Source: Clostridiales bacterium
GTDB taxonomy: Bacteria; Bacillota; Clostridia; Peptostreptococcales; Anaerovoracaceae
Reading direction: 5' to 3'
Assembly: GCA_012841925.1 (NCBI GenBank)
Contig: DUTT01000021.1
Location: 1 to 64,000, forward strand
Length of the DNA: 64,000 nt
How positions within the stretch are numbered: position 1 is the stretch's first letter; the number at the start of each line of letters is the position of its first letter. Of the stretch, positions 1 through 64,000 are shown in pieces. The notes under the pieces were generated by a model. It worked only from the letters and a program-made list of their open reading frames with translations. It was not told where the DNA came from and made no database searches. The translations under genes were made by a program, and so were the position numbers.

Positions 1-6
1 AATCAT
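1..6 (-). CDS. first two codons of a gene running off the left edge
   Basis: On the minus strand an ATG lies at positions 6-4 and is followed by ATT. A GGAGGG ribosome binding site sits about six bases upstream, at roughly positions 12-17. This looks like the start of the next gene of the amidohydrolase operon or of a separately promoted gene. Only two codons are visible, so nothing can be said about the product. The operator-like palindromes at 71-98 lie upstream of it. Confidence 0.45.
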
Positions 7-34
7 TTTTTCCCTCCAAAATACAGATGATAAT

Positions 35-62
35 GAAGCTGCCGCATCCCTGCGACAGCTTC
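35..62 (-). other. 12-bp hairpin in the leader of the left-edge gene
   Basis: Two 12-base arms (35-46 and 51-62) enclose a 4-base loop. On the minus-strand RNA the arms pair completely, with one G-U wobble. No U-run follows, so it is not a clear terminator. It sits next to a TATAGT -10-like box (63-68, minus), so a transcript starting there would contain only part of the first arm. It may be a leftover stem from read-through RNA or a leader element. Confidence 0.4.
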
Positions 63-70
63 ACTATAGC

Positions 71-98
71 ATACAATCTGAAGATTGTATACAATCGT
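71..98. promoter_or_regulatory. GntR-like operator: overlapping ATTGTATACAAT palindromes
   Basis: Positions 71-90 form a perfect inverted repeat with 9-base arms (ATACAATCT and AGATTGTAT) around a 2-base centre. Positions 83-96 form a second perfect palindrome, GATTGTATACAATC. TTGTATACAA-type palindromes are typical of GntR-family operators; that assignment is family knowledge and not proven here. The site overlaps or abuts the likely promoter of the gene starting at position 6. The 10-mer ATACAATCGT at 89-98 recurs at 12921-12930, in the leader at the head of the operon. Confidence 0.55.
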
Positions 99-132
99 AA
101 CAAACTTTTCGGTCTGGTGAACGTTAAGAACG

Positions 133-1263
133 TCAGCCGATGTAGCTGATCAGTTTCTTGTTGACCTCGACGATTGGCTCAATGCCCGCATCGTCAAAAT
201 CGTATGTACTCATGTGGATGGCCGGATAATCCTCGCCGAAGCTCCAGTAGTACATCGCTCCTTTAGTCAGCTTTAAAAAGTGTCCGAAGTCTTCGGAACC
301 CCGTCGCGCCTCCGGCGCTTCGTAATACGAATAACTCAGGTCCCGGCACGCCCGCTTTATCTTGTCGACCGAGGTATCGTGGTTGCGCGTCTCAGGGAAT
401 TCATCCCGGTACTCAAACGCGCAGTCCAGCCCGTCCTCTCCGGCAAGCCGCAAAGCTTCCTCTCGAATCGCACGATCCAGATCTTCGAGTTCGTTCTCAT
501 CTGCGGCCCGCATCGTCAGCAGAAGCCGGCCCTTGCTCGCCATGACCCCGAACGCTTCGTGTTCACCGACGTCCATCTGAACGATCGTAGCCAGCACAAA
601 GCCCCTGTAGTGCGGACTGTTCATGAGGTCCCTTGTGGCAAGCGCCAACGAAGACAACGCGTAAATCGGATTCTTGCCGTATTCCGGATTGGCTGCATGA
701 GCCGGGCTGCCCGTCATAGTGATGATCATCCCTTTAGAGGCAAACTGAATCGTCCCGCAGCGGGAAACGACCGACTGATCCGGATAGTACCGTCCGTGCC
801 CGTGAGTGCCGAATATTTCATCGATTTGGTTATCGGTGATAAAGTCCAGGCAGCTCGCTGCACCGCTTCCGTTTTCTTCGGCCGGCTGAAACAAAAAATA
901 CACATCCCGGTCTGCCCCGAATTGATCGACCTCGAGCGCCAGTCCTGCCAAAGCCGCTGTATGCCCGTCGTGTCCGCACTTGTGCCCGATGCCCGGCCTT
1001 GTAGAGCGATAGGGTTTATCGATATCATCCTCCACTTTGATCGCGTCGCAGTCGGCCCGGAAGGCGATGTTGGGGTTGCCGCGGACCGCACTCCGATACA
1101 CTGCGTAAACATAGTGTCCTTTATCAACGATGTCCAGCTCCGTATGCTCCTTCAAAAATCGCATCACCCGCTCCAGCGTCGGTCGTTCCTCGTTGGACAG
1201 GTCGGGATACATGTGAATCTCGTGTCGCAGTTCAATCGCTTTTTCCAGATTGTCCTTGTTCAT
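133..1263 (-). CDS. M20D-family amidohydrolase (third copy)
   Basis: A 376-residue zinc-dependent amidohydrolase of the M20D group (hippurate hydrolase, N-acyl-amino-acid deacylase and IAA-amino-acid hydrolase relatives). The metal-site motif CGHDGHTA lies at residues 96-103, with C96, H98 and D99. QPAEENGSG follows near 126-134, and RGSEDFGHF near 321-329 carries the C-terminal ligand region. There is no signal peptide, so it is cytoplasmic. It is the last of three related M20 genes in the operon and starts 23 bases after the previous one stops. It differs most from the other two, for example having THGHG where they have FHNEP or FHVHP. The substrate is unknown; the usual family activity is hydrolysis of an N-acyl or amide bond. 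Confidence 0.85.
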   Translation of the reverse strand: MNKDNLEKAIELRHEIHMYPDLSNEERPTLERVMRFLKEHTELDIVDKGHYVYAVYRSAVRGNPNIAFRADCDAIKVEDDIDKPYRSTRPGIGHKCGHDGHTAALAGLALEVDQFGADRDVYFLFQPAEENGSGAASCLDFITDNQIDEIFGTHGHGRYYPDQSVVSRCGTIQFASKGMIITMTGSPAHAANPEYGKNPIYALSSLALATRDLMNSPHYRGFVLATIVQMDVGEHEAFGVMASKGRLLLTMRAADENELEDLDRAIREEALRLAGEDGLDCAFEYRDEFPETRNHDTSVDKIKRACRDLSYSYYEAPEARRGSEDFGHFLKLTKGAMYYWSFGEDYPAIHMSTYDFDDAGIEPIVEVNKKLISYIG

Positions 1264-1286
1264 ATCTCATCCTTTCGAGCCATGTG

Positions 1287-2411
1287 TCAATAATCTAAAA
1301 GCTTTTTATAGATGTTCACAACCGGCTCGATCAGATCGTCGTCAAAGTCGTATTTTGTCGTATGGATGCTCGGCTGACCCAACCCGTAGCTCACGAAGAA
1401 CATCGCGCCTTTTGCGAGCTTTGTAAAGTGACCGAAGTCTTCGGATCCCCGCAGCGCATCGGGTATTTCGTAGATGGGCAGCCCGAGGTCTTTTGCAACT
1501 TGCCGGATTTTATCGTTGCTTTCCGGGTGGCAGACCGTTTCCGGAAATTCGTCTCTGTACTCAAACTCGCACGCAAGTCCATACTCTTCGGCCAGGCGCA
1601 TGGCTTCGGCTTCCAGCTTCACCTGAAAGTCATCCATCTCCTTTTCGAGCTCGCCCCGAATCGTCATCAGCAACCTCCCTTCGCTCGCCGATACGCCGAA
1701 CGCTTCTTCTTCGCCTACTGCAATTTGCACGATCGTCGATAATACCAATCCCTCATAGTGATCGGAAGCCGCCAGTTCCTGAGACGCAAGTACCATTTTA
1801 GCAATGGCGAACGACGGATTCTTTCCGTTTTCCGGTTCGCTTGCATGCGAAGGCGTACCGGTCATTTTGATAATCATCCCTTTCGAAGCAAAGCACAGGA
1901 GTCCGTCGCGGATCATCACCGTGTACTTCGGCTGCCCCGGCTCGTTGTGAAATGCATAGATCTCCGGGATGTCGTTATCGGTAATAAAATCGAGGCACTG
2001 CGCCGCTCCGCTGCCGTTTTCCTCGGCCGGCTGGAACAGGAAGTACACATCGCGGTCCGCACCTTCTTTGTCGATCTCCATGGCAAACGCCGCCATGATG
2101 GCTGTGTGGCCGTCGTGACCACACTTGTGCCCCACGCCGTCTACAGTAGATTTATACGGCTTGTCGATGTCGTCGTACACTTTAATCGCATCGTTGTCGC
2201 TGCGGAAACCGACCGGCGGTTTTTTTGCATCCGATGACCGATAGACTGCATACACGTAATGACCTTTGTCTACGATTTCAATTCCGCTTGTATTCTCTTT
2301 CAGGAACCGAATGATGCGCTCAAGCGTCGGCCGTTCCTCGTTGGACAGATTTGGGTATTTGTGAAGTTCGTGTCTGAACTCAATCGCTTTCTTTAGAATA
2401 TCCTTATCCAT
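1287..2411 (-). CDS. M20D-family amidohydrolase (second copy)
   Basis: A 374-residue M20D amidohydrolase starting at the ATG at 2411, which follows a GGGAG ribosome binding site. The reading frame stays open a further 51 codons upstream, but that stretch has no site and lies in the intergenic hairpin region. The metal motif CGHDGHTA is at residues 97-104, QPAEENGSG is near 127, and RGSEDFGHF is near the C-terminus. It is strikingly similar to the copy at 4165-5292 over its whole length, which points to tandem duplication. It lies 121 bases downstream of the amidohydrolase at 2533-4155, beyond a probable terminator, so its expression may be partly uncoupled. Deacylation of N-acyl amino acids is the family activity; the substrate here is unknown. 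Confidence 0.85.
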   Translation of the reverse strand: MDKDILKKAIEFRHELHKYPNLSNEERPTLERIIRFLKENTSGIEIVDKGHYVYAVYRSSDAKKPPVGFRSDNDAIKVYDDIDKPYKSTVDGVGHKCGHDGHTAIMAAFAMEIDKEGADRDVYFLFQPAEENGSGAAQCLDFITDNDIPEIYAFHNEPGQPKYTVMIRDGLLCFASKGMIIKMTGTPSHASEPENGKNPSFAIAKMVLASQELAASDHYEGLVLSTIVQIAVGEEEAFGVSASEGRLLMTIRGELEKEMDDFQVKLEAEAMRLAEEYGLACEFEYRDEFPETVCHPESNDKIRQVAKDLGLPIYEIPDALRGSEDFGHFTKLAKGAMFFVSYGLGQPSIHTTKYDFDDDLIEPVVNIYKKLLDY

Positions 2412-2486
2412 TGCATCTCCCTTCTCTGCGATCCGGCATGAACTTCCGCACGGGTGGTGTGCGCCTTTTCGCCGGCTGTCGTCAGA

Positions 2487-2523
2487 AAAACCGTTGGGTC
2501 CGGTCATACTACCGAACCCAACG
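2487..2523 (-). terminator. intrinsic terminator inside the amidohydrolase operon
   Basis: Arms CGTTGGGT (2492-2499) and ACCCAACG (2516-2523) enclose an inner CGGT/ACCG stem. On the minus-strand RNA the hairpin is followed by GTTTTTC. It lies just after the stop of the gene at 2533-4155 and before the M20 gene at 1287-2411. It would end or reduce transcription between the first eight genes and the last two. Confidence 0.65.
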
Positions 2524-2532
2524 TCTCGCGCG

Positions 2533-4155
2533 CTATGCTTCTTTCTGATACACTGTTTTGCCACCTACGATGGTCATGACAGGCCGGATGTCCTTGATCT
2601 CCACAGGATCCACGGTAAAGATATCCCGATCCAAAACGACCATGTCCGCCAGATATCCAGGCTTAATTCTACCTTTGACGTCTTCTTTAAACTCCATGTA
2701 GGCGCTTTCCGTCGTATAAGCGTCGATCGCAGTCGGAACATCGACGCACTCTTCAGGATAGAACCCGCCCGCTGGAACACCGGTTTGATCCATTCGGGTG
2801 ACCGCGCAGTAAACGCCGGTGAACGGATTGCAGTCTTCAACCGGCGAGTCCGACCCGTATGAGGCGCGGATATCCATGTCGGCGGCCGTCTTCATCGCCA
2901 GGAACGTCCGGGCGAGATCTTTGCCGAAGCGGCTTTCCGCAACGTGCAGATCCGTCTGGAGGAAAATCGGCTGGTACGCGATGAGAACACCGGTTTTCTT
3001 AATGCGTTCGAGCAGCGGCATATCCGTCACCTGACAGTGAATGAGGCTGTGGCGAAGGTCGTTCGTGCCGTTCTTAAAGGATTTTTCGTACGCATCGATC
3101 GTTTTTTCGATCGCATCGTCGCCGATGACGTGTGTCACAACCTGCAGTCCGTGCTCCGCTGCAAAACTGACCATCTCCTGCTGCTTTGCATCGTCGATGA
3201 CCTCGACGCCGTAGTTGCCGGGATCGTCCGCGTATTCGTTCCGTACCGTCGCGGTGCGGCCGCCGATGGAACCGTCTTTAAACATCTTGAGCGGTCCTAC
3301 TGTGAACCAGCCGTCATATGACTCTTCCAGAAACTCTGGGCTTTCCACATAGGACTTCAAGTCATCCATCGTCGGGCAGCCGACCTGGCAGTGGTGACGC
3401 AGGAGCCCTTTTCCCTCTTCGTACATCGATTTGATGAGTTCGTGGGCTTCCATCCGATCCTTGATAATCGTACCCATATCGTTGGACTGTACCGTGGTGA
3501 GACCGAGCGAAACGGCATATTCCATCGCTTTCACTAAAATTTCCTGTTTCTGCTCAAACGAGGGGCTCGGCACGACCATGCGCGCAGCAGTTGCTGCAGT
3601 TTCTGCCAGATAGCCGTTAGGTGTTCCGTCTTCTTCCAGGATGACATCGCCGCCTTCAATTTTGTTGTTTTCCTTTGAAAGGCCCATCAGCTCCAGCGCC
3701 TTCGTGTTGGCGGCAGCTGTATGGCCGCATACGCGGGCCAGCACCACAGGAACGTCGGTTGCAATCTTGTCCAGGTCGTGGCGGTTTGGCAGTCTGCGTT
3801 TATCCGGGTCAAAATTATCCTGATTCCACGTCTGTGAGAACAGGCCGGCTTTCGTCCATTCCGGATTCTGTTTGCGGAATTCGATGCACTTCTCGACGAT
3901 TTCTTCCACCGAACGGCACGTGCTGAGGTCCACATTCATCATCGCCTCACCGACATAGTACAAATGCATGTGCGAATCGTTAAATCCCGGAATGACCGTG
4001 CGTCCCCCGCAGTCGATTCTTTCGGCGTCGCCCGCTTTTGCCAGAATGTCCTCATCCGTTCCGACGGCTGCGATTTTTCCGTCCTCAATCAGCACCGCCT
4101 GTTCGAACACATCGCGTTCTACGTAGATTTTACCGTTGTACAGTACTTTCTTCAT
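2533..4155 (-). CDS. YtcJ-type amidohydrolase (Amidohydro_3)
   Basis: A 540-residue metal-dependent hydrolase of the amidohydrolase superfamily, Amidohydro_3/YtcJ branch. The N-terminal beta domain runs to about residue 55. The metal motif GFNDSHMH at 57-64 supplies the first HxH pair. Later metal-site segments are THVIGDDA, IHCQVTD and YGSDSPVED. The C-terminal segment (GYLADMVVLDRDIF) rebuilds the beta sandwich. No signal peptide is seen. It starts 9 bases after the stop of the M20 gene at 4165-5292, so it is clearly co-transcribed. It closely resembles the copy at 5289-6911 and less so that at 6925-8574. The substrate is unknown; relatives act on cyclic or linear amide bonds. Confidence 0.85.
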   Translation of the reverse strand: MKKVLYNGKIYVERDVFEQAVLIEDGKIAAVGTDEDILAKAGDAERIDCGGRTVIPGFNDSHMHLYYVGEAMMNVDLSTCRSVEEIVEKCIEFRKQNPEWTKAGLFSQTWNQDNFDPDKRRLPNRHDLDKIATDVPVVLARVCGHTAAANTKALELMGLSKENNKIEGGDVILEEDGTPNGYLAETAATAARMVVPSPSFEQKQEILVKAMEYAVSLGLTTVQSNDMGTIIKDRMEAHELIKSMYEEGKGLLRHHCQVGCPTMDDLKSYVESPEFLEESYDGWFTVGPLKMFKDGSIGGRTATVRNEYADDPGNYGVEVIDDAKQQEMVSFAAEHGLQVVTHVIGDDAIEKTIDAYEKSFKNGTNDLRHSLIHCQVTDMPLLERIKKTGVLIAYQPIFLQTDLHVAESRFGKDLARTFLAMKTAADMDIRASYGSDSPVEDCNPFTGVYCAVTRMDQTGVPAGGFYPEECVDVPTAIDAYTTESAYMEFKEDVKGRIKPGYLADMVVLDRDIFTVDPVEIKDIRPVMTIVGGKTVYQKEA

Positions 4156-4164
4156 TCTCTCCTC

Positions 4165-5292
4165 CTACGGTTCCAAAACCAGTCCTTTAAAAATAGCCAC
4201 TGCTGTCGGTATCAGCTCATCATCGAAATCAAACTTCGTCGTATGCAGATCTGGGCTGTCCATGCCCGCTCCGAGAAAGAGCGATGCCCCCTTGGTCAGC
4301 TTCGTAAAGTGACCGTAATCCTCCGAACCCCGCAGCGCCTCGGGCATTTCGATGATCGGCAGGTCGAGTTTGTTCGAGACATTGCGAATTTTCACATTGC
4401 TCTCCGGGTGGGAGATGGTCTCAGGAAACGCATCGGTATAGGAAAATGCGTATTCCAGTTCATATTCTTTTGCAAACTTGGCGGCGGCTGCTTCAATTTT
4501 CGCCTGCAGGTCGTCCATCTCGTCTTCGATGGCACCGCGAATCGTCATCAACAGCTTACCTTCGCTTGCGGCTACCCCAAACGCTTCTTCTTCTCCCACG
4601 GCAATCTGAACGATCGTTGCCATAACGAGGCCTTTATAGTTGCCCGGAGCCGTTATCTTCTCGGTCTCCAATATGGTCTTTGCAACGGCAAACGACGGAT
4701 TCCGCCCGTTCTCCGGCTCGCTGGCGTGGGCAGGCGAACCCTTAAAGTGGACGCGCATGCCTTTGGATGCACAGTTCATAAGCCCGTCGCGCACGGTGAC
4801 CGAATGCTTCGGTGCACCCGGATGGACGTGGAACGCATAGATGTCGGAGATGTCGTTATCCGTAATAAAGTCCACGCAGCGGGCAGCACCTGAGCCGTCC
4901 TCTTCGGCAGGCTGGAACAGGAAGTATACGTCACGGTCTGCCCCCTCCTGGTCGATTTCCATCGCAAAGCCGGCCATCACTGCGGTGTGTCCGTCGTGGC
5001 CGCACTTGTGGCCGACGCCGTCGACCACGGATTTGTAGGGCTTGTCGATGTCGTCGTAGACTTTGATCGCATCGCAGTCCGAGCGGAAGCCGATGTTCGG
5101 CCTCTTCGGATCTTTTGCCCTGTAGATGGCATAGACATAATGTCCTTTATCGACAATCTCGATATTCTTCGTGTTCTCTTCGAGGAAGCGGATGATACGT
5201 TCCAACGTTGGCCGCTCCTCGTTCGACAGGTTGGGATGCTTATGCAGCTCGTGTCGAAACTCAATTATTTTTTTCAGGTTACTCTGTTTCAT
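4165..5292 (-). CDS. M20D-family amidohydrolase (first copy)
   Basis: A 375-residue M20D amidohydrolase. CGHDGHTA spans residues 97-104, QPAEEDGSGAARCVDF follows near 127, and RGSEDYGHF lies near the C-terminus. Its start overlaps the stop of the upstream YtcJ-type gene by four bases (ATGA at 5292-5289), so the two are translationally coupled. The same kinship of one amidohydrolase with one M20 enzyme is repeated downstream (2533-4155 with 1287-2411), as expected from duplication of a two-gene unit. It is cytoplasmic with no leader peptide. The probable reaction is hydrolysis of an N-acyl or amide bond; the true substrate cannot be read from the sequence. Confidence 0.86.
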   Translation of the reverse strand: MKQSNLKKIIEFRHELHKHPNLSNEERPTLERIIRFLEENTKNIEIVDKGHYVYAIYRAKDPKRPNIGFRSDCDAIKVYDDIDKPYKSVVDGVGHKCGHDGHTAVMAGFAMEIDQEGADRDVYFLFQPAEEDGSGAARCVDFITDNDISDIYAFHVHPGAPKHSVTVRDGLMNCASKGMRVHFKGSPAHASEPENGRNPSFAVAKTILETEKITAPGNYKGLVMATIVQIAVGEEEAFGVAASEGKLLMTIRGAIEDEMDDLQAKIEAAAAKFAKEYELEYAFSYTDAFPETISHPESNVKIRNVSNKLDLPIIEMPEALRGSEDYGHFTKLTKGASLFLGAGMDSPDLHTTKFDFDDELIPTAVAIFKGLVLEP

Positions 5293-6911
5293 TTTTCGTA
5301 TACCACCTTTCCTCCTACCATGGTCAGCACCGGCAGGATGTTGACAATATCCATCGAATCAACTGTAAATATATCGCGGTCCAGGATAACCATGTCGGCA
5401 AAGTGACCCGGCTTGATGCGGCCCTTTTTATCCTCTAAGAATTCGTGATATGCGCTTTCTTTCGTATAAGCGTCAATCGCTTCGTACACATCGACACACT
5501 CCTGCGGGTTGAACCCTTCTTCCGGCTTTCCGTTCAGGTCTTTGCGGTTGACAGCGACATAGATATTCGGGAACGGGTTGCAATCTTCAACCGGCGAGTC
5601 GGTGCCGTACGATGCGCGAATCCCGAGATCTTTTGCGGTCTTCATCGCATACGATGTGGACGCGAGCTCCTTGCCGCAGCGGCTCTCTACGATATGAAGA
5701 TCGTACTGCAGAAAAATCGGCTGATAAGCGACGAGCGTCTCGGAATCCCGGATGCGCTCAAGAAGCGGCCTGTCCGTGATCTGGCAGTGAATGAGCGAGT
5801 TCCTAAGCACGTTTTTTCCGTCCTTCATCACTTTTTCGTAGGAAGCGACGGTCTTTTCGATCGCATCGTCGCCGATGACATGCGTAACGGTCTGTATGCC
5901 CTGATCCGCAGCCATTTTAATGAGCTTATCCATGAGTTCATCGCTGAGCGCTTCAACACCGTAGTTGCCCGGATCGTCTGCGTACTCGTTGCGCATCGTG
6001 GCGGTTCTGGCACCGAGCGAGCCATCCTTAAACAACTTGAGCGGACCGATCGCCAGCATATCGTCGTACTGATCCTTGTTCTTGTATTCGCCGTCCAGAT
6101 AGCTCTGCAAAGACTTTTCGCTCATGCAGCACACCTGATGGCGCAGGCGAAGAGGAGCCAGTCCTTCTTTATAGACGTCTTTGTACATGGCAAACAGCGC
6201 GTCCCGGTCCTCAGCCATTTCTCCGACATCGTTGGACTGCACGCTCGTGATGCCGTGCTCCACACAATATTTCATCGCTTTGAGCAGCGACTGCTTTTGT
6301 TCTTCGATCGTGGGTTGCGGAACCACTTTCCGGACTTCGTATACAGCGTTTTCGGTAAAGTAGCCGCTTGGATTTCCGTCCGCTTCGAATTCGATCGTAC
6401 CGCCTTCGTAAATCTGCGGATGGTTTTTACCGATGCCGAGCATTTCGAGCGCCTTCGTGTTGAGCGCGCACGTGTGTCCGCACACGCGCTCCAGGACGAT
6501 CGGATACTCCGTTGAAATCTTGTCGAGGTCGTGGCGGTTCGGCAGACGTACTTCGCCTTCCGTAAACAAATCCTGATTCCACCCCTGGCTGTGCATGCCT
6601 TTCTTAACGAGCTCGGGATTTTCTGCCGCAAATTTTTTGCAGCGCTCAATCATATCGTCAATCGACTTCGAATCGCCGATCTGTGCCTCTGAGAGCATTT
6701 CACCGACCATCAAAATATGCATGTGAGAATCGTTGATTCCCGGGATGACGGTGCGGCCTTCGCAGTCGATTTTCTTTGCATCGCCGGCAGCTTCCAGAAT
6801 TTCTTCGTTGCTCCCGACCATCGCAATGATGCCGTCTTCGACGAGAACCGCCTCGCGGAAGTCGCCTTTGTTTACGTACACTTTTCCATTGTACAATACT
6901 GTCTTTTCCAT
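5289..6911 (-). CDS. YtcJ-type amidohydrolase (Amidohydro_3)
   Basis: A 540-residue amidohydrolase starting at the ATG at 6911, which has a GGAGG site 5-9 bases upstream. A longer in-frame start at 6968 would lie inside the preceding gene and has no site. The HxH motif is in INDSHMH near residue 60. Other metal-site segments are THVIGDDA, IHCQITD and YGTDSPVED. It is very similar to the copy at 2533-4155: both share HDLDKI near the middle and the FKDGS(L/I)G(A/G)RTA loop. Its start overlaps nothing, but its stop overlaps the next M20 gene by four bases. It is probably the partner of that M20 enzyme on one substrate family. Confidence 0.86.
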   Translation of the reverse strand: MEKTVLYNGKVYVNKGDFREAVLVEDGIIAMVGSNEEILEAAGDAKKIDCEGRTVIPGINDSHMHILMVGEMLSEAQIGDSKSIDDMIERCKKFAAENPELVKKGMHSQGWNQDLFTEGEVRLPNRHDLDKISTEYPIVLERVCGHTCALNTKALEMLGIGKNHPQIYEGGTIEFEADGNPSGYFTENAVYEVRKVVPQPTIEEQKQSLLKAMKYCVEHGITSVQSNDVGEMAEDRDALFAMYKDVYKEGLAPLRLRHQVCCMSEKSLQSYLDGEYKNKDQYDDMLAIGPLKLFKDGSLGARTATMRNEYADDPGNYGVEALSDELMDKLIKMAADQGIQTVTHVIGDDAIEKTVASYEKVMKDGKNVLRNSLIHCQITDRPLLERIRDSETLVAYQPIFLQYDLHIVESRCGKELASTSYAMKTAKDLGIRASYGTDSPVEDCNPFPNIYVAVNRKDLNGKPEEGFNPQECVDVYEAIDAYTKESAYHEFLEDKKGRIKPGHFADMVILDRDIFTVDSMDIVNILPVLTMVGGKVVYEK

Positions 6912-6924
6912 GTTATCCTCCTCG

Positions 6925-8574
6925 CTACCTATCGATCGCAGCTGCGCGGTCGAACACACATTCGCCATCTACGTAAGTCAGATCGACGCTTGTTTCCAAT
7001 ATCTCCTCCGGCGATATGCTGAACAGATCCTTATCCAGCACGGCAAAGTCAGCCAGAAAGCCTTCCTTGATTTTGCCCTTGATGCACTCGTGGCCGGATG
7101 CATAGGCGCCTTCCGCCGTGTACGCATAGACAGCCTCCTCCACGCTCAGTGCCTGCCCGGGCACGTAGGGTTGATCGCTTTTAAATCCCTTTCGGGTGAC
7201 GGCACAGTAAATCCCTTTAAACGGATCGAACGGCTCCACCGGGCAGTCCGTTCCAAACGGATGGTGAATGCCCAGATCCTTGTACGCTTTCCATGCGTAA
7301 GACGTTTCGGCCAGTTCACGACCCACGCGGTCGTAGATGATGTTCATGTCGTAATCGATAAACACAGGCTGAATGTAAGCGACGACGTCCAATTCCTTAA
7401 ACCGCTGAATCAGATCCATGTCGGTCACCTGGCAGTGCACGATGCCGTGGCGCGGCGTAAGATAAGGCATGGTCTTTCGAGCGCGCTCAATCGCATTTAG
7501 GCACATTTCGATGGCCTTGTCGCCGATGGCGTGGATGACGGCCGGCGTATTGTTGCGGTGCGAAATCATGACGAGCTCGTCGAGCTCCTCCTGCGTAAAC
7601 ATCGCAAGCCCAGACGTTTCCGGATCGTCGGCATACGGCTGACGCATCAGCGCCGTGCGCGCTCCCAGCGATCCGTCGACGAGCAGCTTCGTCGACGAGA
7701 TGTGCAGTGTCGGATTCCCGTACGTATGATCGTATCCGTTCGCAAATGCTTCTTCCAGTGCGTCGGGTTTAAAATACAACGCCTGACCCGAAATGCGAAG
7801 CCTGAGTCTCTTTTGCTCCGCTTCCCTGCGCAGTCGGTCCTGAAGCTCAAAAAATGTCCCTTCGGGCGTGTAGTTGTATTCGTCGCTCTGCACGCTGGTG
7901 ATACCGCTTTCGAAGAGATCGCTCTGGTAGTCGATCATCATCTCGACGAGCGCTTCGATGGAGGGAGCCGGCATCTTCGACTTAAAGTAATCGAACAGGC
8001 TTTCCTTGATGACACCCGTCATTTCGCCCGTTTCATCCACATCGGCATATTTGCTGTACTCAACAGCCTCTTTCGTCGTCATGTCGAACAGCTCCAGCGC
8101 TTTGCTGTTGAGGCAGCCGATATGGCCACAGGCTCTCTGTACCATGATGGGATGTTCCGTCGAAATGAGATCGAGATCGCGGCGCGTAGGAAAGCGATTC
8201 TCATCCTCAAAAAAGTCGTGATTCCATCCCTCTCCCACAAACCAGAGCCCGCTTTTCGGGTCGTAGTGCCGGAGGCCTTCGCGCATGCGATCGATCAGCT
8301 CACGCATCGACGTTGTCCCGGTCAGATCGACGTGTATTTTAGTCTTTACGTAATGAAGATAGTGCATGTGAGAATCGTTAAAACCCGGGATGATGCGTCG
8401 CTGCCCGGCATCCAGTTCCCGCACATCGCGGTCCGGCTGGCTCTCCACATACTGCTTTGCCCCTGCCTCGTCTCCTACATACGCAAAGTATTTCCCGTTC
8501 ACCACCGCAGACGATGCCTCGGGAATATCTTCGTCCATCGTCGCAATTCTGGCGTTTTTAATCCATAAAATCAT
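6925..8574 (-). CDS. YtcJ-type amidohydrolase, divergent copy
   Basis: A 549-residue Amidohydro_3 protein. GFNDSHMH near residues 59-66 gives the first metal pair. HAIGDKAIE, VHCQVTD and FGTDCPVEPFDPF give the remaining metal-site segments. It is the most divergent of the three YtcJ-type proteins in the operon and has no M20 gene directly after it. The next gene, at 5289-6911, starts 13 bases beyond its stop. It sits between the sugar kinase and the duplicated hydrolase pairs, so it may act on a related but different intermediate. Its cytoplasmic location is inferred from the lack of a leader. The substrate is unknown. Confidence 0.85.
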   Translation of the reverse strand: MILWIKNARIATMDEDIPEASSAVVNGKYFAYVGDEAGAKQYVESQPDRDVRELDAGQRRIIPGFNDSHMHYLHYVKTKIHVDLTGTTSMRELIDRMREGLRHYDPKSGLWFVGEGWNHDFFEDENRFPTRRDLDLISTEHPIMVQRACGHIGCLNSKALELFDMTTKEAVEYSKYADVDETGEMTGVIKESLFDYFKSKMPAPSIEALVEMMIDYQSDLFESGITSVQSDEYNYTPEGTFFELQDRLRREAEQKRLRLRISGQALYFKPDALEEAFANGYDHTYGNPTLHISSTKLLVDGSLGARTALMRQPYADDPETSGLAMFTQEELDELVMISHRNNTPAVIHAIGDKAIEMCLNAIERARKTMPYLTPRHGIVHCQVTDMDLIQRFKELDVVAYIQPVFIDYDMNIIYDRVGRELAETSYAWKAYKDLGIHHPFGTDCPVEPFDPFKGIYCAVTRKGFKSDQPYVPGQALSVEEAVYAYTAEGAYASGHECIKGKIKEGFLADFAVLDKDLFSISPEEILETSVDLTYVDGECVFDRAAAIDR

Positions 8575-8598
8575 CGTTGCCTCCCGGCCCGCTATGGG

Positions 8599-10092
8599 CT
8601 ACTCCTCCGCCTGCTGCGGCTCCCGTCCGAGTCGCGCCTGCCAAAAAGGCATCAGGCTCTCTTTCAACAGTTTATAATCCTCGTATAGCGCCACATACTG
8701 TTCGTGCGCCACCGGATCGGGGTCGAAGCGGTCCGTGACGGCCGCAAGATCCGACTTGATGCCAAACGCGCTCTGCAGCAGCCTGCCTGTTCCGATGAGT
8801 CCGAGCTCTTTCTGTTCGAACCGATAGGTTTCAGTGCCCATGCAGTCGCAGATCATCTGACAGATGCAGCGACTCTTTGCCGCTCCGCCGGCGACGTACA
8901 GCTCGGCATCGCCTGAAGGCAGGTGTTCGTAGCAATCGTACATCGACAGCACCATCCCTTCGAACGATGCTCTGGCCAGATGATATTTCGTGTGATGCGT
9001 ACGGATGCCGTAGTACCCCCCCGAGGCTGAATTCAATTTAAACGGCGCCCGCTCGCCATAGAGGTATGGCGTGCTCATAACGCCGCCGGATCCGATCGGG
9101 ATTTTCAGAATCTCACAATCCGTTACATCGTATCCCTCGCTTCCCAGCAGCTCTTTGCGCATCCAGTCCAGGGAAGATGAACCGGAAAGCGCCGCCATGA
9201 GCCGGATGTAAGTATCCTTTTTCGTGTGGCACAGGATGCTCCCGCTTGTTGCGACACAACCTCTGGCTGTCTTTTCGTCCATCACGACGTAGTTCGCAAG
9301 CGTCGTACCCACAATCGTGCCCCTCTGCCCGGCCGACGTCAGACCGCAGCCGGTTGCAATCGCCATCACATCCAGGCAGCCGGCGATGACCGGGATGCCT
9401 TCGCGCAGACCCAGCTCTTCGGCCGGTATTTTCTGTACGCTGCCGATGATATCTTCCGACAGATAGATTGGAGCGAGCGCTCCTTTGACCTCCGGTATCC
9501 CGAGTTTATCCAGCAGATCGTACGCATAGGTTTTTGTGTAGATGTTCATCAGCGCCGTCGATCCGTCTGTGGCATCGGTGCCGATATGCCCGGTGAGCTT
9601 GTAGTTTATCCAGTCTTTGCAGTGAAAGATGTGTGCGATACGCGCATAGTTCTCCGGCTCTTTTTGTTTGATCCACGTCAGTATTGCACCGTTCGCACCG
9701 GGAAACAATGCGCACGTGTTGAGACCGAGACAGATAGGGTTGATGCTCTCAAAATCCATGACCGTCCGCGTATCGTTCCACAGAATCGCATTCCGGATCG
9801 GCTTCCCTTCTGCGTCCATCATCCACAATCCGTCACCCTGTGCGCTGATGCCTGCGGCCGACACCTGCTTCCATTCGTCCGGACACGCCTCCCGCAGCTC
9901 TGTCAGTACGGACTTGACCGACACCCACAAGGCATCCATATCCATCTCACAGGCTCCGGCAAACGGCATCAGGACTTCGGCCGGTCCTTCGCACATCTGG
10001 ATGATCGATCCTTCTGCAGAGATGATTGCAGCTTTAATTTTTGTCGTTCCCGCATCCAGAACCAGAAAGTATTTGTGCTCGCGATCAGGCAT
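8599..10092 (-). CDS. FGGY-family carbohydrate kinase
   Basis: A 497-residue sugar or polyol kinase, close to the usual FGGY length. LVLDAGTTKIKAAII near residues 10-24 is the phosphate-binding loop of the ASKHA fold. GISAQGDGLWMMD near 87-99 resembles the xylulose/lyxulose-kinase group. The C-terminal ATP-domain loop is YVAGGAAKSRCICQM. The ATG at 10092 follows GAGGAG and overlaps the dehydrogenase stop by eight bases; a GTG at 10113 is a weaker alternative. With the class II aldolase and two dehydrogenases upstream, it most likely phosphorylates a ketose or sugar acid before aldol cleavage. L-xylulose-type kinases are the nearest guess; exact specificity is not readable. Confidence 0.83.
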   Translation of the reverse strand: MPDREHKYFLVLDAGTTKIKAAIISAEGSIIQMCEGPAEVLMPFAGACEMDMDALWVSVKSVLTELREACPDEWKQVSAAGISAQGDGLWMMDAEGKPIRNAILWNDTRTVMDFESINPICLGLNTCALFPGANGAILTWIKQKEPENYARIAHIFHCKDWINYKLTGHIGTDATDGSTALMNIYTKTYAYDLLDKLGIPEVKGALAPIYLSEDIIGSVQKIPAEELGLREGIPVIAGCLDVMAIATGCGLTSAGQRGTIVGTTLANYVVMDEKTARGCVATSGSILCHTKKDTYIRLMAALSGSSSLDWMRKELLGSEGYDVTDCEILKIPIGSGGVMSTPYLYGERAPFKLNSASGGYYGIRTHHTKYHLARASFEGMVLSMYDCYEHLPSGDAELYVAGGAAKSRCICQMICDCMGTETYRFEQKELGLIGTGRLLQSAFGIKSDLAAVTDRFDPDPVAHEQYVALYEDYKLLKESLMPFWQARLGREPQQAEE

Positions 10093-11164
10093 GACTCTCC
10101 TCGCTTTCCGCACCGCTCGGTATCCTTATGACTACTTTAATGTGTCGGCTTGCGTTTTTTATCAGCTCCTCGAAGCCCTCTTCGACGAGGTCGTCGAGTT
10201 CCACTTCCTTCGTTATGAGCGCATCGGCATCGATGTCCCCGCGCGCGATATGCTCAAAAGCTGTACTGATTTCGTGCACATGGGCCTGCGAGGTGAAAAT
10301 TCTCCGCTCCGCTTCCTGCAGCGTGTTCATATCGAGCACGGGCGGTGTTTCGAACACCCCCATCACCATGATGATGCCGCCGGGTTTGCAGATCGGTATG
10401 CACGCATCCAGCGTTTCCTGGGAACCGACGCATTCGTATACGACGTCGGCCAGCCGGCCACCGCTCCATTCCTCCACGAAATCGTTCAGATCATTCTGAG
10501 CTGTATTGACATAGCGCCCGCCGTTTGCTTCGATGAGGGCGCGCTTGTTTTCGTTCCGGCCTACGACAAGCACTTCTTTTGCCCCGGCGAGCCGGGCACC
10601 GTAAAATGCACCGATTCCGATGATGCCGGTACCGATGACGACAGCGCGCTTGCCTTTTATATCGCCGATGAGGTTCGCCGCATGGATTCCGCAGGCGAGC
10701 GGTTCTGCGACGGCTGCCTGTCTCTGCGTAACTCCCTGCGGGATGCGGAATACCTGGTCAGCCTTCGCAACGACATACTCCGCAAAGCATCCGTCATCGC
10801 CGACGCCCATAAAACCCAGTTTCCTGCAGATATTGTACCGTCCGCCTTCGCACATCTCGCATATGCCGCAGGCGAGCGTCCCGTTAGCAGTCACGGCCTC
10901 TCCCTTTGTAAAGCCCTTCACATTTTCGCCCGCATATTCCACCGTGCCGGAAAACTCGTGCCCCATGATGAGCGGCGCCGTGCGTCCCGTCAGCCGGTGA
11001 GGCTTTTCTGTCGGTATAAAATTCGGCCCTACGTACTCGTGACGATCCGTGCCGCAAATACCCGCATAGTCCACGCGTATCAATAGCTGATCCGGTCCGG
11101 GAACGGGGATGGGTACTTCTTCGATCCGCACATCTTTATAGCCGTGCCACACTGCTGCTTTCAT
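10085..11164 (-). CDS. zinc-dependent medium-chain alcohol dehydrogenase
   Basis: About 359 residues of the MDR superfamily, in the butanediol/sorbitol/threonine dehydrogenase branch. Counting from the in-frame TTG one codon before the ATG, the catalytic zinc ligands are C38 (GICGTDRHEY) and H70-E71 (GHE). The structural zinc cysteines are C100, C103, C106 and C114. The NAD-binding loop is VVIGTGIIGIGAFYG, near residue 175. The ATG at 11164 is preceded by AGGAG about 12 bases away. It should oxidise a secondary alcohol on a sugar or polyol with NAD+, supplying the ketone substrate for the kinase encoded next. The gene overlaps the kinase gene, so the two are co-translated. Confidence 0.85.
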   Translation of the reverse strand: MKAAVWHGYKDVRIEEVPIPVPGPDQLLIRVDYAGICGTDRHEYVGPNFIPTEKPHRLTGRTAPLIMGHEFSGTVEYAGENVKGFTKGEAVTANGTLACGICEMCEGGRYNICRKLGFMGVGDDGCFAEYVVAKADQVFRIPQGVTQRQAAVAEPLACGIHAANLIGDIKGKRAVVIGTGIIGIGAFYGARLAGAKEVLVVGRNENKRALIEANGGRYVNTAQNDLNDFVEEWSGGRLADVVYECVGSQETLDACIPICKPGGIIMVMGVFETPPVLDMNTLQEAERRIFTSQAHVHEISTAFEHIARGDIDADALITKEVELDDLVEEGFEELIKNASRHIKVVIRIPSGAESEESHA

Positions 11165-11168
11165 CAAT

Positions 11169-12203
11169 TTAATCGGCTCCTTCTACCCTGTATTCGTATT
11201 CCAGCTCCTCGCCAGCCAGAAAGTGTTTGACATCGGCAACGAATTGACGCGTATGATTGGCGATGGCATCCCACGTTGCCCCGCCAATGTGCGGCGTAAC
11301 GAGCACGCGGTCGCTCATTGCAAAAAACGGGTGGTCGCACGCGATGGGTTCCTCTGTAAACACATCCAACCCCGCCCCTGCAATTTCTCTGCTCTGAAGC
11401 GCGCGGATCAGAGCGTCCTCATCGATGACCGACCCTCGGGATGTATTGATGAGAATAGCTGTTTTCTTCATGTTCTTCAGAAATGTTTCGTCGATGATCT
11501 TTTCAGTCGAAGGGCTGTCTTTCAGATGGACGGTCACGATGTCCGACTGTCTGGCCAGCTCTTCGCGCGACACGAGCTGCATATAGCCGGGAAGCATGTC
11601 CTGCGTCTTGGAGTTGCTGCAGCCGTACACAGTACAGCCAAATGCATAGCACAGGGCGGCCACCCGGTTTCCGATCGATCCGCACCCTACGATGCCGACC
11701 GTCTTACCCTTCAGTTCGAATCCTTTGTAGGTCACATACGGGCTTTCCTCGCCAGTCGACCATGTTACATCCCGTTTGACGCTCTCGCTTTCCCGGTTAT
11801 CGAGTGTTTCGGCGACAAAGCGACCGCCGCACAGATCCCGATAGGAAAACGAAATGTTTCTTGCCACATTCAGCATGAGCGCCACCGTAAACTCCGCGGC
11901 GCTGTCGCTGTTCCGATCTACCGCATAGCTCACCTTGATGCCCTTCTGTGCTGCATATTTCGTATCGACGTTTACAGGATTGGCGCGCGTGCACACGATG
12001 AGTTTCAGGTTCGGCGAAGCGTCGATGACCGCACGGGTTACCGGATCATAGCTCGTAATGAGAATATCCTTGTCCGATACAAGCCGCATCATGTCTTCGA
12101 CGGTAAACACGGCGCGGTCTTCGGCGTACTGGATGTCGAGAACCTGCTCCAGTTCGCGCGCGATATCCGGATCCATTTCTGCGGATACAAATGCCTTTTT
12201 CAT
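11169..12203 (-). CDS. D-isomer-specific 2-hydroxyacid dehydrogenase
   Basis: A 344-residue NAD-dependent dehydrogenase of the D-lactate/phosphoglycerate dehydrogenase family. The Rossmann motif is VGIVGCGSIGNRVA in mid-protein. NTSRGSVIDEDAL carries the catalytic arginine region. VTPHIGGATWDA carries the catalytic histidine near the C-terminus. The ATG at 12203 follows AGGGG; a GTG two codons earlier overlaps that site. It begins nine bases after the aldolase stop. In this operon it could reduce a 2-keto acid released by the aldolase or interconvert a sugar acid with its 2-keto form. The direction and substrate are inference. Confidence 0.85.
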   Translation of the reverse strand: MKKAFVSAEMDPDIARELEQVLDIQYAEDRAVFTVEDMMRLVSDKDILITSYDPVTRAVIDASPNLKLIVCTRANPVNVDTKYAAQKGIKVSYAVDRNSDSAAEFTVALMLNVARNISFSYRDLCGGRFVAETLDNRESESVKRDVTWSTGEESPYVTYKGFELKGKTVGIVGCGSIGNRVAALCYAFGCTVYGCSNSKTQDMLPGYMQLVSREELARQSDIVTVHLKDSPSTEKIIDETFLKNMKKTAILINTSRGSVIDEDALIRALQSREIAGAGLDVFTEEPIACDHPFFAMSDRVLVTPHIGGATWDAIANHTRQFVADVKHFLAGEELEYEYRVEGAD

Positions 12204-12211
12204 GCTCACCC

Positions 12212-12886
12212 CTATATCTCTTCGTGCTCTTCGATGCGCTTTCCGTAATCTTCAAAGCGTTCGATCATCCGTATCATCTCGTCCTGAGGCAAAATGACCG
12301 GGTCCCCCAGCGTCGTCATCGACATGGCCCGGCAGTAGATCTGACAGCAGAATTCAATTTCTTCGGTAACGGCATACGCTTCGGACAAAGTGGATCCACC
12401 GGCGAGCAATCCGTGGTTAGCAAGCAAAACCGCTTTGCGGTCCTTCATGGCAGCAAAGGCGTTTTTTGCTAGCGCGACCGTTCCGTACGTCGCATATTCC
12501 GCGCACGGAATATCCAGCCCGCCAAACGCGACGAGATAGTGTATGGCCGGAAGAGGTTTTCGGAAGCACGACAATGTCGCTGCGTACGGTGTATGCGTGT
12601 GGATGATCGCATTGAGATCGGTGCGATACTTATAGAATATGCGATGCATGTCGCACTCGCTGGATGGAACGCCCTCGCCTTCGCGAACTGCGCCGGTATC
12701 GATGTCCAGCAAAATGATATTTTCAGGTTTGATTTCCGCATATGGAATCGCAGACGGTGTTATCGCCATGAGACCGGACGCGCGGTCGCAGGCGCTGAAG
12801 TTGCCTCCGGTACCGGTCGTCAGGCCTTCGCGCAATGCGGACAGTCCGCATTCAATCAGATTCTCACGCATGGTTTTAAGCAGCAT
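12212..12886 (-). CDS. class II aldolase (fuculose-phosphate aldolase type)
   Basis: About 224 residues. The phosphate-binding loop is TGTGGNFS. The acid/base glutamate lies in SSECDMH and the zinc histidines in IIHTHTPY and LANHGLL, matching the FucA layout (glutamate, then three histidines). ATG 12886 has GAGGT five bases upstream; ATG 12898, four codons earlier, is a possible alternative with a weaker site. It is the first gene of the long catabolic operon and should cleave a phosphorylated ketose to dihydroxyacetone phosphate plus an aldehyde, or act on a related substrate. Alternatives within the family are ribulose-phosphate epimerase-like and decarboxylase-like enzymes. Confidence 0.84.
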   Translation of the reverse strand: MLLKTMRENLIECGLSALREGLTTGTGGNFSACDRASGLMAITPSAIPYAEIKPENIILLDIDTGAVREGEGVPSSECDMHRIFYKYRTDLNAIIHTHTPYAATLSCFRKPLPAIHYLVAFGGLDIPCAEYATYGTVALAKNAFAAMKDRKAVLLANHGLLAGGSTLSEAYAVTEEIEFCCQIYCRAMSMTTLGDPVILPQDEMIRMIERFEDYGKRIEEHEEI

Positions 12887-12920
12887 GGCAGACCTCATTT
12901 CTTTCGTTTTCAGCCGTGGA

Positions 12921-12972
12921 ATACAATCGTTTTACATAGCTTCATTATACATAAGCGCCGCTTCGATGGCAA
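12921..12972 (-). promoter_or_regulatory. promoter of the catabolic operon with operator half-site
   Basis: On the minus strand TTGCCA (12967-12972) and TATAAT (12944-12949) are separated by exactly 17 bases. Downstream, within the leader, ATACAATCGT at 12921-12930 (plus-strand reading) repeats the 10-mer found in the palindromes at 71-98. The aldolase start is about 55 bases beyond the -10 box. A GntR-type regulator acting at both ends of the operon is an inference from the repeat. Confidence 0.6.
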
Positions 12973-12984
12973 ACCGGATGAAGG

Positions 12985-15900
12985 TCACTGTTCCGGCTTT
13001 TCATCAGCGTCTTCCTCCGCCCAAATCTGCTCCAGCGCCTGGATTTTCAGGCGTCGTTCCGCTCTTTTTTCCTCGCGCATCATCTTGCGTTCATCGATGA
13101 TCGAGTAGATGGAAGGAATGAGTACGAGTGTAATCGCCGTTGACGCAGCGAGACCCCCGATGATGGATATGCCCATGGGTGCCAGCATCTCTCCGCCTTC
13201 GCCGATGCCCAGCGAAAGCGGTATCATGCCGAAGCATGTCGTGGCCGTCGTCATCAGTATCGGCCTCATCCTCAGTTTACCCGCCAGAACAAGCGCTTCG
13301 GTCTTGCCGAGCATCTTTTCGTTTTGCTTAATAAATTCAACGAGGAGAATCGAGTTGTTTACAACGATGCCCACGAGCATAATCAAACCGAGGAACGATG
13401 TCATAGATAAGGCTGTACCCGTCACAAACATGGCCAAAAAGGCACCGCTCATCGCAAACGGCACAGCGGCCATCACGATGAGCGCCATGAGCGGAGACTC
13501 AAACTGTGCCGCCAGCAGCAGAAACACGAGCGCAATCGAGACGACCAGCGCCTTGGCAAGGCTGGAAAAAGCGCTGAGCATTTCCTGCGCCAGCCCCGAC
13601 ATTTCGTAATGGTAGCCGTCCGGAAACGCGTAGGCAGAAACCGCGCGTTTGAGCGCCTGGGAAGCCCCCTCAAGATCCCGCCCCGAAACATCGGCATTGA
13701 TGGTGATGTAGTTTTGCTGATTATGACGGTTGATGACCGACGGGGCATTGTCGTATTCGAACGCAGCGATCTGTCCGATGGGAACCGGTATGCCGAAGCT
13801 ACCTGTTACGACGATCTGCTTCATGTTTTCGACGGATTCCGAATAACGGTCCGAAAGGATAAGATTGACTTCGATATCCTTTCCGTCAATCGTAATATTT
13901 GTAGCCCGCGTACCGGACAGAGCCTGGGACAGGCTGTCCGCCAGCTGATAAGCGGTGATGCCGTAATGAGCCGCAGCATTTCGGTTGATCCGGACCCTTA
14001 TTTCCGGGTTGCCCTCCTTGACGTCGAGCTCGGCGTGCTCGATCTCGGGCAGCTGACGAATCCGGTCGAGCAACTGATTGCCGATCGTTTCCAGCGTTTC
14101 GTGGTCCTTGCCGAGAACCATGAGGCTGATGTCATTGGCGCCGAACATCGAAGTGATGGAGGACTGAGCCGCTACTGCGATCTTTGCTCCGGCTATGTCG
14201 GATACGAATCCGCGTATATCGTCGACGACAGCCTGACTGCTCCTGCGGCGTTCGCTTTGTTCTTTGAGCGAGACCGTGACTGTCGCATTCTGTGTCATGG
14301 ACATCATGCTCTGGCCCGCCGTGCTCATCGAAACATGCCCCACTTCCGGCAGCGAGAGAACGTAATCCTCAATCTTTCGAATCAGCACATCCTTTTCGGA
14401 GAGCGCCGTTCCGTACGGAATATCGATATCGATGTCTACGATTCCCTCGTCGGTTTGAGGCAGGAGTTCCCATCCAACGAAGACGAGCAGGAGAATCGAG
14501 ATGACAAAAATCCCGACGGAAAATAGCAACACTTTCTTTCTCTGTCCGAGCGCCTTTCGTATCAGGAACTCGTATCCGTCCGTCATCTGTTCTAGATATG
14601 AGGAAAACTTTGGGACAAAGCGATACACATAGCGTCTCTGACCGAGCCGCATATAGGTCGTAGAAATCGTGCCCCTCAGCAGTTTGGAGCACAGCATCGG
14701 AACGACGGTGAGCGCAACGACAAGCGATGCCAGAAGTGCGATGATCATGGTAAAGCAAAATTCTGCAAACATCATGGAGGCCATGCCCCTGGTCAGAGCG
14801 ATGGGCAGGAAAACCATCACGGTCGTCAGCGTTGATCCGAGAATTGCGACAAAAATCTCGGACGTGCCTTCATCGGCTGCTTCGTCGGCCGAGCGGGCCT
14901 CGACGCGCAGACGGAAAATATTTTCGAGCACGACGATCGAATTGTCCACCAGCATCCCGACGGCCAGTGTCAGAGCGGACAGCGTTACGAGGTTCAGAGT
15001 GATTCCCCGAAGCTGCATGGAGGCAAACGTTGCTAAAAGCGATACCGGTATGGAGATAGCGATGACGAGCGTGCTGCGTATGTTTCGAAGAAACAGGAAT
15101 ACGACAAGTATAGCAAGCAGGCTGCCCGTAAGCGCGGCCTGCGCCACGGATGAAATCGAGCGGTTGATAAATTCGGCCTGGTCGTATCCGACCGACACAT
15201 TGAGCTCCGGATAAGCCGCCCTCAGCTTACTCAATTCCCGGTTCAGAGCCCTGGACACCGAAACCGTGTTGGCATCGGACTGCTTGGATATCATGACGCC
15301 GATCGCCGTGCGCCCGTCGATGCGCGTTATCGAATCCCTCTCTTTAAACGAACGGGTAACGGATGCGACATCGCCCAGGCGAAGGATGCTGCGGTCCGAC
15401 ACGATCAGCGGTATCTGCTCCAGTTCGGCGATGCTTCGCAGTTCGCCGAGCGTGCGCACGATCATCTTTGTAGAGCCCCGGGCTACATCGCCCGACGGTA
15501 AGTTGATGTTTTCAGCAGCAAGCATGCGGCCGATCAGAGACAGGTCTAACCCGTAGCCAAGCAGCGTCTCCTGGTTAAACTCGATGGCTATTTCTTCTGT
15601 TTCGCCACCGAATACCGATACGGATGCAACGCCGGCGCTTCTTTCAAAGTACGGTACGACCTGATTATCGATCCGCGATGTCAGCTCTTTAAGAGGGATA
15701 TCTGCAGAGATGTACACCTGCATAACCGGCATCATGTTCATGTCCATCTTCATGACCATCGGATCGGATGCGCCGGAAGGCAGATAACCGGACACGAGCG
15801 CGATTTTTTCTCGCATGTTGAGCGTTGCAAAATTCATATCGCTGTCCAGTTGAAAGACGACGACGACGATGGACATTCCCTCCATGGAATACGACATCAT

Positions 15901-16143
15901 CTCGCTGAGATTTTCGACAGAGGCAAGCGACTGTTCCACCGGGGCCGTTACCATGGCTTCCACCTCTTCAGGAGAGGCATTCGGATAATTGGTAATGGCG
16001 ATGGCGACCGGAAGTTCGATATCCGGCATGAGGTCTCTGGGGATGTCGAGGATCGCTGACACACCCAGCACAACGACCATGAGAGTAATCATAATCGTCG
16101 CCACCGGTCGTGCAATCGCTGTGCGCGATACGCTCCACCTCAT
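12985..16143 (-). CDS. RND-family efflux transporter (HAE1/AcrB-like)
   Basis: A 1052-residue RND permease of the usual length. The first membrane helix is at about residues 13-33. A large extracytoplasmic porter domain follows, then helices 2-6 around residues 335-545. The pattern repeats in the second half (helices around 870-1025). TLAVGMLVDNSIVVLENIFR is the conserved helix-4 segment with its charged proton-relay residue. The N-terminal ARPVATIMI resembles SwrC/AcrB-type pumps. It overlaps the membrane-fusion gene by four bases (ATGA). No TolC-like gene is present here, which fits a monoderm. The probable role is export of a hydrophobic drug, lipid or metabolite. Confidence 0.9.
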   Translation of the reverse strand: MRWSVSRTAIARPVATIMITLMVVVLGVSAILDIPRDLMPDIELPVAIAITNYPNASPEEVEAMVTAPVEQSLASVENLSEMMSYSMEGMSIVVVVFQLDSDMNFATLNMREKIALVSGYLPSGASDPMVMKMDMNMMPVMQVYISADIPLKELTSRIDNQVVPYFERSAGVASVSVFGGETEEIAIEFNQETLLGYGLDLSLIGRMLAAENINLPSGDVARGSTKMIVRTLGELRSIAELEQIPLIVSDRSILRLGDVASVTRSFKERDSITRIDGRTAIGVMISKQSDANTVSVSRALNRELSKLRAAYPELNVSVGYDQAEFINRSISSVAQAALTGSLLAILVVFLFLRNIRSTLVIAISIPVSLLATFASMQLRGITLNLVTLSALTLAVGMLVDNSIVVLENIFRLRVEARSADEAADEGTSEIFVAILGSTLTTVMVFLPIALTRGMASMMFAEFCFTMIIALLASLVVALTVVPMLCSKLLRGTISTTYMRLGQRRYVYRFVPKFSSYLEQMTDGYEFLIRKALGQRKKVLLFSVGIFVISILLLVFVGWELLPQTDEGIVDIDIDIPYGTALSEKDVLIRKIEDYVLSLPEVGHVSMSTAGQSMMSMTQNATVTVSLKEQSERRRSSQAVVDDIRGFVSDIAGAKIAVAAQSSITSMFGANDISLMVLGKDHETLETIGNQLLDRIRQLPEIEHAELDVKEGNPEIRVRINRNAAAHYGITAYQLADSLSQALSGTRATNITIDGKDIEVNLILSDRYSESVENMKQIVVTGSFGIPVPIGQIAAFEYDNAPSVINRHNQQNYITINADVSGRDLEGASQALKRAVSAYAFPDGYHYEMSGLAQEMLSAFSSLAKALVVSIALVFLLLAAQFESPLMALIVMAAVPFAMSGAFLAMFVTGTALSMTSFLGLIMLVGIVVNNSILLVEFIKQNEKMLGKTEALVLAGKLRMRPILMTTATTCFGMIPLSLGIGEGGEMLAPMGISIIGGLAASTAITLVLIPSIYSIIDERKMMREEKRAERRLKIQALEQIWAEEDADEKPEQ

Positions 16144-17237
16144 GGCCGTTCTCCTACGACGCGGACCTGGATACCGGATGTAACGAAATGCTGTCCCGTG
16201 CTGACGATGCGCTCTCCTTCGTCGAGTCCGGAGAGAATCTGAACGATTGTGCCGTTATCGACACCGGGAACCACTTCGCGCAGCTCGGGTATATCGTCAC
16301 CCTGAAGCACCACGACAACAGGTTTCCCCTCCCGGATGATTACTGCTTCCGACGGGATGCACAAGGCTTCCGGAATACTTTGAGAAACGAGCCGGACTTC
16401 GGCAAACATCCCTGCAAACAACGCATCGTCTGGATCCATGGTAATCGTGAGAGGATACGTGAGCATGCCCATCGAAGGGATAGGAGAAAAAGCAGTGATC
16501 GTTCCCGGATATTCACGGCCGAGGCTGTCGATGTACACTCCGACACCGGCTCCGATTTCCACAGATGGCGCAAGCGCTTCGCCGACCGAAGCCTCGATCA
16601 CCAGTCCGTCCGTTCCTGCAACCGACCCCGCAACGGCTCCGCCGGCCAGACTGCCCACGGCCACGGACAGCGATGTAACGACTCCGTCGATGGGCGATGT
16701 GACCGTAAAGTTCGCATAGGCTTCAGCCGCCGCATTGTACGACTCTTTTGCCGCGATGTACTGTGCTTTTGCCGACTCAAAATCCTGCAGCGAGACAGCT
16801 CCTTCGGCGTAGAGCATCTCCATGCGGGCATAGGTGGAGGCGATGGCGCTGTACGACTCTCTCGCCTGATTGAGCGTAGATCCAACCTGCCCTTTCTCGA
16901 TATCGAACAGCACCTGCCCGACCGTCACCGAATCGCCCACGCTCACATATACAGCCGACACGCGTCCCGTTGCCATGGGAAAGAGAGCCACTTCCTCCGA
17001 CGGTTTGAGCCTGCCTGTAACGGGTGAGATGACATCGATGGGCATGCGCTTCACCGAAGCGACGATCACATTGACCGCCGGCTCAGGCTGCCTGACTTCC
17101 GATTTAAGAAAAAAATGCCCGGCCCTGTAAACAACCAGGGCCAGGAACAACAAAATGACGATGCTTGCATACCGGTGCTGTCTTCCAAACGAGCGGATGA
17201 AGTCGATCCGGTCGCGGATGCTTTTTTTATTCTCCAT
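16140..17237 (-). CDS. RND membrane-fusion (periplasmic adaptor) protein
   Basis: A 365-residue HlyD/AcrA-type adaptor. An N-terminal anchor helix spans about residues 24-44. Beta-barrel and lipoyl halves surround a short helical hairpin, with GRVSAVYVSVGDSVTVGQVL as the first lipoyl half and FTVTSPIDGVVTSLSVAVGS as the second. The C-terminal LSGLDEGERIVSTG is a typical adaptor tail. It overlaps the gene upstream by 11 bases and the pump gene by four, so all three are translated together. It links the RND pump to the cell exterior or envelope. Confidence 0.88.
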   Translation of the reverse strand: MENKKSIRDRIDFIRSFGRQHRYASIVILLFLALVVYRAGHFFLKSEVRQPEPAVNVIVASVKRMPIDVISPVTGRLKPSEEVALFPMATGRVSAVYVSVGDSVTVGQVLFDIEKGQVGSTLNQARESYSAIASTYARMEMLYAEGAVSLQDFESAKAQYIAAKESYNAAAEAYANFTVTSPIDGVVTSLSVAVGSLAGGAVAGSVAGTDGLVIEASVGEALAPSVEIGAGVGVYIDSLGREYPGTITAFSPIPSMGMLTYPLTITMDPDDALFAGMFAEVRLVSQSIPEALCIPSEAVIIREGKPVVVVLQGDDIPELREVVPGVDNGTIVQILSGLDEGERIVSTGQHFVTSGIQVRVVGERP

Positions 17238-17670
17238 AACCCAGTTCCTCTAAGAGTCTGACGGTGTTTTCTATAACGGAAGGACAGACCGAATGAAACA
17301 CTCCCTGCGCGTTGGCGAGAGCGCGGTTTTCACCGACGGACGTATCGATGCCGAGCAGATCTCTGCACGTTATATGGCCATTCAGCTCCTTAAAGCGTCT
17401 TGAAAACTCTGCCGCCCGCACATCGCAGGCTGCCCGGTCCTCCGGTGTACGCGGATCGGGATTGCCGTGAGTGAGTCCGACGATCATCAGTGCGCCTGCC
17501 AGAGCTCCGCAGGCTTCTCCTGCGCGCAAACCTCCCCCGAACGGATGAGCGATGCGAAGCGCCGTCTCCTGCGGGATTCCGCACTGCTCACAAAACAGAC
17601 TGACTACCTTTTGAGCGCAGTTGAGCGCATCGCTTTCGAGAATATACACTCTGTTTTTTTGTTGATTCAT
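17227..17670 (-). CDS. C_GCAxxG_C_C family redox-type protein
   Basis: A 147-residue cytoplasmic protein of the C_GCAxxG_C_C family, whose function is not established. The diagnostic block GGGLRAGEACGALAGA lies at residues 45-60. Cysteines at 18, 27, 30, 54, 82, 102 and 129 give a potential metal or disulfide site. It is the first gene of the operon with the adaptor and pump genes (an 11-base overlap), which is unusual company for this family. Its promoter is at 17714-17742. A sensor or redox role coupled to export is only a guess. Confidence 0.8.
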   Translation of the reverse strand: MNQQKNRVYILESDALNCAQKVVSLFCEQCGIPQETALRIAHPFGGGLRAGEACGALAGALMIVGLTHGNPDPRTPEDRAACDVRAAEFSRRFKELNGHITCRDLLGIDTSVGENRALANAQGVFHSVCPSVIENTVRLLEELGYGE

Positions 17671-17713
17671 CGCGGGCCCTTTCCTTCAATTTTGGTTATT
17701 CATACGAATACCT

Positions 17714-17742
17714 ATTATAACGGGTTTCACTTGATTTTGCAA
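17714..17742 (-). promoter_or_regulatory. promoter of the efflux operon
   Basis: On the minus strand TTGCAA (17737-17742) and TATAAT (17714-17719) are spaced by 17 bases. Its -35 side is interleaved with the divergent plus-strand promoter at 17731-17759. Confidence 0.65.
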
Positions 17743-17759
17743 GGCGCTCGCTCTATACT
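17731..17759 (+). promoter_or_regulatory. promoter of the lipid-kinase-like gene
   Basis: TTGATT (17731-17736) and TATACT (17754-17759) are spaced by 17 bases, ahead of the gene at 17810. The -35 box lies inside the spacer of the opposite promoter, so polymerase binding at the two should be mutually exclusive. Confidence 0.65.
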
Positions 17760-17809
17760 GAGGTGACTCTACACGAACTCATCTTCACAATTTGAAAGGT
17801 CTGCTTCCG

Positions 17810-18697
17810 ATGAAAACCGTGATGCTTATCATCAATCCAGTTGCGGGAAAACGCATCGCTCAAACCGAGCTGTTCGACATGGTCAACGTATTCAGCCGGT
17901 CGGGCTATCTCGTCACGACGGCAATTACGCAGCACCGGGGTCATGCGGTCGAATTAGCCGCTTCAGCGGAAGGTCTGGGCTTTCAGCTTGTCGTGTGCTG
18001 CGGCGGCGACGGCACGCTCCACGAGGTCATCAACGGGCTTCTGAGAAGCGGCAGTACGCTCCCCATCGGATACATCCCGGCAGGAAGTGCAAACGACTTT
18101 GCCCGCACGCTTGACCTGCCCACAAGCCCCGTCCACGCAGCGTTTGCCATCGTGCGGGGCAAAGCTTATACGATCGATGTCGGCCGGTTCAACGACGATC
18201 AATACTTCAGTTACATCGCATCGTTCGGCGCTTTTACGCAGGCCTCCTATCGCGTACCTCAGGATACAAAGAACAACCTCGGACAATTCGCTTATGTTCT
18301 GGAAGGCGTGCGGGATATCGCACTCATCAAACCTCATCCGGTCAAGCTCAAGACCGAAAACCGAAGCTATCGGGGAAACTTCGTTTTCTGTTCCGTCACA
18401 AACAGCACATCGGTTGCAGGCATCGTCAAGCTGGATCCGGACATCGTCGACCTGCGCGACGGCCTGTTCGAAGTCATCCTCGTACGCATGCCCCGCACAC
18501 CGGCGGATTTAAACCGCATTGTTCGCGGCATCGCCAGCTCGAACTTCAACAACCGGATGTTCGAATTCTTTAAAGCAAACGATCTCGAATTCCAGATGGA
18601 AGGCGATGTGGACTGGACGCTGGACGGCGAGCGGGCCGAAGGAACGGAGCGCGTTCACATTCACAACCTTCCCCATTCCCTCACCATTTACCGTTGA
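17810..18697 (+). CDS. diacylglycerol-kinase-family lipid kinase (YegS/BmrU type)
   Basis: A 295-residue protein with the DAGK catalytic fold. Visible motifs are LIINPVAGK at residues 6-14, CCGGDGTLHEVINGLL near 63-78 and GYIPAGSANDFART near 87-100. The C-terminal beta domain ends in LDGERAEGTERVHI. The ATG at 17810 has GAAAGG 9-10 bases upstream; an in-frame TTG at 17792 overlaps that site and is less likely. It should phosphorylate diacylglycerol or another lipid with ATP at the membrane face. It is transcribed alone and ends at the shared terminator at 18748-18781. A second family member lies at 61233-62156. Confidence 0.85.
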   Translation: MKTVMLIINPVAGKRIAQTELFDMVNVFSRSGYLVTTAITQHRGHAVELAASAEGLGFQLVVCCGGDGTLHEVINGLLRSGSTLPIGYIPAGSANDFARTLDLPTSPVHAAFAIVRGKAYTIDVGRFNDDQYFSYIASFGAFTQASYRVPQDTKNNLGQFAYVLEGVRDIALIKPHPVKLKTENRSYRGNFVFCSVTNSTSVAGIVKLDPDIVDLRDGLFEVILVRMPRTPADLNRIVRGIASSNFNNRMFEFFKANDLEFQMEGDVDWTLDGERAEGTERVHIHNLPHSLTIYR

Positions 18698-18747
18698 TAT
18701 CGTTGGCAGTCACCCTATAGGAGCGCACCCCCCGGCAGTAGGCATTA

Positions 18748-18781
18748 AAAAACGGCACCGCTTAGAAACGGTGCCGTTTTT
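18748..18781. terminator. bidirectional intrinsic terminator
   Basis: Perfect 13-base arms (18748-18760 and 18769-18781), A-rich on the left and T-rich on the right, enclose an 8-base loop. It lies between convergent genes (the lipid-kinase-like gene and the ABC permease at 18811) and has a U-run in either direction. Confidence 0.85.
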
Positions 18782-18810
18782 CTGTCTGTACAGGAAGTCA
18801 AAATGCGGCG

Positions 18811-20319
18811 TTATGCTTCAGCCGGCGCTTCCGTTCCCTCTCCGGGTAGTGCATCCGGCTCTTTATCTTTTTTATCGCCTTTTGGAATAGCCTTCCACGC
18901 GTGCATCGCCAGCGAGAGCGCAATGACACCGTAGCAGATAAATACGCGGAAGTACTCTCCGATGAGCGCGCTTCCGAACACGGTGCTTGCGGAAAGCGGC
19001 GCAACGACAAACAGCGTATGGAACAGAAATACTCCTAAAATCGCCTGCTTGTTGTTCGCCTGCTGCACGCTGGCCCCTCCGACCAGCAGCGCTGCGATGG
19101 CGTACTGCCCGCACATGGTGTGTGCGCCGTACGTCGCGAACGTTCCCAGGTTCTGCAGGTAGATAATCTGCCCCCAGGCTGCCAGCACGGTAGACATAGA
19201 CATGGCGATGATCCGCGTGCGGTTGACATTGATGCCCGCGGCGTTTGCAACGGTCCGGCTCTGCCCGACCGTCCTCATGTCCTGCCCGAGCTTCGTGCTG
19301 AGAAGCCAGTTGTTGAACACGCAGAGCAGCGCAATCAGCACATACGTCATCACCGGAAGGTGAACGCTCGTCAGTATTTTATGAATCGCCGGCACAAACG
19401 ACACGCCGACGGCAATCAGCGCGATAAGCGACACCGTCCCCTGGCGCATGCGATACTGCTCATCTTTCCCTGTTCGGCCGGCGGTAACCACCCGGAACAG
19501 AGCGACGAGGGCGATCAGCACGCCGAATACCGGTATGCCGCGGGAAAGCTGCAGGCGGTCAGTCGCCATAAAATCGTGCACAGGCGGCACAAATGTAGCC
19601 GCAAACACGATGGCTGCTCCGAAGAGGCGATCCTTCTGAAGCGGTTTTTGCAGGCCTTCCGACTTCTGCCGGTTCAACGCCCACAGGACAACCGAAACAA
19701 GTGCATAGGCCACGGAAAGGCCGCGGGCGACAGAAAGCAGGCTGATCGTATCGATGGCGTATTTTAAATTGCCCGCCAGGTCGATCGTATTCTTTACACC
19801 GGTGCCGCCTGCGATGATCATCGTCGGATTTTCGACCGGGATGATACCGCCGATCAGATACAGGAAGAAAAACTGATACAATCCTTCGGCAAAATAGGCC
19901 AGGATCAACCCGGTGATCATCTCCGCGCCCTTCGTCCGGTTGTACAGTCTGCCCACAAGCCAGCCGAATAAAATCGCAATCGGTGTGGCCATCAGCAGAC
20001 AGACGGCGATTCCTTTGAGACCTGTAAATCCCCAGTAGACAGTCCAGAATATAGCGACCTGAGCCGCCATGGCGCCGACCACGATGCCAAAGTTCAGCCC
20101 GAGGCCCGCCAGAACGGGGATGATGAGCGCCAGAACGAGAAATGTGTTTCGCCCGAAGCGGGTAAACACTTCGACCACCGTGTACGTAGGCGGCTTCCCG
20201 GTCGTCGCCAGTCCGAATGTACAAAGAATGAAGAACATCAAGACCACTTTGTTTGCGTACAGCGCCTTGGCGGCGTCGATGGTCCGGTCTTTTAAGTAGT
20301 GTAAATAATTACTCTTCAC
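18811..20319 (-). CDS. ABC importer permease of the DUF3798 system (second permease)
   Basis: A 502-residue inner-membrane permease of the BPD_transp_2 type (sugar/nucleoside/branched-chain group), with about ten hydrophobic helices. It starts at the GTG at 20319 behind a very strong AAAGGAGGTG site; the longer open frame up to 20478 is only the overlap with the previous gene. It is longer than typical permeases because of two polar loop insertions, around residues 190-235 and 270-295, and it ends in a charged tail. It overlaps the first permease gene by 11 bases and is the last gene of the importer operon, ending at the shared terminator. Confidence 0.85.
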   Translation of the reverse strand: MKSNYLHYLKDRTIDAAKALYANKVVLMFFILCTFGLATTGKPPTYTVVEVFTRFGRNTFLVLALIIPVLAGLGLNFGIVVGAMAAQVAIFWTVYWGFTGLKGIAVCLLMATPIAILFGWLVGRLYNRTKGAEMITGLILAYFAEGLYQFFFLYLIGGIIPVENPTMIIAGGTGVKNTIDLAGNLKYAIDTISLLSVARGLSVAYALVSVVLWALNRQKSEGLQKPLQKDRLFGAAIVFAATFVPPVHDFMATDRLQLSRGIPVFGVLIALVALFRVVTAGRTGKDEQYRMRQGTVSLIALIAVGVSFVPAIHKILTSVHLPVMTYVLIALLCVFNNWLLSTKLGQDMRTVGQSRTVANAAGINVNRTRIIAMSMSTVLAAWGQIIYLQNLGTFATYGAHTMCGQYAIAALLVGGASVQQANNKQAILGVFLFHTLFVVAPLSASTVFGSALIGEYFRVFICYGVIALSLAMHAWKAIPKGDKKDKEPDALPGEGTEAPAEA

Positions 20320-21397
20320 TGGCGGCACCTCCTTTCGATCTTGTAATCGCATAGATGATGATGCCGTTCGAAATGATGATGCGCATGATATCGGAAAGGT
20401 CCGTACCCACGAACAGTTTATTCGCCACCGGAAGTGCGATGACGAGGATGCCCTGGAACAGGAACGTACCGATGACAACGTTGCTGATTCTGGCCTGTAC
20501 CGTGCTTGCGCCTCCGATTAAGATGGCCGCCACGCAGGCAAAGCCCATCATGAGCGCCGCGTTGTACATCTGTAAAAATCCAAACGCCTGCGCATAGGTG
20601 ATGATTCCCACCGCACCGAGAACCGTGGATATCGCCGTTCCCACGATGCGCATGCGGTCGACATTGATGCCGCTTGCCCGTGCAAATACCGGATTGGATC
20701 CGGCTGCACTCATCGCTTTGCCGGTCTTGCTCTTCATAAACAAGTACATGACATAGCACATTGCGAAAAAGAACAGCAGCAATCCTGTTGGAACATACAT
20801 TCCGGTACTGTCGTCGCCGATGGCATAGAATCCCCCGGCTGTGTTCAAAACCTCACCGAAGCTCGATGCCAGGCTGATCGTATTCCTGGCGCCTTCTCCC
20901 CCGATGGGCCAGTTGATTTCCCCGCTGCGAAACGGGAGCGTCACCCACCAGATGTTCATAAAAGCGATGGCGGAAAAACCGACATACGTGGAAACGGTCA
21001 TTTCCGATCCCTTAACGCGGTTGAGCAAAAATCCATAGCCGGCGCCGACAAAGATCGCAAACACGATGCTCAGCAGCATGGCGATGGTGATCGCACCCCA
21101 GGCACCCAGCATTTCCGCTATTTTAAACTCGATGACAATCAGCGAGCCGAGCAATCCGCATACGATGCCCAGGCTGACGCCGAAGTTCGGCCCGATGCCG
21201 CACTGGATGGCAGGCACCATGGCAAGAACCAGAACACCGAACATGCCCCAGCGCCGCAGGACGCTGCCGAACAAAGCCGGCATTCCCAGTCCGTAATAGT
21301 GGGCTCCGAATACGACCAGCAGAAAGAAAGCGAAGATAATGATGCGTGGCAGTCCGACCGCTTTCACAAAGCCCGACAGTCTATCCTTCAACCTCAT
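20309..21397 (-). CDS. ABC importer permease of the DUF3798 system (first permease)
   Basis: A 362-residue permease of the same BPD_transp_2 group, starting at the ATG at 21397 directly after a GGGGGAG site. Eight to nine helices are visible. GMPALFGSVLRRWGMFG is the first cytoplasmic-loop region. MGFACVAAILIGGASTVQAR is the conserved GGAS loop thought to contact the ATPase; the other permease has LLVGGASVQQA at the same place. The gene overlaps the ATPase gene by 17 bases. The two permeases should form the heterodimeric channel. Confidence 0.87.
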   Translation of the reverse strand: MRLKDRLSGFVKAVGLPRIIIFAFFLLVVFGAHYYGLGMPALFGSVLRRWGMFGVLVLAMVPAIQCGIGPNFGVSLGIVCGLLGSLIVIEFKIAEMLGAWGAITIAMLLSIVFAIFVGAGYGFLLNRVKGSEMTVSTYVGFSAIAFMNIWWVTLPFRSGEINWPIGGEGARNTISLASSFGEVLNTAGGFYAIGDDSTGMYVPTGLLLFFFAMCYVMYLFMKSKTGKAMSAAGSNPVFARASGINVDRMRIVGTAISTVLGAVGIITYAQAFGFLQMYNAALMMGFACVAAILIGGASTVQARISNVVIGTFLFQGILVIALPVANKLFVGTDLSDIMRIIISNGIIIYAITRSKGGAASEE

Positions 21398-22985
21398 CTC
21401 CCCCTCTCTTGTACCCGGCCATAGCCAGGCCATAATCTGCATCCGAGTCGTCCGGGTGCAAAATGTCAGCAATTTTTCCTTCCGATACGATGGCAATCCG
21501 ATCGCAGATGCTGCGGAGTTCATTGAGCTCTGAACTGACGACGACAACCGTCATCCCCTCTTCCCGGTTCAGCGAAGCGAGGAGTTCAATGACCAGCTTC
21601 TTGGCGCCGATGTCGATTCCCCTCGTCGGCTCGGATACGATAAGCAGCTTGGGGTTCAGCGTCAGCGCCCTTGCGAGACAGACTTTTTGCTGATTGCCGC
21701 CCGACAGGGCTCCGGCGCGCTGATTCGTACCCGTGCAGCGGATATCCAGCTGCTTCACCATGTCTTCTGTATGCGCCCGGCCGGCTTTCGCATCGTACAG
21801 CGTTCCGATGCCGATGGATTTTAAGAACAGTCCCTTGATCTGCATCGCGGTAAAGACGATGTTGTCTTCGATGGATTCCTCGAGCAGCAGGCCGACACCT
21901 CTCCGGTCTTCGGACACAAATCCGATTCCCTTCTTGAGCGCATCGCCCAGCTTTTCGGGCTCGACGGGTTCTCCTTCGAGCAGAATCGATCCCGTCGAAG
22001 CGTGCAACCCCATGATGCCGTTTGGAACGCCGAGCTTACCCTGACCGGCAAGCCCGCCGATACCGAATATTTCGCCTCTGCGCACGTCCAGATCGATTCC
22101 CCGGACCTGTTCCCCGGGCATGTCGACGAAGTAATCGCGCAGGCTCAGCATTACATCGTCGTCGGACAGCGTCCGGTGGTCATCGGCCTCGTCGAGCAGC
22201 TTTTCCACGCGGCGGCCGATCATCAGCTCTGCGATTTCCACTGCGCTTGTCTCCGCTGTTACCAGTCTCTTTACAAACTGGCCGTCGCGAAGGATGGTGA
22301 CGTGATCCGTCACCGAAATGACTTCGTCCAGACGATGCGTAATGAACACGATGGCAATGCCCTGCGATGCGATGACCCGCATCGCCTCGAGCAGCCTTTC
22401 CGCTTCGCTCTCCGTGAGCACAGCCGTCGGCTCGTCAAAAATCAAAAGCTTGATGCCCGTCTTGTCGATTTCTCTGGCTATTTCGATAAACTGCATATAT
22501 CCGACAGGCAGTCCCTTTACTTTTACATACTCTTCTATGTTAAGACCGATCGTATCAAGCGCTTTTCTGGCGTCCTTTCGCATGCTTTCTCTGTCTAAGC
22601 GCTCCAGGGATTTCCCGAAAATATGGCTTGCGATGCCCGGTGTCGTGATTTCGCGTCCAATTTTAATGTTTTCAGTTACAGTAAAACCCGGTATCAGCAT
22701 AAACTCCTGGTGAACCATACCGATGCCGAGCTCCATGGCCTTTTGTGGGTTTTCAATCGTGACAGGCTCGCCGTCTACGCTGATGCTTCCTGTAAACCCG
22801 CCTGTATTATGGATGACCGGCATTCCAAACAGCACGTTCATCAGCGTTGACTTGCCTGCGCCGTTTTCCCCCATAAGAGCGTGGATCTCGCCCGGCCGCA
22901 CGGCCAGATTTACCTCGTTAAGCACGCGGTTTCCGTAGTACTCTTTGGAGATGCCCTCCATATTCAATACATATTGGGAACTCAT
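21381..22985 (-). CDS. double-ABC ATPase of the DUF3798 importer
   Basis: A 534-residue ATPase with two ABC modules, as in RbsA/MglA and Bmp-type nucleoside importers. Module one has Walker A GENGAGKST (residues 39-47) and Walker B LLIFDEPTAVLTESEAE. Module two has a degenerate Walker A (GGLAGQGKLGVPN), the signature ALSGGNQQKVCLARAL and LIVSEPTRGIDIGAK. One degenerate site is normal for this subfamily. The ATG at 22985 follows GGGAGG. It energises uptake through the two permeases that follow. A hairpin at 23070-23103 separates it from the binding-protein gene. Confidence 0.9.
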   Translation of the reverse strand: MSSQYVLNMEGISKEYYGNRVLNEVNLAVRPGEIHALMGENGAGKSTLMNVLFGMPVIHNTGGFTGSISVDGEPVTIENPQKAMELGIGMVHQEFMLIPGFTVTENIKIGREITTPGIASHIFGKSLERLDRESMRKDARKALDTIGLNIEEYVKVKGLPVGYMQFIEIAREIDKTGIKLLIFDEPTAVLTESEAERLLEAMRVIASQGIAIVFITHRLDEVISVTDHVTILRDGQFVKRLVTAETSAVEIAELMIGRRVEKLLDEADDHRTLSDDDVMLSLRDYFVDMPGEQVRGIDLDVRRGEIFGIGGLAGQGKLGVPNGIMGLHASTGSILLEGEPVEPEKLGDALKKGIGFVSEDRRGVGLLLEESIEDNIVFTAMQIKGLFLKSIGIGTLYDAKAGRAHTEDMVKQLDIRCTGTNQRAGALSGGNQQKVCLARALTLNPKLLIVSEPTRGIDIGAKKLVIELLASLNREEGMTVVVVSSELNELRSICDRIAIVSEGKIADILHPDDSDADYGLAMAGYKRGGDEVEG

Positions 22986-23069
22986 ATGCCTCCCAATCCT
23001 CCTTTCCGCACAGGTGCCGGATGCGCCTGCGATGTGGAACGGCAGAAATTTCCTGCCTGTGCAGAGTCA

Positions 23070-23103
23070 GAAAGTGCCTACAGCATGACCCGTAGGCACT
23101 TTC
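23070..23103 (-). terminator. 12-bp hairpin between binding-protein and ATPase genes
   Basis: Perfect 12-base arms at 23070-23081 and 23092-23103 surround a 10-base loop. A smaller GGCAG/CTGCC hairpin lies at 23041-23057. No strong U-run follows on the minus strand. A partial terminator or a 3' RNA-stabilising stem would make the lipoprotein more abundant than the rest of the importer. Confidence 0.5.
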
Positions 23104-23155
23104 GGCCGATTTGGTTACAAATCAAATCTCTGTTTCAATGGTTCCGTTTCTCCGA

Positions 23156-24286
23156 TTAAAAATCATAGAACGGGCAGAGCAGCAGATAGAAGTTGGACAA
23201 AATTCCGGCTGCTTCGTCTTCGTAATTGCTGATGACGACTGTCTCTCCGCCGACTTCTCTAATCTTTGCAAACAATACGTCTTCGTCGAGAGCTCCGTCG
23301 GTCTCGCCTTCGCAGAATGCGATGGCATATTCGACGCCGGCTTCGATCATGAGCATGTTAACCGGGATTCCCCATGTGGACATGCGTCCGCTGTTGTCGT
23401 ATTCGGCAACTTTGGCTTTGATCGCTTCGAGCATCCACTCGACATCGCCTTCGTGTCCGCTGACATCAATGCCGAATGCAGCCGGGTAGCCGTGATACGG
23501 CGACGGGCAGCACTGCTGCGGATAGACGGCTTTTTGCTCAGCCACGGTGCGGATCAGCGGTTCCTGCATGCCGCAGTTTGTGCTGAAGAATGCGGTGTTC
23601 GGGCCATACTCGGCTACGAGCGCCGGTACGTTCTCGATGATCCACTGCTGTGCGCCGGAAATTCCTGCGTCGCCCGTGGGATCGGGTGCCGTTGCTTCGA
23701 CATACTCGATGCCGAGTTCTTTGCATGTGGAGACGAAGAGGTCTCTTCTTGCAGAAATAGTCGCATAGGACAGGTGGCGGGCAAATGAGATGTGAACAAA
23801 TGTCTCAGCTCCCTGCTTTGCGGCTTGTTCGATGACAGCGGTTCCCATGGAGATTTCATCGACGAGCAGGCAGATGTCTGCTTTGCTGGCGATCGTTGCG
23901 GGGTCTTCTGCGCAAACGCCTGCGATGAACAGCATGTCGGGACGCGTCTCACGAACTTTATCGATGGCTGCGGCTGCGCCCGGGACGGCCTGTACAAATA
24001 CGATCGCCATGACATCGGGATCGCTTGCAAGACCGACGACCTGCGCGATCGTCGCTTCAGTTTCCGACGAGAAGTTATCCGGATACGTGGCTGTTACGAT
24101 CATGTCGCCATACTTTGCTTTCGCATTCTGGGCAGCCTGGTATTCTTCTTCACCCTGAGAAACCGTACCGGTGATGATACCGATCTTATATGGTTTCTCC
24201 TCCTCTGATGTTCCGCCGCCGCCGCACGCCGCCAGCGTACCCATGACGAGTACCAGGACGAGCAGCAAGCTTAGTAATTTCCTCAT
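23156..24286 (-). CDS. DUF3798 substrate-binding lipoprotein
   Basis: A 376-residue secreted lipoprotein. A hydrophobic leader ends in the lipobox LAAC with C21, followed by a glycine/serine linker. IGIITGTVSQGEEEYQAA near residues 35-52 is what I recognise as the start of the DUF3798 domain, a family of unknown function. The fold looks like a periplasmic binding protein of the BMP/sugar type. It is the first gene of the operon with the double-ABC ATPase and two permeases, so it very probably delivers the transported solute. The ATG follows GGAGG at nine bases. The solute is unknown. The protein ends in the hydrophobic and aromatic residues NFYLLLCPFYDF. Confidence 0.82.
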   Translation of the reverse strand: MRKLLSLLLVLVLVMGTLAACGGGGTSEEEKPYKIGIITGTVSQGEEEYQAAQNAKAKYGDMIVTATYPDNFSSETEATIAQVVGLASDPDVMAIVFVQAVPGAAAAIDKVRETRPDMLFIAGVCAEDPATIASKADICLLVDEISMGTAVIEQAAKQGAETFVHISFARHLSYATISARRDLFVSTCKELGIEYVEATAPDPTGDAGISGAQQWIIENVPALVAEYGPNTAFFSTNCGMQEPLIRTVAEQKAVYPQQCCPSPYHGYPAAFGIDVSGHEGDVEWMLEAIKAKVAEYDNSGRMSTWGIPVNMLMIEAGVEYAIAFCEGETDGALDEDVLFAKIREVGGETVVISNYEDEAAGILSNFYLLLCPFYDF

Positions 24287-24317
24287 TTTTGCTTACCTCC
24301 AAAACCTTCATTACTCT

Positions 24318-24401
24318 GCCGGACTGACCTTTCCTTGAGAAACATCAGCACTCCGGCAACTCAACGGCATAATATTACCATACCAACGCAGGAATATGCA
24401 A
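24318..24401 (-). promoter_or_regulatory. promoter and leader stem of the DUF3798 importer operon
   Basis: On the minus strand TTGCAT (24396-24401) and TAATAT (24372-24377) are 18 bases apart. The leader contains a bulged stem, GCCGGA/TCCGGC reinforced by CTGA/TCAG, between 24318 and 24357. No U-run or second alternative stem is obvious, so I call this a leader stem and not a riboswitch. Confidence 0.5.
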
Positions 24402-24455
24402 CCCAAACTTACATATTCTGTTGCTTTTACCGCTCCATCCACGCGATTCGGGCCT

Positions 24456-25823
24456 TTATCCGGCCAGGGCGAGGATGGCGTCGGCTAGAATTTTTGCATT
24501 AAATAGCAGTTGTTCCACCGTCATAAACTCGTTGGCTACGTGCGCCGACGAGTCGCACATGTAGCCATCCGGTCCAAAGCTCACTGCATTCGGCAGCGTG
24601 CGGGCATACGTGCCTCCACCGATTTTTTTCGGAGGCAGATCGAGTCCCGTGCGATCCTTAAACACGCCGAGCAGTTTCGACACGATTTCCGAATCGTCCG
24701 GCAGCGAATAGCCCGGTTTAAACAGATAGCTCTTTAAGAATGCACCGGTCGGCTCCATAGCGTCGCACAGCGCCTTTTTGATTCCCTCCGATGACAGCGA
24801 CGTCGGGCAGCGCAGATCGAATGTCAGCGTAAACCCGGATTCGTCCCATCGGACGACGCCCATGTTCAACGTCAGCCGGCCCGATTGGTCTGCCTTGTCC
24901 AGGCCGATTCTCTGGCCATAGTAGTCCATCTTGAATTTTTCCTTCAGGTTCAGGACAATCGCCATGTCGTCCTTCGCCAGAGGCAAAAGGGAAAGAAAAC
25001 ACATCATGCCCTGCAGCGCATTGAGCCCTTCTTCGGGCATGGATGCGTGTGCGATCGATCCGATGACCTTGATCTGCGTTCCGTTGTCCTGCGCTTTGAG
25101 CGCCAGCGAACACTCGCTGCTGTTTCCGAAGCGTTCGGCAATCGCTTTGACCTCATCGAACGGGACAGGAACAAAAGCCACGGCTTCGCCCGGCACGACA
25201 TTGGCGGCCTCTCCGGCCGTCACGGTAATCGTCGAAGCAAATTTCCGCTCGAACACGGCGTTTACAATGCTCTTTTCCGAGTTGGTGAGCGGGAATTCCC
25301 CATCGGGGGATATGGACAGATCGGGTGCGCGGTCGTGCTCCTTAAAATATGCCATGCATTCCATGCCGCTCTCTTCGTCGCAACCGAGGATGAGACGCAC
25401 TTTCCGGCGCAGCGGAATCCTCGCCTCCTGTACGGCCTTCATTGCATACAGCGCGGCGATGGCCGGCCCTTTATCGTCGAGCGTGCCGCGACCGTACAGC
25501 CGTCCCTCCACCAGCTCTCCGCCGTACGGATCGTAATCCCAGCCCTCGCCCTCCGGCACGATATCCAGGTGCGCGAGAATACCGAACGTCTCCTCGCCTT
25601 CTCCGATTTCAACGCTGCCGTAATATCCTTCGTGATCTTTCGTTTCAAATCCCATCTGTCCGGCAACACCGAGCGTATACTCCAGGCATTCTTGAATTTT
25701 CTCCCCAAAGGGTGCCCCCGGTGCTTTGTCAGATTTCAGGCTGCGAATGGCGACGCAACCCTGAAGATCCCGGACCATGTCCTCCCGGTGAGCCTCAAGC
25801 CAACGGTCGACTCTTTCGTTCAT
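24456..25823 (-). CDS. M20 family dipeptidase (PepV/Sapep type)
   Basis: A 455-residue zinc dipeptidase, starting at the ATG at 25823 behind AAGGAGGAGG. The frame remains open to 26267, but that part spans a promoter and a terminator and is not coding. Metal and catalytic segments are GILAHLDIVPEG (H85, D87), GRGTLDDKGP (D116/D117), GCDEESG near 147-153 and PDGEFPL near 173-179. GGGTYARTLPNAVSFG near the C-terminus is typical of PepV. It should cleave dipeptides in the cytoplasm, consistent with amino-acid fermentation. It has its own promoter (25869-25898). Confidence 0.87.
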   Translation of the reverse strand: MNERVDRWLEAHREDMVRDLQGCVAIRSLKSDKAPGAPFGEKIQECLEYTLGVAGQMGFETKDHEGYYGSVEIGEGEETFGILAHLDIVPEGEGWDYDPYGGELVEGRLYGRGTLDDKGPAIAALYAMKAVQEARIPLRRKVRLILGCDEESGMECMAYFKEHDRAPDLSISPDGEFPLTNSEKSIVNAVFERKFASTITVTAGEAANVVPGEAVAFVPVPFDEVKAIAERFGNSSECSLALKAQDNGTQIKVIGSIAHASMPEEGLNALQGMMCFLSLLPLAKDDMAIVLNLKEKFKMDYYGQRIGLDKADQSGRLTLNMGVVRWDESGFTLTFDLRCPTSLSSEGIKKALCDAMEPTGAFLKSYLFKPGYSLPDDSEIVSKLLGVFKDRTGLDLPPKKIGGGTYARTLPNAVSFGPDGYMCDSSAHVANEFMTVEQLLFNAKILADAILALAG

Positions 25824-25868
25824 CGTATCCTCCTCCTTATGCGTGCGCCGAAAAACGGCGTTTCTCAC

Positions 25869-25898
25869 AGTATACAACAGATACAGCGCCCGTTTCAA
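25869..25898 (-). promoter_or_regulatory. promoter of the dipeptidase gene
   Basis: On the minus strand TTGAAA (25893-25898) and TATACT (25869-25874) are spaced by 18 bases. The ribosome binding site follows about 35 bases downstream. Confidence 0.6.
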
Positions 25899-25988
25899 TC
25901 CAAATCTTGATATAATAGGTCGTATCCACGGCCTCCGGACAGAGAGCCTGCAGAATTTACATGCGAAGCTTATTGAAAACCACAAAAA

Positions 25989-26010
25989 AAAACAGCCCTG
26001 CGGCTGTTTT
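25989..26010 (-). terminator. intrinsic terminator of the acyl-CoA ligase/activase operon
   Basis: AAAACAGCC (25989-25997) and GGCTGTTTT (26002-26010) form a 9-bp stem with a 4-base loop. On the minus-strand RNA it is followed by a run of U. It lies five bases beyond the stop of the gene at 26015. Confidence 0.85.
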
Positions 26011-26014
26011 TTCG

Positions 26015-27295
26015 CTAAGAGTTCTGCTTCTCCATATTTCTCTTTGCCGTTGCCAGCATCAGCTTCAGCCGGTTCTCCTGGTTGATTCTCGAAGCTCCGG
26101 GATCGTAATCGATGGCGACGATATTCACATCTTCGTAACAATCTTTGACAGGTCGCATCATCCCCTTGCCCACGATGTGGTTCGGCAGGCAGCCAAACGG
26201 CTGTGTGCAGACGATATTTTTTACCCCCATTTCGCACAGCTCGAGCATTTCCGCTGTCAGGAGCCATCCTTCGCCCATCTTCATGCCGACGCTCAGCACA
26301 CCGGCCTTTTCGGGGAGCGTCGTGATGTGCTCAAACGGCGACGGCGGCTGAAAGCTTCCTTCTTCCACGATCGATTCGATGACGTCGTTCTTTAGGCGGC
26401 AGAGATACCGAGTAATCCAACGCCACATCCAGGCGCTTCTCTTGCGCATGTCGTACAGCTCGTGGTCGAGGACGTTGTTATACACGCAGTACAAGCAAAA
26501 ATCCAGGAGGCCGGGAACGACGACTTCGGCACCTTCGGAGAAGAGGAACTCCTCCAGATTGTTATTTCCAAGCGGAGAGTATTTAACGTAGATTTCCCCG
26601 ACGATGCCGACGCGCACGACGGGCTTCGTATGCCGGGGAATCGATGCGTAGTCGGCGACGACCGCCTGCACCGTTTCTCGAAACAGCCGTCCGCTCATCC
26701 GCGCCGTCGATACCTGAGCCTGGAGCTTTTCCATCCAGCGCCTGGTGAGAGCGTCCGTATCGCCCGGATTGCACTCGCGTACGCGGCATTGATTCCGAAG
26801 CAGCATCAACAGGTCGCCGTACAACACACAGGCGGCCAGCTCTCTGTACATGGCCAGAGAAATCTTAAAACCGGGATTTTGCTCGAGCCCGGCCACATTC
26901 AGCGATATGACGGGAATGTGCGCATAACCGGCCCGCTCCAGCGCTTTGCGCAGGAGGGAAAGATAGTTGGATGCGCGGCAGCCTCCGCCTGTCTGCATAA
27001 TCAGCAGTGCGACTTTGCCGACATCGTACCGGCCGCTCTGCAGGGCATCCACCAGCTGCCCGATTACGATGATGGCGGGATAGCACATGTCGTTGTGCAC
27101 GTAACGAACGCCCACATCGTCCACCTGCCGCCCTTCATCTTCCAGGAACTCCATGCGGAAGCCCCGCTTGCGAAAGACGGCGGCCATCAGCTCGAAATGC
27201 ATCGGCAGCATGGTCGGAACGAGGATCGTATACTCCCGCTGCATCTTCTTTGTAAACAGTATGCGGTTATCTTTTCGCAGTTTCTTTCGCCGCAC
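26015..27295 (-). CDS. 2-hydroxyacyl-CoA dehydratase-like protein (C-terminal part of activase-related protein)
   Basis: A 426-residue protein matching the C-terminal portion of the very large activase/dehydratase-related proteins of anaerobes. Conserved cysteine segments are VHNDMCYPAII, QTGGGCRASNY, FCLYCVYNN and VCTQPFGCLPNHIVGKG, suitable for iron-sulfur binding. It starts at the GTG at 27295, with GGAGG six bases upstream, inside the end of the preceding gene (29-base overlap). In many relatives this region is fused to the upstream protein as one chain of about 1400 residues; here it is separate. Its exact reaction is not established. Confidence 0.8.
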   Translation of the reverse strand: MRRKKLRKDNRILFTKKMQREYTILVPTMLPMHFELMAAVFRKRGFRMEFLEDEGRQVDDVGVRYVHNDMCYPAIIVIGQLVDALQSGRYDVGKVALLIMQTGGGCRASNYLSLLRKALERAGYAHIPVISLNVAGLEQNPGFKISLAMYRELAACVLYGDLLMLLRNQCRVRECNPGDTDALTRRWMEKLQAQVSTARMSGRLFRETVQAVVADYASIPRHTKPVVRVGIVGEIYVKYSPLGNNNLEEFLFSEGAEVVVPGLLDFCLYCVYNNVLDHELYDMRKRSAWMWRWITRYLCRLKNDVIESIVEEGSFQPPSPFEHITTLPEKAGVLSVGMKMGEGWLLTAEMLELCEMGVKNIVCTQPFGCLPNHIVGKGMMRPVKDCYEDVNIVAIDYDPGASRINQENRLKLMLATAKRNMEKQNS

Positions 27296-30290
27296 GTCGT
27301 TCCTCCAGGGCTCCCATCAGGCTGCGCAACCTGATTTTAGCTGCACCCAGGTTGCTGATTTCGTCAATTTTTATCTGCGTATACAGTCGGCCTGCATCTT
27401 CGAGGATGCTCCGGACCTCGTCCGTCGTAATGGCATCAAGTCCGCACCCGAACGACACGAGCTGCACGAGCTCGCAGTCGTCGTGCGAAGCTACATAGCG
27501 GGCAGCGTCGTACAGCCTCGCGTGGTATACCCACTGGTTGAGGATGCGCACGCGTTCGGGCATCACCTTCGGGCTGACGCAGTCTTCCGTCACCACCACA
27601 AATCCGAGGGATTCGATCAGCTGGTCGATCCCCTGGCAGATACCCGGATCGATGTGATACGGTCTGCCCGCGAGAACGATGATGCGCTTACCGTGCTTTC
27701 TGGCCCATGCCAGAGCGCGGTCCCCCTCGTCCCGTATATCGCGGATCCAACGGCTGTGAGCGTCCATCCCGCGTCGCACGGCATCGGTGACCTCTTTTCG
27801 ACTGATGTCCGGATAATACGCGGACAGGCACTCGTACAGACCCTTTGATAGCTGTCGCCGATCGTTGATGCACAGATACGGATATAAAAAGTTTGTCTTC
27901 TTAATCGAATCCATATTGCCGGCGAGCACTTCGGAGTAATAGGCGACCACCGGACAGTTGTAGTAATTGTCGGCCTGCCCGTGATCCTTCATGTTATACG
28001 TGAGACAAGGATAGAATATAGCATCCACATCCTGCGCGAGCAGTCGCTCCATGTGCCCGTGCATCAGCTTGGCCGGGTAGCATGCAGTATCAGACGGAAT
28101 CGTATACTGACCCAGGGAGTAGAGCTTTTTATCGGAAAACCCGCTCACGACGACCCGAAAGCCGAGAGCCGTAAATATTTCGTGCCACAGGGGTGCCAGT
28201 TCGAACATTCCAAGAGACATCGGCAACCCGATGGATCGGCCAGCCCCGGTGTTTTCCTGTCTGCTCAGCGCTCTCAGTCGGTCCCGCTTGTAGCGATACA
28301 GGTTTGGAATGCCGTTTTCCAATTCCGGGCTCAGCGGACGATCCAGCGCCAGGAGCGCCCCCTTTTCGCACTTGTTTCCCGAAATGTACCGGTCTCCGAA
28401 AGCGAATGTGTTGATCGTGAGCGCGCACCGGTTCGTGCAGCCTTTACATGTGACGGTCGTCGCCGTGTGAACGAAGCGCTCAAGGGCATGCGCATCGAGA
28501 ACCGACGAAGATTCCGAGCTGGCATCGCGGGCATAAAGCGCTGCACCGAACGCACCCATGAGGCCGGCGATCGAAGGCCGGGTCACCTCGCCTCCCAGCT
28601 CGCGCTCGAACGCTCGGAGGACCGCATCGTTGAGAAACGTTCCGCCCTGTACGACGATGTGCTCTCCGAGTTCTTCGGCCGAGTGAACGCGAAGCACTTT
28701 GTACAGCGCGTTTTTGACGATGCTCTCCGACAGACCGGCCGAAATGTCCTCGACTCCGGCACCGTCCTTTTGCGCCTGCTTCACCGATGAGTTCATGAAG
28801 ACCGTACAGCGCGAGCCGAGGTCCACCGGCGCTTTGGCAAACAGGCCGAGGCGGGCAAACTCTTCGATGGAATACCCCAGCGCCTTCGCAAACGTCTCGA
28901 TGAACGACCCGCAGCCGGAAGAGCAGGCTTCGTTCAGCGTAATCGAATCGATGGAGTCGTTTTTGACGGCGAGACACTTCATATCCTGCCCGCCGATGTC
29001 CAGGATGTAATCGACGTCGGGATCGAAATGCTTCGCAGCCTTGTAATGCGCCATCGTTTCGACCAGCCCGCCGTCGAGGTGAAACGCCCGCTGGATCAGC
29101 TCTTCGCCGTACCCGGTGACCGCGCTGCCGGCGATGGTGATATCCGGACCCAGGATGTCGTAGATGTGCGTCAGCTGCTCGTGCACAACGTGGATCGGAT
29201 CCCCGTGATTGCTGCTGTAATGCGAATGCAGAAACTCGCCCTGCGGCGTGATGAGCACGAGTTTTGTGGTCGTGCTCCCGCAGTCGACTCCCAGATATGC
29301 CGGACCCGCATAGGAATCCAGCGGGCGATGCAAGACATCCGCTCGATTGTGACGTTCGAGAAACGCGTCGTATTCCTCCGGGCTTGCGAAAAGAGGATCG
29401 TGCCGCACTTTATCGTACTGCTCAGACGTCGCCTCCTCCAGATGGTGCACCCACTCCCCGTACTCAAACGACCGACCCTGTTTGCCTGCGTATAGCGCTG
29501 CACCGATCGCCACGGCAAAACGGCCGTACCCGGGAAAGACGGCATGCTCATCCGGCAGACGGAGGCTTTCGACAAACCGTTCGCGCAGCCCGTGACAATA
29601 GTGCAGCGGTCCGCCCAGAAACATCACGTGACCCTCGATTCGGCGCCCCTGCGCGAGTCCCGCAATCGTCTGGTCGACGACCGCCTGATAAATGCTGGCG
29701 GCCAGGTCTTCTTTGCGCGCGCCCTGGTTCAACAGGGGCTGGATGTCGGATTTAGCGAACACGCCGCAGCGGGAAGCGATCGGATACAGACGTTCATGTT
29801 TTTGGCTGAGTGTATCCAGCTCTTCGATCGATACAGAAAGGAGCGTCGCCATTTGATCGATAAAAGCTCCCGTGCCGCCGGCACACGTACCGTTCATGCG
29901 CTCATCCATGCCGCCGCGGAAGAATATCACCTTTGCATCTTCGCCCCCGAGTTCGATGACCACATCCGTATCCGGTTCGAGCGCCTCGACGACTTCACCT
30001 GTTGCAAATACTTCCTGCACGAACGGCAGATCGGCCGCGCGCGCCAGTCCCAGTCCGGCGGAACCGGAAAGCGCCGCATAAAAACGCCGCCCCTGCAGGA
30101 GGGGCGCCGCCTCGGTTACCATTTCCAATGCTTTGTTGCGCACCTGCGAAAAGTGTCTTTCGTACTTCTGCCAGACGATTTCTCCCTGATCGATGATGAC
30201 TACCTTCGCCGTCGTCGATCCGATATCCATCCCCAAAAGGATATCACTGTACGCAGAAGCTTCTTGTGTCAACCTCTGTTTCCACGACAT
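27267..30290 (-). CDS. acyl-CoA dehydratase activase with two BadF/HgdC ATPase domains
   Basis: A 1007-residue cytoplasmic protein. The first ASKHA ATPase domain starts with GMDIGSTTAKVVIID at residues 20-34. The second starts with LGVDCGSTTTKLVLI near residue 325. Each carries the GGxDxK-type segment (ELGGEDAKVIF and DIGGQDMKCLA). A cysteine cluster, CKGCTNRCAL, near residue 625 precedes a DUF2229-like region (IGLPMSLGMFELAPLWHEIF). HgdC-type ATPases inject an electron into dehydratase iron-sulfur centres at the cost of ATP. The target dehydratase genes are not in the window. It follows the acyl-CoA ligase gene by 38 bases. Confidence 0.87.
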   Translation of the reverse strand: MSWKQRLTQEASAYSDILLGMDIGSTTAKVVIIDQGEIVWQKYERHFSQVRNKALEMVTEAAPLLQGRRFYAALSGSAGLGLARAADLPFVQEVFATGEVVEALEPDTDVVIELGGEDAKVIFFRGGMDERMNGTCAGGTGAFIDQMATLLSVSIEELDTLSQKHERLYPIASRCGVFAKSDIQPLLNQGARKEDLAASIYQAVVDQTIAGLAQGRRIEGHVMFLGGPLHYCHGLRERFVESLRLPDEHAVFPGYGRFAVAIGAALYAGKQGRSFEYGEWVHHLEEATSEQYDKVRHDPLFASPEEYDAFLERHNRADVLHRPLDSYAGPAYLGVDCGSTTTKLVLITPQGEFLHSHYSSNHGDPIHVVHEQLTHIYDILGPDITIAGSAVTGYGEELIQRAFHLDGGLVETMAHYKAAKHFDPDVDYILDIGGQDMKCLAVKNDSIDSITLNEACSSGCGSFIETFAKALGYSIEEFARLGLFAKAPVDLGSRCTVFMNSSVKQAQKDGAGVEDISAGLSESIVKNALYKVLRVHSAEELGEHIVVQGGTFLNDAVLRAFERELGGEVTRPSIAGLMGAFGAALYARDASSESSSVLDAHALERFVHTATTVTCKGCTNRCALTINTFAFGDRYISGNKCEKGALLALDRPLSPELENGIPNLYRYKRDRLRALSRQENTGAGRSIGLPMSLGMFELAPLWHEIFTALGFRVVVSGFSDKKLYSLGQYTIPSDTACYPAKLMHGHMERLLAQDVDAIFYPCLTYNMKDHGQADNYYNCPVVAYYSEVLAGNMDSIKKTNFLYPYLCINDRRQLSKGLYECLSAYYPDISRKEVTDAVRRGMDAHSRWIRDIRDEGDRALAWARKHGKRIIVLAGRPYHIDPGICQGIDQLIESLGFVVVTEDCVSPKVMPERVRILNQWVYHARLYDAARYVASHDDCELVQLVSFGCGLDAITTDEVRSILEDAGRLYTQIKIDEISNLGAAKIRLRSLMGALEERRAAKETAKR

Positions 30291-30328
30291 GCTGTATCTT
30301 TTCCCCCCGCCGCCCCTTCGTTGTGCAA

Positions 30329-32068
30329 TCAGATATTCTTATGCCGCTTGATCTTATGAGTCGTCGTCCGGACGAAATCGTTGGCTCGAATCGAAAAATC
30401 GCGCACTCTCTTGTAAATGGGAAGCTTTTCGTTAATGTCAGCGACCGCATTGCGGATGAGCGTGCGTATATCGTCTTCGCTCAAGTCGTTGCCGAATTCC
30501 TCGTATATGATCTCGTACGCAGGAATGATCTGTGCGGACACGACGGTATCGTCGTCTCGCTCTACTCCGTGCACGAGACTTTCCTGAATATATTTGTTCC
30601 GGTTCATGTATAGCTCAACTTCTTCGGGATAGATGTTTTTTCCGGTTTTCGTTACGATGACGTTCTTTTTCCTGCCCGTTATATACAGCCAGCCTTCCGG
30701 ATCGACAAAACCGAGGTCTCCGGTGTGGAACCAGCCGTCCACGATGCATTCTGCCGTCAAATCCGGCCGCTCGTAATAGCCCAGCATCAGGTTCGGTCCC
30801 CGAAACAGAATCTCACCGATTCCGTCTTCGTCCGGCTCGTCGATACGGATTTCCCCGGAAGCTACGCAGGGGCCGGATGAACCTGCTTTTTTATAGGTGT
30901 TGCCGAAATCCGGCGATCCGGCTACAAGAGGAGCCGTCTCCGTAAGGCCGTAGCCCTGTAAAACGGTGAATCCAAGATCCTGGAACCCGCGACTGACAGC
31001 CGGGTCGATACCGGCTGCACCCGTGATGATCAGCCGGAGCTTACCGCCGAACGTATCGTAAATCGCTTTAAATATTTTCCGGCTTGCGTTGATCCCGGTC
31101 GCTTTGAGCAAGCGATTAATCTTAATGCCGGTTTCCAGCTTTTTCTTCTGGCCTGATTTTTCAGCTTGCTTCCAGATCTTCGCATACATCGATTCGAAAA
31201 TCAGCGGTACGCCGACCAGCACGGTAGCCTGCGCTTCCGCGAGATTCTTTGCTACGTATTTTAACCCCTCGTAAAAGGCAATCGATGCTCCGCGGTAGAG
31301 AACGAGCGATATGCCCAGCGTGCTTTCGTATGTGTGGTGAATCGGAAGAATGGACAGCGTGCGGTCTTCGGGAACGACGTGCGCAATTTTGCACGTATCC
31401 ATGATGTTCGAAGTGATGTTGCGATGAGAAAGCATTACACCTTTGGCCGAATCGGTCGTGCCGGAAGTGAACAGAAGAAACCGCATCTCGTCCGGATCCA
31501 GCGGTGCGTGCAGAAACTGTTGATCACCCTGAGACAGAAGCATCCTGCCTTCTGCAAGAAGGCGACCGAAGGCGATTTCGTCACCCGGCGTCGCTTCCTC
31601 AACGGCTTCCGCGCGATTCTCAGGGTATCCATACATCGACATGCAGAACTTATATGGAATGTCTTCGCTTGAAAAATATGGGCGATAGGTGTCCGTATAA
31701 AAAATCGCTTTGCACTTCGCGATGCGCAGGAAGTTGTGTATTTCCTCTTCGGACAGCTCTTTGTCGAGCGGAACGACGACGCCGACCCCGTTTGCAACGG
31801 CGTAATAAGCCACGATCCACTCGTAGCAGTTTTCACCGATGACGGCAATGCGCTCTCCCGAAAGGCCCAATTGCATCAGGCGCGTGCCGAGCGCGTCCAC
31901 ATCGCTTTTAAACTGAGCGTACGAAATCTCTTTGTACTCACCGCCCTTTTGCTCTTTGACAAGAAAGGCGGGCCGCTGGGCATAATCCCGACTGCTCTCA
32001 TCGAGCGCCTGTCGCAGCGTGGCAATCTCCTTTACTTTGTGGTATTGCTCCGTGTAATCCTTTTTCAT
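30329..32068 (-). CDS. long-chain acyl-CoA synthetase (AMP-forming)
   Basis: A 579-residue adenylate-forming enzyme. The P-loop TSGTTDSAKG is at residues 201-210. YGLTETAP is the adenine-binding A5 motif. WFHTGDLGFVDPEGW and GRKKNVIVTKTGKNIYPEE are the hinge and C-terminal lysine regions. It should activate a fatty or aryl acid to its CoA thioester. Its position at the head of the operon with the dehydratase activase suggests the acid may be destined for a reductive dehydration or related CoA pathway; that link is inference. The ATG has GGAG seven bases upstream. Confidence 0.87.
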   Translation of the reverse strand: MKKDYTEQYHKVKEIATLRQALDESSRDYAQRPAFLVKEQKGGEYKEISYAQFKSDVDALGTRLMQLGLSGERIAVIGENCYEWIVAYYAVANGVGVVVPLDKELSEEEIHNFLRIAKCKAIFYTDTYRPYFSSEDIPYKFCMSMYGYPENRAEAVEEATPGDEIAFGRLLAEGRMLLSQGDQQFLHAPLDPDEMRFLLFTSGTTDSAKGVMLSHRNITSNIMDTCKIAHVVPEDRTLSILPIHHTYESTLGISLVLYRGASIAFYEGLKYVAKNLAEAQATVLVGVPLIFESMYAKIWKQAEKSGQKKKLETGIKINRLLKATGINASRKIFKAIYDTFGGKLRLIITGAAGIDPAVSRGFQDLGFTVLQGYGLTETAPLVAGSPDFGNTYKKAGSSGPCVASGEIRIDEPDEDGIGEILFRGPNLMLGYYERPDLTAECIVDGWFHTGDLGFVDPEGWLYITGRKKNVIVTKTGKNIYPEEVELYMNRNKYIQESLVHGVERDDDTVVSAQIIPAYEIIYEEFGNDLSEDDIRTLIRNAVADINEKLPIYKRVRDFSIRANDFVRTTTHKIKRHKNI

Positions 32069-32102
32069 GATCGCTCTCCGGTCCCCTGTGTTCCTTACGT
32101 GC

Positions 32103-32166
32103 GCCGGAGAATGCTCCGGCCGTGCGTTTCAATGGTTATTCTACTACTCAGAGAACGAAAAGTAAA
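32103..32166 (-). promoter_or_regulatory. promoter and leader hairpin of the acyl-CoA synthetase operon
   Basis: On the minus strand TTTACT (32161-32166) and TAGAAT (32138-32143) are 17 bases apart. The leader carries a perfect 7-bp stem, GCCGGAG/CTCCGGC, at 32103-32120. Confidence 0.5.
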
Positions 32167-32183
32167 GACAGACGGATCGCCGA

Positions 32184-32444
32184 TCAAGTCCGCGGGCTCC
32201 CGGCTTTGCCGATGAGCGCCCATTTTTGCAATCTCGTCAGCTTCTTGACAGCCGCCTCCCTCGACAGCGCCTCCGAACGACCGGCGCAGGATTCCAGATA
32301 TACAATGGATAACGGGCCGCGGCCCTTCGTATATTTAGCGCCCCGACCCGCCCGGTGTGCCTCAAGCCGCTCGGACGGACGATCGCTGATACCGGTGTAC
32401 AGCGAGCCGTCGCCGCACAATAGAATATAGACGTACCACCCCAC
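32184..32444 (-). CDS. GIY-YIG domain protein (YhbQ/UPF0213 type)
   Basis: An 86-residue single-domain GIY-YIG protein. YVYILLCGDGSLYTGIS supplies the GIY and YIG-equivalent strands, and KYTKGRGPLSIVY follows. The GTG at 32444 has AGGTGA five bases upstream; a GTG at 32453 directly after the previous stop is less well placed. It is the last gene after the HydE-like operon and may simply be read through from it. The family is nuclease-like, possibly acting in DNA repair; its cellular role is not known. Confidence 0.8.
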   Translation of the reverse strand: MGWYVYILLCGDGSLYTGISDRPSERLEAHRAGRGAKYTKGRGPLSIVYLESCAGRSEALSREAAVKKLTRLQKWALIGKAGSPRT

Positions 32445-32453
32445 AGAAATCAC

Positions 32454-33452
32454 CTATGCATAATCCGGCCGGAATACGAGACTCATGCCAGACTTCTCTG
32501 CCATCGTTCTGATATGCTCCAGCCCCAGCGTAATCCGGTTGTCCACAACGCTGAAATTTTTCGCAAGAGCATCGGGCAGCATGTCGGCAAACAACATGTC
32601 GGCACCGGCTCCAAGCGCATCCAGGTTACCCTCGGGATCTGCCAGTCCCTTTTGGGAATCCTTGCCCGGCTGTTGCGCCGTAATCCGGATGCCGGGCATC
32701 ATGATGCGCAGTATCGAAATAACTTTCAGATTCAAATCCGTGCTGCCAGCACCGCCCTCGAGCGCCAGCGGCGTTCCTTTTGCCGGCATATAGGGAATGA
32801 CCGGTGCCCAGTGAATGCCCAGATCGCGCGTTAACAGGACATCTTCCGCCAGTTGATCGGCTGTCTGGCCCGGATAGTCCACAATGCTGCCGGATGCGAG
32901 CAAAAGGCCGCTTTCCTTCACCCACCCGATGCTGCGCATCCGTTCGTCGAAATCGCTCGACGGCTTGAGCCGGTTGAAGACCTCGCGCTGGGACATCTCG
33001 AACTTCAGCACGTATTCGCCTGCGCCAGCGGCCTTGAGCTCGCCGTACTGCACTTTCGCAAGCGCACCGAGCGCTAAACTGATAAAGAACCCGATTTCGC
33101 TGAGCGCCTCCACGATGGAGAGGATGCTGTCGAACTCGTATCCCGGGTCCTCGCCGGAAATAAGGAATATGCGTCGAAAACCCACCTCATACGACGTCTT
33201 CGCCGCCTGAATGACCTGCTGTGGATCCAATCGATAGCGTTTGACATCTTTGTTCGGCGCCCTCATACCGCAGTACAGGCAGTGGTTTTTACAGACATTG
33301 TCGAATCCGAGCATCGCCGTGGCGATGAGTGCATTGCGGTTGACATCCTGATGAATGCGCTTTGCTTCCGAAGCGATTGCCTGGAGGTATTCTTCCTGCG
33401 GCATGGAGAGAATCTCCAGCACTTCTTTTTTTGTCTGAATGTTCATGTTCAT
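32454..33452 (-). CDS. HydE-like radical SAM protein
   Basis: A 332-residue radical SAM enzyme of the BioB/HydE group. CKNHCLYCGMR near residues 54-64 is the CX3CX2C cluster motif followed by the HydE-like APNKDVKRYR. SGEDPGYEFDSI and IVDYPGQTADQLAEDVL align with HydE. Relative to HydE as I remember it, the SAM-contact segment reads YVLKFEMSQ in place of YLLRHETAN. The C-terminal second-cluster cysteines are absent. It is therefore a HydE relative, not clearly the maturase itself. It ends an operon with an ABC importer and a TM1266-like protein. The ATG follows GGAG at eight bases. Confidence 0.8.
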   Translation of the reverse strand: MNMNIQTKKEVLEILSMPQEEYLQAIASEAKRIHQDVNRNALIATAMLGFDNVCKNHCLYCGMRAPNKDVKRYRLDPQQVIQAAKTSYEVGFRRIFLISGEDPGYEFDSILSIVEALSEIGFFISLALGALAKVQYGELKAAGAGEYVLKFEMSQREVFNRLKPSSDFDERMRSIGWVKESGLLLASGSIVDYPGQTADQLAEDVLLTRDLGIHWAPVIPYMPAKGTPLALEGGAGSTDLNLKVISILRIMMPGIRITAQQPGKDSQKGLADPEGNLDALGAGADMLFADMLPDALAKNFSVVDNRITLGLEHIRTMAEKSGMSLVFRPDYA

Positions 33453-33456
33453 GTGT

Positions 33457-34044
33457 TCACTCCTCGCAACCCCTACTCAGCGTTATCAGCTCAGCTCCAA
33501 ACGCCGTCACTTCGTCCCGGTCATGCGTCACCATGATGACCGTCCGGCCGTTAAAATGTCTTTTGAGATAGCTCACAACGCTTTCTTTCGTCCGCTCGTC
33601 CAGTCCTTTGAGCGGTTCGTCGAGAAACAATACATCGCTCTGTGCCAATATGGCGCGCACAAGTGCCACGCGCCGCTTCATGCCGCCGCTGTATTCGCGC
33701 ACCGGCTTCAACCGGTCGTCCTGCAGCCCAATCTCGTCGAGATGCGTACGGATGAGCGCCCGGTCTGCATGCGCATCCAGCACCATGGCTACGTTGGTCT
33801 CCGCACTGAATTCTTCGCAGAGCCTGTCTTCCTGAAACACAGCGCTCTTTTTATCCGGCATGCCGGACACTGACCCGGAGTCCGGCTGAATCAGACCCAT
33901 CAGGATGTGGATGAGCGTCGTTTTCCCGCACCCGGAGGCGCCCATCACGCACGTGACCCCGCCTTTTCGGAATGTGGCAGAAAAACGGTCCAGCACTTTT
34001 TCCAGGCCGTAGCTCTTCGTCAATTCGGATGCGACGATATCCAT
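33457..34044 (-). CDS. NitT/TauT-type ABC transporter ATPase
   Basis: A 195-residue ATPase, short for the family (about 240-260). Walker A is GASGCGKTTL at residues 35-44. The signature YSGGMKRRVALVRA is followed by Walker B DVLFLDEPLKGLD and the switch histidine in VTHDRDE. The usual C-terminal extension is missing. It lies four bases from the HydE-like gene downstream and four bases from the permease gene upstream. It should power the importer formed with the permease and the lipoprotein. Confidence 0.85.
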   Translation of the reverse strand: MDIVASELTKSYGLEKVLDRFSATFRKGGVTCVMGASGCGKTTLIHILMGLIQPDSGSVSGMPDKKSAVFQEDRLCEEFSAETNVAMVLDAHADRALIRTHLDEIGLQDDRLKPVREYSGGMKRRVALVRAILAQSDVLFLDEPLKGLDERTKESVVSYLKRHFNGRTVIMVTHDRDEVTAFGAELITLSRGCEE

Positions 34045-34048
34045 ACCC

Positions 34049-34783
34049 TTACGACCTCTCCAAACGAATGTAAAATCGCTTTAACCCGCGCAAAAATATC
34101 TTTTCGAAGACGACGCTCACCAGCACGATGACCACCGTCCACGCAAATAAATCCGCAGAATTCAGATACACTTTTGCCTCGTACAGCTTTTCGCCGATGG
34201 AGCCGTCGGGTATTCCGATTACTTCGGCAGCGATTCCCGCCTTCCAGGACAGTCCGATCGATACGCTGCAGGCCGACATCAGATACGGTTTCAAATGCGG
34301 CAGATAAATGTATTTGAGCTTGCGAAACCAGTTGATGCCAAACACGGAAGCCATTTCCAGCAACTTGACATCGGTGCTCTGGATGCCCTGCAGCATGTTC
34401 GTATACACGATGGGCAAGACCATCAGAAAAGAAATGAACACCGACAGGCTGGACGAGCTGAGCCAGATGAGACACAGGATGATGAACGAGGCGACGGGCA
34501 CCGATTTAATCATCTGAATGTAGGGCCACAGCGCAACCTCCAGAAAGCGATGCCGCCCGCCGAGCACGGCGAGGATACAGCCAACCGCAAGCGCAGCAAA
34601 ATACCCTCCCGCAATCCGCAGAAAAGAAAAGGCAATCGCGTAAAGAAAATCCGCCTCGAACAGCAGCGTACCGAGCCGCCCTGCGACGGTCAGGGGCGTA
34701 ACCAGAAGTATGCTACGGTTCAGCATCATCGCCCCTGCCTGCCAGATACAGAGAGCCAGAAGAACGGCTCCCGTTTTTTCCAT
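34049..34783 (-). CDS. NitT/TauT-type ABC transporter permease
   Basis: About 244 residues with six predicted helices. VALWPYIQMIKSVPVASFII and the EAA-like loop LEMASVFGINWFRKLKYIYL are typical of SsuC/TauC permeases. The start is uncertain: ATG 34783 lies seven bases after the preceding stop and has a weak GAG site. ATG 34801 and ATG 34813 overlap the upstream gene and have no site. Translation is probably coupled to that gene. Confidence 0.82.
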   Translation of the reverse strand: MEKTGAVLLALCIWQAGAMMLNRSILLVTPLTVAGRLGTLLFEADFLYAIAFSFLRIAGGYFAALAVGCILAVLGGRHRFLEVALWPYIQMIKSVPVASFIILCLIWLSSSSLSVFISFLMVLPIVYTNMLQGIQSTDVKLLEMASVFGINWFRKLKYIYLPHLKPYLMSACSVSIGLSWKAGIAAEVIGIPDGSIGEKLYEAKVYLNSADLFAWTVVIVLVSVVFEKIFLRGLKRFYIRLERS

Positions 34784-34790
34784 CTTTGCT

Positions 34791-35771
34791 CTACGGGACA
34801 TAATAAAAGTCATCGGCCGGCATGGCGCCGCCTACGGCCTTGGGGTTCTGTTCGAACAGAACGCTGAGATAGCCATTCATGGGTTCAGTCATGTCCTCAC
34901 CGGCCACATAGGTGATGTAGCAATAGGGAATCGCCCGCTCAGCTACCTGGGCCTTGACGATATCGAACTTTTCGACGAGTTGTGCAGCTTCGCTGATATT
35001 GGCATTGACGTACTCGGTGGAGGCCTTATACTCATTCAAAAATGTGGCGATCTGCTTCGGGTACTGCCCGGCAAATTCCTTCCGGACGACGAGAACGCCT
35101 GTAATCAGCGTGCTGCCGTTATCGAGCACATCCCATTCCTCGGTAAAGTCCACGGCAACTCTCAGGTTGTCCAGCTGCATCTGAGCGACCGTCACGTACG
35201 GCTGAGGCATCATGGCGATTCCGCCGCTTGCCTGCAAAATGGCGACTGATTCCGAAGGTTCGCTCTTCCACTGAATGTCGACGTCCGCATCGGGGTCCAC
35301 ACCGTTCTCTTCCAGAAGATAGCGCAGCGCATACTCCGGCGTCGATCCTTTTCCGGTCGCATAGATCGTCTGGCCTTTCAGATCGGCCATCGAGTGGACA
35401 TCGTCCCCTGTTTCGACGATGTAGATGACGCCGAGCGTATTGATGGCCAGCAGCTGAATCTCTTTATCCGTATTGTTGTACATGACGGAAGCGAGATTCG
35501 CCGGAAGAGCCGCAATGTCCAGCTCCCCTTTGAGCAGCTTTGGCGTCAGCTCGTCGGCCGATCCCGCAATTTGAAACGTGTAGTGATTTGACGTTTCTCC
35601 CGCCTCTGCATCGTCCATCAGGCGAACCATTCCCATGGAGGTGGGGCCGCGGAGGCCTCCGATGCGGATCTCGACAGATTCGACGTCGCCCTGCGGCGGT
35701 GCGCCGGCACATCCGGCGAGCATGGAAACAAGCATGAGTGCCACGGTCAGCATAGCTAAGATTCTCTTCAT
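34791..35771 (-). CDS. NitT/TauT-type ABC substrate-binding lipoprotein
   Basis: A 326-residue lipoprotein. The leader peptide ends in LAGC, with C21 as the lipidated residue. The mature domain looks like a type II periplasmic binding protein of the NMT1/SsuA group: IRIGGLRGPTSMGMVRLMDD at the start, then LKGELDIAALPANLASVMYN and VRKEFAGQYPKQIATFLNEY. Its start overlaps the TM1266-like gene by four bases (ATGA). The solute is unknown; related proteins bind sulfonates, pyrimidine precursors, nitrate or small aromatic compounds. Confidence 0.85.
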   Translation of the reverse strand: MKRILAMLTVALMLVSMLAGCAGAPPQGDVESVEIRIGGLRGPTSMGMVRLMDDAEAGETSNHYTFQIAGSADELTPKLLKGELDIAALPANLASVMYNNTDKEIQLLAINTLGVIYIVETGDDVHSMADLKGQTIYATGKGSTPEYALRYLLEENGVDPDADVDIQWKSEPSESVAILQASGGIAMMPQPYVTVAQMQLDNLRVAVDFTEEWDVLDNGSTLITGVLVVRKEFAGQYPKQIATFLNEYKASTEYVNANISEAAQLVEKFDIVKAQVAERAIPYCYITYVAGEDMTEPMNGYLSVLFEQNPKAVGGAMPADDFYYVP

Positions 35772-36037
35772 TGTGCATCCTCTTTCTGATCTTCCAACTT
35801 CGATACGACGGTTTTTGTCCGGACGCCCGGAAGCATGCCCAGCTTCCCTGAAAGCGAGCTTGTAACGTCGCCCGGTGCATCCATAACCACACAGATGATG
35901 GAAACGCCGCGATCCTTATAGGGGATACCCATCCGGCCGACGATGTAGCTGCCGAACCGATGCAGAAGCTCGTTGACTGCTTCCGCCTGATGAGTGTCCT
36001 CCAGCAATATGCTGATGACTGATATCCGATTCTCCAC
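35768..36037 (-). CDS. TM1266-family putative iron-only hydrogenase system protein
   Basis: An 89-residue ACT/NikR-C-like small protein. ENRISVISILLEDT, LLHRFGSYIVGRMGIPYKDR and VSIICVVMDAPGDVTSSLSG match what I know as the TM1266 family, usually found beside [FeFe]-hydrogenase maturation genes. Start GTG 36037 has AAGGAG eight bases upstream; GTG 36046 overlaps that site. It is the first gene of the operon with an ABC importer and a HydE-like enzyme. A ligand-sensing regulatory role is proposed for the family but not demonstrated. Confidence 0.8.
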   Translation of the reverse strand: MENRISVISILLEDTHQAEAVNELLHRFGSYIVGRMGIPYKDRGVSIICVVMDAPGDVTSSLSGKLGMLPGVRTKTVVSKLEDQKEDAQ

Positions 36038-36052
36038 GACCGACACTCCTTA

Positions 36053-36185
36053 CAAACAAACGGCCGCGCATAAGGCGCGGCAGAACAAACATGTCTGTTT
36101 CCGTCACCTTTCCATCCGGGGCGTACCCAAATGCGTCAGGATCTCTTGACACCTGTATTATATAACGGGCACGACGGAAAAGCAA
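36053..36185 (-). promoter_or_regulatory. promoter and structured leader of the HydE-like/ABC operon
   Basis: On the minus strand TTGCTT (36180-36185) and TATAAT (36157-36162) are 17 bases apart. The leader of about 110 bases contains a AAACA/TGTTT hairpin at 36087-36100. It also contains a perfect 7-bp GC-rich hairpin (GCCGCGC/GCGCGGC, 36063-36081) followed on the RNA by the U-rich GTTTGTTTG, just before the ribosome binding site. This is terminator-like and could be a regulated attenuator. I do not recognise a known riboswitch. Confidence 0.5.
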
Positions 36186-36189
36186 TCGA

Positions 36190-36218
36190 TTGATTTTATG
36201 AAGGTGTTTGTGTATACT
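36190..36218 (+). promoter_or_regulatory. promoter of the Rnk-like gene
   Basis: TTGATT (36190-36195) and TATACT (36213-36218) are 17 bases apart, followed by the AAGGAAGG ribosome binding site and ATG 36240. Confidence 0.65.
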
Positions 36219-36239
36219 ATTCGAAAGGAAGGATGCACT

Positions 36240-36656
36240 ATGGCTGACAGCATATTCATCACAAATCACGACAGAAAACGCCTAAAGGAACTGCTGACCA
36301 CTCAGATCAGCAGCGAGGAGGCGTTGGGTCCGCACGTGCGGAAACTGGAAAACGAAATTAACAAAGCGACGATTATCCATCCCGACCAGGCGGATTCCAA
36401 GCTGATTACGATGAACTCCGTCATCCTCCTGAGTCTGGACGGAGCCGATATGGAGCTCTCTTTAGTCTATCCCAACGAGGCCGAAGTCAGCGAGAACAAG
36501 GTATCGATTCTCTCTCCCATCGGAACGGCTATCCTGGGCTACAGCGAAGGCGACACCATCCAGTGGGATGTTCCTTCCGGCACGACTGAAATCCTGATCA
36601 AGGAGATCGTATATCAGCCGGAGTCAGCCTGGCATGACGACGGAGACGAGAGCTAA
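36240..36656 (+). CDS. Rnk-like GreA/GreB-family protein
   Basis: A 138-residue protein in the Rnk group (nucleoside diphosphate kinase regulator). The N-terminal helix is short (ITNHDRKRLKELL), not a full Gre coiled coil. The C-terminal GreA/GreB FKBP-like domain includes SVILLSLDGADMELSLVYPNE, SILSPIGTAILGYSEGDTI and WDVPSGTTEILIKEIVYQPE. It probably binds RNA polymerase near the secondary channel. The ATG at 36240 has a good ribosome binding site; an in-frame ATG at 36198 lies upstream of the -10 box and cannot be used. Confidence 0.82.
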   Translation: MADSIFITNHDRKRLKELLTTQISSEEALGPHVRKLENEINKATIIHPDQADSKLITMNSVILLSLDGADMELSLVYPNEAEVSENKVSILSPIGTAILGYSEGDTIQWDVPSGTTEILIKEIVYQPESAWHDDGDES

Positions 36657-36701
36657 AACGATCGTTCTTTTCGTCCGATTGCGGGAGAAAACCCGAAGTG
36701 T

Positions 36702-36730
36702 TTGCATTTGAAGCGATGCTGTGCTACAAT
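36702..36730 (+). promoter_or_regulatory. promoter of the L25/Ctc gene
   Basis: TTGCAT (36702-36707) and TACAAT (36725-36730) are 17 bases apart, about 48 bases before the ATG at 36778. Confidence 0.6.
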
Positions 36731-36777
36731 GCGAAAGATTTACAGATAAAAATAACAGGAATTCCGGAGGTTGTATA

Positions 36778-37422
36778 ATGTACGTAGTAACGGCAGATAA
36801 CAGAGATTCAAGTGCCAAAGTAAAAAAACTTAGAAGACAGGGTATCGTACCCGGCTGCATATACGGCGGTAAGCTCGAGGAGACCTTGCTGATCCAGGTC
36901 ACAGCTGGCGAAGCGGCACGGCTCGCTCGCGAAAAAGCGATCGGTACGCAGGTTCTCATCGAATTCGGCGGACAGAAGCAGAGCGCGCTCATCAAGGAAA
37001 TCAGCGCCAACCAGCTTGCCAATACAATTGAGCACCTGAGCTTTCAGAGCCTGGTTGCAGACGAACCGGTCAACGCTGTTGCCCAGATTGTACTGCTGAA
37101 CGAAGAGTCCGTGTCAGATATCGTGCGTCAGACGCTGTATGAGATTCCCATCCGCGCCCTGCCCGCGAACCTCGTCGAAGAGATCCGCATCGATCTGACC
37201 GGCATGGAAGCCGGAACGGCCATACGCGTCGAAGATCTCGATATTGCGAATAATCCGGATGTAGAGCTGCAGACGCCGGGAGACGTCATGGTGTTTAACA
37301 TCATCGACAAGAGCTCCATTAAGGAAGAAGAGCCCGAAACCGAAGAAGGCGTCCTCGAAGGCGAAGAGGCAGAAGCGACCGAAGCAGCTGAAGAGAGCGA
37401 TTCTGCGGAAGAAACCGAATAG
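36778..37422 (+). CDS. rplY: 50S ribosomal protein L25/general stress protein Ctc
   Basis: A 214-residue long-form L25 (CTC type). The N-terminal 5S-rRNA-binding domain spans about residues 1-90 (SSAKVKKLRRQGIVPGCIYG, LIKEISANQLANTIEHLSF). The C-terminal TL5-like beta domain spans about 91-182 (IPIRALPANLVEEIRIDLTG). A glutamate/alanine-rich acidic tail follows. The ATG at 36778 has GGAGG at a good distance. It binds 5S rRNA in the large subunit. It is monocistronic with its own promoter and the terminator at 37454-37478. Confidence 0.9.
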   Translation: MYVVTADNRDSSAKVKKLRRQGIVPGCIYGGKLEETLLIQVTAGEAARLAREKAIGTQVLIEFGGQKQSALIKEISANQLANTIEHLSFQSLVADEPVNAVAQIVLLNEESVSDIVRQTLYEIPIRALPANLVEEIRIDLTGMEAGTAIRVEDLDIANNPDVELQTPGDVMVFNIIDKSSIKEEEPETEEGVLEGEEAEATEAAEESDSAEETE

Positions 37423-37453
37423 ACCGGATACACCGGGTACTGTTTCGAACGAT

Positions 37454-37478
37454 AAAAGCCCCTCGCGAGGGGCTTTTT
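37454..37478 (+). terminator. intrinsic terminator after L25/Ctc
   Basis: AAAAGCCCCTC and GAGGGGCTTTTT form a perfect GC-rich stem ending in a U-run, about 30 bases after the stop codon. On the opposite strand it also has an A/U-rich flank and could serve as the end of cobO transcription. Confidence 0.88.
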
Positions 37479-37547
37479 ACATGTTGCTCAATCGGTGGCC
37501 ATCTGAATCTCAATACCGGACCAAATCACTATCAGGGTAGCGGGCAA

Positions 37548-38132
37548 TCAGTTTTCAATACCCTGGCGGGCCATGACACCCTGCGTATAATAATGCTTGA
37601 TCTCGCGCATCTCCGTAACCAGATCGGCGCGGGCAATCAGCGCTGCAGGTGCATTGCGGCCGGTGATGATCAGCTCGGTATTTTCCGCCCTGGCGTCGAG
37701 GATGGCTTCCGCTTCCGCCCACTCAATCAGCCCGAAATGCAAAGCGACATTCAGCTCGTCGAGGATGACCACATCGTACTCGCCGCCGGCTACCGCTTCT
37801 TTCGCCATGCGCACCCCGCTCTTCGCCAGCTCGATGAATTCGGCCGGCGGTTTACCCGGGGGAAATATGACGACCTGATCCTTAATTTTAGCCAGCTCTT
37901 CCGGCGGAATGCTGGATTCGTCTGCGATAAAAAACGGTTTACCGATCGCTTCCAGTCGGAAATTTGAAGAAATGTCGCGAAGAACTTTGTGTTCACTATA
38001 AGAAGGACTCTTCATGAATTGTATCATCATCACCCGTTTACCTGCACCGAGTGCGCGTACGGCAAGACCGATCGCTGCCGTCGTCTTGCCCTTCCCAGCG
38101 CCCGTATACACCTGTACATATCCTTTTGTCAT
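37548..38132 (-). CDS. cobO: corrinoid adenosyltransferase (CobO/BtuR/CobA type)
   Basis: A 194-residue ATP:cob(I)alamin adenosyltransferase. The unusual P-loop TGAGKGKTTAAIGLA is at residues 11-25. MMIQFMKSP, VVILDELNVALHFGLI (Walker B) and LIITGRNAPAALIARADLVTEM follow, as in BtuR/CobO. It transfers the adenosyl group of ATP to cobalt in cobalamin or cobinamide. It supports the B12 economy also indicated by the B12-dependent methionine synthase at 54060. It is transcribed alone. I saw no cobalamin riboswitch upstream. Confidence 0.92.
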   Translation of the reverse strand: MTKGYVQVYTGAGKGKTTAAIGLAVRALGAGKRVMMIQFMKSPSYSEHKVLRDISSNFRLEAIGKPFFIADESSIPPEELAKIKDQVVIFPPGKPPAEFIELAKSGVRMAKEAVAGGEYDVVILDELNVALHFGLIEWAEAEAILDARAENTELIITGRNAPAALIARADLVTEMREIKHYYTQGVMARQGIEN

Positions 38133-38270
38133 TTCTCACCTCATCGGTTTAACAAGATAGTAATCATCTGCAGTATACCACAGTTGCATGTTTCCACGCA
38201 GCGCTTTGATGCAATCTTCCAGATGACAGGCCCTGCGAATGTCATAATAAAAAGAATTTCAAAATATCGC

Positions 38271-38298
38271 TTGCTTTATTACGCTAATGCGCTATAAT
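38271..38298 (+). promoter_or_regulatory. promoter of the amino-acid ABC operon
   Basis: TTGCTT (38271-38276) and TATAAT (38293-38298) are 16 bases apart. GGAGGT and the lipoprotein start follow about 30 bases downstream. Confidence 0.65.
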
Positions 38299-38335
38299 GC
38301 TATCATGCGAAACTAAAACATGGAGGTACACACAA

Positions 38336-39118
38336 ATGAAAAAAAGAATCACTCTCATACTGCTGGCAGCCCTGCTCATACTGCTGACAGCCTGCGGCGG
38401 CGGAACCACCGCAAGCAATGACCTGGACTACATCAGGGAAAACGGCAAGATGGTCATCGGATATACGGTCTACGAGCCCATGAACTACACCGACGACGAC
38501 GGGGTGTTTACGGGATTTGACACCGAGCTCGCCATGCTGGTCTGCGAAAAACTCGGCGTGGAACCTGAATTTATCGAGATCAACTGGGACACAAAAGAAG
38601 TGGAGCTGAATGCGAAGTCCATCGACTGCATCTGGAACGGCCTCACGATTCTGCCCGATCGTCTGGAGACGATGGAAATCACCAATCCCTACGTGCTCAA
38701 CGCGCAGGTCGTACTTGTAAAAGCCGGGACTGAATACGAAGACACTTCCTCGCTCATCGACAAGACGCTCGTCGCTGAACAGGGATCCGCAGGCGAAGAA
38801 GCGATTTTAGCCGACGACAATCTGTCTCTGGCGACCTATGTACCCAAGACGGTTCAAACCGACTGCCTGCTGGAGGTTAAAGCGGGCACTGCCGACGCAG
38901 CCGTTCTGGATCTGACGCTTGCCAAAGCCATGACTGGCCCCGGCACAAGCTACGAAGACCTGACCATCGTTGCGATGCTTGCCGAAGAATACTACGGCGT
39001 TGCCTTCAGGAAGGGATCTGATGCCGCAGCGGCCGTCAATGCTATCTTCGAGGAGTTTCTCGCTGACGGAACCATGGTCGCTCTCGCAGACAAATACGAA
39101 CTCAGTCTGGCGGAATAA
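38336..39118 (+). CDS. polar amino-acid ABC transporter binding lipoprotein
   Basis: A 260-residue lipoprotein. The leader peptide ends in LLTAC (C20). SBP_bac_3 domain motifs are IRENGKMVIGYTVYEPMNY, GVFTGFDTELAMLVCEKLG, IDCIWNGLTILPDRLE and YGVAFRKGSDAAAAVNAIFE. The ATG at 38336 has GGAGGT; the open frame upstream is not coding. It should capture a polar amino acid such as glutamine, cystine or arginine for the permease and ATPase that follow at once. The specificity is not readable. Confidence 0.9.
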   Translation: MKKRITLILLAALLILLTACGGGTTASNDLDYIRENGKMVIGYTVYEPMNYTDDDGVFTGFDTELAMLVCEKLGVEPEFIEINWDTKEVELNAKSIDCIWNGLTILPDRLETMEITNPYVLNAQVVLVKAGTEYEDTSSLIDKTLVAEQGSAGEEAILADDNLSLATYVPKTVQTDCLLEVKAGTADAAVLDLTLAKAMTGPGTSYEDLTIVAMLAEEYYGVAFRKGSDAAAAVNAIFEEFLADGTMVALADKYELSLAE

Positions 39119-39126
39119 CCGACACC

Positions 39127-39792
39127 ATGACACTACAACTCCCCGTCATCATTGAACGTCTATCGGACAGCTTTCTGTTAAACGGAAAGCTGTTCGCGCT
39201 GACGCTTATATTTTCGCTTCCGCTGGGACTCGTCGTAGCGTTTGGGTCCATGAGCCGCTTCCGTCTGATCAGCGTACCGGTGCGTGCATTCGTGTGGATC
39301 ATCCGGGGCACGCCGCTGATGCTTCAGCTGATCATCATATTCCTGGGGCCCGGACTCATGAATCTGCCGTTCTACTGGCCTGCAGGCAGCAATGGTCGCT
39401 TTGTCGCCGCGACAGTCGCTTTTATCATCAACTACGCCTGCTATTTTTCGGAAATATTCCGGGGCGGCATCCAGAGCATCCCGAGCGGTCAGTATGAGGC
39501 CGGAGCGGTGCTCGGCATGACAAAGGCTCAGATCTTCTTCAAAGTGACGCTTTTGCAGGTTATCAAGCGCATCATGCCACCGACAGGTAACGAAATCATC
39601 ACCCTGGTCAAGGATACATCGCTGGCGCGCATTATCTCCGTCAAAGAGATCATCATGATGGCGGGTGAATACACAAACCGGGGCCTCATATGGCCGCTGT
39701 TTGCAACCGGAATCTACTTTCTGGTGTTCGTCGGCATCCTGACCCTGTTGCTGGGGTACATTGAACGAAAGCTGGAATACTTTAAAGCGTAA
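39127..39792 (+). CDS. polar amino-acid ABC transporter permease
   Basis: A 221-residue permease of the HisM/GlnP type with five helices. FVWIIRGTPLMLQLIIIF is the conserved RGTP loop. GAVLGMTKAQIFFKVTLLQ is the EAA motif contacting the ATPase. It starts eight bases after the binding-protein stop with a weak site, so translation is probably coupled. A single permease gene implies a homodimeric channel. Confidence 0.92.
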   Translation: MTLQLPVIIERLSDSFLLNGKLFALTLIFSLPLGLVVAFGSMSRFRLISVPVRAFVWIIRGTPLMLQLIIIFLGPGLMNLPFYWPAGSNGRFVAATVAFIINYACYFSEIFRGGIQSIPSGQYEAGAVLGMTKAQIFFKVTLLQVIKRIMPPTGNEIITLVKDTSLARIISVKEIIMMAGEYTNRGLIWPLFATGIYFLVFVGILTLLLGYIERKLEYFKA

Positions 39793-39807
39793 TTGAAAAG
39801 GTGAACT

Positions 39808-40596
39808 ATGCCCATATTACAAGTGAAGCAACTGGAAAAGAAGTTCGGAACCCTGGAAGTGCTCCAGGGCATCGACTTCTCGCTCGACCAGGGCGAATCT
39901 CTGGCGATCATCGGATCTTCGGGAAGCGGGAAGACGACGCTCCTGCGCTGCCTGAACTTTTTGGAACGGCCGGACGGAGGGACGATTACCGTCAACGGTC
40001 AGCTCATTTTCGATGCGTCCGACCCGTCGACTCAGCACGAATCCGACATCCGGAAGAAACGCCTTCACTTCGGGCTTGTCTTTCAGAATTTCAACCTGTT
40101 CCCGCAGTATACCGCGCTTCAAAATGTCGTTTTAGCACCGAAACTCATCGCAAGGGAGCGAAGCGACTTCGGGGCGAACAAAAAGGACATCCTGAGCGAA
40201 ATCGAAGAAAAGGGGCGTGCGATTCTGGAGCAGGTCGGCCTGTCGGATAAGCTGAACGCTTACCCGCACATGTTGTCAGGTGGCCAGCAGCAGCGCGTCG
40301 CCATCGCCCGGGCGCTTGCGATGGAACCGGATATCCTGTGCTTCGACGAGCCGACTTCGGCGCTCGATCCGGAGCTGACGGGTGAAGTACTCAAGGTCAT
40401 CCGGTCTCTTGCAAGCCGCAATACGACCATGGTCATCGTTACGCACGAAATGGACTTTGCCCGAAGCGTAGCCGACCGCGTTATCTTTATGGACGAAGGA
40501 GCCATCGTCGAACAAGGTCACCCCGAAGAGGTGTTCGGCAATCCTCAAAAAGAACGGACCAGGCAGTTTCTCCTCCGCTACAGCGAATCGAGCTAA
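39808..40596 (+). CDS. polar amino-acid ABC transporter ATPase
   Basis: A 262-residue GlnQ/HisP-type ATPase. Walker A is [15 protein letters not shown] near residues 37-51. The Q-loop is [15 protein letters not shown]. The signature is [15 protein letters not shown]. Walker B is [15 protein letters not shown] and the switch is [14 protein letters not shown]. An extra lysine- and glutamate-rich stretch, around residues 115-140, lies between the Q-loop and the signature. It ends the three-gene importer operon, followed by the hairpin at 40625-40654. Confidence 0.93.
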
Positions 40597-40624
40597 AACC
40601 GCCCGGCGGTCTTGCTTACCCAAA

Positions 40625-40654
40625 ATCAAAACGCCCCCAGCCAGGGGCGTTTTG
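40625..40654. terminator. bidirectional intrinsic terminator
   Basis: ATCAAAACGCCCC and GGGGCGTTTTGAT form a perfect 13-bp stem around a short loop. It lies between the convergent amino-acid importer operon and the small membrane-protein gene at 40700, and can serve both. Confidence 0.85.
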
Positions 40655-40699
40655 ATGTACAGGGGAATCGATGTTCACTATCTTAGTCGAAATCAAGAC

Positions 40700-40855
40700 C
40701 TAAAGCAGCGCCTGCGTTAATGCAATCAACACAAACGCGATGACACCCACCGTGCCGAGCGCCGGCGCCGGAAGAAGGACAGACGCATAGAGTCCGGCAA
40801 AAATGATCAATATCGACAGGAATATAAACTTCTGATTCGAAAATAGTTTTCCCAA
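40700..40855 (-). CDS. 51-residue small membrane protein after the LctP permease
   Basis: A short gene that a 60-codon cut-off would miss. It starts at TTG 40855 with GGAGG about eight bases upstream, that site overlapping the end of the permease gene, and stops at TAG 40700. The product begins MGKLFSNQKFIFLSI. It has two hydrophobic segments, residues 10-29 and about 33-51, joined by a proline/alanine turn. It is five bases from the permease stop and is followed by the shared terminator, so it is co-transcribed with and probably translationally coupled to it. A small accessory subunit is an inference. I recognise no family. Confidence 0.65.
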   Translation of the reverse strand: MGKLFSNQKFIFLSILIIFAGLYASVLLPAPALGTVGVIAFVLIALTQALL

Positions 40856-40859
40856 AGAA

Positions 40860-42395
40860 TTATCCTCCAAAGTGTGTGTGCCACATGGTCAGCATCAGAA
40901 AATTAGCGAGACCAAGTACAGTCGCCGTCAGGAGCACGGGCTTCAAAACTTTAGCATAGATACCAGATTCATTTCCCGTCAACCCTGAAGCGGAAGCGCC
41001 CATCAAAATATTGGTGGGGCCAAGCGCAACGCCGACAGAACCGGCGATGGACTGCAGCGCCGCCATAATATACGGATCAATCTGCAGACTTTCGGCGACC
41101 GATACCTGGAACTTACCGAATATGACATTGGAATTTGTGTTGCTGCCGGTAATAAAGCTGCCCAGAACTCCGAAAAACGGTGCCACGAGCGGAAATACGC
41201 CTCCGGTAATCGCCGCTACTGTATCTGCCAGCGTCGCCGTCATGCCCGAATCCATCATGACGAGCGCCATGCTGATCAGGAAAAACAGCGTAATCGATGT
41301 GCTGATGCTCTTTTTAACCGCCTGAATTTTTACGTCGGCCAGTTTTTCCTTTGTGAAAATGCCGATCTGTTTATAGCGCAACAGTGCGACACCGGCTGCA
41401 AATAAAGAAATCGGAGCCGGGTGTCCGAACCATTTGATCTTCGAAAATGCTTCCTCCGCTTTAACGAAATGCCCGAGAGCCGTCGTGTATTCGGGAAAAC
41501 GAAACGACAAGAAAAAACGATCCAGATGCAGCAGCGGGAATAGCAAAGACAATATGATAATGACGATATAGGGAAGCAGCGCATCGACAAGCGACAGCTC
41601 CGTCCGAAAAAGCCTTTCCACTTTGGGGGGCTTTTCGCGCAACCAGTACAGCGCATACATCGTAACAAATCCGGACAGCGCACCTAACAGTGCCACGAGC
41701 GACACGAGATCCATGTGCACGACAAACATCATCACAGCAGTTGTAACAATCGTCGAAGGAACTACATAGTACAACGCTTTCCGCAACGACAAAAAGCCGC
41801 CGTACACAAAGGCAACGGCGAGACCCGTCATGAGCATCGCGATACAGTCGAATATCACCATGGCGTAGCCAATGCGCTGCTGGTCGAGGCCTGTCACGAG
41901 AAAAATCGTAAAATACGACGATCCCATCGATCCGAAGCTGACCGCCCACGAATGCCCCAGAAGCACCGCCGCAACCGATTTGAGCGGATCAAAACCGAGG
42001 TGAATCAGAATCGGAACGACGATGATGACCGGGACGCCAAAGCCCGAAATGCCCTGCAGGATCGATGCGAACAGCCACGACAGTATCAGAAATTGGACAA
42101 AGGGATCTTTAATAAACAGGACGATGTTCCGGTTGATGACGTCGATAGCCCCGAATTCGTAGACCACGTGGTATAAAAATACCGCGCTCCAGATGATGAG
42201 AAGCACGTAGACCGCCAGCGACAGCCCTTTGCCCAGAGCAATCGACAGACCGTAGGCATCCATGCCGAAAAACAAAAATGCGCACGCGATGGCGACGAGG
42301 ATAGAAAGTGCTCCGGATTTCGATGCCGAATACTTAACGACCAGCAGGCTGATAAGCAGTGCAGTTAGAGGCAACAGTGAATAAATCGTTAACAT
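40860..42395 (-). CDS. LctP-family (L-lactate permease type) transporter
   Basis: A 511-residue membrane protein with about 13 helices. ILQGISGFGVPVIIVVPIL near residue 115 and VLLGHSWAVSFGSMGSSYF near 145 are typical of the lactate permease family. GSFITGSNTNSNVIFGKFQV near 420 and VGVALGPTNILMGASASGL near 460 form the second conserved repeat. It should import lactate or another short organic acid with a cation. The ATG follows AAAGGA. A TATAAT box lies at 42429-42434 (minus) with only a weak -35. The neighbouring small protein may be its partner. Confidence 0.86.
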   Translation of the reverse strand: MLTIYSLLPLTALLISLLVVKYSASKSGALSILVAIACAFLFFGMDAYGLSIALGKGLSLAVYVLLIIWSAVFLYHVVYEFGAIDVINRNIVLFIKDPFVQFLILSWLFASILQGISGFGVPVIIVVPILIHLGFDPLKSVAAVLLGHSWAVSFGSMGSSYFTIFLVTGLDQQRIGYAMVIFDCIAMLMTGLAVAFVYGGFLSLRKALYYVVPSTIVTTAVMMFVVHMDLVSLVALLGALSGFVTMYALYWLREKPPKVERLFRTELSLVDALLPYIVIIILSLLFPLLHLDRFFLSFRFPEYTTALGHFVKAEEAFSKIKWFGHPAPISLFAAGVALLRYKQIGIFTKEKLADVKIQAVKKSISTSITLFFLISMALVMMDSGMTATLADTVAAITGGVFPLVAPFFGVLGSFITGSNTNSNVIFGKFQVSVAESLQIDPYIMAALQSIAGSVGVALGPTNILMGASASGLTGNESGIYAKVLKPVLLTATVLGLANFLMLTMWHTHFGG

Positions 42396-42478
42396 AAGGT
42401 CCTTTCTGAAATGTCAGATAATATGGGGATTATATCACAATTCGGACCGAAATCCAGCCTTAAGTCTGGGGCTCCGGC

Positions 42479-43879
42479 CTAAAACCACGCCCGGCCGAGC
42501 GCACGGACAGCGTCGCATATTTCCCGCTCACTCAACCGAGCGAAACCTATTACAATTTTTGGTACACTGGGTATCATCTCCTTGTCGAAGTAATACCTCG
42601 AAATGCCATTTACACGTACGCCTTCTTTCCCTGCCCGTTTTTCAAGCTCGGGTTCGCTCATACCGTTCGTAACCTCAAGCAGCAAATGTAACCCAGTGTC
42701 CGCACCCTGCACGCGGACACCAGCGCCCAGTGTTTTGATTTCTCTTGTCAACACTTCTCGCTTTTTTTTGTACAGCGTTCGCATGCGGTTTACGTGTCTT
42801 TCAAAATGACCTTCCCTCATAAACACACTGAGCACTTTCTGGTTCAGCACCGGCACCGGACATATCATAAACGGCATGCGTTCGTTGTATCGCTTCATCA
42901 AATGGTCGGGCAGGACCATATAGCTGATGCGGTGAGCCGGAGATAAAGACTTAGAGAAAGCACCGATGTAGATGACCTTTTCATTGTGGTCGAGCCCTTG
43001 TAGCGCGGGAACAGGGCGCCCACTGTATTTAAATTCACTGTCGTAGTCATCTTCGACAATGTAGCGTCCTGATTTTTGGTTCGCCCAGTTGAGCACATGT
43101 GACCGTCGGTTGATCGTCATAATGCAGCCGGAAGGAAACTGATGAGCGGGAGTGATGCACAAAACATCGACATCGCATGACTGCAGCTCGTCGGTTTGCA
43201 TTCCATGCGCATCGACTGAAAGGGGAATGCATCGCGCCCGATTCGTTTCAAACAGTACATTTAGCTTTTCGTATCCCGGATTCTCAATGCCAAAGGTGCT
43301 TGTACTGTCGAGTATTTGTATCAAAATCTGAAATAGAAATTCAATGCCTGAACTGATGACAATCTGATCAGCGGTACAGCTGACTCCGCGAGATTGATAT
43401 AAATAGGCTGCCAAAGATCTGCGCAGATCGACATGACCCTTCGGATCCCCCTGAATTAACAGTTCTTTATCATATTCATTGATTGCGTCGCGCGTCAATT
43501 TACGCCAGACGCCAAAAGGAAACACATGAGGATCGACGCCCTGATACGAAAAGTCAAACCGAATCGGGTCGATTTGCTCTTCCGACACAGAGGTGACCGA
43601 ATTCTTAGCCACATCGATTTGAGTCAAATGATCAATTCGATTAACATAATATCCCCTTTTTTCAATCGATGTTACAAAGCCCTCTTCGATTAGCTGACTG
43701 TAGGCTGACTGAATCGTATTCTGGCTGAGGCCGAGATGAGACGCAAGCTTGCGTTTGGAAGGAAGCCGGGTCTCGGGTTCGATTCGGCCGAAACGAATTT
43801 CCCGCTTTATCCACTCGTACAGTTGATGGTACAACGGCTTTTTAATATCGCCATCTGCCACAAATGTCAACAATTCCAT
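42479..43879 (-). CDS. pdxR: MocR/PdxR-type GntR regulator with aminotransferase domain
   Basis: A 466-residue regulator. The N-terminal winged helix-turn-helix spans about residues 5-75 (IKREIRFGRIEPETRLPSKR, LGLSQNTIQSAYSQLIEEGF). The class I aminotransferase fold follows, with the PLP-lysine region IYIGAFSKSLSPAHRISYM. Such regulators sense pyridoxal phosphate and control pyridoxal synthesis. The divergent neighbour is pdxS, which supports the PdxR assignment. The ATG at 43879 has GGGAGAG six bases upstream. The palindrome at 43929-43947 is the likely binding site. Confidence 0.83.
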   Translation of the reverse strand: MELLTFVADGDIKKPLYHQLYEWIKREIRFGRIEPETRLPSKRKLASHLGLSQNTIQSAYSQLIEEGFVTSIEKRGYYVNRIDHLTQIDVAKNSVTSVSEEQIDPIRFDFSYQGVDPHVFPFGVWRKLTRDAINEYDKELLIQGDPKGHVDLRRSLAAYLYQSRGVSCTADQIVISSGIEFLFQILIQILDSTSTFGIENPGYEKLNVLFETNRARCIPLSVDAHGMQTDELQSCDVDVLCITPAHQFPSGCIMTINRRSHVLNWANQKSGRYIVEDDYDSEFKYSGRPVPALQGLDHNEKVIYIGAFSKSLSPAHRISYMVLPDHLMKRYNERMPFMICPVPVLNQKVLSVFMREGHFERHVNRMRTLYKKKREVLTREIKTLGAGVRVQGADTGLHLLLEVTNGMSEPELEKRAGKEGVRVNGISRYYFDKEMIPSVPKIVIGFARLSEREICDAVRALGRAWF

Positions 43880-43928
43880 TATCTCTCCCATCTGGTACCG
43901 TTAACGACATCTATTCTGGCGCTTTTTA

Positions 43929-43951
43929 TAATGCCAGTTTGGCATTATACT
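43929..43951. promoter_or_regulatory. palindromic operator and -10 box between pdxR and pdxS
   Basis: TAATGCCA-GTT-TGGCATTA (43929-43947) is a perfect 8-bp inverted repeat. It overlaps TATACT (43946-43951), the probable -10 of pdxS. No good -35 is visible 17 bases upstream (TTTTTA), which suits a promoter needing an activator such as PdxR. Confidence 0.6.
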
Positions 43952-44004
43952 ATCATAAAAGCAGAAACTGCGCAAAAATTCCATCAGCATAAGGGAGGTC
44001 GAAT

Positions 44005-44877
44005 ATGGATAGTAAGTACGAGGCTAACAAAGATAAGGCGCGAACCCTAAAAGGCGGCGTGATTATGGACGTTACGAATGCAGAACAAGCGCGCATCGCA
44101 CAGGAGGCCGGTGCGTGTGCCGTGATGGCGCTGGAAAGGATTCCTGCGGACATCCGGGTAGCAGGAGGCGTATCCCGAATGAGTGATCCTGCGATGATCC
44201 GCACCATCCAGGAAGCCGTAGATATTCCTGTCATGGCAAAAGTACGAATTGGGCACTTTGTGGAAGCACAGATTCTGCAAGCGATCAATATCGACTTTAT
44301 CGACGAAAGCGAAGTCCTTTCACCGGCGGACGATGTGCACCATATCCACAAAACCGTTTTTTCCACACCGTTTGTATGTGGCGCTCGGGATTTAGGCGAA
44401 GCGCTCCGTCGCATCGAGGAAGGTGCATCTATGATACGGACAAAAGGCGAACCGGGAACGGGCGATATCGTGCAGGCGGTGCGTCACATCCGGAAAATCA
44501 ACCAACAGATCCGTAACTTGCACAGCATTCGGGACGACGAGGTATTCGAAGCTGCTAAAGAACTTCAAGTCCCCTATAGGCTCGCTGAGTATGTGCATAA
44601 AAACGGTCGGCTTCCTGTCGTAAACTTTGCAGCCGGAGGAGTTGCAACGCCGGCCGACGCTGCGCTGATGATGCAGCTTGGGGCCGAAGGAGTATTCGTC
44701 GGCTCAGGGATTTTTAAATCCGGAGATCCCGCAAAACGGGCACGCGCAATCGTGCTGGCTGTAAAGAACTACGACAAGCCAGACGAACTCGCCAAACTGT
44801 CGAAAGACCTGGGCGAGGCAATGGTCGGCATTAACGAAAGAGAAATTGAACTTCTCATGGCCGAGCGCGGTGAATAA
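44005..44877 (+). CDS. pdxS: pyridoxal 5'-phosphate synthase lyase subunit PdxS
   Basis: A 290-residue TIM-barrel enzyme with nearly invariant family sequence. The active-site residues are D22 (GGVIMDVTN), K79 (VMAKVRIGH) and K147 ([10 protein letters not shown]). It builds PLP from ribose 5-phosphate, glyceraldehyde 3-phosphate and ammonia. The ammonia normally comes from the glutaminase PdxT, usually encoded right behind pdxS. Here the next gene is the convergent mgtE, so pdxT must lie elsewhere or be absent. The start follows GGGAGG. Confidence 0.95.
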
Positions 44878-44895
44878 AAGCCATACATGCGATGC

Positions 44896-44925
44896 ATCCC
44901 CCGGCTCTGCGCGCATCCGGGGGAT
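44896..44925. terminator. hairpin between convergent pdxS and mgtE
   Basis: ATCCCCCGG (44896-44904) and CCGGGGGAT (44917-44925) form a perfect 9-bp GC-rich stem with a 12-base loop. It overlaps the last base of the mgtE stop codon. U-runs are poor on both sides, so termination efficiency is uncertain. Confidence 0.5.
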
Positions 44926-46319
44926 TACACTACACGGATGAGCAACGCCCAGGCCAGTCCGTAATACGTTACGACAGCGATGAGGTCGTTGATCGTTGTA
45001 ATGAGCGGACCGGATGCGACCGCCGGGTCGATTCCGATTTTCTTAAACGTAATCGGGATGATCGTTCCCGATATGCTCGAAAGGAACATCGCGACCAGTA
45101 TCGCAGTTCCTGTGCAAAGCGAAATTGCAAAGGCCAGCTGCGACGGCTCACCGCGGAATACGACCAGATATGATCCGATGAGGATAAAAGACAGCAAACC
45201 GAGCACGATACCGTTTATGAGTCCAACGCGAGCCTCTTTGCCGACGAGACGCAGCTCTTCACTTCGTCCAAGCTCTTCATCCATGAGCACGCGAATGGTC
45301 ACGGCGAGAGACTGCGTTCCCACGTTTCCTGCCATGTCCAGAATCAGCGACTGGAAGCTGACGATCAGCACGAGATTGCGCACAACTTCCTCAAACAGTC
45401 CTACAACGCTCGACACGACCAGCCCCAGCCCCAGGAGGATGATTAGCCAGGGCAGTCTTTTTTGAATGCTTCGGCTGAGCGGTTCGTTAATGTCTTCTTC
45501 AGAGCTCAGCCCGGCAAGCTTTGCATAGTCGTCGCTGAACTCATCGTCGACAAACTGAGTGATATCCTGTGCCGTCAGCACACCCCGAAGTTTGTTGTCC
45601 GCGTCCAACACCGGGATTGAATCTTCCGAGTAATCCTTAATCCGCTCGATGCAGTCCTCGATCAGTTCGTGGGTATAGACATACGGATACGACGTTACGA
45701 TGATGCTTTCCAGCGGCGTCGATTCGCGGGCGATGATGAGGTCTTTTAAGTCGATGGCACCGAGCAGAACCTTATCCTGATCGACAACATAGATTGTCGA
45801 AATGTTATCGTTCTCAGCCGCTTGTGTGACGAGCTCTTTCATCGCGCGCCGCACATCGGCCCCGTCGAGGATGGCGATGAAATTTGTCGACATCCGGCTC
45901 CCGATCTCGTCCTCGTCGAACGATGCCAGAAACGCGATATCCGTCTTTGCAATATCCCCCATCAGGTCGGTGAGCGTATTGCGCTCTTTCCGGTCGAGCT
46001 GCCGCAGATACTCTACCGCATCCGCTACCTCAAGCTCGGCGAGGACTTCCGCTTTCCTGGCAACAGAGAGCTCGTCCAGATATTCGATAAATCGTTCCGA
46101 ATACTCCAGGATATCCGCCAGAGACTCTGCATCGACAATGCGGTAAAAGCGCATCCGCTCATCCTTTGTCAATAAGTCCAGCGCTGCAGCAATGTCGTTC
46201 TCGTGATAATCCAGGATCGCCTCACGCTTCAACTTCGGCGTCAGGTTGCTCCTGATGATATTCGCGATATCGAGTTTGTACTCTGGATGATTGGTTGTCA
46301 GCGTGGGATCCACCGGCAT
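44925..46319 (-). CDS. mgtE: magnesium transporter MgtE
   Basis: A 464-residue Mg2+ channel. The N-terminal superhelical domain spans about residues 1-130. The CBS pair spans about 135-255 (TIYVVDQDKVLLGAIDLKDL, SIPVLDADNKLRGVLTAQDI). A plug helix and five transmembrane helices follow, from about 290. SGPLITTINDLIAVVTYYGL near residue 440 is the conserved pore-helix segment. The CBS and N domains gate the channel by sensing cytoplasmic Mg2+. It lies behind a leader of about 300 bases with a short ORF and terminator-like structure. The ribosome binding site is AGGAGG. Confidence 0.93.
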   Translation of the reverse strand: MPVDPTLTTNHPEYKLDIANIIRSNLTPKLKREAILDYHENDIAAALDLLTKDERMRFYRIVDAESLADILEYSERFIEYLDELSVARKAEVLAELEVADAVEYLRQLDRKERNTLTDLMGDIAKTDIAFLASFDEDEIGSRMSTNFIAILDGADVRRAMKELVTQAAENDNISTIYVVDQDKVLLGAIDLKDLIIARESTPLESIIVTSYPYVYTHELIEDCIERIKDYSEDSIPVLDADNKLRGVLTAQDITQFVDDEFSDDYAKLAGLSSEEDINEPLSRSIQKRLPWLIILLGLGLVVSSVVGLFEEVVRNLVLIVSFQSLILDMAGNVGTQSLAVTIRVLMDEELGRSEELRLVGKEARVGLINGIVLGLLSFILIGSYLVVFRGEPSQLAFAISLCTGTAILVAMFLSSISGTIIPITFKKIGIDPAVASGPLITTINDLIAVVTYYGLAWALLIRVV

Positions 46320-46366
46320 TGCCCCGTCCCTCCTTTGTTTCTATTTTTTTGCGCTCATTTTTGCAC

Positions 46367-46449
46367 AAAAAAACCATTGTCATCTGCGGATGATTTCTCT
46401 TAACAGCATCGGGTCTCGATGTAACGCAGCATTAAAGTCGGACAATGGC
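46367..46449 (-). ncRNA. terminator-like structured leader segment of mgtE
   Basis: On the minus-strand RNA, GCCATTGTC (from 46449-46441) can pair with GACAATGG (46381-46374), which runs straight into seven U (46373-46367). Inside lie a CATCG/CGATG hairpin (46407-46421) and a TCATC/GATGA hairpin (46380-46393), the latter partly competing with the closing stem. It does not show the conserved M-box or yybP-ykoY sequences. It is a candidate cis-regulatory attenuator of mgtE, otherwise unassigned. Positions 46320-46711 hold no other gene besides the short ORF. Confidence 0.45.
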
Positions 46450-46486
46450 AATTGTGGATCGCATATTATGTACGCTAACCGATCGA

Positions 46487-46573
46487 TCAGGATGTCGCCA
46501 GCAATCTACCGCGCGAATCCAGGCAAATCCAAATCACCTTGTCCCTACTTCGTCCGTAACTGCTGCCGTCCAT
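46487..46573 (-). CDS. 28-codon leader ORF upstream of mgtE
   Basis: ATG at 46573 follows a strong GAGGAGGTGAGAAG ribosome binding site and reads 28 codons to TGA at 46487. The peptide begins MDGSSYGRSRDKVIWICLD and is not proline- or acidic-rich like known Mg2+ leader peptides. It lies about 42 bases after a consensus promoter and before the terminator-like structure, so a translation-coupled attenuation role is plausible. It could also be a small protein in its own right. No family is recognised. Confidence 0.5.
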   Translation of the reverse strand: MDGSSYGRSRDKVIWICLDSRGRLLATS

Positions 46574-46614
46574 CTTCTCACCTCCTCGATCAGTGGTTCT
46601 ACTACAACAAAAAA

Positions 46615-46643
46615 ATTATACTCCAGGGTAGCAATCCAGTCAA
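46615..46643 (-). promoter_or_regulatory. promoter of the mgtE leader
   Basis: On the minus strand TTGACT (46638-46643) and TATAAT (46615-46620) have an exact 17-base spacer, one of the best promoters in the window. It starts a leader of about 285 bases before mgtE. Confidence 0.75.
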
Positions 46644-46711
46644 CACCCTCTGCACAGCGTACAGGCGATGCCGACGGGGAGCTCCCCCAAAATCATCTTT
46701 ATATCTTCGAA

Positions 46712-48532
46712 TCAATCCGAATTCATAAAGTTGGCCGGAGCAACGTATACGGAAATTTCCGCTTCCCGTTCCAGCCGTTCATCGTTGACAAGTTTGGTCG
46801 CCACCGCATCGCTTAGAGGAGTGTTCATCACGAGGAAAATGATTTCCTTCTCCGGTTGCAGTTCGATGTTCATAATCGACATCGTCACCGTCTGGCGTTC
46901 ATCCGTTCCGCGTCCGTGCACGATGGTAGCACCTTTCGCCCCCGACTGGCGGGCTACGTCAACCACGGCCTCCGCAAAGCCCCTATTGACAACTGCTACG
47001 ATGCACTCGTGCGGCATATCGCTTTCTTCAGGCAGATGCGACAGGGTGACTGGTTCGACTCCCGCGGGCGATTTTACGATGCGCCGCTTCCGATAAGAGG
47101 TACCCAGTGCCGTTAAAGAAAGTACGGGAGCCATGGCGACCATCGCAATCACACCGAAACCGTCTACAAGCACGTTGGCCGTATCGATGACAGAGGCAGC
47201 TCCCTGTGCAAATGCGAGAACGAATGTAGCCGTCATCGGACCGGAGGCGACACCGCCCGCATCGTACGCGATTCCGACAAAGACCGGATCTGAACGAAAT
47301 GACAGCAGCACCGAAATCGCAAAGCCCGGGATGAGGAAGTACCAGAGCTTGACTTCGGGAACGGCAATGCGCACCATAGAAAGGGCGATGGCGATACCGA
47401 CGCCCAGCGAGAGTGTCATGCGTATAATTTTAACCGGGATGTGGCCGCCGCTCACTTCCTGAATCTGTTCGCCGAGTACGTGAACGGCCGGTTCCACGAG
47501 CACGACAATGAGCCCCACCAGAAAGCCTACACCCACCAGGAGCCATCGGTTGAATTCCGCAAGCTGCATTCCTATGACCCGTCCCATGTCCATAAAACCC
47601 GAATTGACGGCTGTCAAAAACATCGTCAATCCGATGAGCGTGGCCAATAAACCTTTCAGGATTCCTCCGAGCTCCTGTCTGGAAATTTTGAATTTAGCAA
47701 TATTAAATACAAAAAACAGCGCAGAAACCGGCAGGAGTGCAATCACGGACTCTAAAAATATATCCGGCAGTATATCCAGAATCGGCTGTAGAATTCCTTT
47801 CGCAACGACAAACTCCTCGACCGCACCGTGAATGTGTTTCTGCCTTGTGACGATGGACATGAGCATGAGAGCCCAGATCGGCCCCGCGCTCATGGTTCCG
47901 ACGAGTCCAAATGAATTTTCCTCTGCGTGCCTGCCGCCTTTCATATTGGACAGGCCAAGTGACAACGCCAGAATGAAGGGCGTCGTCAGCGCTCCGGTTG
48001 TGGCGCCGGATGCATCGAAAGAAATCGCTAAAAACTCCTCGGAGACAAAGTATGCCAGCACGATGATGAAGCTGTACGTAATCCCCATAAAGACGTTGAA
48101 TTTCCGATCGCGCAGCAGACGAAAAACACCGAACGAAACCATGATGCCGACGCCGACCGACACCATGTAGACGATGATAAACGAGTTCATCGTTCCGCCG
48201 GAAGCGCGCTCTATTTGAGAGCCGAGTATCAAAAGGTCCGGCTCGGCCACATTGATCAAGAAACCGAGCAGAAAGCTTAAAATCGCAATTTTTATCGGAG
48301 AACGCGATGTGGCCACTTCCCACGACATGTGTTCTCCAATGGGAGCCATCGCCATATCGATGCCCCTTAAAAAAATCGAAAGACCGATGAGAAGCATCAG
48401 GCTTCCCGCCAGAAAGCGAACGATGAGATCGGTTCCCGCGTCGACGATGGTAAAGCACAGGACGAGCACGAGCACCATAACGGGCAGCAGCGTACGCATG
48501 ACTTCTTTTGTCTTCTGAAATATCTGGTTCAC
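46712..48532 (-). CDS. DUF1538 membrane protein with C-terminal PII-like domain
   Basis: A 606-residue membrane protein with two DUF1538 repeats (about residues 10-235 and 250-480, roughly twelve helices). The repeats are recognised by LINVAEPDLLILGSQIERAS and VLVEPAVHVLGEQIQEVSGG, and by ISFDASGATTGALTTPFILA and VGIAYDAGGVASGPMTATF. A PII-like domain (about 510-606) begins HECIVAVVNRGFAEAVVDVA. DUF1538 proteins have been reported as two-component Na+/H+ antiporters (UmpAB) in halophiles. It overlaps the tandem PII-like gene by four bases. Regulated cation exchange is the best guess. Confidence 0.8.
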   Translation of the reverse strand: MNQIFQKTKEVMRTLLPVMVLVLVLCFTIVDAGTDLIVRFLAGSLMLLIGLSIFLRGIDMAMAPIGEHMSWEVATSRSPIKIAILSFLLGFLINVAEPDLLILGSQIERASGGTMNSFIIVYMVSVGVGIMVSFGVFRLLRDRKFNVFMGITYSFIIVLAYFVSEEFLAISFDASGATTGALTTPFILALSLGLSNMKGGRHAEENSFGLVGTMSAGPIWALMLMSIVTRQKHIHGAVEEFVVAKGILQPILDILPDIFLESVIALLPVSALFFVFNIAKFKISRQELGGILKGLLATLIGLTMFLTAVNSGFMDMGRVIGMQLAEFNRWLLVGVGFLVGLIVVLVEPAVHVLGEQIQEVSGGHIPVKIIRMTLSLGVGIAIALSMVRIAVPEVKLWYFLIPGFAISVLLSFRSDPVFVGIAYDAGGVASGPMTATFVLAFAQGAASVIDTANVLVDGFGVIAMVAMAPVLSLTALGTSYRKRRIVKSPAGVEPVTLSHLPEESDMPHECIVAVVNRGFAEAVVDVARQSGAKGATIVHGRGTDERQTVTMSIMNIELQPEKEIIFLVMNTPLSDAVATKLVNDERLEREAEISVYVAPANFMNSD

Positions 48533-49179
48533 TGCGCACCCGCTCCTTTCTCCGCAGATTCTGCGGCGTACAGCCCTCTCGGCTCCATCACAGGAAGGGT
48601 GAACAATATGCCGTGTCCGGCACGATCCAGTTCGAGATCTGTAAATATTTTCTTCTGTATGACCGGCGCATTTTCTTTCGCCGTGAGAATCATGACGATG
48701 TCCTTTTGCGGCTCAATGACGAGCGGAACGTAAAAATCCTTCGGGACGCCGGCGCCGCGACCGCGAACGAGAATCGCGTCCTTGGCTCCGGCGGCTCTCG
48801 CTGCAGCGATGCACGCATCCCCCCGGCCGCGATCTACAATCGTAACGATGCAGTAATGGGTCGAATGCGCATCGCCCTGATCGGTTTCGGCATCCGACTG
48901 CGTGCCGGCAGGCTGCCATCGCTTAAACGGGACAGAAAAAACGATGCCCTTTCCCGGCTTAAACGGGGCATTCGGTCCTTCGAGCGCTTCGTACAATTGC
49001 GAACAGAGCGCCTCCCCGGTCTGTATCATCAACACTTCCCTGTGGAGTCCGACCAGACCCAGCCGTTCAAGGACGGTGTTCTGCCCCATGGATTCTCCCA
49101 AAAATATCGTCGCAGCCGTTACGCCGCACCCTTCTGCCTCGCGCAAGACAGCATTGCCTTTCCCGCGGTTAACAATCAC
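48529..49179 (-). CDS. tandem PII-like regulatory protein
   Basis: About 216 residues holding two PII/GlnB-like domains. The first runs from IVNRGKGNAVLREAEGCGV to about residue 90. The second runs from YCIVTIVDRGRGDACIAAAR to about residue 200. Both have the ferredoxin-like pattern with GRG-type loops. The coordinates use the first canonical start (GTG 49179), but the first beta strand then loses residues. A strong AAGGAGG site sits seven bases before an in-frame ATA at 49197, giving a product starting (M)DRLVFVIVNRG. It probably regulates the DUF1538 transporter next to it. The ligand is unknown. Confidence 0.75.
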   Translation of the reverse strand: MIVNRGKGNAVLREAEGCGVTAATIFLGESMGQNTVLERLGLVGLHREVLMIQTGEALCSQLYEALEGPNAPFKPGKGIVFSVPFKRWQPAGTQSDAETDQGDAHSTHYCIVTIVDRGRGDACIAAARAAGAKDAILVRGRGAGVPKDFYVPLVIEPQKDIVMILTAKENAPVIQKKIFTDLELDRAGHGILFTLPVMEPRGLYAAESAEKGAGAQ

Positions 49180-49227
49180 AAAAACCAGTCTGTCTATCTC
49201 GATTCCTCCTTACCGTCCATCATTTCT

Positions 49228-51693
49228 TTACAATTCAATCCGTGATCCAGCCCGATGCATGTCGTCACTTTCCCACCGGCCCGACACGGGCACCCACGCC
49301 AGTCCAATGAGCTGAATGGTGATATTCCCGCTCTGAGCGCGAACATCAACCGCCTCAATCTGATCTTCCATCCTATCGTATTTCTCCTTTACTCGATCCA
49401 GTTCCTGCTCCATCTCTTCGAGCAGGCTCTCGAGCCGCTGCTCAGCTACTTCGAGCTTTTCCTGTGCAGAACCGATGGCCTGGTCGCTTCGAAGTGCCCG
49501 GTTCGTACTTTTTGCGGCCGTGCCCATTTTTGATACGGAAGTCGCGCTGATGGCCTTCGTCCCTAACAATGCGCCGAGCACCGCATTACCGGTCGATATG
49601 GCTGCTTCGACCTTTCTCTGCTTCGCCATCTGATTCTGCTTTTCCAGCGCCTGCTCTGCGCGCATCTGGCGGTCTTTAAGCGTGTCGACTTTACTTTCGT
49701 ATTTTCGTCTGAGCGCTTCGATCTCCTCGTCTCTGCGTTCGTGAGCCGCATGCATCAGGCGAATTCGAAAATCGCGTTCGTCCTCCCCTTCTTCAGATAC
49801 CATTTTTAGAGTCGGAGACGAATGCAGGCTCAGATGCATATTGATACGGATGTGCTGACTCAGCATCCGCTTCCATTCGTCATAGCTCTTTGCATGCGCA
49901 GCGGCCTCCGGGTAAGTTCCAAAAACGGCTCCTTCGAACGGAAACGCATCCAGATCACGCAACTCATAGTCCACGATATCTGCTTCGCTCCAGTCCACAG
50001 GCAGCGGACCTTCGTGCAGCGGAGCCAGCATCGTATAATTCCTTGTAACGTTGAGTTTATGCTTTGCGCTGGTATACAAAACCGACGCAACACCGATGAC
50101 GGTCGGTTCGTAGACGACACTTTGTATCCCCGCGCCTGTCAGCGGCAAAAATACCTGCTTAATCTGAGGTGCCAGGATGGGCGCAGAAGCGCTTACAGGC
50201 GCAGATGCGGGTACACGCTGATCAACGAGTCCCGCTCCCCAGCCGACGGCAGCCCCCGGTTGGACGGGCGCTCCTGCCAGGACAGTTGACCGGTTTTTCG
50301 GGATGCTCGCAATCTGCTCTCTCGTCAGAGGCCCTGCGAGGTACGACATGACCCACCGCGTGCCGAAGATTACAGGTTCATCCTCATGAACGCTGTGCAG
50401 GTAAAACACCCTTTGCCCCAGGCCTGCGAGTATCCGCTCCGTGCGCGCTTTATCGAATGTCCCCCCTGCAGCCACCCCTTCGAGGCCAGCCATGACCCGA
50501 TCTTTGTCCCGCTCGGTCTGCAGGCGTCCGATAAACCAGGTCCCGGCGTTGGACAGTGCTTTGTAATCGAGATCGACGGGATTTTGCGTCGCGAGAACGA
50601 GCCCGAGTCCATAGGCCCTCGCCTGCTTTAAAAGCGTTAAAAGCGGCGTCTTGGAGGGAGGGTTGGCAGTCGGCGGCATGTACCCGAACAATTCGTCCAT
50701 GTACAGCATCGCGCGCAGACTGCCTGTTCCCGGCTGACTGCGCATCCAGGAGAGGACTTCGTTTAACAGCATCGTAACGAAGAACATTCTCTCGCTGTCC
50801 GAAAGGTGTGCAATCGAAAACACAGAAATGCGGGGTTTCCCCGTCCCGTCGTACAAAAATCTTCCGGCATCCAGAGGCTCACCCTCCATCCAAGCTTTAA
50901 ATGTAGGAGAAGCCAGGAGATTGTTAAACTGCATGGCCAGCGAAAACCGGTCCTTGGAAGGGAAGAAATTTTCAAGATCCATGACACCTACTTTGTCCAT
51001 GGGCGGTTTCTGGATGAATGCGATTAATTCCGGCAACCCCAGGCTTTTGCCGAGGCTCCAGTTGTACTCCAATATATTGGCGATCAGCGTGTGCTCCCTG
51101 CTGGTAAACGGGTCGCCCGCGATACCGATGAGAGAAAGCAGTCCGGTCGTCGTGATGCCGATGCGGTCGCGATATGCATCAGCGTCGTCCATGAGAAGCT
51201 GCGTCGGTGCATCAAACGATTTGAGCACAGACACACCGATACCGGCCGAGCCGCCCGGTGTGTAGACGCTGACTTCTGCAGAGCGGCGAAGCCGCTCGAT
51301 CCGCTCTCCATCCTGTCCGAATTCGGCAAGACCTTTCCTCCACAGCGCGGCCTGCGATTCCGCATACTCATCCGGTGACAGACCTTTGTTTTCTGCTTCC
51401 TGTTCGTTGATCCAGGGACGAAAATCCTCCGCCCGCAGCTGGGGGAATGTAAGGGCCAGATTTCCAAGATCGCCCTTTGGATCGATGGCGATCACCGGTA
51501 TGTTGTCGATGGCAGCTTCTTCGATCAACCCGATGCCAAGGCCCGTCTTTCCGCTTCCGGTCATGCCGATGATTGCGGCATGCGTCGTCAGGTCCTTAGA
51601 CTTGAGCAACACCGGCGCTTCTTGAAATTCCTTATTCTCGAGATCGTATTCTTTACCCAGGTAAAATACTCCAAGCTTTTCGAAATCATTCAT
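49228..51693 (-). CDS. HerA-like DUF87-type ATPase with C-terminal coiled coil
   Basis: An 821-residue ATPase of the HerA/FtsK superfamily. Walker A GMTGSGKT is at residues 43-50. AIDPKGDLGNLAL follows. Walker B is LRAMLYMDELFGYMPP near 330 and the sensor segment is LVLATQNPVDLDYKALSN. The region of about 630-790 is charged and heptad-like, indicating long coiled coils. No partner nuclease (NurA) or methylase lies nearby, so a defence or repair role is not shown. It starts after GGGAGGAG and is followed 30 bases on by the tandem PII-like gene. Confidence 0.82.
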   Translation of the reverse strand: MNDFEKLGVFYLGKEYDLENKEFQEAPVLLKSKDLTTHAAIIGMTGSGKTGLGIGLIEEAAIDNIPVIAIDPKGDLGNLALTFPQLRAEDFRPWINEQEAENKGLSPDEYAESQAALWRKGLAEFGQDGERIERLRRSAEVSVYTPGGSAGIGVSVLKSFDAPTQLLMDDADAYRDRIGITTTGLLSLIGIAGDPFTSREHTLIANILEYNWSLGKSLGLPELIAFIQKPPMDKVGVMDLENFFPSKDRFSLAMQFNNLLASPTFKAWMEGEPLDAGRFLYDGTGKPRISVFSIAHLSDSERMFFVTMLLNEVLSWMRSQPGTGSLRAMLYMDELFGYMPPTANPPSKTPLLTLLKQARAYGLGLVLATQNPVDLDYKALSNAGTWFIGRLQTERDKDRVMAGLEGVAAGGTFDKARTERILAGLGQRVFYLHSVHEDEPVIFGTRWVMSYLAGPLTREQIASIPKNRSTVLAGAPVQPGAAVGWGAGLVDQRVPASAPVSASAPILAPQIKQVFLPLTGAGIQSVVYEPTVIGVASVLYTSAKHKLNVTRNYTMLAPLHEGPLPVDWSEADIVDYELRDLDAFPFEGAVFGTYPEAAAHAKSYDEWKRMLSQHIRINMHLSLHSSPTLKMVSEEGEDERDFRIRLMHAAHERRDEEIEALRRKYESKVDTLKDRQMRAEQALEKQNQMAKQRKVEAAISTGNAVLGALLGTKAISATSVSKMGTAAKSTNRALRSDQAIGSAQEKLEVAEQRLESLLEEMEQELDRVKEKYDRMEDQIEAVDVRAQSGNITIQLIGLAWVPVSGRWESDDMHRAGSRIEL

Positions 51694-51964
51694 CGTATTC
51701 TCCTCCCGTTTCGCAACGCGCGGGTGCGGTTCTATAATTTCGGCAATAACAAAATAAGTTTATCATAAAGAGTCGTCTCCGTCACGAATTTTCAAAACAC
51801 GCCTGGGCAGAACGGCCTTTACTCTGTCATGGTAAAGCATTGCCGCTTTATCGTAAAATTTTGCTTCCCTCCCGTGACATTTCGTGTATACTGAGAACAT
51901 ATAACATGCAAGAATACATGGTTCGACTGTGTATATGTCAGGCTCAACAGCGTAGGGGCGTGCG

Positions 51965-54070
51965 ATGTCAGACAATAAAGCAACTTTTCTCGAACGAGCA
52001 ATCGGAACTTCGAAAAGCCATAAGAAAATCTACTTTGCACTACTGTTAGCTGTCGGCGCGCTTGCCGGTGGCTATGCACGCTTTGCTCGAATGCGAGACT
52101 CCGATTCCCATACGCTCCTCGTATCGATTCTGCTGCTCGCTGTCGGCGGTCTTACGATTTTCCTCCATGCCGAAATTGTCCGGCGCAACGAATATAAAAC
52201 GAAGCTGAATTTTCAGAAAACGCTGTTCGAAAACATCTTCGAGCAAGCGCCCATCGGCATCATTCTCCGCGAGAGCAAATCGATCGATCCATCGATAAAA
52301 CACCTCAGCCTCAACCCGATGGCCGAACACATACTGGGGCGGTCCGGCATGGAGCTTCACGACGTCAACTGGACTGAACTGACGCACAAGGACGACCTCA
52401 GAAAAGAGATGCCGATGTTCGAAAAGTTCCAGAACAATCAGGTTTCATCGTACACGATCGAAAAACGCCTCCTGCGTCCGGATGGCTCCACCGTGTGGGT
52501 GCGTCTGTTTGCCACAACTCTTTCCGGTTCTCCGCCGTACGATTCGGCCTACATGTGCCTGATCGAAGACATTTCGGCCCAAAAGACGCAGGAACTCGCG
52601 CTGTCCGAGCAGGCCCGGAGCACATCCGTTCTCTTGTCGCATATACAGGGCATGGCCTACCGGTGCAAAGCCGATACCGAGTGGACCATGGAATTCGTGT
52701 CGGAAGGGTGCTCGGAACTGACGGGCTACGAAGCAGAAAGCATCGTGCAAAACAAGGATATCTCCTATATGCGCATCATCGCCCCGGAATACCGTCAGCG
52801 CGTCTGGGATGAGTGGGAACGCGTCATCCGCCAGCACAAGCACTATTCGGGCGAATACGAAATCATCACGAAGAACGGTGAAAAAAAATGGGTGCTGGAA
52901 CAAGGTCAGGCCATTTATGATGCCGATGGACGTGTCGAGGCGCTCGAAGGGATCATTTTCGACTTTACAGAACAGAAGAGCAAAGATCAGCGCATCGCCT
53001 ATCTGCAGGAGCGCGACTTCCTCACCGGACTGTACAATCGGGACTACATGGAAAAAGAGCTGCGGCGACTCGACAAGCCGGCATACTATCCTCTGTCTGT
53101 TGCGATTTGCGATATCGACGGGCTGCGCATGATCAACAGCGCATTCGGACACGAGGAAGGTGACCGGCTGATCACCGTTGCGGCTAAGCTCATTCAAAGT
53201 TGCCTGAAGCAGGACTGCACTTTTGCACGGATGGGCGGCGGCGAGTTTATGATTCTACTCCCCGCTATGACCAGCGATGCTACCCATCGGCTCAAAATCG
53301 ACATTAAGCATACCATCGAAAGCTTTAATCTCGCCAATCAGGATAGCCTCTATACCGTTAACCTCTCCATCGGCCATAGCACAAAAGAAAATGCGGATCA
53401 GCGAATGGAAGACGTGCTGAACACAGCGGAAGCCTATCTGCAGCGAAGAAAGCTCCTCAATCAGAACAGCACGCACTCCGCCATCGTGTCCTCCGTCATG
53501 GCTACGCTGTACGCAAAGAGCCAGGAGACCGAAACGCACGGCATACGGCTGGGCCGCCTGTGTCAGTTGATCGGTGAGGATCTAAGGCTGGATCCCAAAG
53601 CGCTGGACGACCTGCAGCTGCTGTCAAAACTCCACGACATCGGAAAGATCGGTACCGACGATCGCATCCTCAACAAACCGGCGAGGCTGACGCCCGACGA
53701 ATGGGAAGAGATGAAGCAGCACCCCAGAATCGGCTACGACATCGCCATGACGATCCCGCACCTGGAACACATTGCCGAATATATCCTGCATCACCACGAG
53801 CGCTGGGACGGACAGGGATATCCTGTAGGGCTGCACAGAGAAGACATTCCGCTTCTGTCGCGGGTTCTCGCAGTCGCCGATGCTTACGATGCCATGACAG
53901 AAAGACGCATCTACCGCGACGCAATCCCCAAACACCTGGCAATCGAAGAAATACGCAGGTGCTCCGGCACGCAGTTCGACCCGGATGTCGTGGACGCCTT
54001 TCTCCGCATCGCAGAAATATGGGACGAAGGAGACGACCCCGAGAACGAGCCCGGTCGATTCAATTTCTAA
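51965..54070 (+). CDS. PAS-GGDEF-HD-GYP signalling protein with degenerate GGDEF
   Basis: A 701-residue membrane-bound sensor. Two helices (about residues 21-70) are followed by two PAS regions (about 80-335). The GGDEF domain (about 350-500) has GGGEF in place of GG(D/E)EF, so cyclase activity is doubtful. The HD-GYP domain (about 505-680) is intact: LHDIGKIG, HHHERWDGQGYP and VADAYDAM. It is therefore probably a c-di-GMP phosphodiesterase. The start has AGGGG upstream. The 271-base gap before it holds only a TATACT box with a weak -35. Its last 11 bases overlap metH convergently. Confidence 0.87.
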   Translation: MSDNKATFLERAIGTSKSHKKIYFALLLAVGALAGGYARFARMRDSDSHTLLVSILLLAVGGLTIFLHAEIVRRNEYKTKLNFQKTLFENIFEQAPIGIILRESKSIDPSIKHLSLNPMAEHILGRSGMELHDVNWTELTHKDDLRKEMPMFEKFQNNQVSSYTIEKRLLRPDGSTVWVRLFATTLSGSPPYDSAYMCLIEDISAQKTQELALSEQARSTSVLLSHIQGMAYRCKADTEWTMEFVSEGCSELTGYEAESIVQNKDISYMRIIAPEYRQRVWDEWERVIRQHKHYSGEYEIITKNGEKKWVLEQGQAIYDADGRVEALEGIIFDFTEQKSKDQRIAYLQERDFLTGLYNRDYMEKELRRLDKPAYYPLSVAICDIDGLRMINSAFGHEEGDRLITVAAKLIQSCLKQDCTFARMGGGEFMILLPAMTSDATHRLKIDIKHTIESFNLANQDSLYTVNLSIGHSTKENADQRMEDVLNTAEAYLQRRKLLNQNSTHSAIVSSVMATLYAKSQETETHGIRLGRLCQLIGEDLRLDPKALDDLQLLSKLHDIGKIGTDDRILNKPARLTPDEWEEMKQHPRIGYDIAMTIPHLEHIAEYILHHHERWDGQGYPVGLHREDIPLLSRVLAVADAYDAMTERRIYRDAIPKHLAIEEIRRCSGTQFDPDVVDAFLRIAEIWDEGDDPENEPGRFNF

Positions 54071-56438
54071 AGTGCTCCTGCGCAATACCCACCGCTTCTT
54101 TCGCATCGCGCCCGTAGTAATCCGCCCCGATGCCGGAGGCGCTGTCTGCGTCGAGCACGGCACCGCCCACCATGATCTTTGCATCCGGTTTCACTTTCCT
54201 GATCTGCCTGATTGTTTCTTCCATGCTCTGGACCGTTGTTGTCATCAGCGATGAGAGTCCGACAAGGCGAATGTCCTGCTCGAGCACCCTCTGTGCGATC
54301 TCTTCGGACGCTACATCGCGGCCGAGATCGATTACGTCGAAGTTATAGCTCTCCAGCAACGCCTTCACCAGATTTTTCCCGATGTCGTGGATATCGCCCT
54401 TGACGGTCGCCAGAGCAATTTTTCCGCGTGACAGGCTCTCCGTTGACGTACGGCTCATCGCCGCTCTCAGCGCATCAAACGATGCGCGCGCCGTCTCGGC
54501 CGAGCGGATGAGAGCGGGCAGGAACAGGGTCCCTTCTTCGTATCTTTTCCCTACGAGATCGAGCGCCGGAATCAGGTATTCATCGACGATTGCAAGCGGC
54601 TGCTTTTCGTTGAGCATCGCTTCCGTCACCCGACGGGCCTCCGCACCAGTTCCCGACAGAATCACATGCCTCAAATCACCGGACGTCTCTTCGGGCTCAA
54701 AAACAGCGGTCTCCGTACCCCCGCCGGAACTCAGCATCCGAACATACTCTTCCGCGCCGGCATCCCGGTTCCAGAGAACGTTCGAAGCGAATACGGTTCG
54801 CATCATTTCGCGATCCAGCGGGTCGATAATCGCAAGATCCAGCCCCTGATACAGACAGGCTGCGAGAAACACCCGGTTGATAAGCGCCCGGTCCGGCAGG
54901 CCGAACGATATATTCGACACCCCCAGAGCCGTCTTCAGCCCGAGCTCTTCCTTGACAAGTCGCATCGCCTCCAGCGTTTCACGGACTCCTTCTTGCCGGG
55001 CCGCCGCCGTGAGAGCCAGGCAGTCGATGTAGATGTCCTTGGGATCGAAGCCGTATTCTTTCGCTTTATCCAGAATTTTCTTTGCGATGAGGACGCGTCC
55101 GGCTGCCGTGTCGGGTATGCCCTGCTCATCCAGCGTAAGTCCGATCACCACCGCTCCGTATTTTTTTGCGACGGGTAGAATCCGTTCGAGCACCCGGTCT
55201 TCCCCGTTGACGGAATTGACGATGGCTTTTCCGTTGTACACCCGAAGGCCCGCTTCGATGGCTGCGGGATCGGTGGAATCGATCTGAAGCGGCGTATCGA
55301 CGATGCTCTGAATCGCCTTGACCGCTTCGGCCATCGCAGCCGGCTCGTCGATCGAAGGCAGACCGACGTTGACATCCAGAATGTGGGCGCCGGCTTCGTA
55401 CTGAGCGATGGCTTCTTTGAGCAGAGGATCCGGAGTACGGGTTTGAAGCGCCTGCTTCAACAGCGGTTTCCCCGTCGGGTTGATTCGCTCGCCTGCGATG
55501 CGGACCGCGCCGGACAGCACGACATTCGTCGGCGTGCATACGCCGTCGAGCCGCTCGCGTGCCGCCGGGCGCTGCTCGATACCGTCGATGCGCCGCGCAA
55601 GCTCTGCGATGTAGACATCGGTCGTTCCGCAGCAGCCTCCGATGATCATCGTTCCCTTTTCGACGAATCGGGCGGCAAGCGATGCGTATTCTTCGGGACC
55701 CACGCCGTACAGCGTCTCGCCACCCTCCACCGAAGGCAACCCGGCGTTCGCCTGCACCATCACAGGACGGGTCGCATGCTTTAAGATCTCATCGACGATG
55801 GACTCCATCTCCTTCGGACCCAGCGAACAGTTAATGCCGATGGCATCGACACCGAGCCCTTCGAGCGTCATGATCATCGCCTGCGGGCTGCAGCCGGTAA
55901 ACGTCCGCCCGCCGGCCTCGTAGCTCATCGTGCAGAATACCGGCAGATCCGAATGCTCCTTTGCCGCCAGCACGGCGGCTTTTGCCTCGTACAGATCCGT
56001 CATGGTTTCGATGAGAATGGCGTCGGCACCGGCCTGCACACCGCAGACGACCTGCTCACGAAAAATCTCATACGCTTCCTCAAAGGACAGCGTGCCCATC
56101 GGCGCAAGCAGCTCGCCGATCGGGCCGATGTCGAGCGCAATGTACACATCCCGGTCGCCGATCGCATCCCTCGCATTTTTAACCGCTGCCGGAATCACCT
56201 GCTCCACTGAGTAGCCGGATGCGGCAAGCTTGCGGCTGTTTGCGCCGAATGTATTCGTCGTGAGGATGCGCGAGCCGGCTTCGATGTATGCGGTGTGTAT
56301 CTGACGCACGATCTCCGGCGAATGGATATTCAATGCTTCCGGCAGTTCGCCGAGCTTCAGTCCACGGCTCTGTATCATCGTACCTGTCGCTCCGTCAAAC
56401 AGCAGTATTTCCTTACCTAGTATTTCTCTGAGCCCCAC
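54060..56438 (-). CDS. metH: B12-dependent methionine synthase, lacking activation domain
   Basis: A 792-residue MetH. The homocysteine-binding barrel spans about residues 1-300 (FDGATGTMIQSRGL, zinc cysteines in GINCSLGPKE and IIGGCCGTTD). The pterin-binding barrel starts at GERINPTGKPLLKQAL. The cap domain is followed by the cobalamin-binding domain with DIHDIGKNL near 675. It stops there, without the C-terminal AdoMet activation domain found in enzymes of about 1200 residues; that domain is encoded separately just upstream. The GTG start at 56438 has AAAGGAGG at eight bases. It methylates homocysteine from methyltetrahydrofolate. Confidence 0.93.
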   Translation of the reverse strand: MGLREILGKEILLFDGATGTMIQSRGLKLGELPEALNIHSPEIVRQIHTAYIEAGSRILTTNTFGANSRKLAASGYSVEQVIPAAVKNARDAIGDRDVYIALDIGPIGELLAPMGTLSFEEAYEIFREQVVCGVQAGADAILIETMTDLYEAKAAVLAAKEHSDLPVFCTMSYEAGGRTFTGCSPQAMIMTLEGLGVDAIGINCSLGPKEMESIVDEILKHATRPVMVQANAGLPSVEGGETLYGVGPEEYASLAARFVEKGTMIIGGCCGTTDVYIAELARRIDGIEQRPAARERLDGVCTPTNVVLSGAVRIAGERINPTGKPLLKQALQTRTPDPLLKEAIAQYEAGAHILDVNVGLPSIDEPAAMAEAVKAIQSIVDTPLQIDSTDPAAIEAGLRVYNGKAIVNSVNGEDRVLERILPVAKKYGAVVIGLTLDEQGIPDTAAGRVLIAKKILDKAKEYGFDPKDIYIDCLALTAAARQEGVRETLEAMRLVKEELGLKTALGVSNISFGLPDRALINRVFLAACLYQGLDLAIIDPLDREMMRTVFASNVLWNRDAGAEEYVRMLSSGGGTETAVFEPEETSGDLRHVILSGTGAEARRVTEAMLNEKQPLAIVDEYLIPALDLVGKRYEEGTLFLPALIRSAETARASFDALRAAMSRTSTESLSRGKIALATVKGDIHDIGKNLVKALLESYNFDVIDLGRDVASEEIAQRVLEQDIRLVGLSSLMTTTVQSMEETIRQIRKVKPDAKIMVGGAVLDADSASGIGADYYGRDAKEAVGIAQEHFRN

Positions 56439-57120
56439 AGGCCGTTCCTCCTTTTCTGTAACTGCACGAACTGCGCAGCGCACATTGCGCGCAACCCGAT
56501 ATTTCCTCAAAGCCCGTTTCGTTTGCCGACAAACCGATGACTGCCGTCACCGATTTTCTCGGAACGAGGATGTGATGCTGCGTGGCGGACAGACCGATCG
56601 AACGTCCTGCATTCAACGCGCTCAAAAGGTCGTTCTGTATGCGAAGGGAAAAGTCTCCGTAGCCGGGGCTGTACCGCTGCGTCAAATGGTAGCCCGATGA
56701 TTCGTATCTCTTCTCAATTGAGCGGTTGAGCTGTTCAGCGAACGACTCCGCCGCTGCGGATGCGCATGCGTCGAGGACGAGCGCCCGGGCCATAGATGCC
56801 TTTTCGTAGTAGCGAATCAGGCGGTCCGCCTCGTGCCCGAGCGTAACAGCAAAAGCGATGATGCGGTCGCACCCCTTCAAATGCCGGCGAATATCGTTTC
56901 CTTCCAATCGAAGCGCTGTATCTACGACCGTTATACCATCCCCCGGCTCGAGCTGAAATTCCCGCCAGACAGCCCGCGGTCGCAAAACGTCCATCAATTC
57001 CGCTGTGCATTCGCTGACGAGACGCTCCGTCGCCCGGTCCGGTCGCTTATCCGCATCTCCCATATAGCGGAATACCTCCCGCGCATCGATCGATTGTATG
57101 TTCATGTGTTCAATATGCAT
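56413..57120 (-). CDS. methionine synthase activation-domain protein
   Basis: A 235-residue free-standing Met_synt_B12-type protein. LEGNDIRRHLKGCDRIIAFA, ALVLDACASAAAESFAEQLN, RYSPGYGDFSLRIQNDL and SVTAVIGLSAN match the reactivation domain of MetH. A cysteine-rich tail, CAQCALRSSC, is a common feature of the split form. It should bind AdoMet and support reductive methylation of oxidised cobalamin on MetH. Its 3' end overlaps the metH start by 26 bases, so the two are produced together. Confidence 0.88.
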   Translation of the reverse strand: MHIEHMNIQSIDAREVFRYMGDADKRPDRATERLVSECTAELMDVLRPRAVWREFQLEPGDGITVVDTALRLEGNDIRRHLKGCDRIIAFAVTLGHEADRLIRYYEKASMARALVLDACASAAAESFAEQLNRSIEKRYESSGYHLTQRYSPGYGDFSLRIQNDLLSALNAGRSIGLSATQHHILVPRKSVTAVIGLSANETGFEEISGCAQCALRSSCSYRKGGTACGAQRNTR

Positions 57121-57196
57121 GTGTCTTATTCCTCTGCCAGTCCAGCCTCGCTTTCGCCCCCGGTCCGCCGGCGGCCGGTGACGCCCTCCGCCGATG

Positions 57197-58081
57197 CTAC
57201 ATCGCTTCCTTTCCGTTTACGGCGCGAATCAGCGAGTCGATATTTCGTGTCACAGCGCCGGCCACCGATGCGTCGTTCATCGTATAGAGGTGGATTCCTC
57301 GCGCACCGGCGGCAATCAGGCTGGATATCTGCTCCGTCGCATACGCGATACCGGCATCCCGCAGCGCTGCTTCGTCGTGTCCATAGCGGTCGATCATGCG
57401 GAGAAAACTCTCCGGAAGCGACGCCCCGCTCAACTCGACGACCCGCTTTATCTGACGGGCTTTCGTAATCGGCATCACGCCGGCCTGCACCGGCGCGCCG
57501 ATGCCTTTTTTCATCACCTTGTCCATAAACTCATAGAAGCGCTCGTTGTCGAAGAACAGCTGCGTAATAAAGTAATCCGCGCCCGCCTCTTCCTTCCACT
57601 TGAGAATTTCGATGTCCTTATCCTTGACCTTCGTTTCTGCATGACCTTCCGGGTAGGCGGCTGCCGCTACTCCGAAGCCCCTGCCTTTTACGTATCGGAT
57701 GAGCTCCTGGGAATTCGAAAAGTCCTGCGGATCAAATCCGCTCCCGGGGATGTCACCCCTCAACGCAAGCACGTTTCGCACGGAGTGCGCCTGCAGTTCG
57801 TCGAGCGTCCGGTCGATGTGCTGCTTCGTTGCACCGATGCACGTCAGGTGAGCAAGCGACTCAACGCCGTATCTTTTCCGGATGCGCCCCGTCAACCGGG
57901 TAGTCCGGTTGTTTTGTGCGCTTCCTCCGGCACCGTACGTTACGCTGATATAATCCGGTTGCATGCCGGCCAACTCTCCGATCGTATCATAGACTCTTTC
58001 CAGCGGCGAATCCACCTTCGGCGGAAAAATTTCGTACGAATACACGACATGGTTCTCCTGAAACAGCTTTTTAATCTCCAC
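57197..58081 (-). CDS. metF: methylenetetrahydrofolate reductase
   Basis: A 294-residue FAD-dependent TIM-barrel reductase. YSYEIFPPK near residues 14-22 is the MetF start motif. YISVTYGAGGSAQ, LTCIGATKQHID, ALRGDIPGSGFD and ADYFITQLFFDNE are diagnostic. It reduces methylene- to methyl-tetrahydrofolate, the substrate of MetH downstream. I chose the GTG at 58081 because AAGGAG lies eight bases before it. The ATG at 58102 is too close to the leader terminator and has no site. It is the first gene after the methionine T-box. Confidence 0.92.
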   Translation of the reverse strand: MEIKKLFQENHVVYSYEIFPPKVDSPLERVYDTIGELAGMQPDYISVTYGAGGSAQNNRTTRLTGRIRKRYGVESLAHLTCIGATKQHIDRTLDELQAHSVRNVLALRGDIPGSGFDPQDFSNSQELIRYVKGRGFGVAAAAYPEGHAETKVKDKDIEILKWKEEAGADYFITQLFFDNERFYEFMDKVMKKGIGAPVQAGVMPITKARQIKRVVELSGASLPESFLRMIDRYGHDEAALRDAGIAYATEQISSLIAAGARGIHLYTMNDASVAGAVTRNIDSLIRAVNGKEAM

Positions 58082-58102
58082 GATGCTCTCCTTCCACTGC
58101 AT

Positions 58103-58372
58103 AAAAAAACGCCCCCTTGCTTACGCAAAGGGACGACTCAATCGTGTTACCACCCTTGTTCGCACAGACCTCGCAGTCTCTGCCTCAGCGGGTACGGGAA
58201 AATTTCCTTATACCCCGGCGCAATAACGGGCGCACCCGTGAATGCTTACGTATCAGCATCCCGACTCCGAGACCATGTTCAGCGCGCGATCCTTCGCTTC
58301 CTCTCACCGACGGAAACTCTCTGTAAAAGTTCGTCCGCACCTACTCTTCTCTTCTCAGCCTTTGTAATTTGT
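58103..58372 (-). promoter_or_regulatory. methionine T-box leader of the metF operon
   Basis: The minus-strand leader shows the T-box AAGGGTGGTAACACG (58143-58157). It also has a stem I base (GGCTGAGA at 58353-58360 pairing with TCTC and AGTC at 58263-58272), an AGTA-type bulge near 58340-58346, and the specifier ATG (58274-58276) followed by a purine. The terminator stem 58110-58120/58125-58135 ends in seven U. The T-box can pair with uncharged tRNA-Met to form the antiterminator, so the operon is expressed when methionine is short. Confidence 0.88.
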
Positions 58373-58383
58373 AATTAGCACAG

Positions 58384-58412
58384 ACTTTAACATCGCACGA
58401 ATCGTTTGTCAA
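58384..58412 (-). promoter_or_regulatory. promoter of the T-box/metF operon
   Basis: On the minus strand TTGACA (58407-58412) and TAAAGT (58384-58389) have a 17-base spacer. The -35 box overlaps the stop codon of the upstream signalling gene, so the promoter is embedded in that gene's 3' end. Confidence 0.7.
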
Positions 58413-60934
58413 GACTGAGTCTCAATAAATCGCAAAAAATCTGCCGCCATCTCCGGATCGAACTGTGTACCGGCTTTTTTCTGAATGGTTTCCATGGCGC
58501 TTGCGCAGTCTCCGCCCGTTCGGCAGTAGTATTCGTAATAACCGCAGATCGATATGATGCGGCTCAGCCGCGGTATTTCCTCCCCTTTAAGGCCCTTGGG
58601 GTACCCGTTCCCGTCCCAGCGCTCGTGATGCGCCAGCACCGTGTCGGCCAGATCCAGCGTTTTATCGAAGCTGCTGAGGATCTGGTAACCGGCAATCGGA
58701 TGTCTGCGGAACGACTCTGCCCGCTCGGCATCCGTCCATTCGCTCCGATTGGCCTGCCTGCCGATATCGACGACCATCCCGATGTCGTGCAGCCGCGCCG
58801 CTTCGCTTGCGATGCGAACCTGCTCATCGGACAATCCGAGAAACATTCCAAATTGCCGGGACAGCTCGCTTACGGTCTCTGAATGCTGTACCTGCTGTTC
58901 ATCGCGGTGCAACAAGCCGATAATCGATGTCAGGTTTTGTTCCTGCTGTGCGTGGCGCTCAATCGCTTTTTGCCGGTACATCATCGTTTCAGCACGCTGA
59001 AGGAAATCCGCGGCATCTTCCTCGATGGCTTCTTTAACGGCGAACCCCACCGACGCGCTGCTTTGAATGGCTTGTATGCTTTGCGATGCAATGTCCTCAC
59101 TGATACGGGCGGCGATATCAGCGGCCTGTGCGTAATCGGTTCCGGGCAACAGAAGCACAAATTCATCGCCTCCCCAACGGGCAAGAATGTCTTCGGCACG
59201 ACAGGACTCCCGCAGCACTTCGGCTACGCGCTTAATCAGCTCGTCGCCGTATGCATGGCCGAATATATCGTTCGTCAATTTGAGTCCGTTTACATCGCAG
59301 AGGATCAACGACATCGGCATGTTTCGCTTTGTGTCGAGCCGCTGCATTTCCTCTTCGAAGAACCGCCGGTTGTAAAGGCCCGTAAGCGGATCGCGCAGGC
59401 TGAGGTATTCCATCTCCCTGCGCTGTGTTTTCCGTTTCGTCGCATCGCGAAAAACCACAACGACGCTATCGATATCCCCCGCCTCACCGAACACAGGGGA
59501 CGCACTGTTTTCGATGTCGTACCGCATACCGTTTCTCGATATCAGGATCGCATAGTTTTCCAGTTCGTAAAGCTCGCCCGTCTGCAGCACCTGTACCACA
59601 GGATCGAGGATAACCTCGCCTTCTTCCTCGTGTGAGAGGCAGAATACATCCCGATAATCGGCTCCGATCGCTTCGAAACGCGGCCAGCCTGTAAGGCCGG
59701 TGGCAATGTCGTTGATCATTTGAATCCGCCCGTCTCTTGACACCACGATCACAGCATCGCCGATGGACATAATCGTTTTAAAAAACCGGTCGCGCTCCTG
59801 CGCAAGCATCGTCATGTGCTTGCGACGCTTAACCGCATTCCACACACTGGTCATAAACATCGTCAGCTCAGACACATCCACTTCGTCGTAATCCGAACCT
59901 TTGTTGCAGAGTCCGACGACGGCGACTGCCTGACCTGCGACGATGATAGGCACGCACAGGAGGTTATGAATAAAATGCTGTCCGTCGCATGGATCCGTAT
60001 CCGAAAAACGGTTATCCATAACCGGCTGCTTATCTGCGACCGCTTTGTCGCGCACTTCTTTGAACAGGCGCTTAATTTTACTCTCATCGATCGCGGCGAC
60101 TGAATCCTGCTCGGAGACGCTGAATATCTCCGCGGTATATACTTCGGTCTCCTCTTCGTAAAATGCGAGACAGCCATGCTCGCTTTCCGATAGTTCCCGA
60201 GCAATCTGCAGGGCATACTCGAGCTGCTGATGCCGGTCGGGAAACGTGCCAGTCAGCATTTCCATCATCCGCTTGTGCCACGCAAGCTCTCGCTCGTGTC
60301 GCATCTGCTCTGTTCTCTCATCGGTAACATCGCTGATGTAGGCGCCGACTCCGGTCGATCCGTCCGGCATTCCGACCGGAAATTTCGTTGAACGGAAATA
60401 GCGATTCCTCCATTGCACGGTCTCTGTAAGCTCCGCCTGGTTCATCAGCACTTCAGCATCCGCCATCGTACTGATTTTAGAAAGGCTTTGAGGCATCAGT
60501 TCAAAATCGCCCCGACCGATAATCTGATCCCGGGGACGCCGCAGCGCTTTTCGCATGGCTTCGTTGACAATTACATAGTTTAAGCGGCTGTCTTTGAGAA
60601 ACACGTATCCGCTGTCGGCATTTAAAAAAGTCTGTATCAGCCGATTATAGCGGTCGAGCCGGTCGTTTACTTCCGCCAGTTCCTTCTTGCGCTTTCTCAG
60701 TCGCAACAAAAAATACGCAGACGAAACGACTGCGAAGACGACCGCACCGTGGAAGGCAATCGGGTGTTTGCTGTTTTGATAAAAAATTGAATCGCTGTAT
60801 TCATTGCCGTACACATCAACGGCGAGCGCATCTGCCCCCGCGCTTGTGGACGGGCCAGGTGTTGCGGCCCGAATGGGAACCGCTGACGTCAGGCACAACA
60901 GAATCAGCAAAAAAACGATACAACGGATTTTCAC
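58409..60934 (-). CDS. PAS-GAF-PAS-GGDEF signalling protein with degenerate HD-GYP
   Basis: An 841-residue sensor. A signal or first helix spans residues 5-25, with a second helix at about 65-80. PAS (about 100-200), GAF (about 220-390) and PAS (about 395-515) regions follow. An intact GGDEF (RWGGDEFVLLLPG) lies near 600. The HD-GYP-like C-terminus keeps LHDIGMVV and HHERWDGNGYP, but ICGYYEYYC replaces VADAYDAM, losing conserved aspartates. It is therefore probably a diguanylate cyclase with an impaired phosphodiesterase domain. The GTG at 60934 has GGAGG five bases upstream; an earlier TTG overlaps that site. Confidence 0.86.
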   Translation of the reverse strand: MKIRCIVFLLILLCLTSAVPIRAATPGPSTSAGADALAVDVYGNEYSDSIFYQNSKHPIAFHGAVVFAVVSSAYFLLRLRKRKKELAEVNDRLDRYNRLIQTFLNADSGYVFLKDSRLNYVIVNEAMRKALRRPRDQIIGRGDFELMPQSLSKISTMADAEVLMNQAELTETVQWRNRYFRSTKFPVGMPDGSTGVGAYISDVTDERTEQMRHERELAWHKRMMEMLTGTFPDRHQQLEYALQIARELSESEHGCLAFYEEETEVYTAEIFSVSEQDSVAAIDESKIKRLFKEVRDKAVADKQPVMDNRFSDTDPCDGQHFIHNLLCVPIIVAGQAVAVVGLCNKGSDYDEVDVSELTMFMTSVWNAVKRRKHMTMLAQERDRFFKTIMSIGDAVIVVSRDGRIQMINDIATGLTGWPRFEAIGADYRDVFCLSHEEEGEVILDPVVQVLQTGELYELENYAILISRNGMRYDIENSASPVFGEAGDIDSVVVVFRDATKRKTQRREMEYLSLRDPLTGLYNRRFFEEEMQRLDTKRNMPMSLILCDVNGLKLTNDIFGHAYGDELIKRVAEVLRESCRAEDILARWGGDEFVLLLPGTDYAQAADIAARISEDIASQSIQAIQSSASVGFAVKEAIEEDAADFLQRAETMMYRQKAIERHAQQEQNLTSIIGLLHRDEQQVQHSETVSELSRQFGMFLGLSDEQVRIASEAARLHDIGMVVDIGRQANRSEWTDAERAESFRRHPIAGYQILSSFDKTLDLADTVLAHHERWDGNGYPKGLKGEEIPRLSRIISICGYYEYYCRTGGDCASAMETIQKKAGTQFDPEMAADFLRFIETQS

Positions 60935-61089
60935 ACACGCCTCCAATGCACACTGACACCCGCAGGTTAAGCGGATGCAACGGATCGGTCTGGCACCAAA
61001 CTATATCATAAGTTATAATAGCATACTTTCCGGGAATTGAACACCTCCACAACAAACATTGTCGGCCTATGCGCAGTTTCGCCTGCAAT

Positions 61090-61121
61090 AAAAACGGCTC
61101 TCCCGTTGCCGTGGAAAGCCG
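61090..61121 (-). terminator. intrinsic terminator after tRNA-Ser
   Basis: On the minus-strand RNA, CGGCTTTCC pairs with GGGAGAGCCG (one mismatch or bulge) and is followed by UUUUUAUU. It lies nine bases beyond the CCA end of the tRNA. Confidence 0.75.
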
Positions 61122-61129
61122 TGGTACGC

Positions 61130-61217
61130 TGGCGGAGGGTTAGGGATTTGAACCCTAGGTACCCGGAGGTACACTGGTTTTCGAGACCAGCTCCTTCAGC
61201 CGCTCGGACAACCCTCC
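61130..61217 (-). tRNA. tRNA-Ser, anticodon CGA
   Basis: An 88-base gene with encoded CCA. Acceptor stem GGAGGGT/ACCCTCC is followed by discriminator G. The anticodon stem CTGGT/ACCAG encloses the loop CTCGAAA, giving anticodon CGA for UCG codons. A long variable arm (GTACCTCCGGGTAC) is typical of class II tRNA-Ser. The T arm is TAGGGTTCAAATCCCTA. It begins 15 bases after the stop of the lipid-kinase-like gene, so it may be co-transcribed with it. Confidence 0.95.
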
Positions 61218-61232
61218 GCAATGATGCACGCG

Positions 61233-62156
61233 CTATGCGTTTGTTCTGCAGGCTCCTTCCGGGACCGAAAACTGCACGGCTCCGGGAAGAACATCGCATG
61301 TCATTCGATCGAAGCTTGTAATCTCACCGTCGATGGACACGTTGACCGGTTCGCGGGCTTCGATGCTCAGGTGCGTGCACGTCTTGAATACGATGTGCGG
61401 TGCAAACCTGGGATTCGCAAGGTGCGTACCTTTCCGGTACGCTGCGAGCAACCGGATGACCTCGATTCCCCGAACCGGACGGATGATGCACACGTCGATG
61501 GCTCCGTCGGCAAGCGATGCGTGCGGGGCGCTTCGAAAGCCTCCTCCGCAATAGCTGCCGTTTGCCACGCCGATCAGGAATAATTCTTCGTCGACGACTT
61601 CCCCGTCATCGAATTCGATTCGCATCCGGTACGTCTTGCCCCGTGCGAGCACCTTGACCGCACCGACGGCATAGGCCAGACTGCCTTTGAGAAGCGGAGA
61701 CTCCTTGAGCTTTGCCGCTTCGGCAACCACGTCGCAGTCCACACCGATGTTGATCATGTTGATCGAATACATGTCGCCTGCGCGAATGACATCCAGCGCC
61801 TGAGGTGTTCCTGCCAGCTGCTTCTGAATGTTTCTGAACACCGGCTCGTTTTCGAAGTTCCTGGAAAAATCGTTCCCCGTGCCGTACGGCACATAGGCCA
61901 GCTCGGCGTTGGGATATCCCACGAGGCCGCAAAGCGCATGGTTGAGAGTCCCGTCTCCGCCGCAGGCGTAGAACCGAATGTGCGCACCGCTCGCTGCCTG
62001 GCTCGCAGTAAATTCGACAATGTCCGCTGCCGATCGGGTCAGGTGGATGTCGAAGTTCACTTCCGCTTCTGTACAGACGCGCTGAATTTCCGGCACCAGC
62101 TCCAGCGGAGCTTTTTTTTGACCGGCTGCAGGGTTTACGAGGAATACATGCTTCAT
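61233..62156 (-). CDS. diacylglycerol-kinase-family lipid kinase (second copy)
   Basis: A 307-residue DAGK-fold protein. FLVNPAAGQKKAPL is at residues 4-17. FYACGGDGTLNHALCGL is near 57-73 and YVPYGTGNDFSRNF near 85-98. The C-terminal VNVSIDGEITSFDRMTCDVL resembles YegS/DgkB. The ATG at 62156 has AAGGAT upstream; the open frame further upstream crosses the promoter. It should phosphorylate a lipid such as diacylglycerol. It resembles the protein at 17810-18697 only in family motifs. The tRNA-Ser gene follows at once. Confidence 0.86.
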   Translation of the reverse strand: MKHVFLVNPAAGQKKAPLELVPEIQRVCTEAEVNFDIHLTRSAADIVEFTASQAASGAHIRFYACGGDGTLNHALCGLVGYPNAELAYVPYGTGNDFSRNFENEPVFRNIQKQLAGTPQALDVIRAGDMYSINMINIGVDCDVVAEAAKLKESPLLKGSLAYAVGAVKVLARGKTYRMRIEFDDGEVVDEELFLIGVANGSYCGGGFRSAPHASLADGAIDVCIIRPVRGIEVIRLLAAYRKGTHLANPRFAPHIVFKTCTHLSIEAREPVNVSIDGEITSFDRMTCDVLPGAVQFSVPEGACRTNA

Positions 62157-62212
62157 TTCTAATCCTTCTGCCTGCCGCGCGTACACAGCGCCGATTTTTT
62201 CGCACAGTGGAA

Positions 62213-62241
62213 AGTATAGCACAGCAGAATCAAAAGCTCAA
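62213..62241 (-). promoter_or_regulatory. promoter of the lipid-kinase/tRNA-Ser unit
   Basis: On the minus strand TTGAGC (62236-62241) and TATACT (62213-62218) are 17 bases apart, in the gap between the nucleoside phosphorylase gene and the lipid-kinase-like gene. Confidence 0.6.
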
Positions 62242-62257
62242 CAATAAACCGACGAAT

Positions 62258-63562
62258 TTATATCAGCACCCGATGAATCAGAGGACGCGGCTCCGGCCTG
62301 TTGCTCGAAATGGAAAATGCGCCGGCTGCCTCCGGAATTCCCTGCTGTAGCTTGTCCCGATCGTCTGCGTACAAAACGGCGAGCACGTCGCCCTTCTCCA
62401 CGGTATCGCCCGTCTTCTTTTTTAAGAGCAGACCCGCAGATGCGTCGATGATATCGTCTTTCGTTCGCCGGCCCGCGCCTAAATGGAGCGACGCAAGCCC
62501 GATGCGGTCGGCTTCGATCGATGCGACAAAGCCGCTCTGTTCCGCGATGCAGGGAGCGCTGAAACGAGCCTGCTTCAACCTCGAAAAATCTTCCAGCGCA
62601 CGCACATCGCCGCCCTGGGCCTGCACGAACTGCTTCATCGTTTGGAATGCCGCACCGCTTTTTAGAACTCGCTCTGCCATGGAGCAGCCTTCTTCGGGAG
62701 TCGCGGACGCACCACCGGCAAAGATCATATAACCTGCCAGCATCAGGCACAGTTCCTGCAGATCAGCCGGTCCCCGCCCCTGCAGCGTTCGGCACGCTTC
62801 GATCACTTCCAGGCTGTTTCCGACGGCGCAGCCAAGCGGCTGGCTCATATCCGTGACGAGTGCAATCGTCTTCTTCCCTGCATCGTTGCCGATGTCGACC
62901 ATCAGCGCTGCAAGTTCGCCTGCATTCTGCTCGGTCTTCATAAACGCTCCCGATCCGCACTTGACATCCAACACGATCGCCTCGCTGCCCGAAGCCAGCT
63001 TCTTGCTCATGATGCTTGCGGCAATCAGAGAAATATTGTCTACCGTAGCCGTAACGTCGCGGATGGCATAGAGTTTTTTATCGGCTGGTGCGATATCGCC
63101 GGTCTGCCCGATGATACCCATACCCGAGGTGCGGACCGCCTCGATGAATTCCTGTTCGGACAGTTGCACCCTAAACCCGGGTATGGACTCGAGCTTGTCG
63201 ACGGTGCCACCCGTAAATCCCAGCCCACGGCCGGACATCTTCGCTACGGTGATGCCGCACGTTGCCGCAAGCGGCCCCACGACAAGCGACGTCTTGTCAC
63301 CGACGCCTCCTGTGCTGTGTTTGTCGACTTTGATGCCCGGCAGTGCGGAAAGATCGACGATATCGCCGCTAGCCAGCATGGCGTTGGTGAACGAAAATGT
63401 CTCCTGCCTCGTCATGCCCTGAAAGTAGATGGCCATCAGCATCGCGGATGTCTGATAATCCGGTATGGAGTCGTCCGTTACACCCTGAATAAAAAACTCC
63501 CATTCGGCAGGCAACAGGGACTGTCCCTCTTTTTTCTTCTGGATGAGTTCGACCATGTTCAT
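62258..63562 (-). CDS. deoA: pyrimidine-nucleoside (thymidine) phosphorylase
   Basis: A 434-residue enzyme of the thymidine/pyrimidine nucleoside phosphorylase family. KHSTGGVGDKTS at residues 81-92 is the phosphate-binding signature. KMSGRGLGFTGGTVDKLESI and SKKLASGSEAIVLDVKCGSG follow. The C-terminal PYNP domain (about 345-434) closes the active site. It splits uridine or thymidine with phosphate to give base and pentose 1-phosphate, which DeoB encoded upstream isomerises. The start overlaps the deoB stop by four bases. The name pdp would be equally valid. Confidence 0.92.
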   Translation of the reverse strand: MNMVELIQKKKEGQSLLPAEWEFFIQGVTDDSIPDYQTSAMLMAIYFQGMTRQETFSFTNAMLASGDIVDLSALPGIKVDKHSTGGVGDKTSLVVGPLAATCGITVAKMSGRGLGFTGGTVDKLESIPGFRVQLSEQEFIEAVRTSGMGIIGQTGDIAPADKKLYAIRDVTATVDNISLIAASIMSKKLASGSEAIVLDVKCGSGAFMKTEQNAGELAALMVDIGNDAGKKTIALVTDMSQPLGCAVGNSLEVIEACRTLQGRGPADLQELCLMLAGYMIFAGGASATPEEGCSMAERVLKSGAAFQTMKQFVQAQGGDVRALEDFSRLKQARFSAPCIAEQSGFVASIEADRIGLASLHLGAGRRTKDDIIDASAGLLLKKKTGDTVEKGDVLAVLYADDRDKLQQGIPEAAGAFSISSNRPEPRPLIHRVLI

Positions 63563-64000
63563 CGCTTTACAATCTCCTGCAAAAAGCTCGTTCCGATGGG
63601 AGTGCGTTCCGGGATGTCCAGGTATTCAAGAATCGTAGCTGCGATATCGGCAAAAGTCGCACGCGTCCCCAAATTGATACCCGCTTTGACCAGCTTGCCC
63701 GCTACAAGGAGAGGCACAGCCTCGCGCGTATGATCCCACCCCTCGTGGCACGGGTCGTTTCCGTGGTCAGCGCAGAGCATCAGCACATCCTCTTGCTGCA
63801 TTGCGGACAGGATGTCCGGGATCCGGGCGTCGAATGCCTCGAGCGCTTCGGCATAACCGCGAGCGTTTCTCCGGTGACCGAATTGTGAATCGAAATCCAC
63901 GAGGTTGGTGAACAGCAGTCCGGAGAACGATTCTCTCATGGCTTGGACCGTCTCGTCCACCCCGTGCGCGTTGCTTGTGATGTGCACCGACTGCGTCAGA
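63559..64000 (-). CDS. deoB: phosphopentomutase, 3' part
   Basis: The C-terminal 146 or so residues of DeoB; the 5' part lies beyond the right edge and the frame is open to the last base. FTNLVDFDSQFGHRRN, MLCADHGNDPCHEGWDHTRE and the final RTPIGTSFLQEI are characteristic, with metal-site aspartates and histidines of the alkaline phosphatase-like fold. It converts (deoxy)ribose 1-phosphate to the 5-phosphate. It is coupled to the nucleoside phosphorylase gene by an ATGA overlap, forming a nucleoside-salvage operon. Confidence 0.93.
   Translation of the reverse strand, partial: LTQSVHITSNAHGVDETVQAMRESFSGLLFTNLVDFDSQFGHRRNARGYAEALEAFDARIPDILSAMQQEDVLMLCADHGNDPCHEGWDHTREAVPLLVAGKLVKAGINLGTRATFADIAATILEYLDIPERTPIGTSFLQEIVKR

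Follow-up and report, generated by a model that had tools for sequence, protein, structure and literature searches.

A TM1266-family gene, a NitT/TauT-type importer and a HydE-like radical SAM gene form one compact operon of five co-directional genes on the minus strand of the analysed 64,000-nucleotide stretch of DNA from a Clostridiales bacterium (hereafter the window), and the evidence leans towards this operon being an alternative, import-fed module for the maturation of the [FeFe]-hydrogenase H-cluster. The features that can be read from the sequence are the operon, its conservation, the predicted fold and active-site changes of the enzyme, the adjacency of hydF in relatives, a shared leader RNA, and the lack of a HydG, HydE or HydF match in the window's own genome. 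In the route that we infer, which extends to the reaction of the enzyme, its action on the H-cluster, the identity of the imported compound and the direction of the RNA control, the importer would take up a small molecule, possibly a cofactor precursor, and the HydE-like enzyme, with a cavity apparently rebuilt for a substrate other than that of HydE, would use it to make material for the [2Fe] subcluster. The enzyme would thereby replace HydE and bypass the need for HydG, HydF would complete maturation where present, and the leader RNA with its terminator, probably together with the TM1266 protein, would tune expression.

In the established pathway, HydG makes an Fe(CO)2(CN)Cys unit, HydE processes it and HydF assembles the diiron unit, the three proteins being described as the maturases devoted to H-cluster assembly (PMC11736057). 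In vitro, HydE and HydG become dispensable when a synthetic diiron precursor is combined with HydF and parts of the glycine-cleavage system (PMC11736057), and in Clostridium thermocellum, which has three [FeFe]-hydrogenases, hydG was deleted to make all of them inactive (PMC4355364). A literature search for HydG-less maturation, or for importers linked to HydE-like enzymes, found nothing on point. If HydF, a distinct HydE relative and an importer do operate together without HydG, the CO/CN-bearing iron unit would be obtainable in another way.

The operon begins with the TM1266-family gene (35768..36037, minus strand, as are all features below; start codon GTG with AAGGAG upstream), the product of which is a putative regulator that scored 106.1 bits against TIGR03959 (cutoff 60.8), exceeded the curated cutoff of PF21699 and is akin to the solved chain 2nzc. 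An ATGA overlap joins it to the gene of a lipoprotein-type, NMT1/SsuA-like solute-binding protein (34791..35771; PF12974/PF09084/PF13379), followed by an ABC permease (34049..34813; PF00528), an ABC ATPase (33457..34044; PF00005) and the HydE-like radical SAM enzyme (32454..33452). The coordinates and family matches thus bear out the five tightly packed genes with ATGA overlap described in the sequence-only reading. A GIY-YIG nuclease gene (32184-32453) begins directly past the radical SAM stop codon, and the genes further downstream vary among relatives. No HydF, HydG or HydA is encoded in the window, as had been stated, yet two catalytic-type [FeFe]-hydrogenases lie elsewhere in the same genome.

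The radical SAM protein was best matched by the HydE model TIGR03956, at 176.8 bits against an equivalog cutoff of 254.6; its Evtepia ortholog reached 157.0 bits and canonical HydEs 324.7-413.1. Scores against the PylB model TIGR03910 (119.4 bits, cutoff 348.2) and the HmdB model TIGR03957 (71.9 bits, cutoff 320.9) were likewise below their cutoffs. In FastTree trees the window protein and its orthologs formed a monophyletic clade with support of 1.0, separate from a sister HydE clade (0.995) that includes the Thermotoga maritima enzyme, so that the enzyme does not fall inside canonical HydE, a placement that the earlier reading had named as refuting it; PylB and HmdB, absent from the tree, were compared by model scores and one structure comparison. 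The 59 entries of the new clade hold the window protein three times and therefore represent about 57 distinct sequences. Searches at family, order and class level returned orthologs at 50-73% identity, after which identity dropped to about 30-36% for canonical HydE. A Bradyrhizobium plasmid gene (L242:3764-4885) for a radical SAM protein related to HydE groups beside HydE.

The structure model of the enzyme (pLDDT 94.7) superposed on T. maritima HydE with a Z score of 43.6 and 1.8 A over 325 residues, and PylB was the second-best solved match (Z 36.7). The CX3CX2C cluster cysteines and the nearby Glu and Arg are retained in the new clade, while many columns that are invariant in 55/55 HydE sequences carry other, themselves conserved residues. 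These replaced columns presumably line the HydE substrate cavity, so that a reaction different from that of HydE, the adenosylation of the HydG product, is possible. The sequence-only reading had pointed to substitutions in the segment corresponding to RHETAN, which indeed reads KFEMSQ in the window protein, and to missing C-terminal cluster cysteines. The auxiliary-cluster cysteines are absent as claimed (0/59 in the new clade), but 27 of 55 HydE-clade sequences also lack the motif and only 28 possess it; their loss is therefore uninformative and was rejected as a distinguishing trait.

Scanning of named genomes revealed 59 ortholog loci, whose titles assign every one of them to Clostridia or unclassified Bacillota, with Evtepia gabavorous, Neobittarella massiliensis and Clostridium aestuarii among the hosts; some hosts are gut, rumen or sediment clostridia. 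On the same strand and within about 4.5 kb of the enzyme gene, the binding protein was found in 38 of 58 regions and the full importer in 28 of 58, the window included. A binding-protein homolog occurs in 50 of 52 host genomes, and where it is not adjacent to the enzyme gene, it mostly lies in its own binding protein-permease-ATPase cluster elsewhere in the genome. The enzyme-importer linkage, on which the earlier proposal depended, is thus conserved across many clostridial lineages. Loci that lack TM1266 have a gene for a Crp-type regulator ahead of the importer (L072:4807-5499 and 12 others), and in the Evtepia group the gene before that of the binding protein encodes a desulfoferrodoxin (L097:6386-6769 and relatives).

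The AlphaFold model of the binding protein has a pLDDT of 92.7, and its closest solved folds are 3hn0, SsuA, PqqT, CmpA, NrtA and the ThiY type, which bind widely differing ligands, the fold search giving no single ligand. No score of the binding protein or the permease against the named NitT/TauT-type transporter models reached its cutoff; the best NCBIfam match of the permease was SaoP, at 76.4 bits against a cutoff of 295.

Matches to the hydrogenase family PF02906 were present in 51 of the 52 enzyme-bearing genomes, the exception being host G880. The two hydrogenases of the window's own genome carry the ligand motifs TSCSPGW/SSCCPAW, MPCTAKK and GCPGGC/ACPGGC; near the second one lies a further H-domain protein, sensory-looking by eye (G000 C59:6992-7645). 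Neither this genome (89% complete) nor its two congeners (97% and 94%) gave a HydG or HydF match above cutoff, and no HydE match was detected in the own genome either. The suggested co-occurrence check with hydEFG over the 52 hosts gave HydG above cutoff in 6 and HydF in 24 (18 of the 46 HydG-less ones), with 28 hosts lacking both. Canonical HydE, detected as a cross-match to the HydG model, was confined to HydG-bearing hosts, the 46 HydG-less hosts showing no other such HydE-like cross-match; some enzyme hosts also possess HydE, HydF and HydG.

For comparison, a class sample of 246 genomes was surveyed, with strong matches to a hydrogenase in 210 genomes and to HydG in 161. HydG occurred in 6/52 enzyme hosts vs 143/208 hydrogenase-bearing sample genomes without the enzyme (p = 7e-14, uncorrected for relatedness). 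The remaining 65 of these 208 lack HydG, and 52 of the 65 also lack HydE and HydF; the other 13 have a HydE-like protein, and the 11 that have HydF all fall within these 13. In the samples compared, HydF without HydE was therefore seen only alongside the new enzyme: 18/46 HydG-less enzyme hosts vs 0/52 hydrogenase-bearing genomes without HydG, HydE and the enzyme (p = 1.4e-7). Because most of the 18 HydF-positive hosts sit in one branch of the enzyme tree, the p-values overstate independence and that of 1.4e-7 is optimistic. The argument that absence of HydE, HydF and HydG proves their replacement by the operon was rejected, since about a quarter of the sampled hydrogenase-bearing genomes without the enzyme (52/208) lack all three without having the operon, so maturase loss does not require it. 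The main hydrogenase genes of twelve inspected maturase-less, operon-less genomes (L247-L258) keep their ligand motifs. Several nearly complete genomes (G546, G620, G642, G682 and others) encode a HydE-like protein and HydF with no HydG match. Two further arrangements were observed in HydG-less genomes. At L220:7261-14445, an apparent operon with all genes in one direction comprises a pair of nitrogenase component-1-like genes, those of a FecB/FecCD-type importer, hydF and TM1266; at L214:2317-7249, TM1266, another such pair, hydF and hydE are consecutive.

At 12 loci, hydF lies directly 3' of the enzyme gene on the same strand, with gaps of -4 to 56 bases at 11 of them; the value of -179 at L096 arises from an open frame taken from the first start codon, which is probably too far upstream. 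The adjacent hydF genes encode intact P-loop (GTPase) and cluster-ligand CxH...HCxxC motifs, and only one of the 12 genomes (G897) has HydG. The combination of a HydE relative, HydF and an importer in HydG-less genomes fits an import-fed route.

Upstream of TM1266, a likely promoter with the -10 element TATAAT (36157..36162) was read from the leader, and a TATAAT-like box stands in the same place in most other aligned leaders. It is followed by a conserved leader RNA element (36085..36152) with the core CUGAC-hairpin-GAAAGG at 36139-36107, and by a terminator-like hairpin (36063..36081) between this element and TM1266. The hairpin came from a consensus scan that found 6 terminators vs 3.8 expected in the region, and a hairpin with a T-rich tail occupies the corresponding position in the other leaders; the leader pattern had an expectation of 0 in shuffles of the window. 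Fuzzy pattern scanning located the leader in front of the other importer operons headed by TM1266 and, at L010 and L011, upstream of TM1266-hydE. Searches against Rfam 15 were negative for the window stretch (E<=1) and for ten other loci (E<=0.5).

The covariance model was built from twelve sequences, including that of the window, which scored 65.7 bits; it recovered its training set and, at 67.8 bits, the held-out L053, which is closely related to the training sequence L052. Weaker matches ahead of TM1266-hydE were L015 (24.7 bits, E 3.5e-5) and L025 (20.1 bits, E 0.002), and a second batch of loci returned only L182, which was in training, and weak L177 and L221 (E 0.41). A looser descriptor, CUGAC-stem-GRAAGR plus terminator, added L019, L026, L161, L165 and L258, which rest on this pattern and on reading of the upstream sequence rather than on the model, and among the loci scanned it also matched four apparently unrelated sites (L045, L123, L126, L177). 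The membership of L258, where TM1266 stands beside a hydrogenase gene, is weak, since the pattern scan caught it and the covariance model did not. RNAalifold predicted 10 pairs, two of them with substitutions at both positions; stem comparisons picked by hand, a choice that carries no statistical test, showed compatible pairing, and the window leader, folded as a single strand, did not stand out (z -1.08). The leader with its terminator precedes both the present operon and its relatives headed by TM1266, as well as some canonical TM1266-hydE operons, and was not found in front of Crp-led or solitary enzyme copies. It may have a regulatory role, sensing a ligand or a protein.

The earlier proposal, in which a radical SAM enzyme works on an imported molecule and control is of the TM1266 type, is partly supported and remains the best reading; the adjacency of HydF, the shared leader RNA and the hydrogenases in 51/52 hosts now direct it towards [FeFe]-hydrogenase maturation. 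The same observations bear on the view that the enzyme, as a HydE paralog, produces or repairs another metabolite from the imported compound and has nothing to do with the H-cluster, with the TM1266 and hydF neighbourhood incidental or reflecting shared redox regulation. PylB and BioB share the fold and make other metabolites, the exchange of residues invariant in all 55 HydEs would suit such a change of function, the importer shares its fold with binding proteins for organic anions and vitamin precursors, and 28/52 hosts have neither HydF nor HydG. We nonetheless consider this view unlikely, given hydF directly 3' at 12 loci, a leader RNA common to canonical TM1266-hydE operons, and HydF without HydE seen only together with the new enzyme in the samples compared.

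An account judged just as doubtful holds that the enzyme is a diverged HydE acting on CO/CN-bearing iron from an undiscovered cellular source, the importer supplying an ordinary item such as iron, an amino acid or a sulfur compound. The close whole-length match to T. maritima HydE and the occurrence of HydE with HydF but without HydG in genomes with canonical HydE agree with it, while the near-constant company of importer and enzyme (50/52) and the replacement of HydE-invariant residues speak against it. In its boldest and unlikely version, the import-fed reading becomes a salvage route: other microbes would release an iron-carbonyl-cyanide precursor, which the importer would capture and the HydE-like enzyme ready for insertion; if true, hydrogenase activity would depend on a shared metal cofactor. 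The favoured import-fed module itself leaves unexplained the 28 HydF-less hosts and the maturase-less, operon-less genomes. Also weighing against it are the hosts that carry HydE, HydF and HydG in addition, the hydrogenase-less host G880, the exchanged HydE-invariant residues and the finding of the leader only ahead of TM1266-led operons.

Compared with known systems, the enzyme resembles HydE in its fold over the whole length, its CX3CX2C motif, the conserved Glu and Arg near the SAM site and its ties to TM1266 and hydF; it differs as a sister clade with sub-cutoff scores, clade-wide replacement of many HydE-invariant residues, a dedicated importer and hosts that mostly lack HydG. PylB shares the fold, but its score was below that of HydE in every comparison made. 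The TM1266 protein belongs to its family by both curated cutoffs, the regulatory role being only putative in the family description itself, and here its gene heads an importer operon. As in SsuABC, TauABC, NrtABC and ThiXYZ, a protein of the binding-protein fold is encoded with one permease and one ATPase gene, whereas the ligand is not assignable from sequence or fold and no named transporter of this NitT/TauT type was matched at cutoff.
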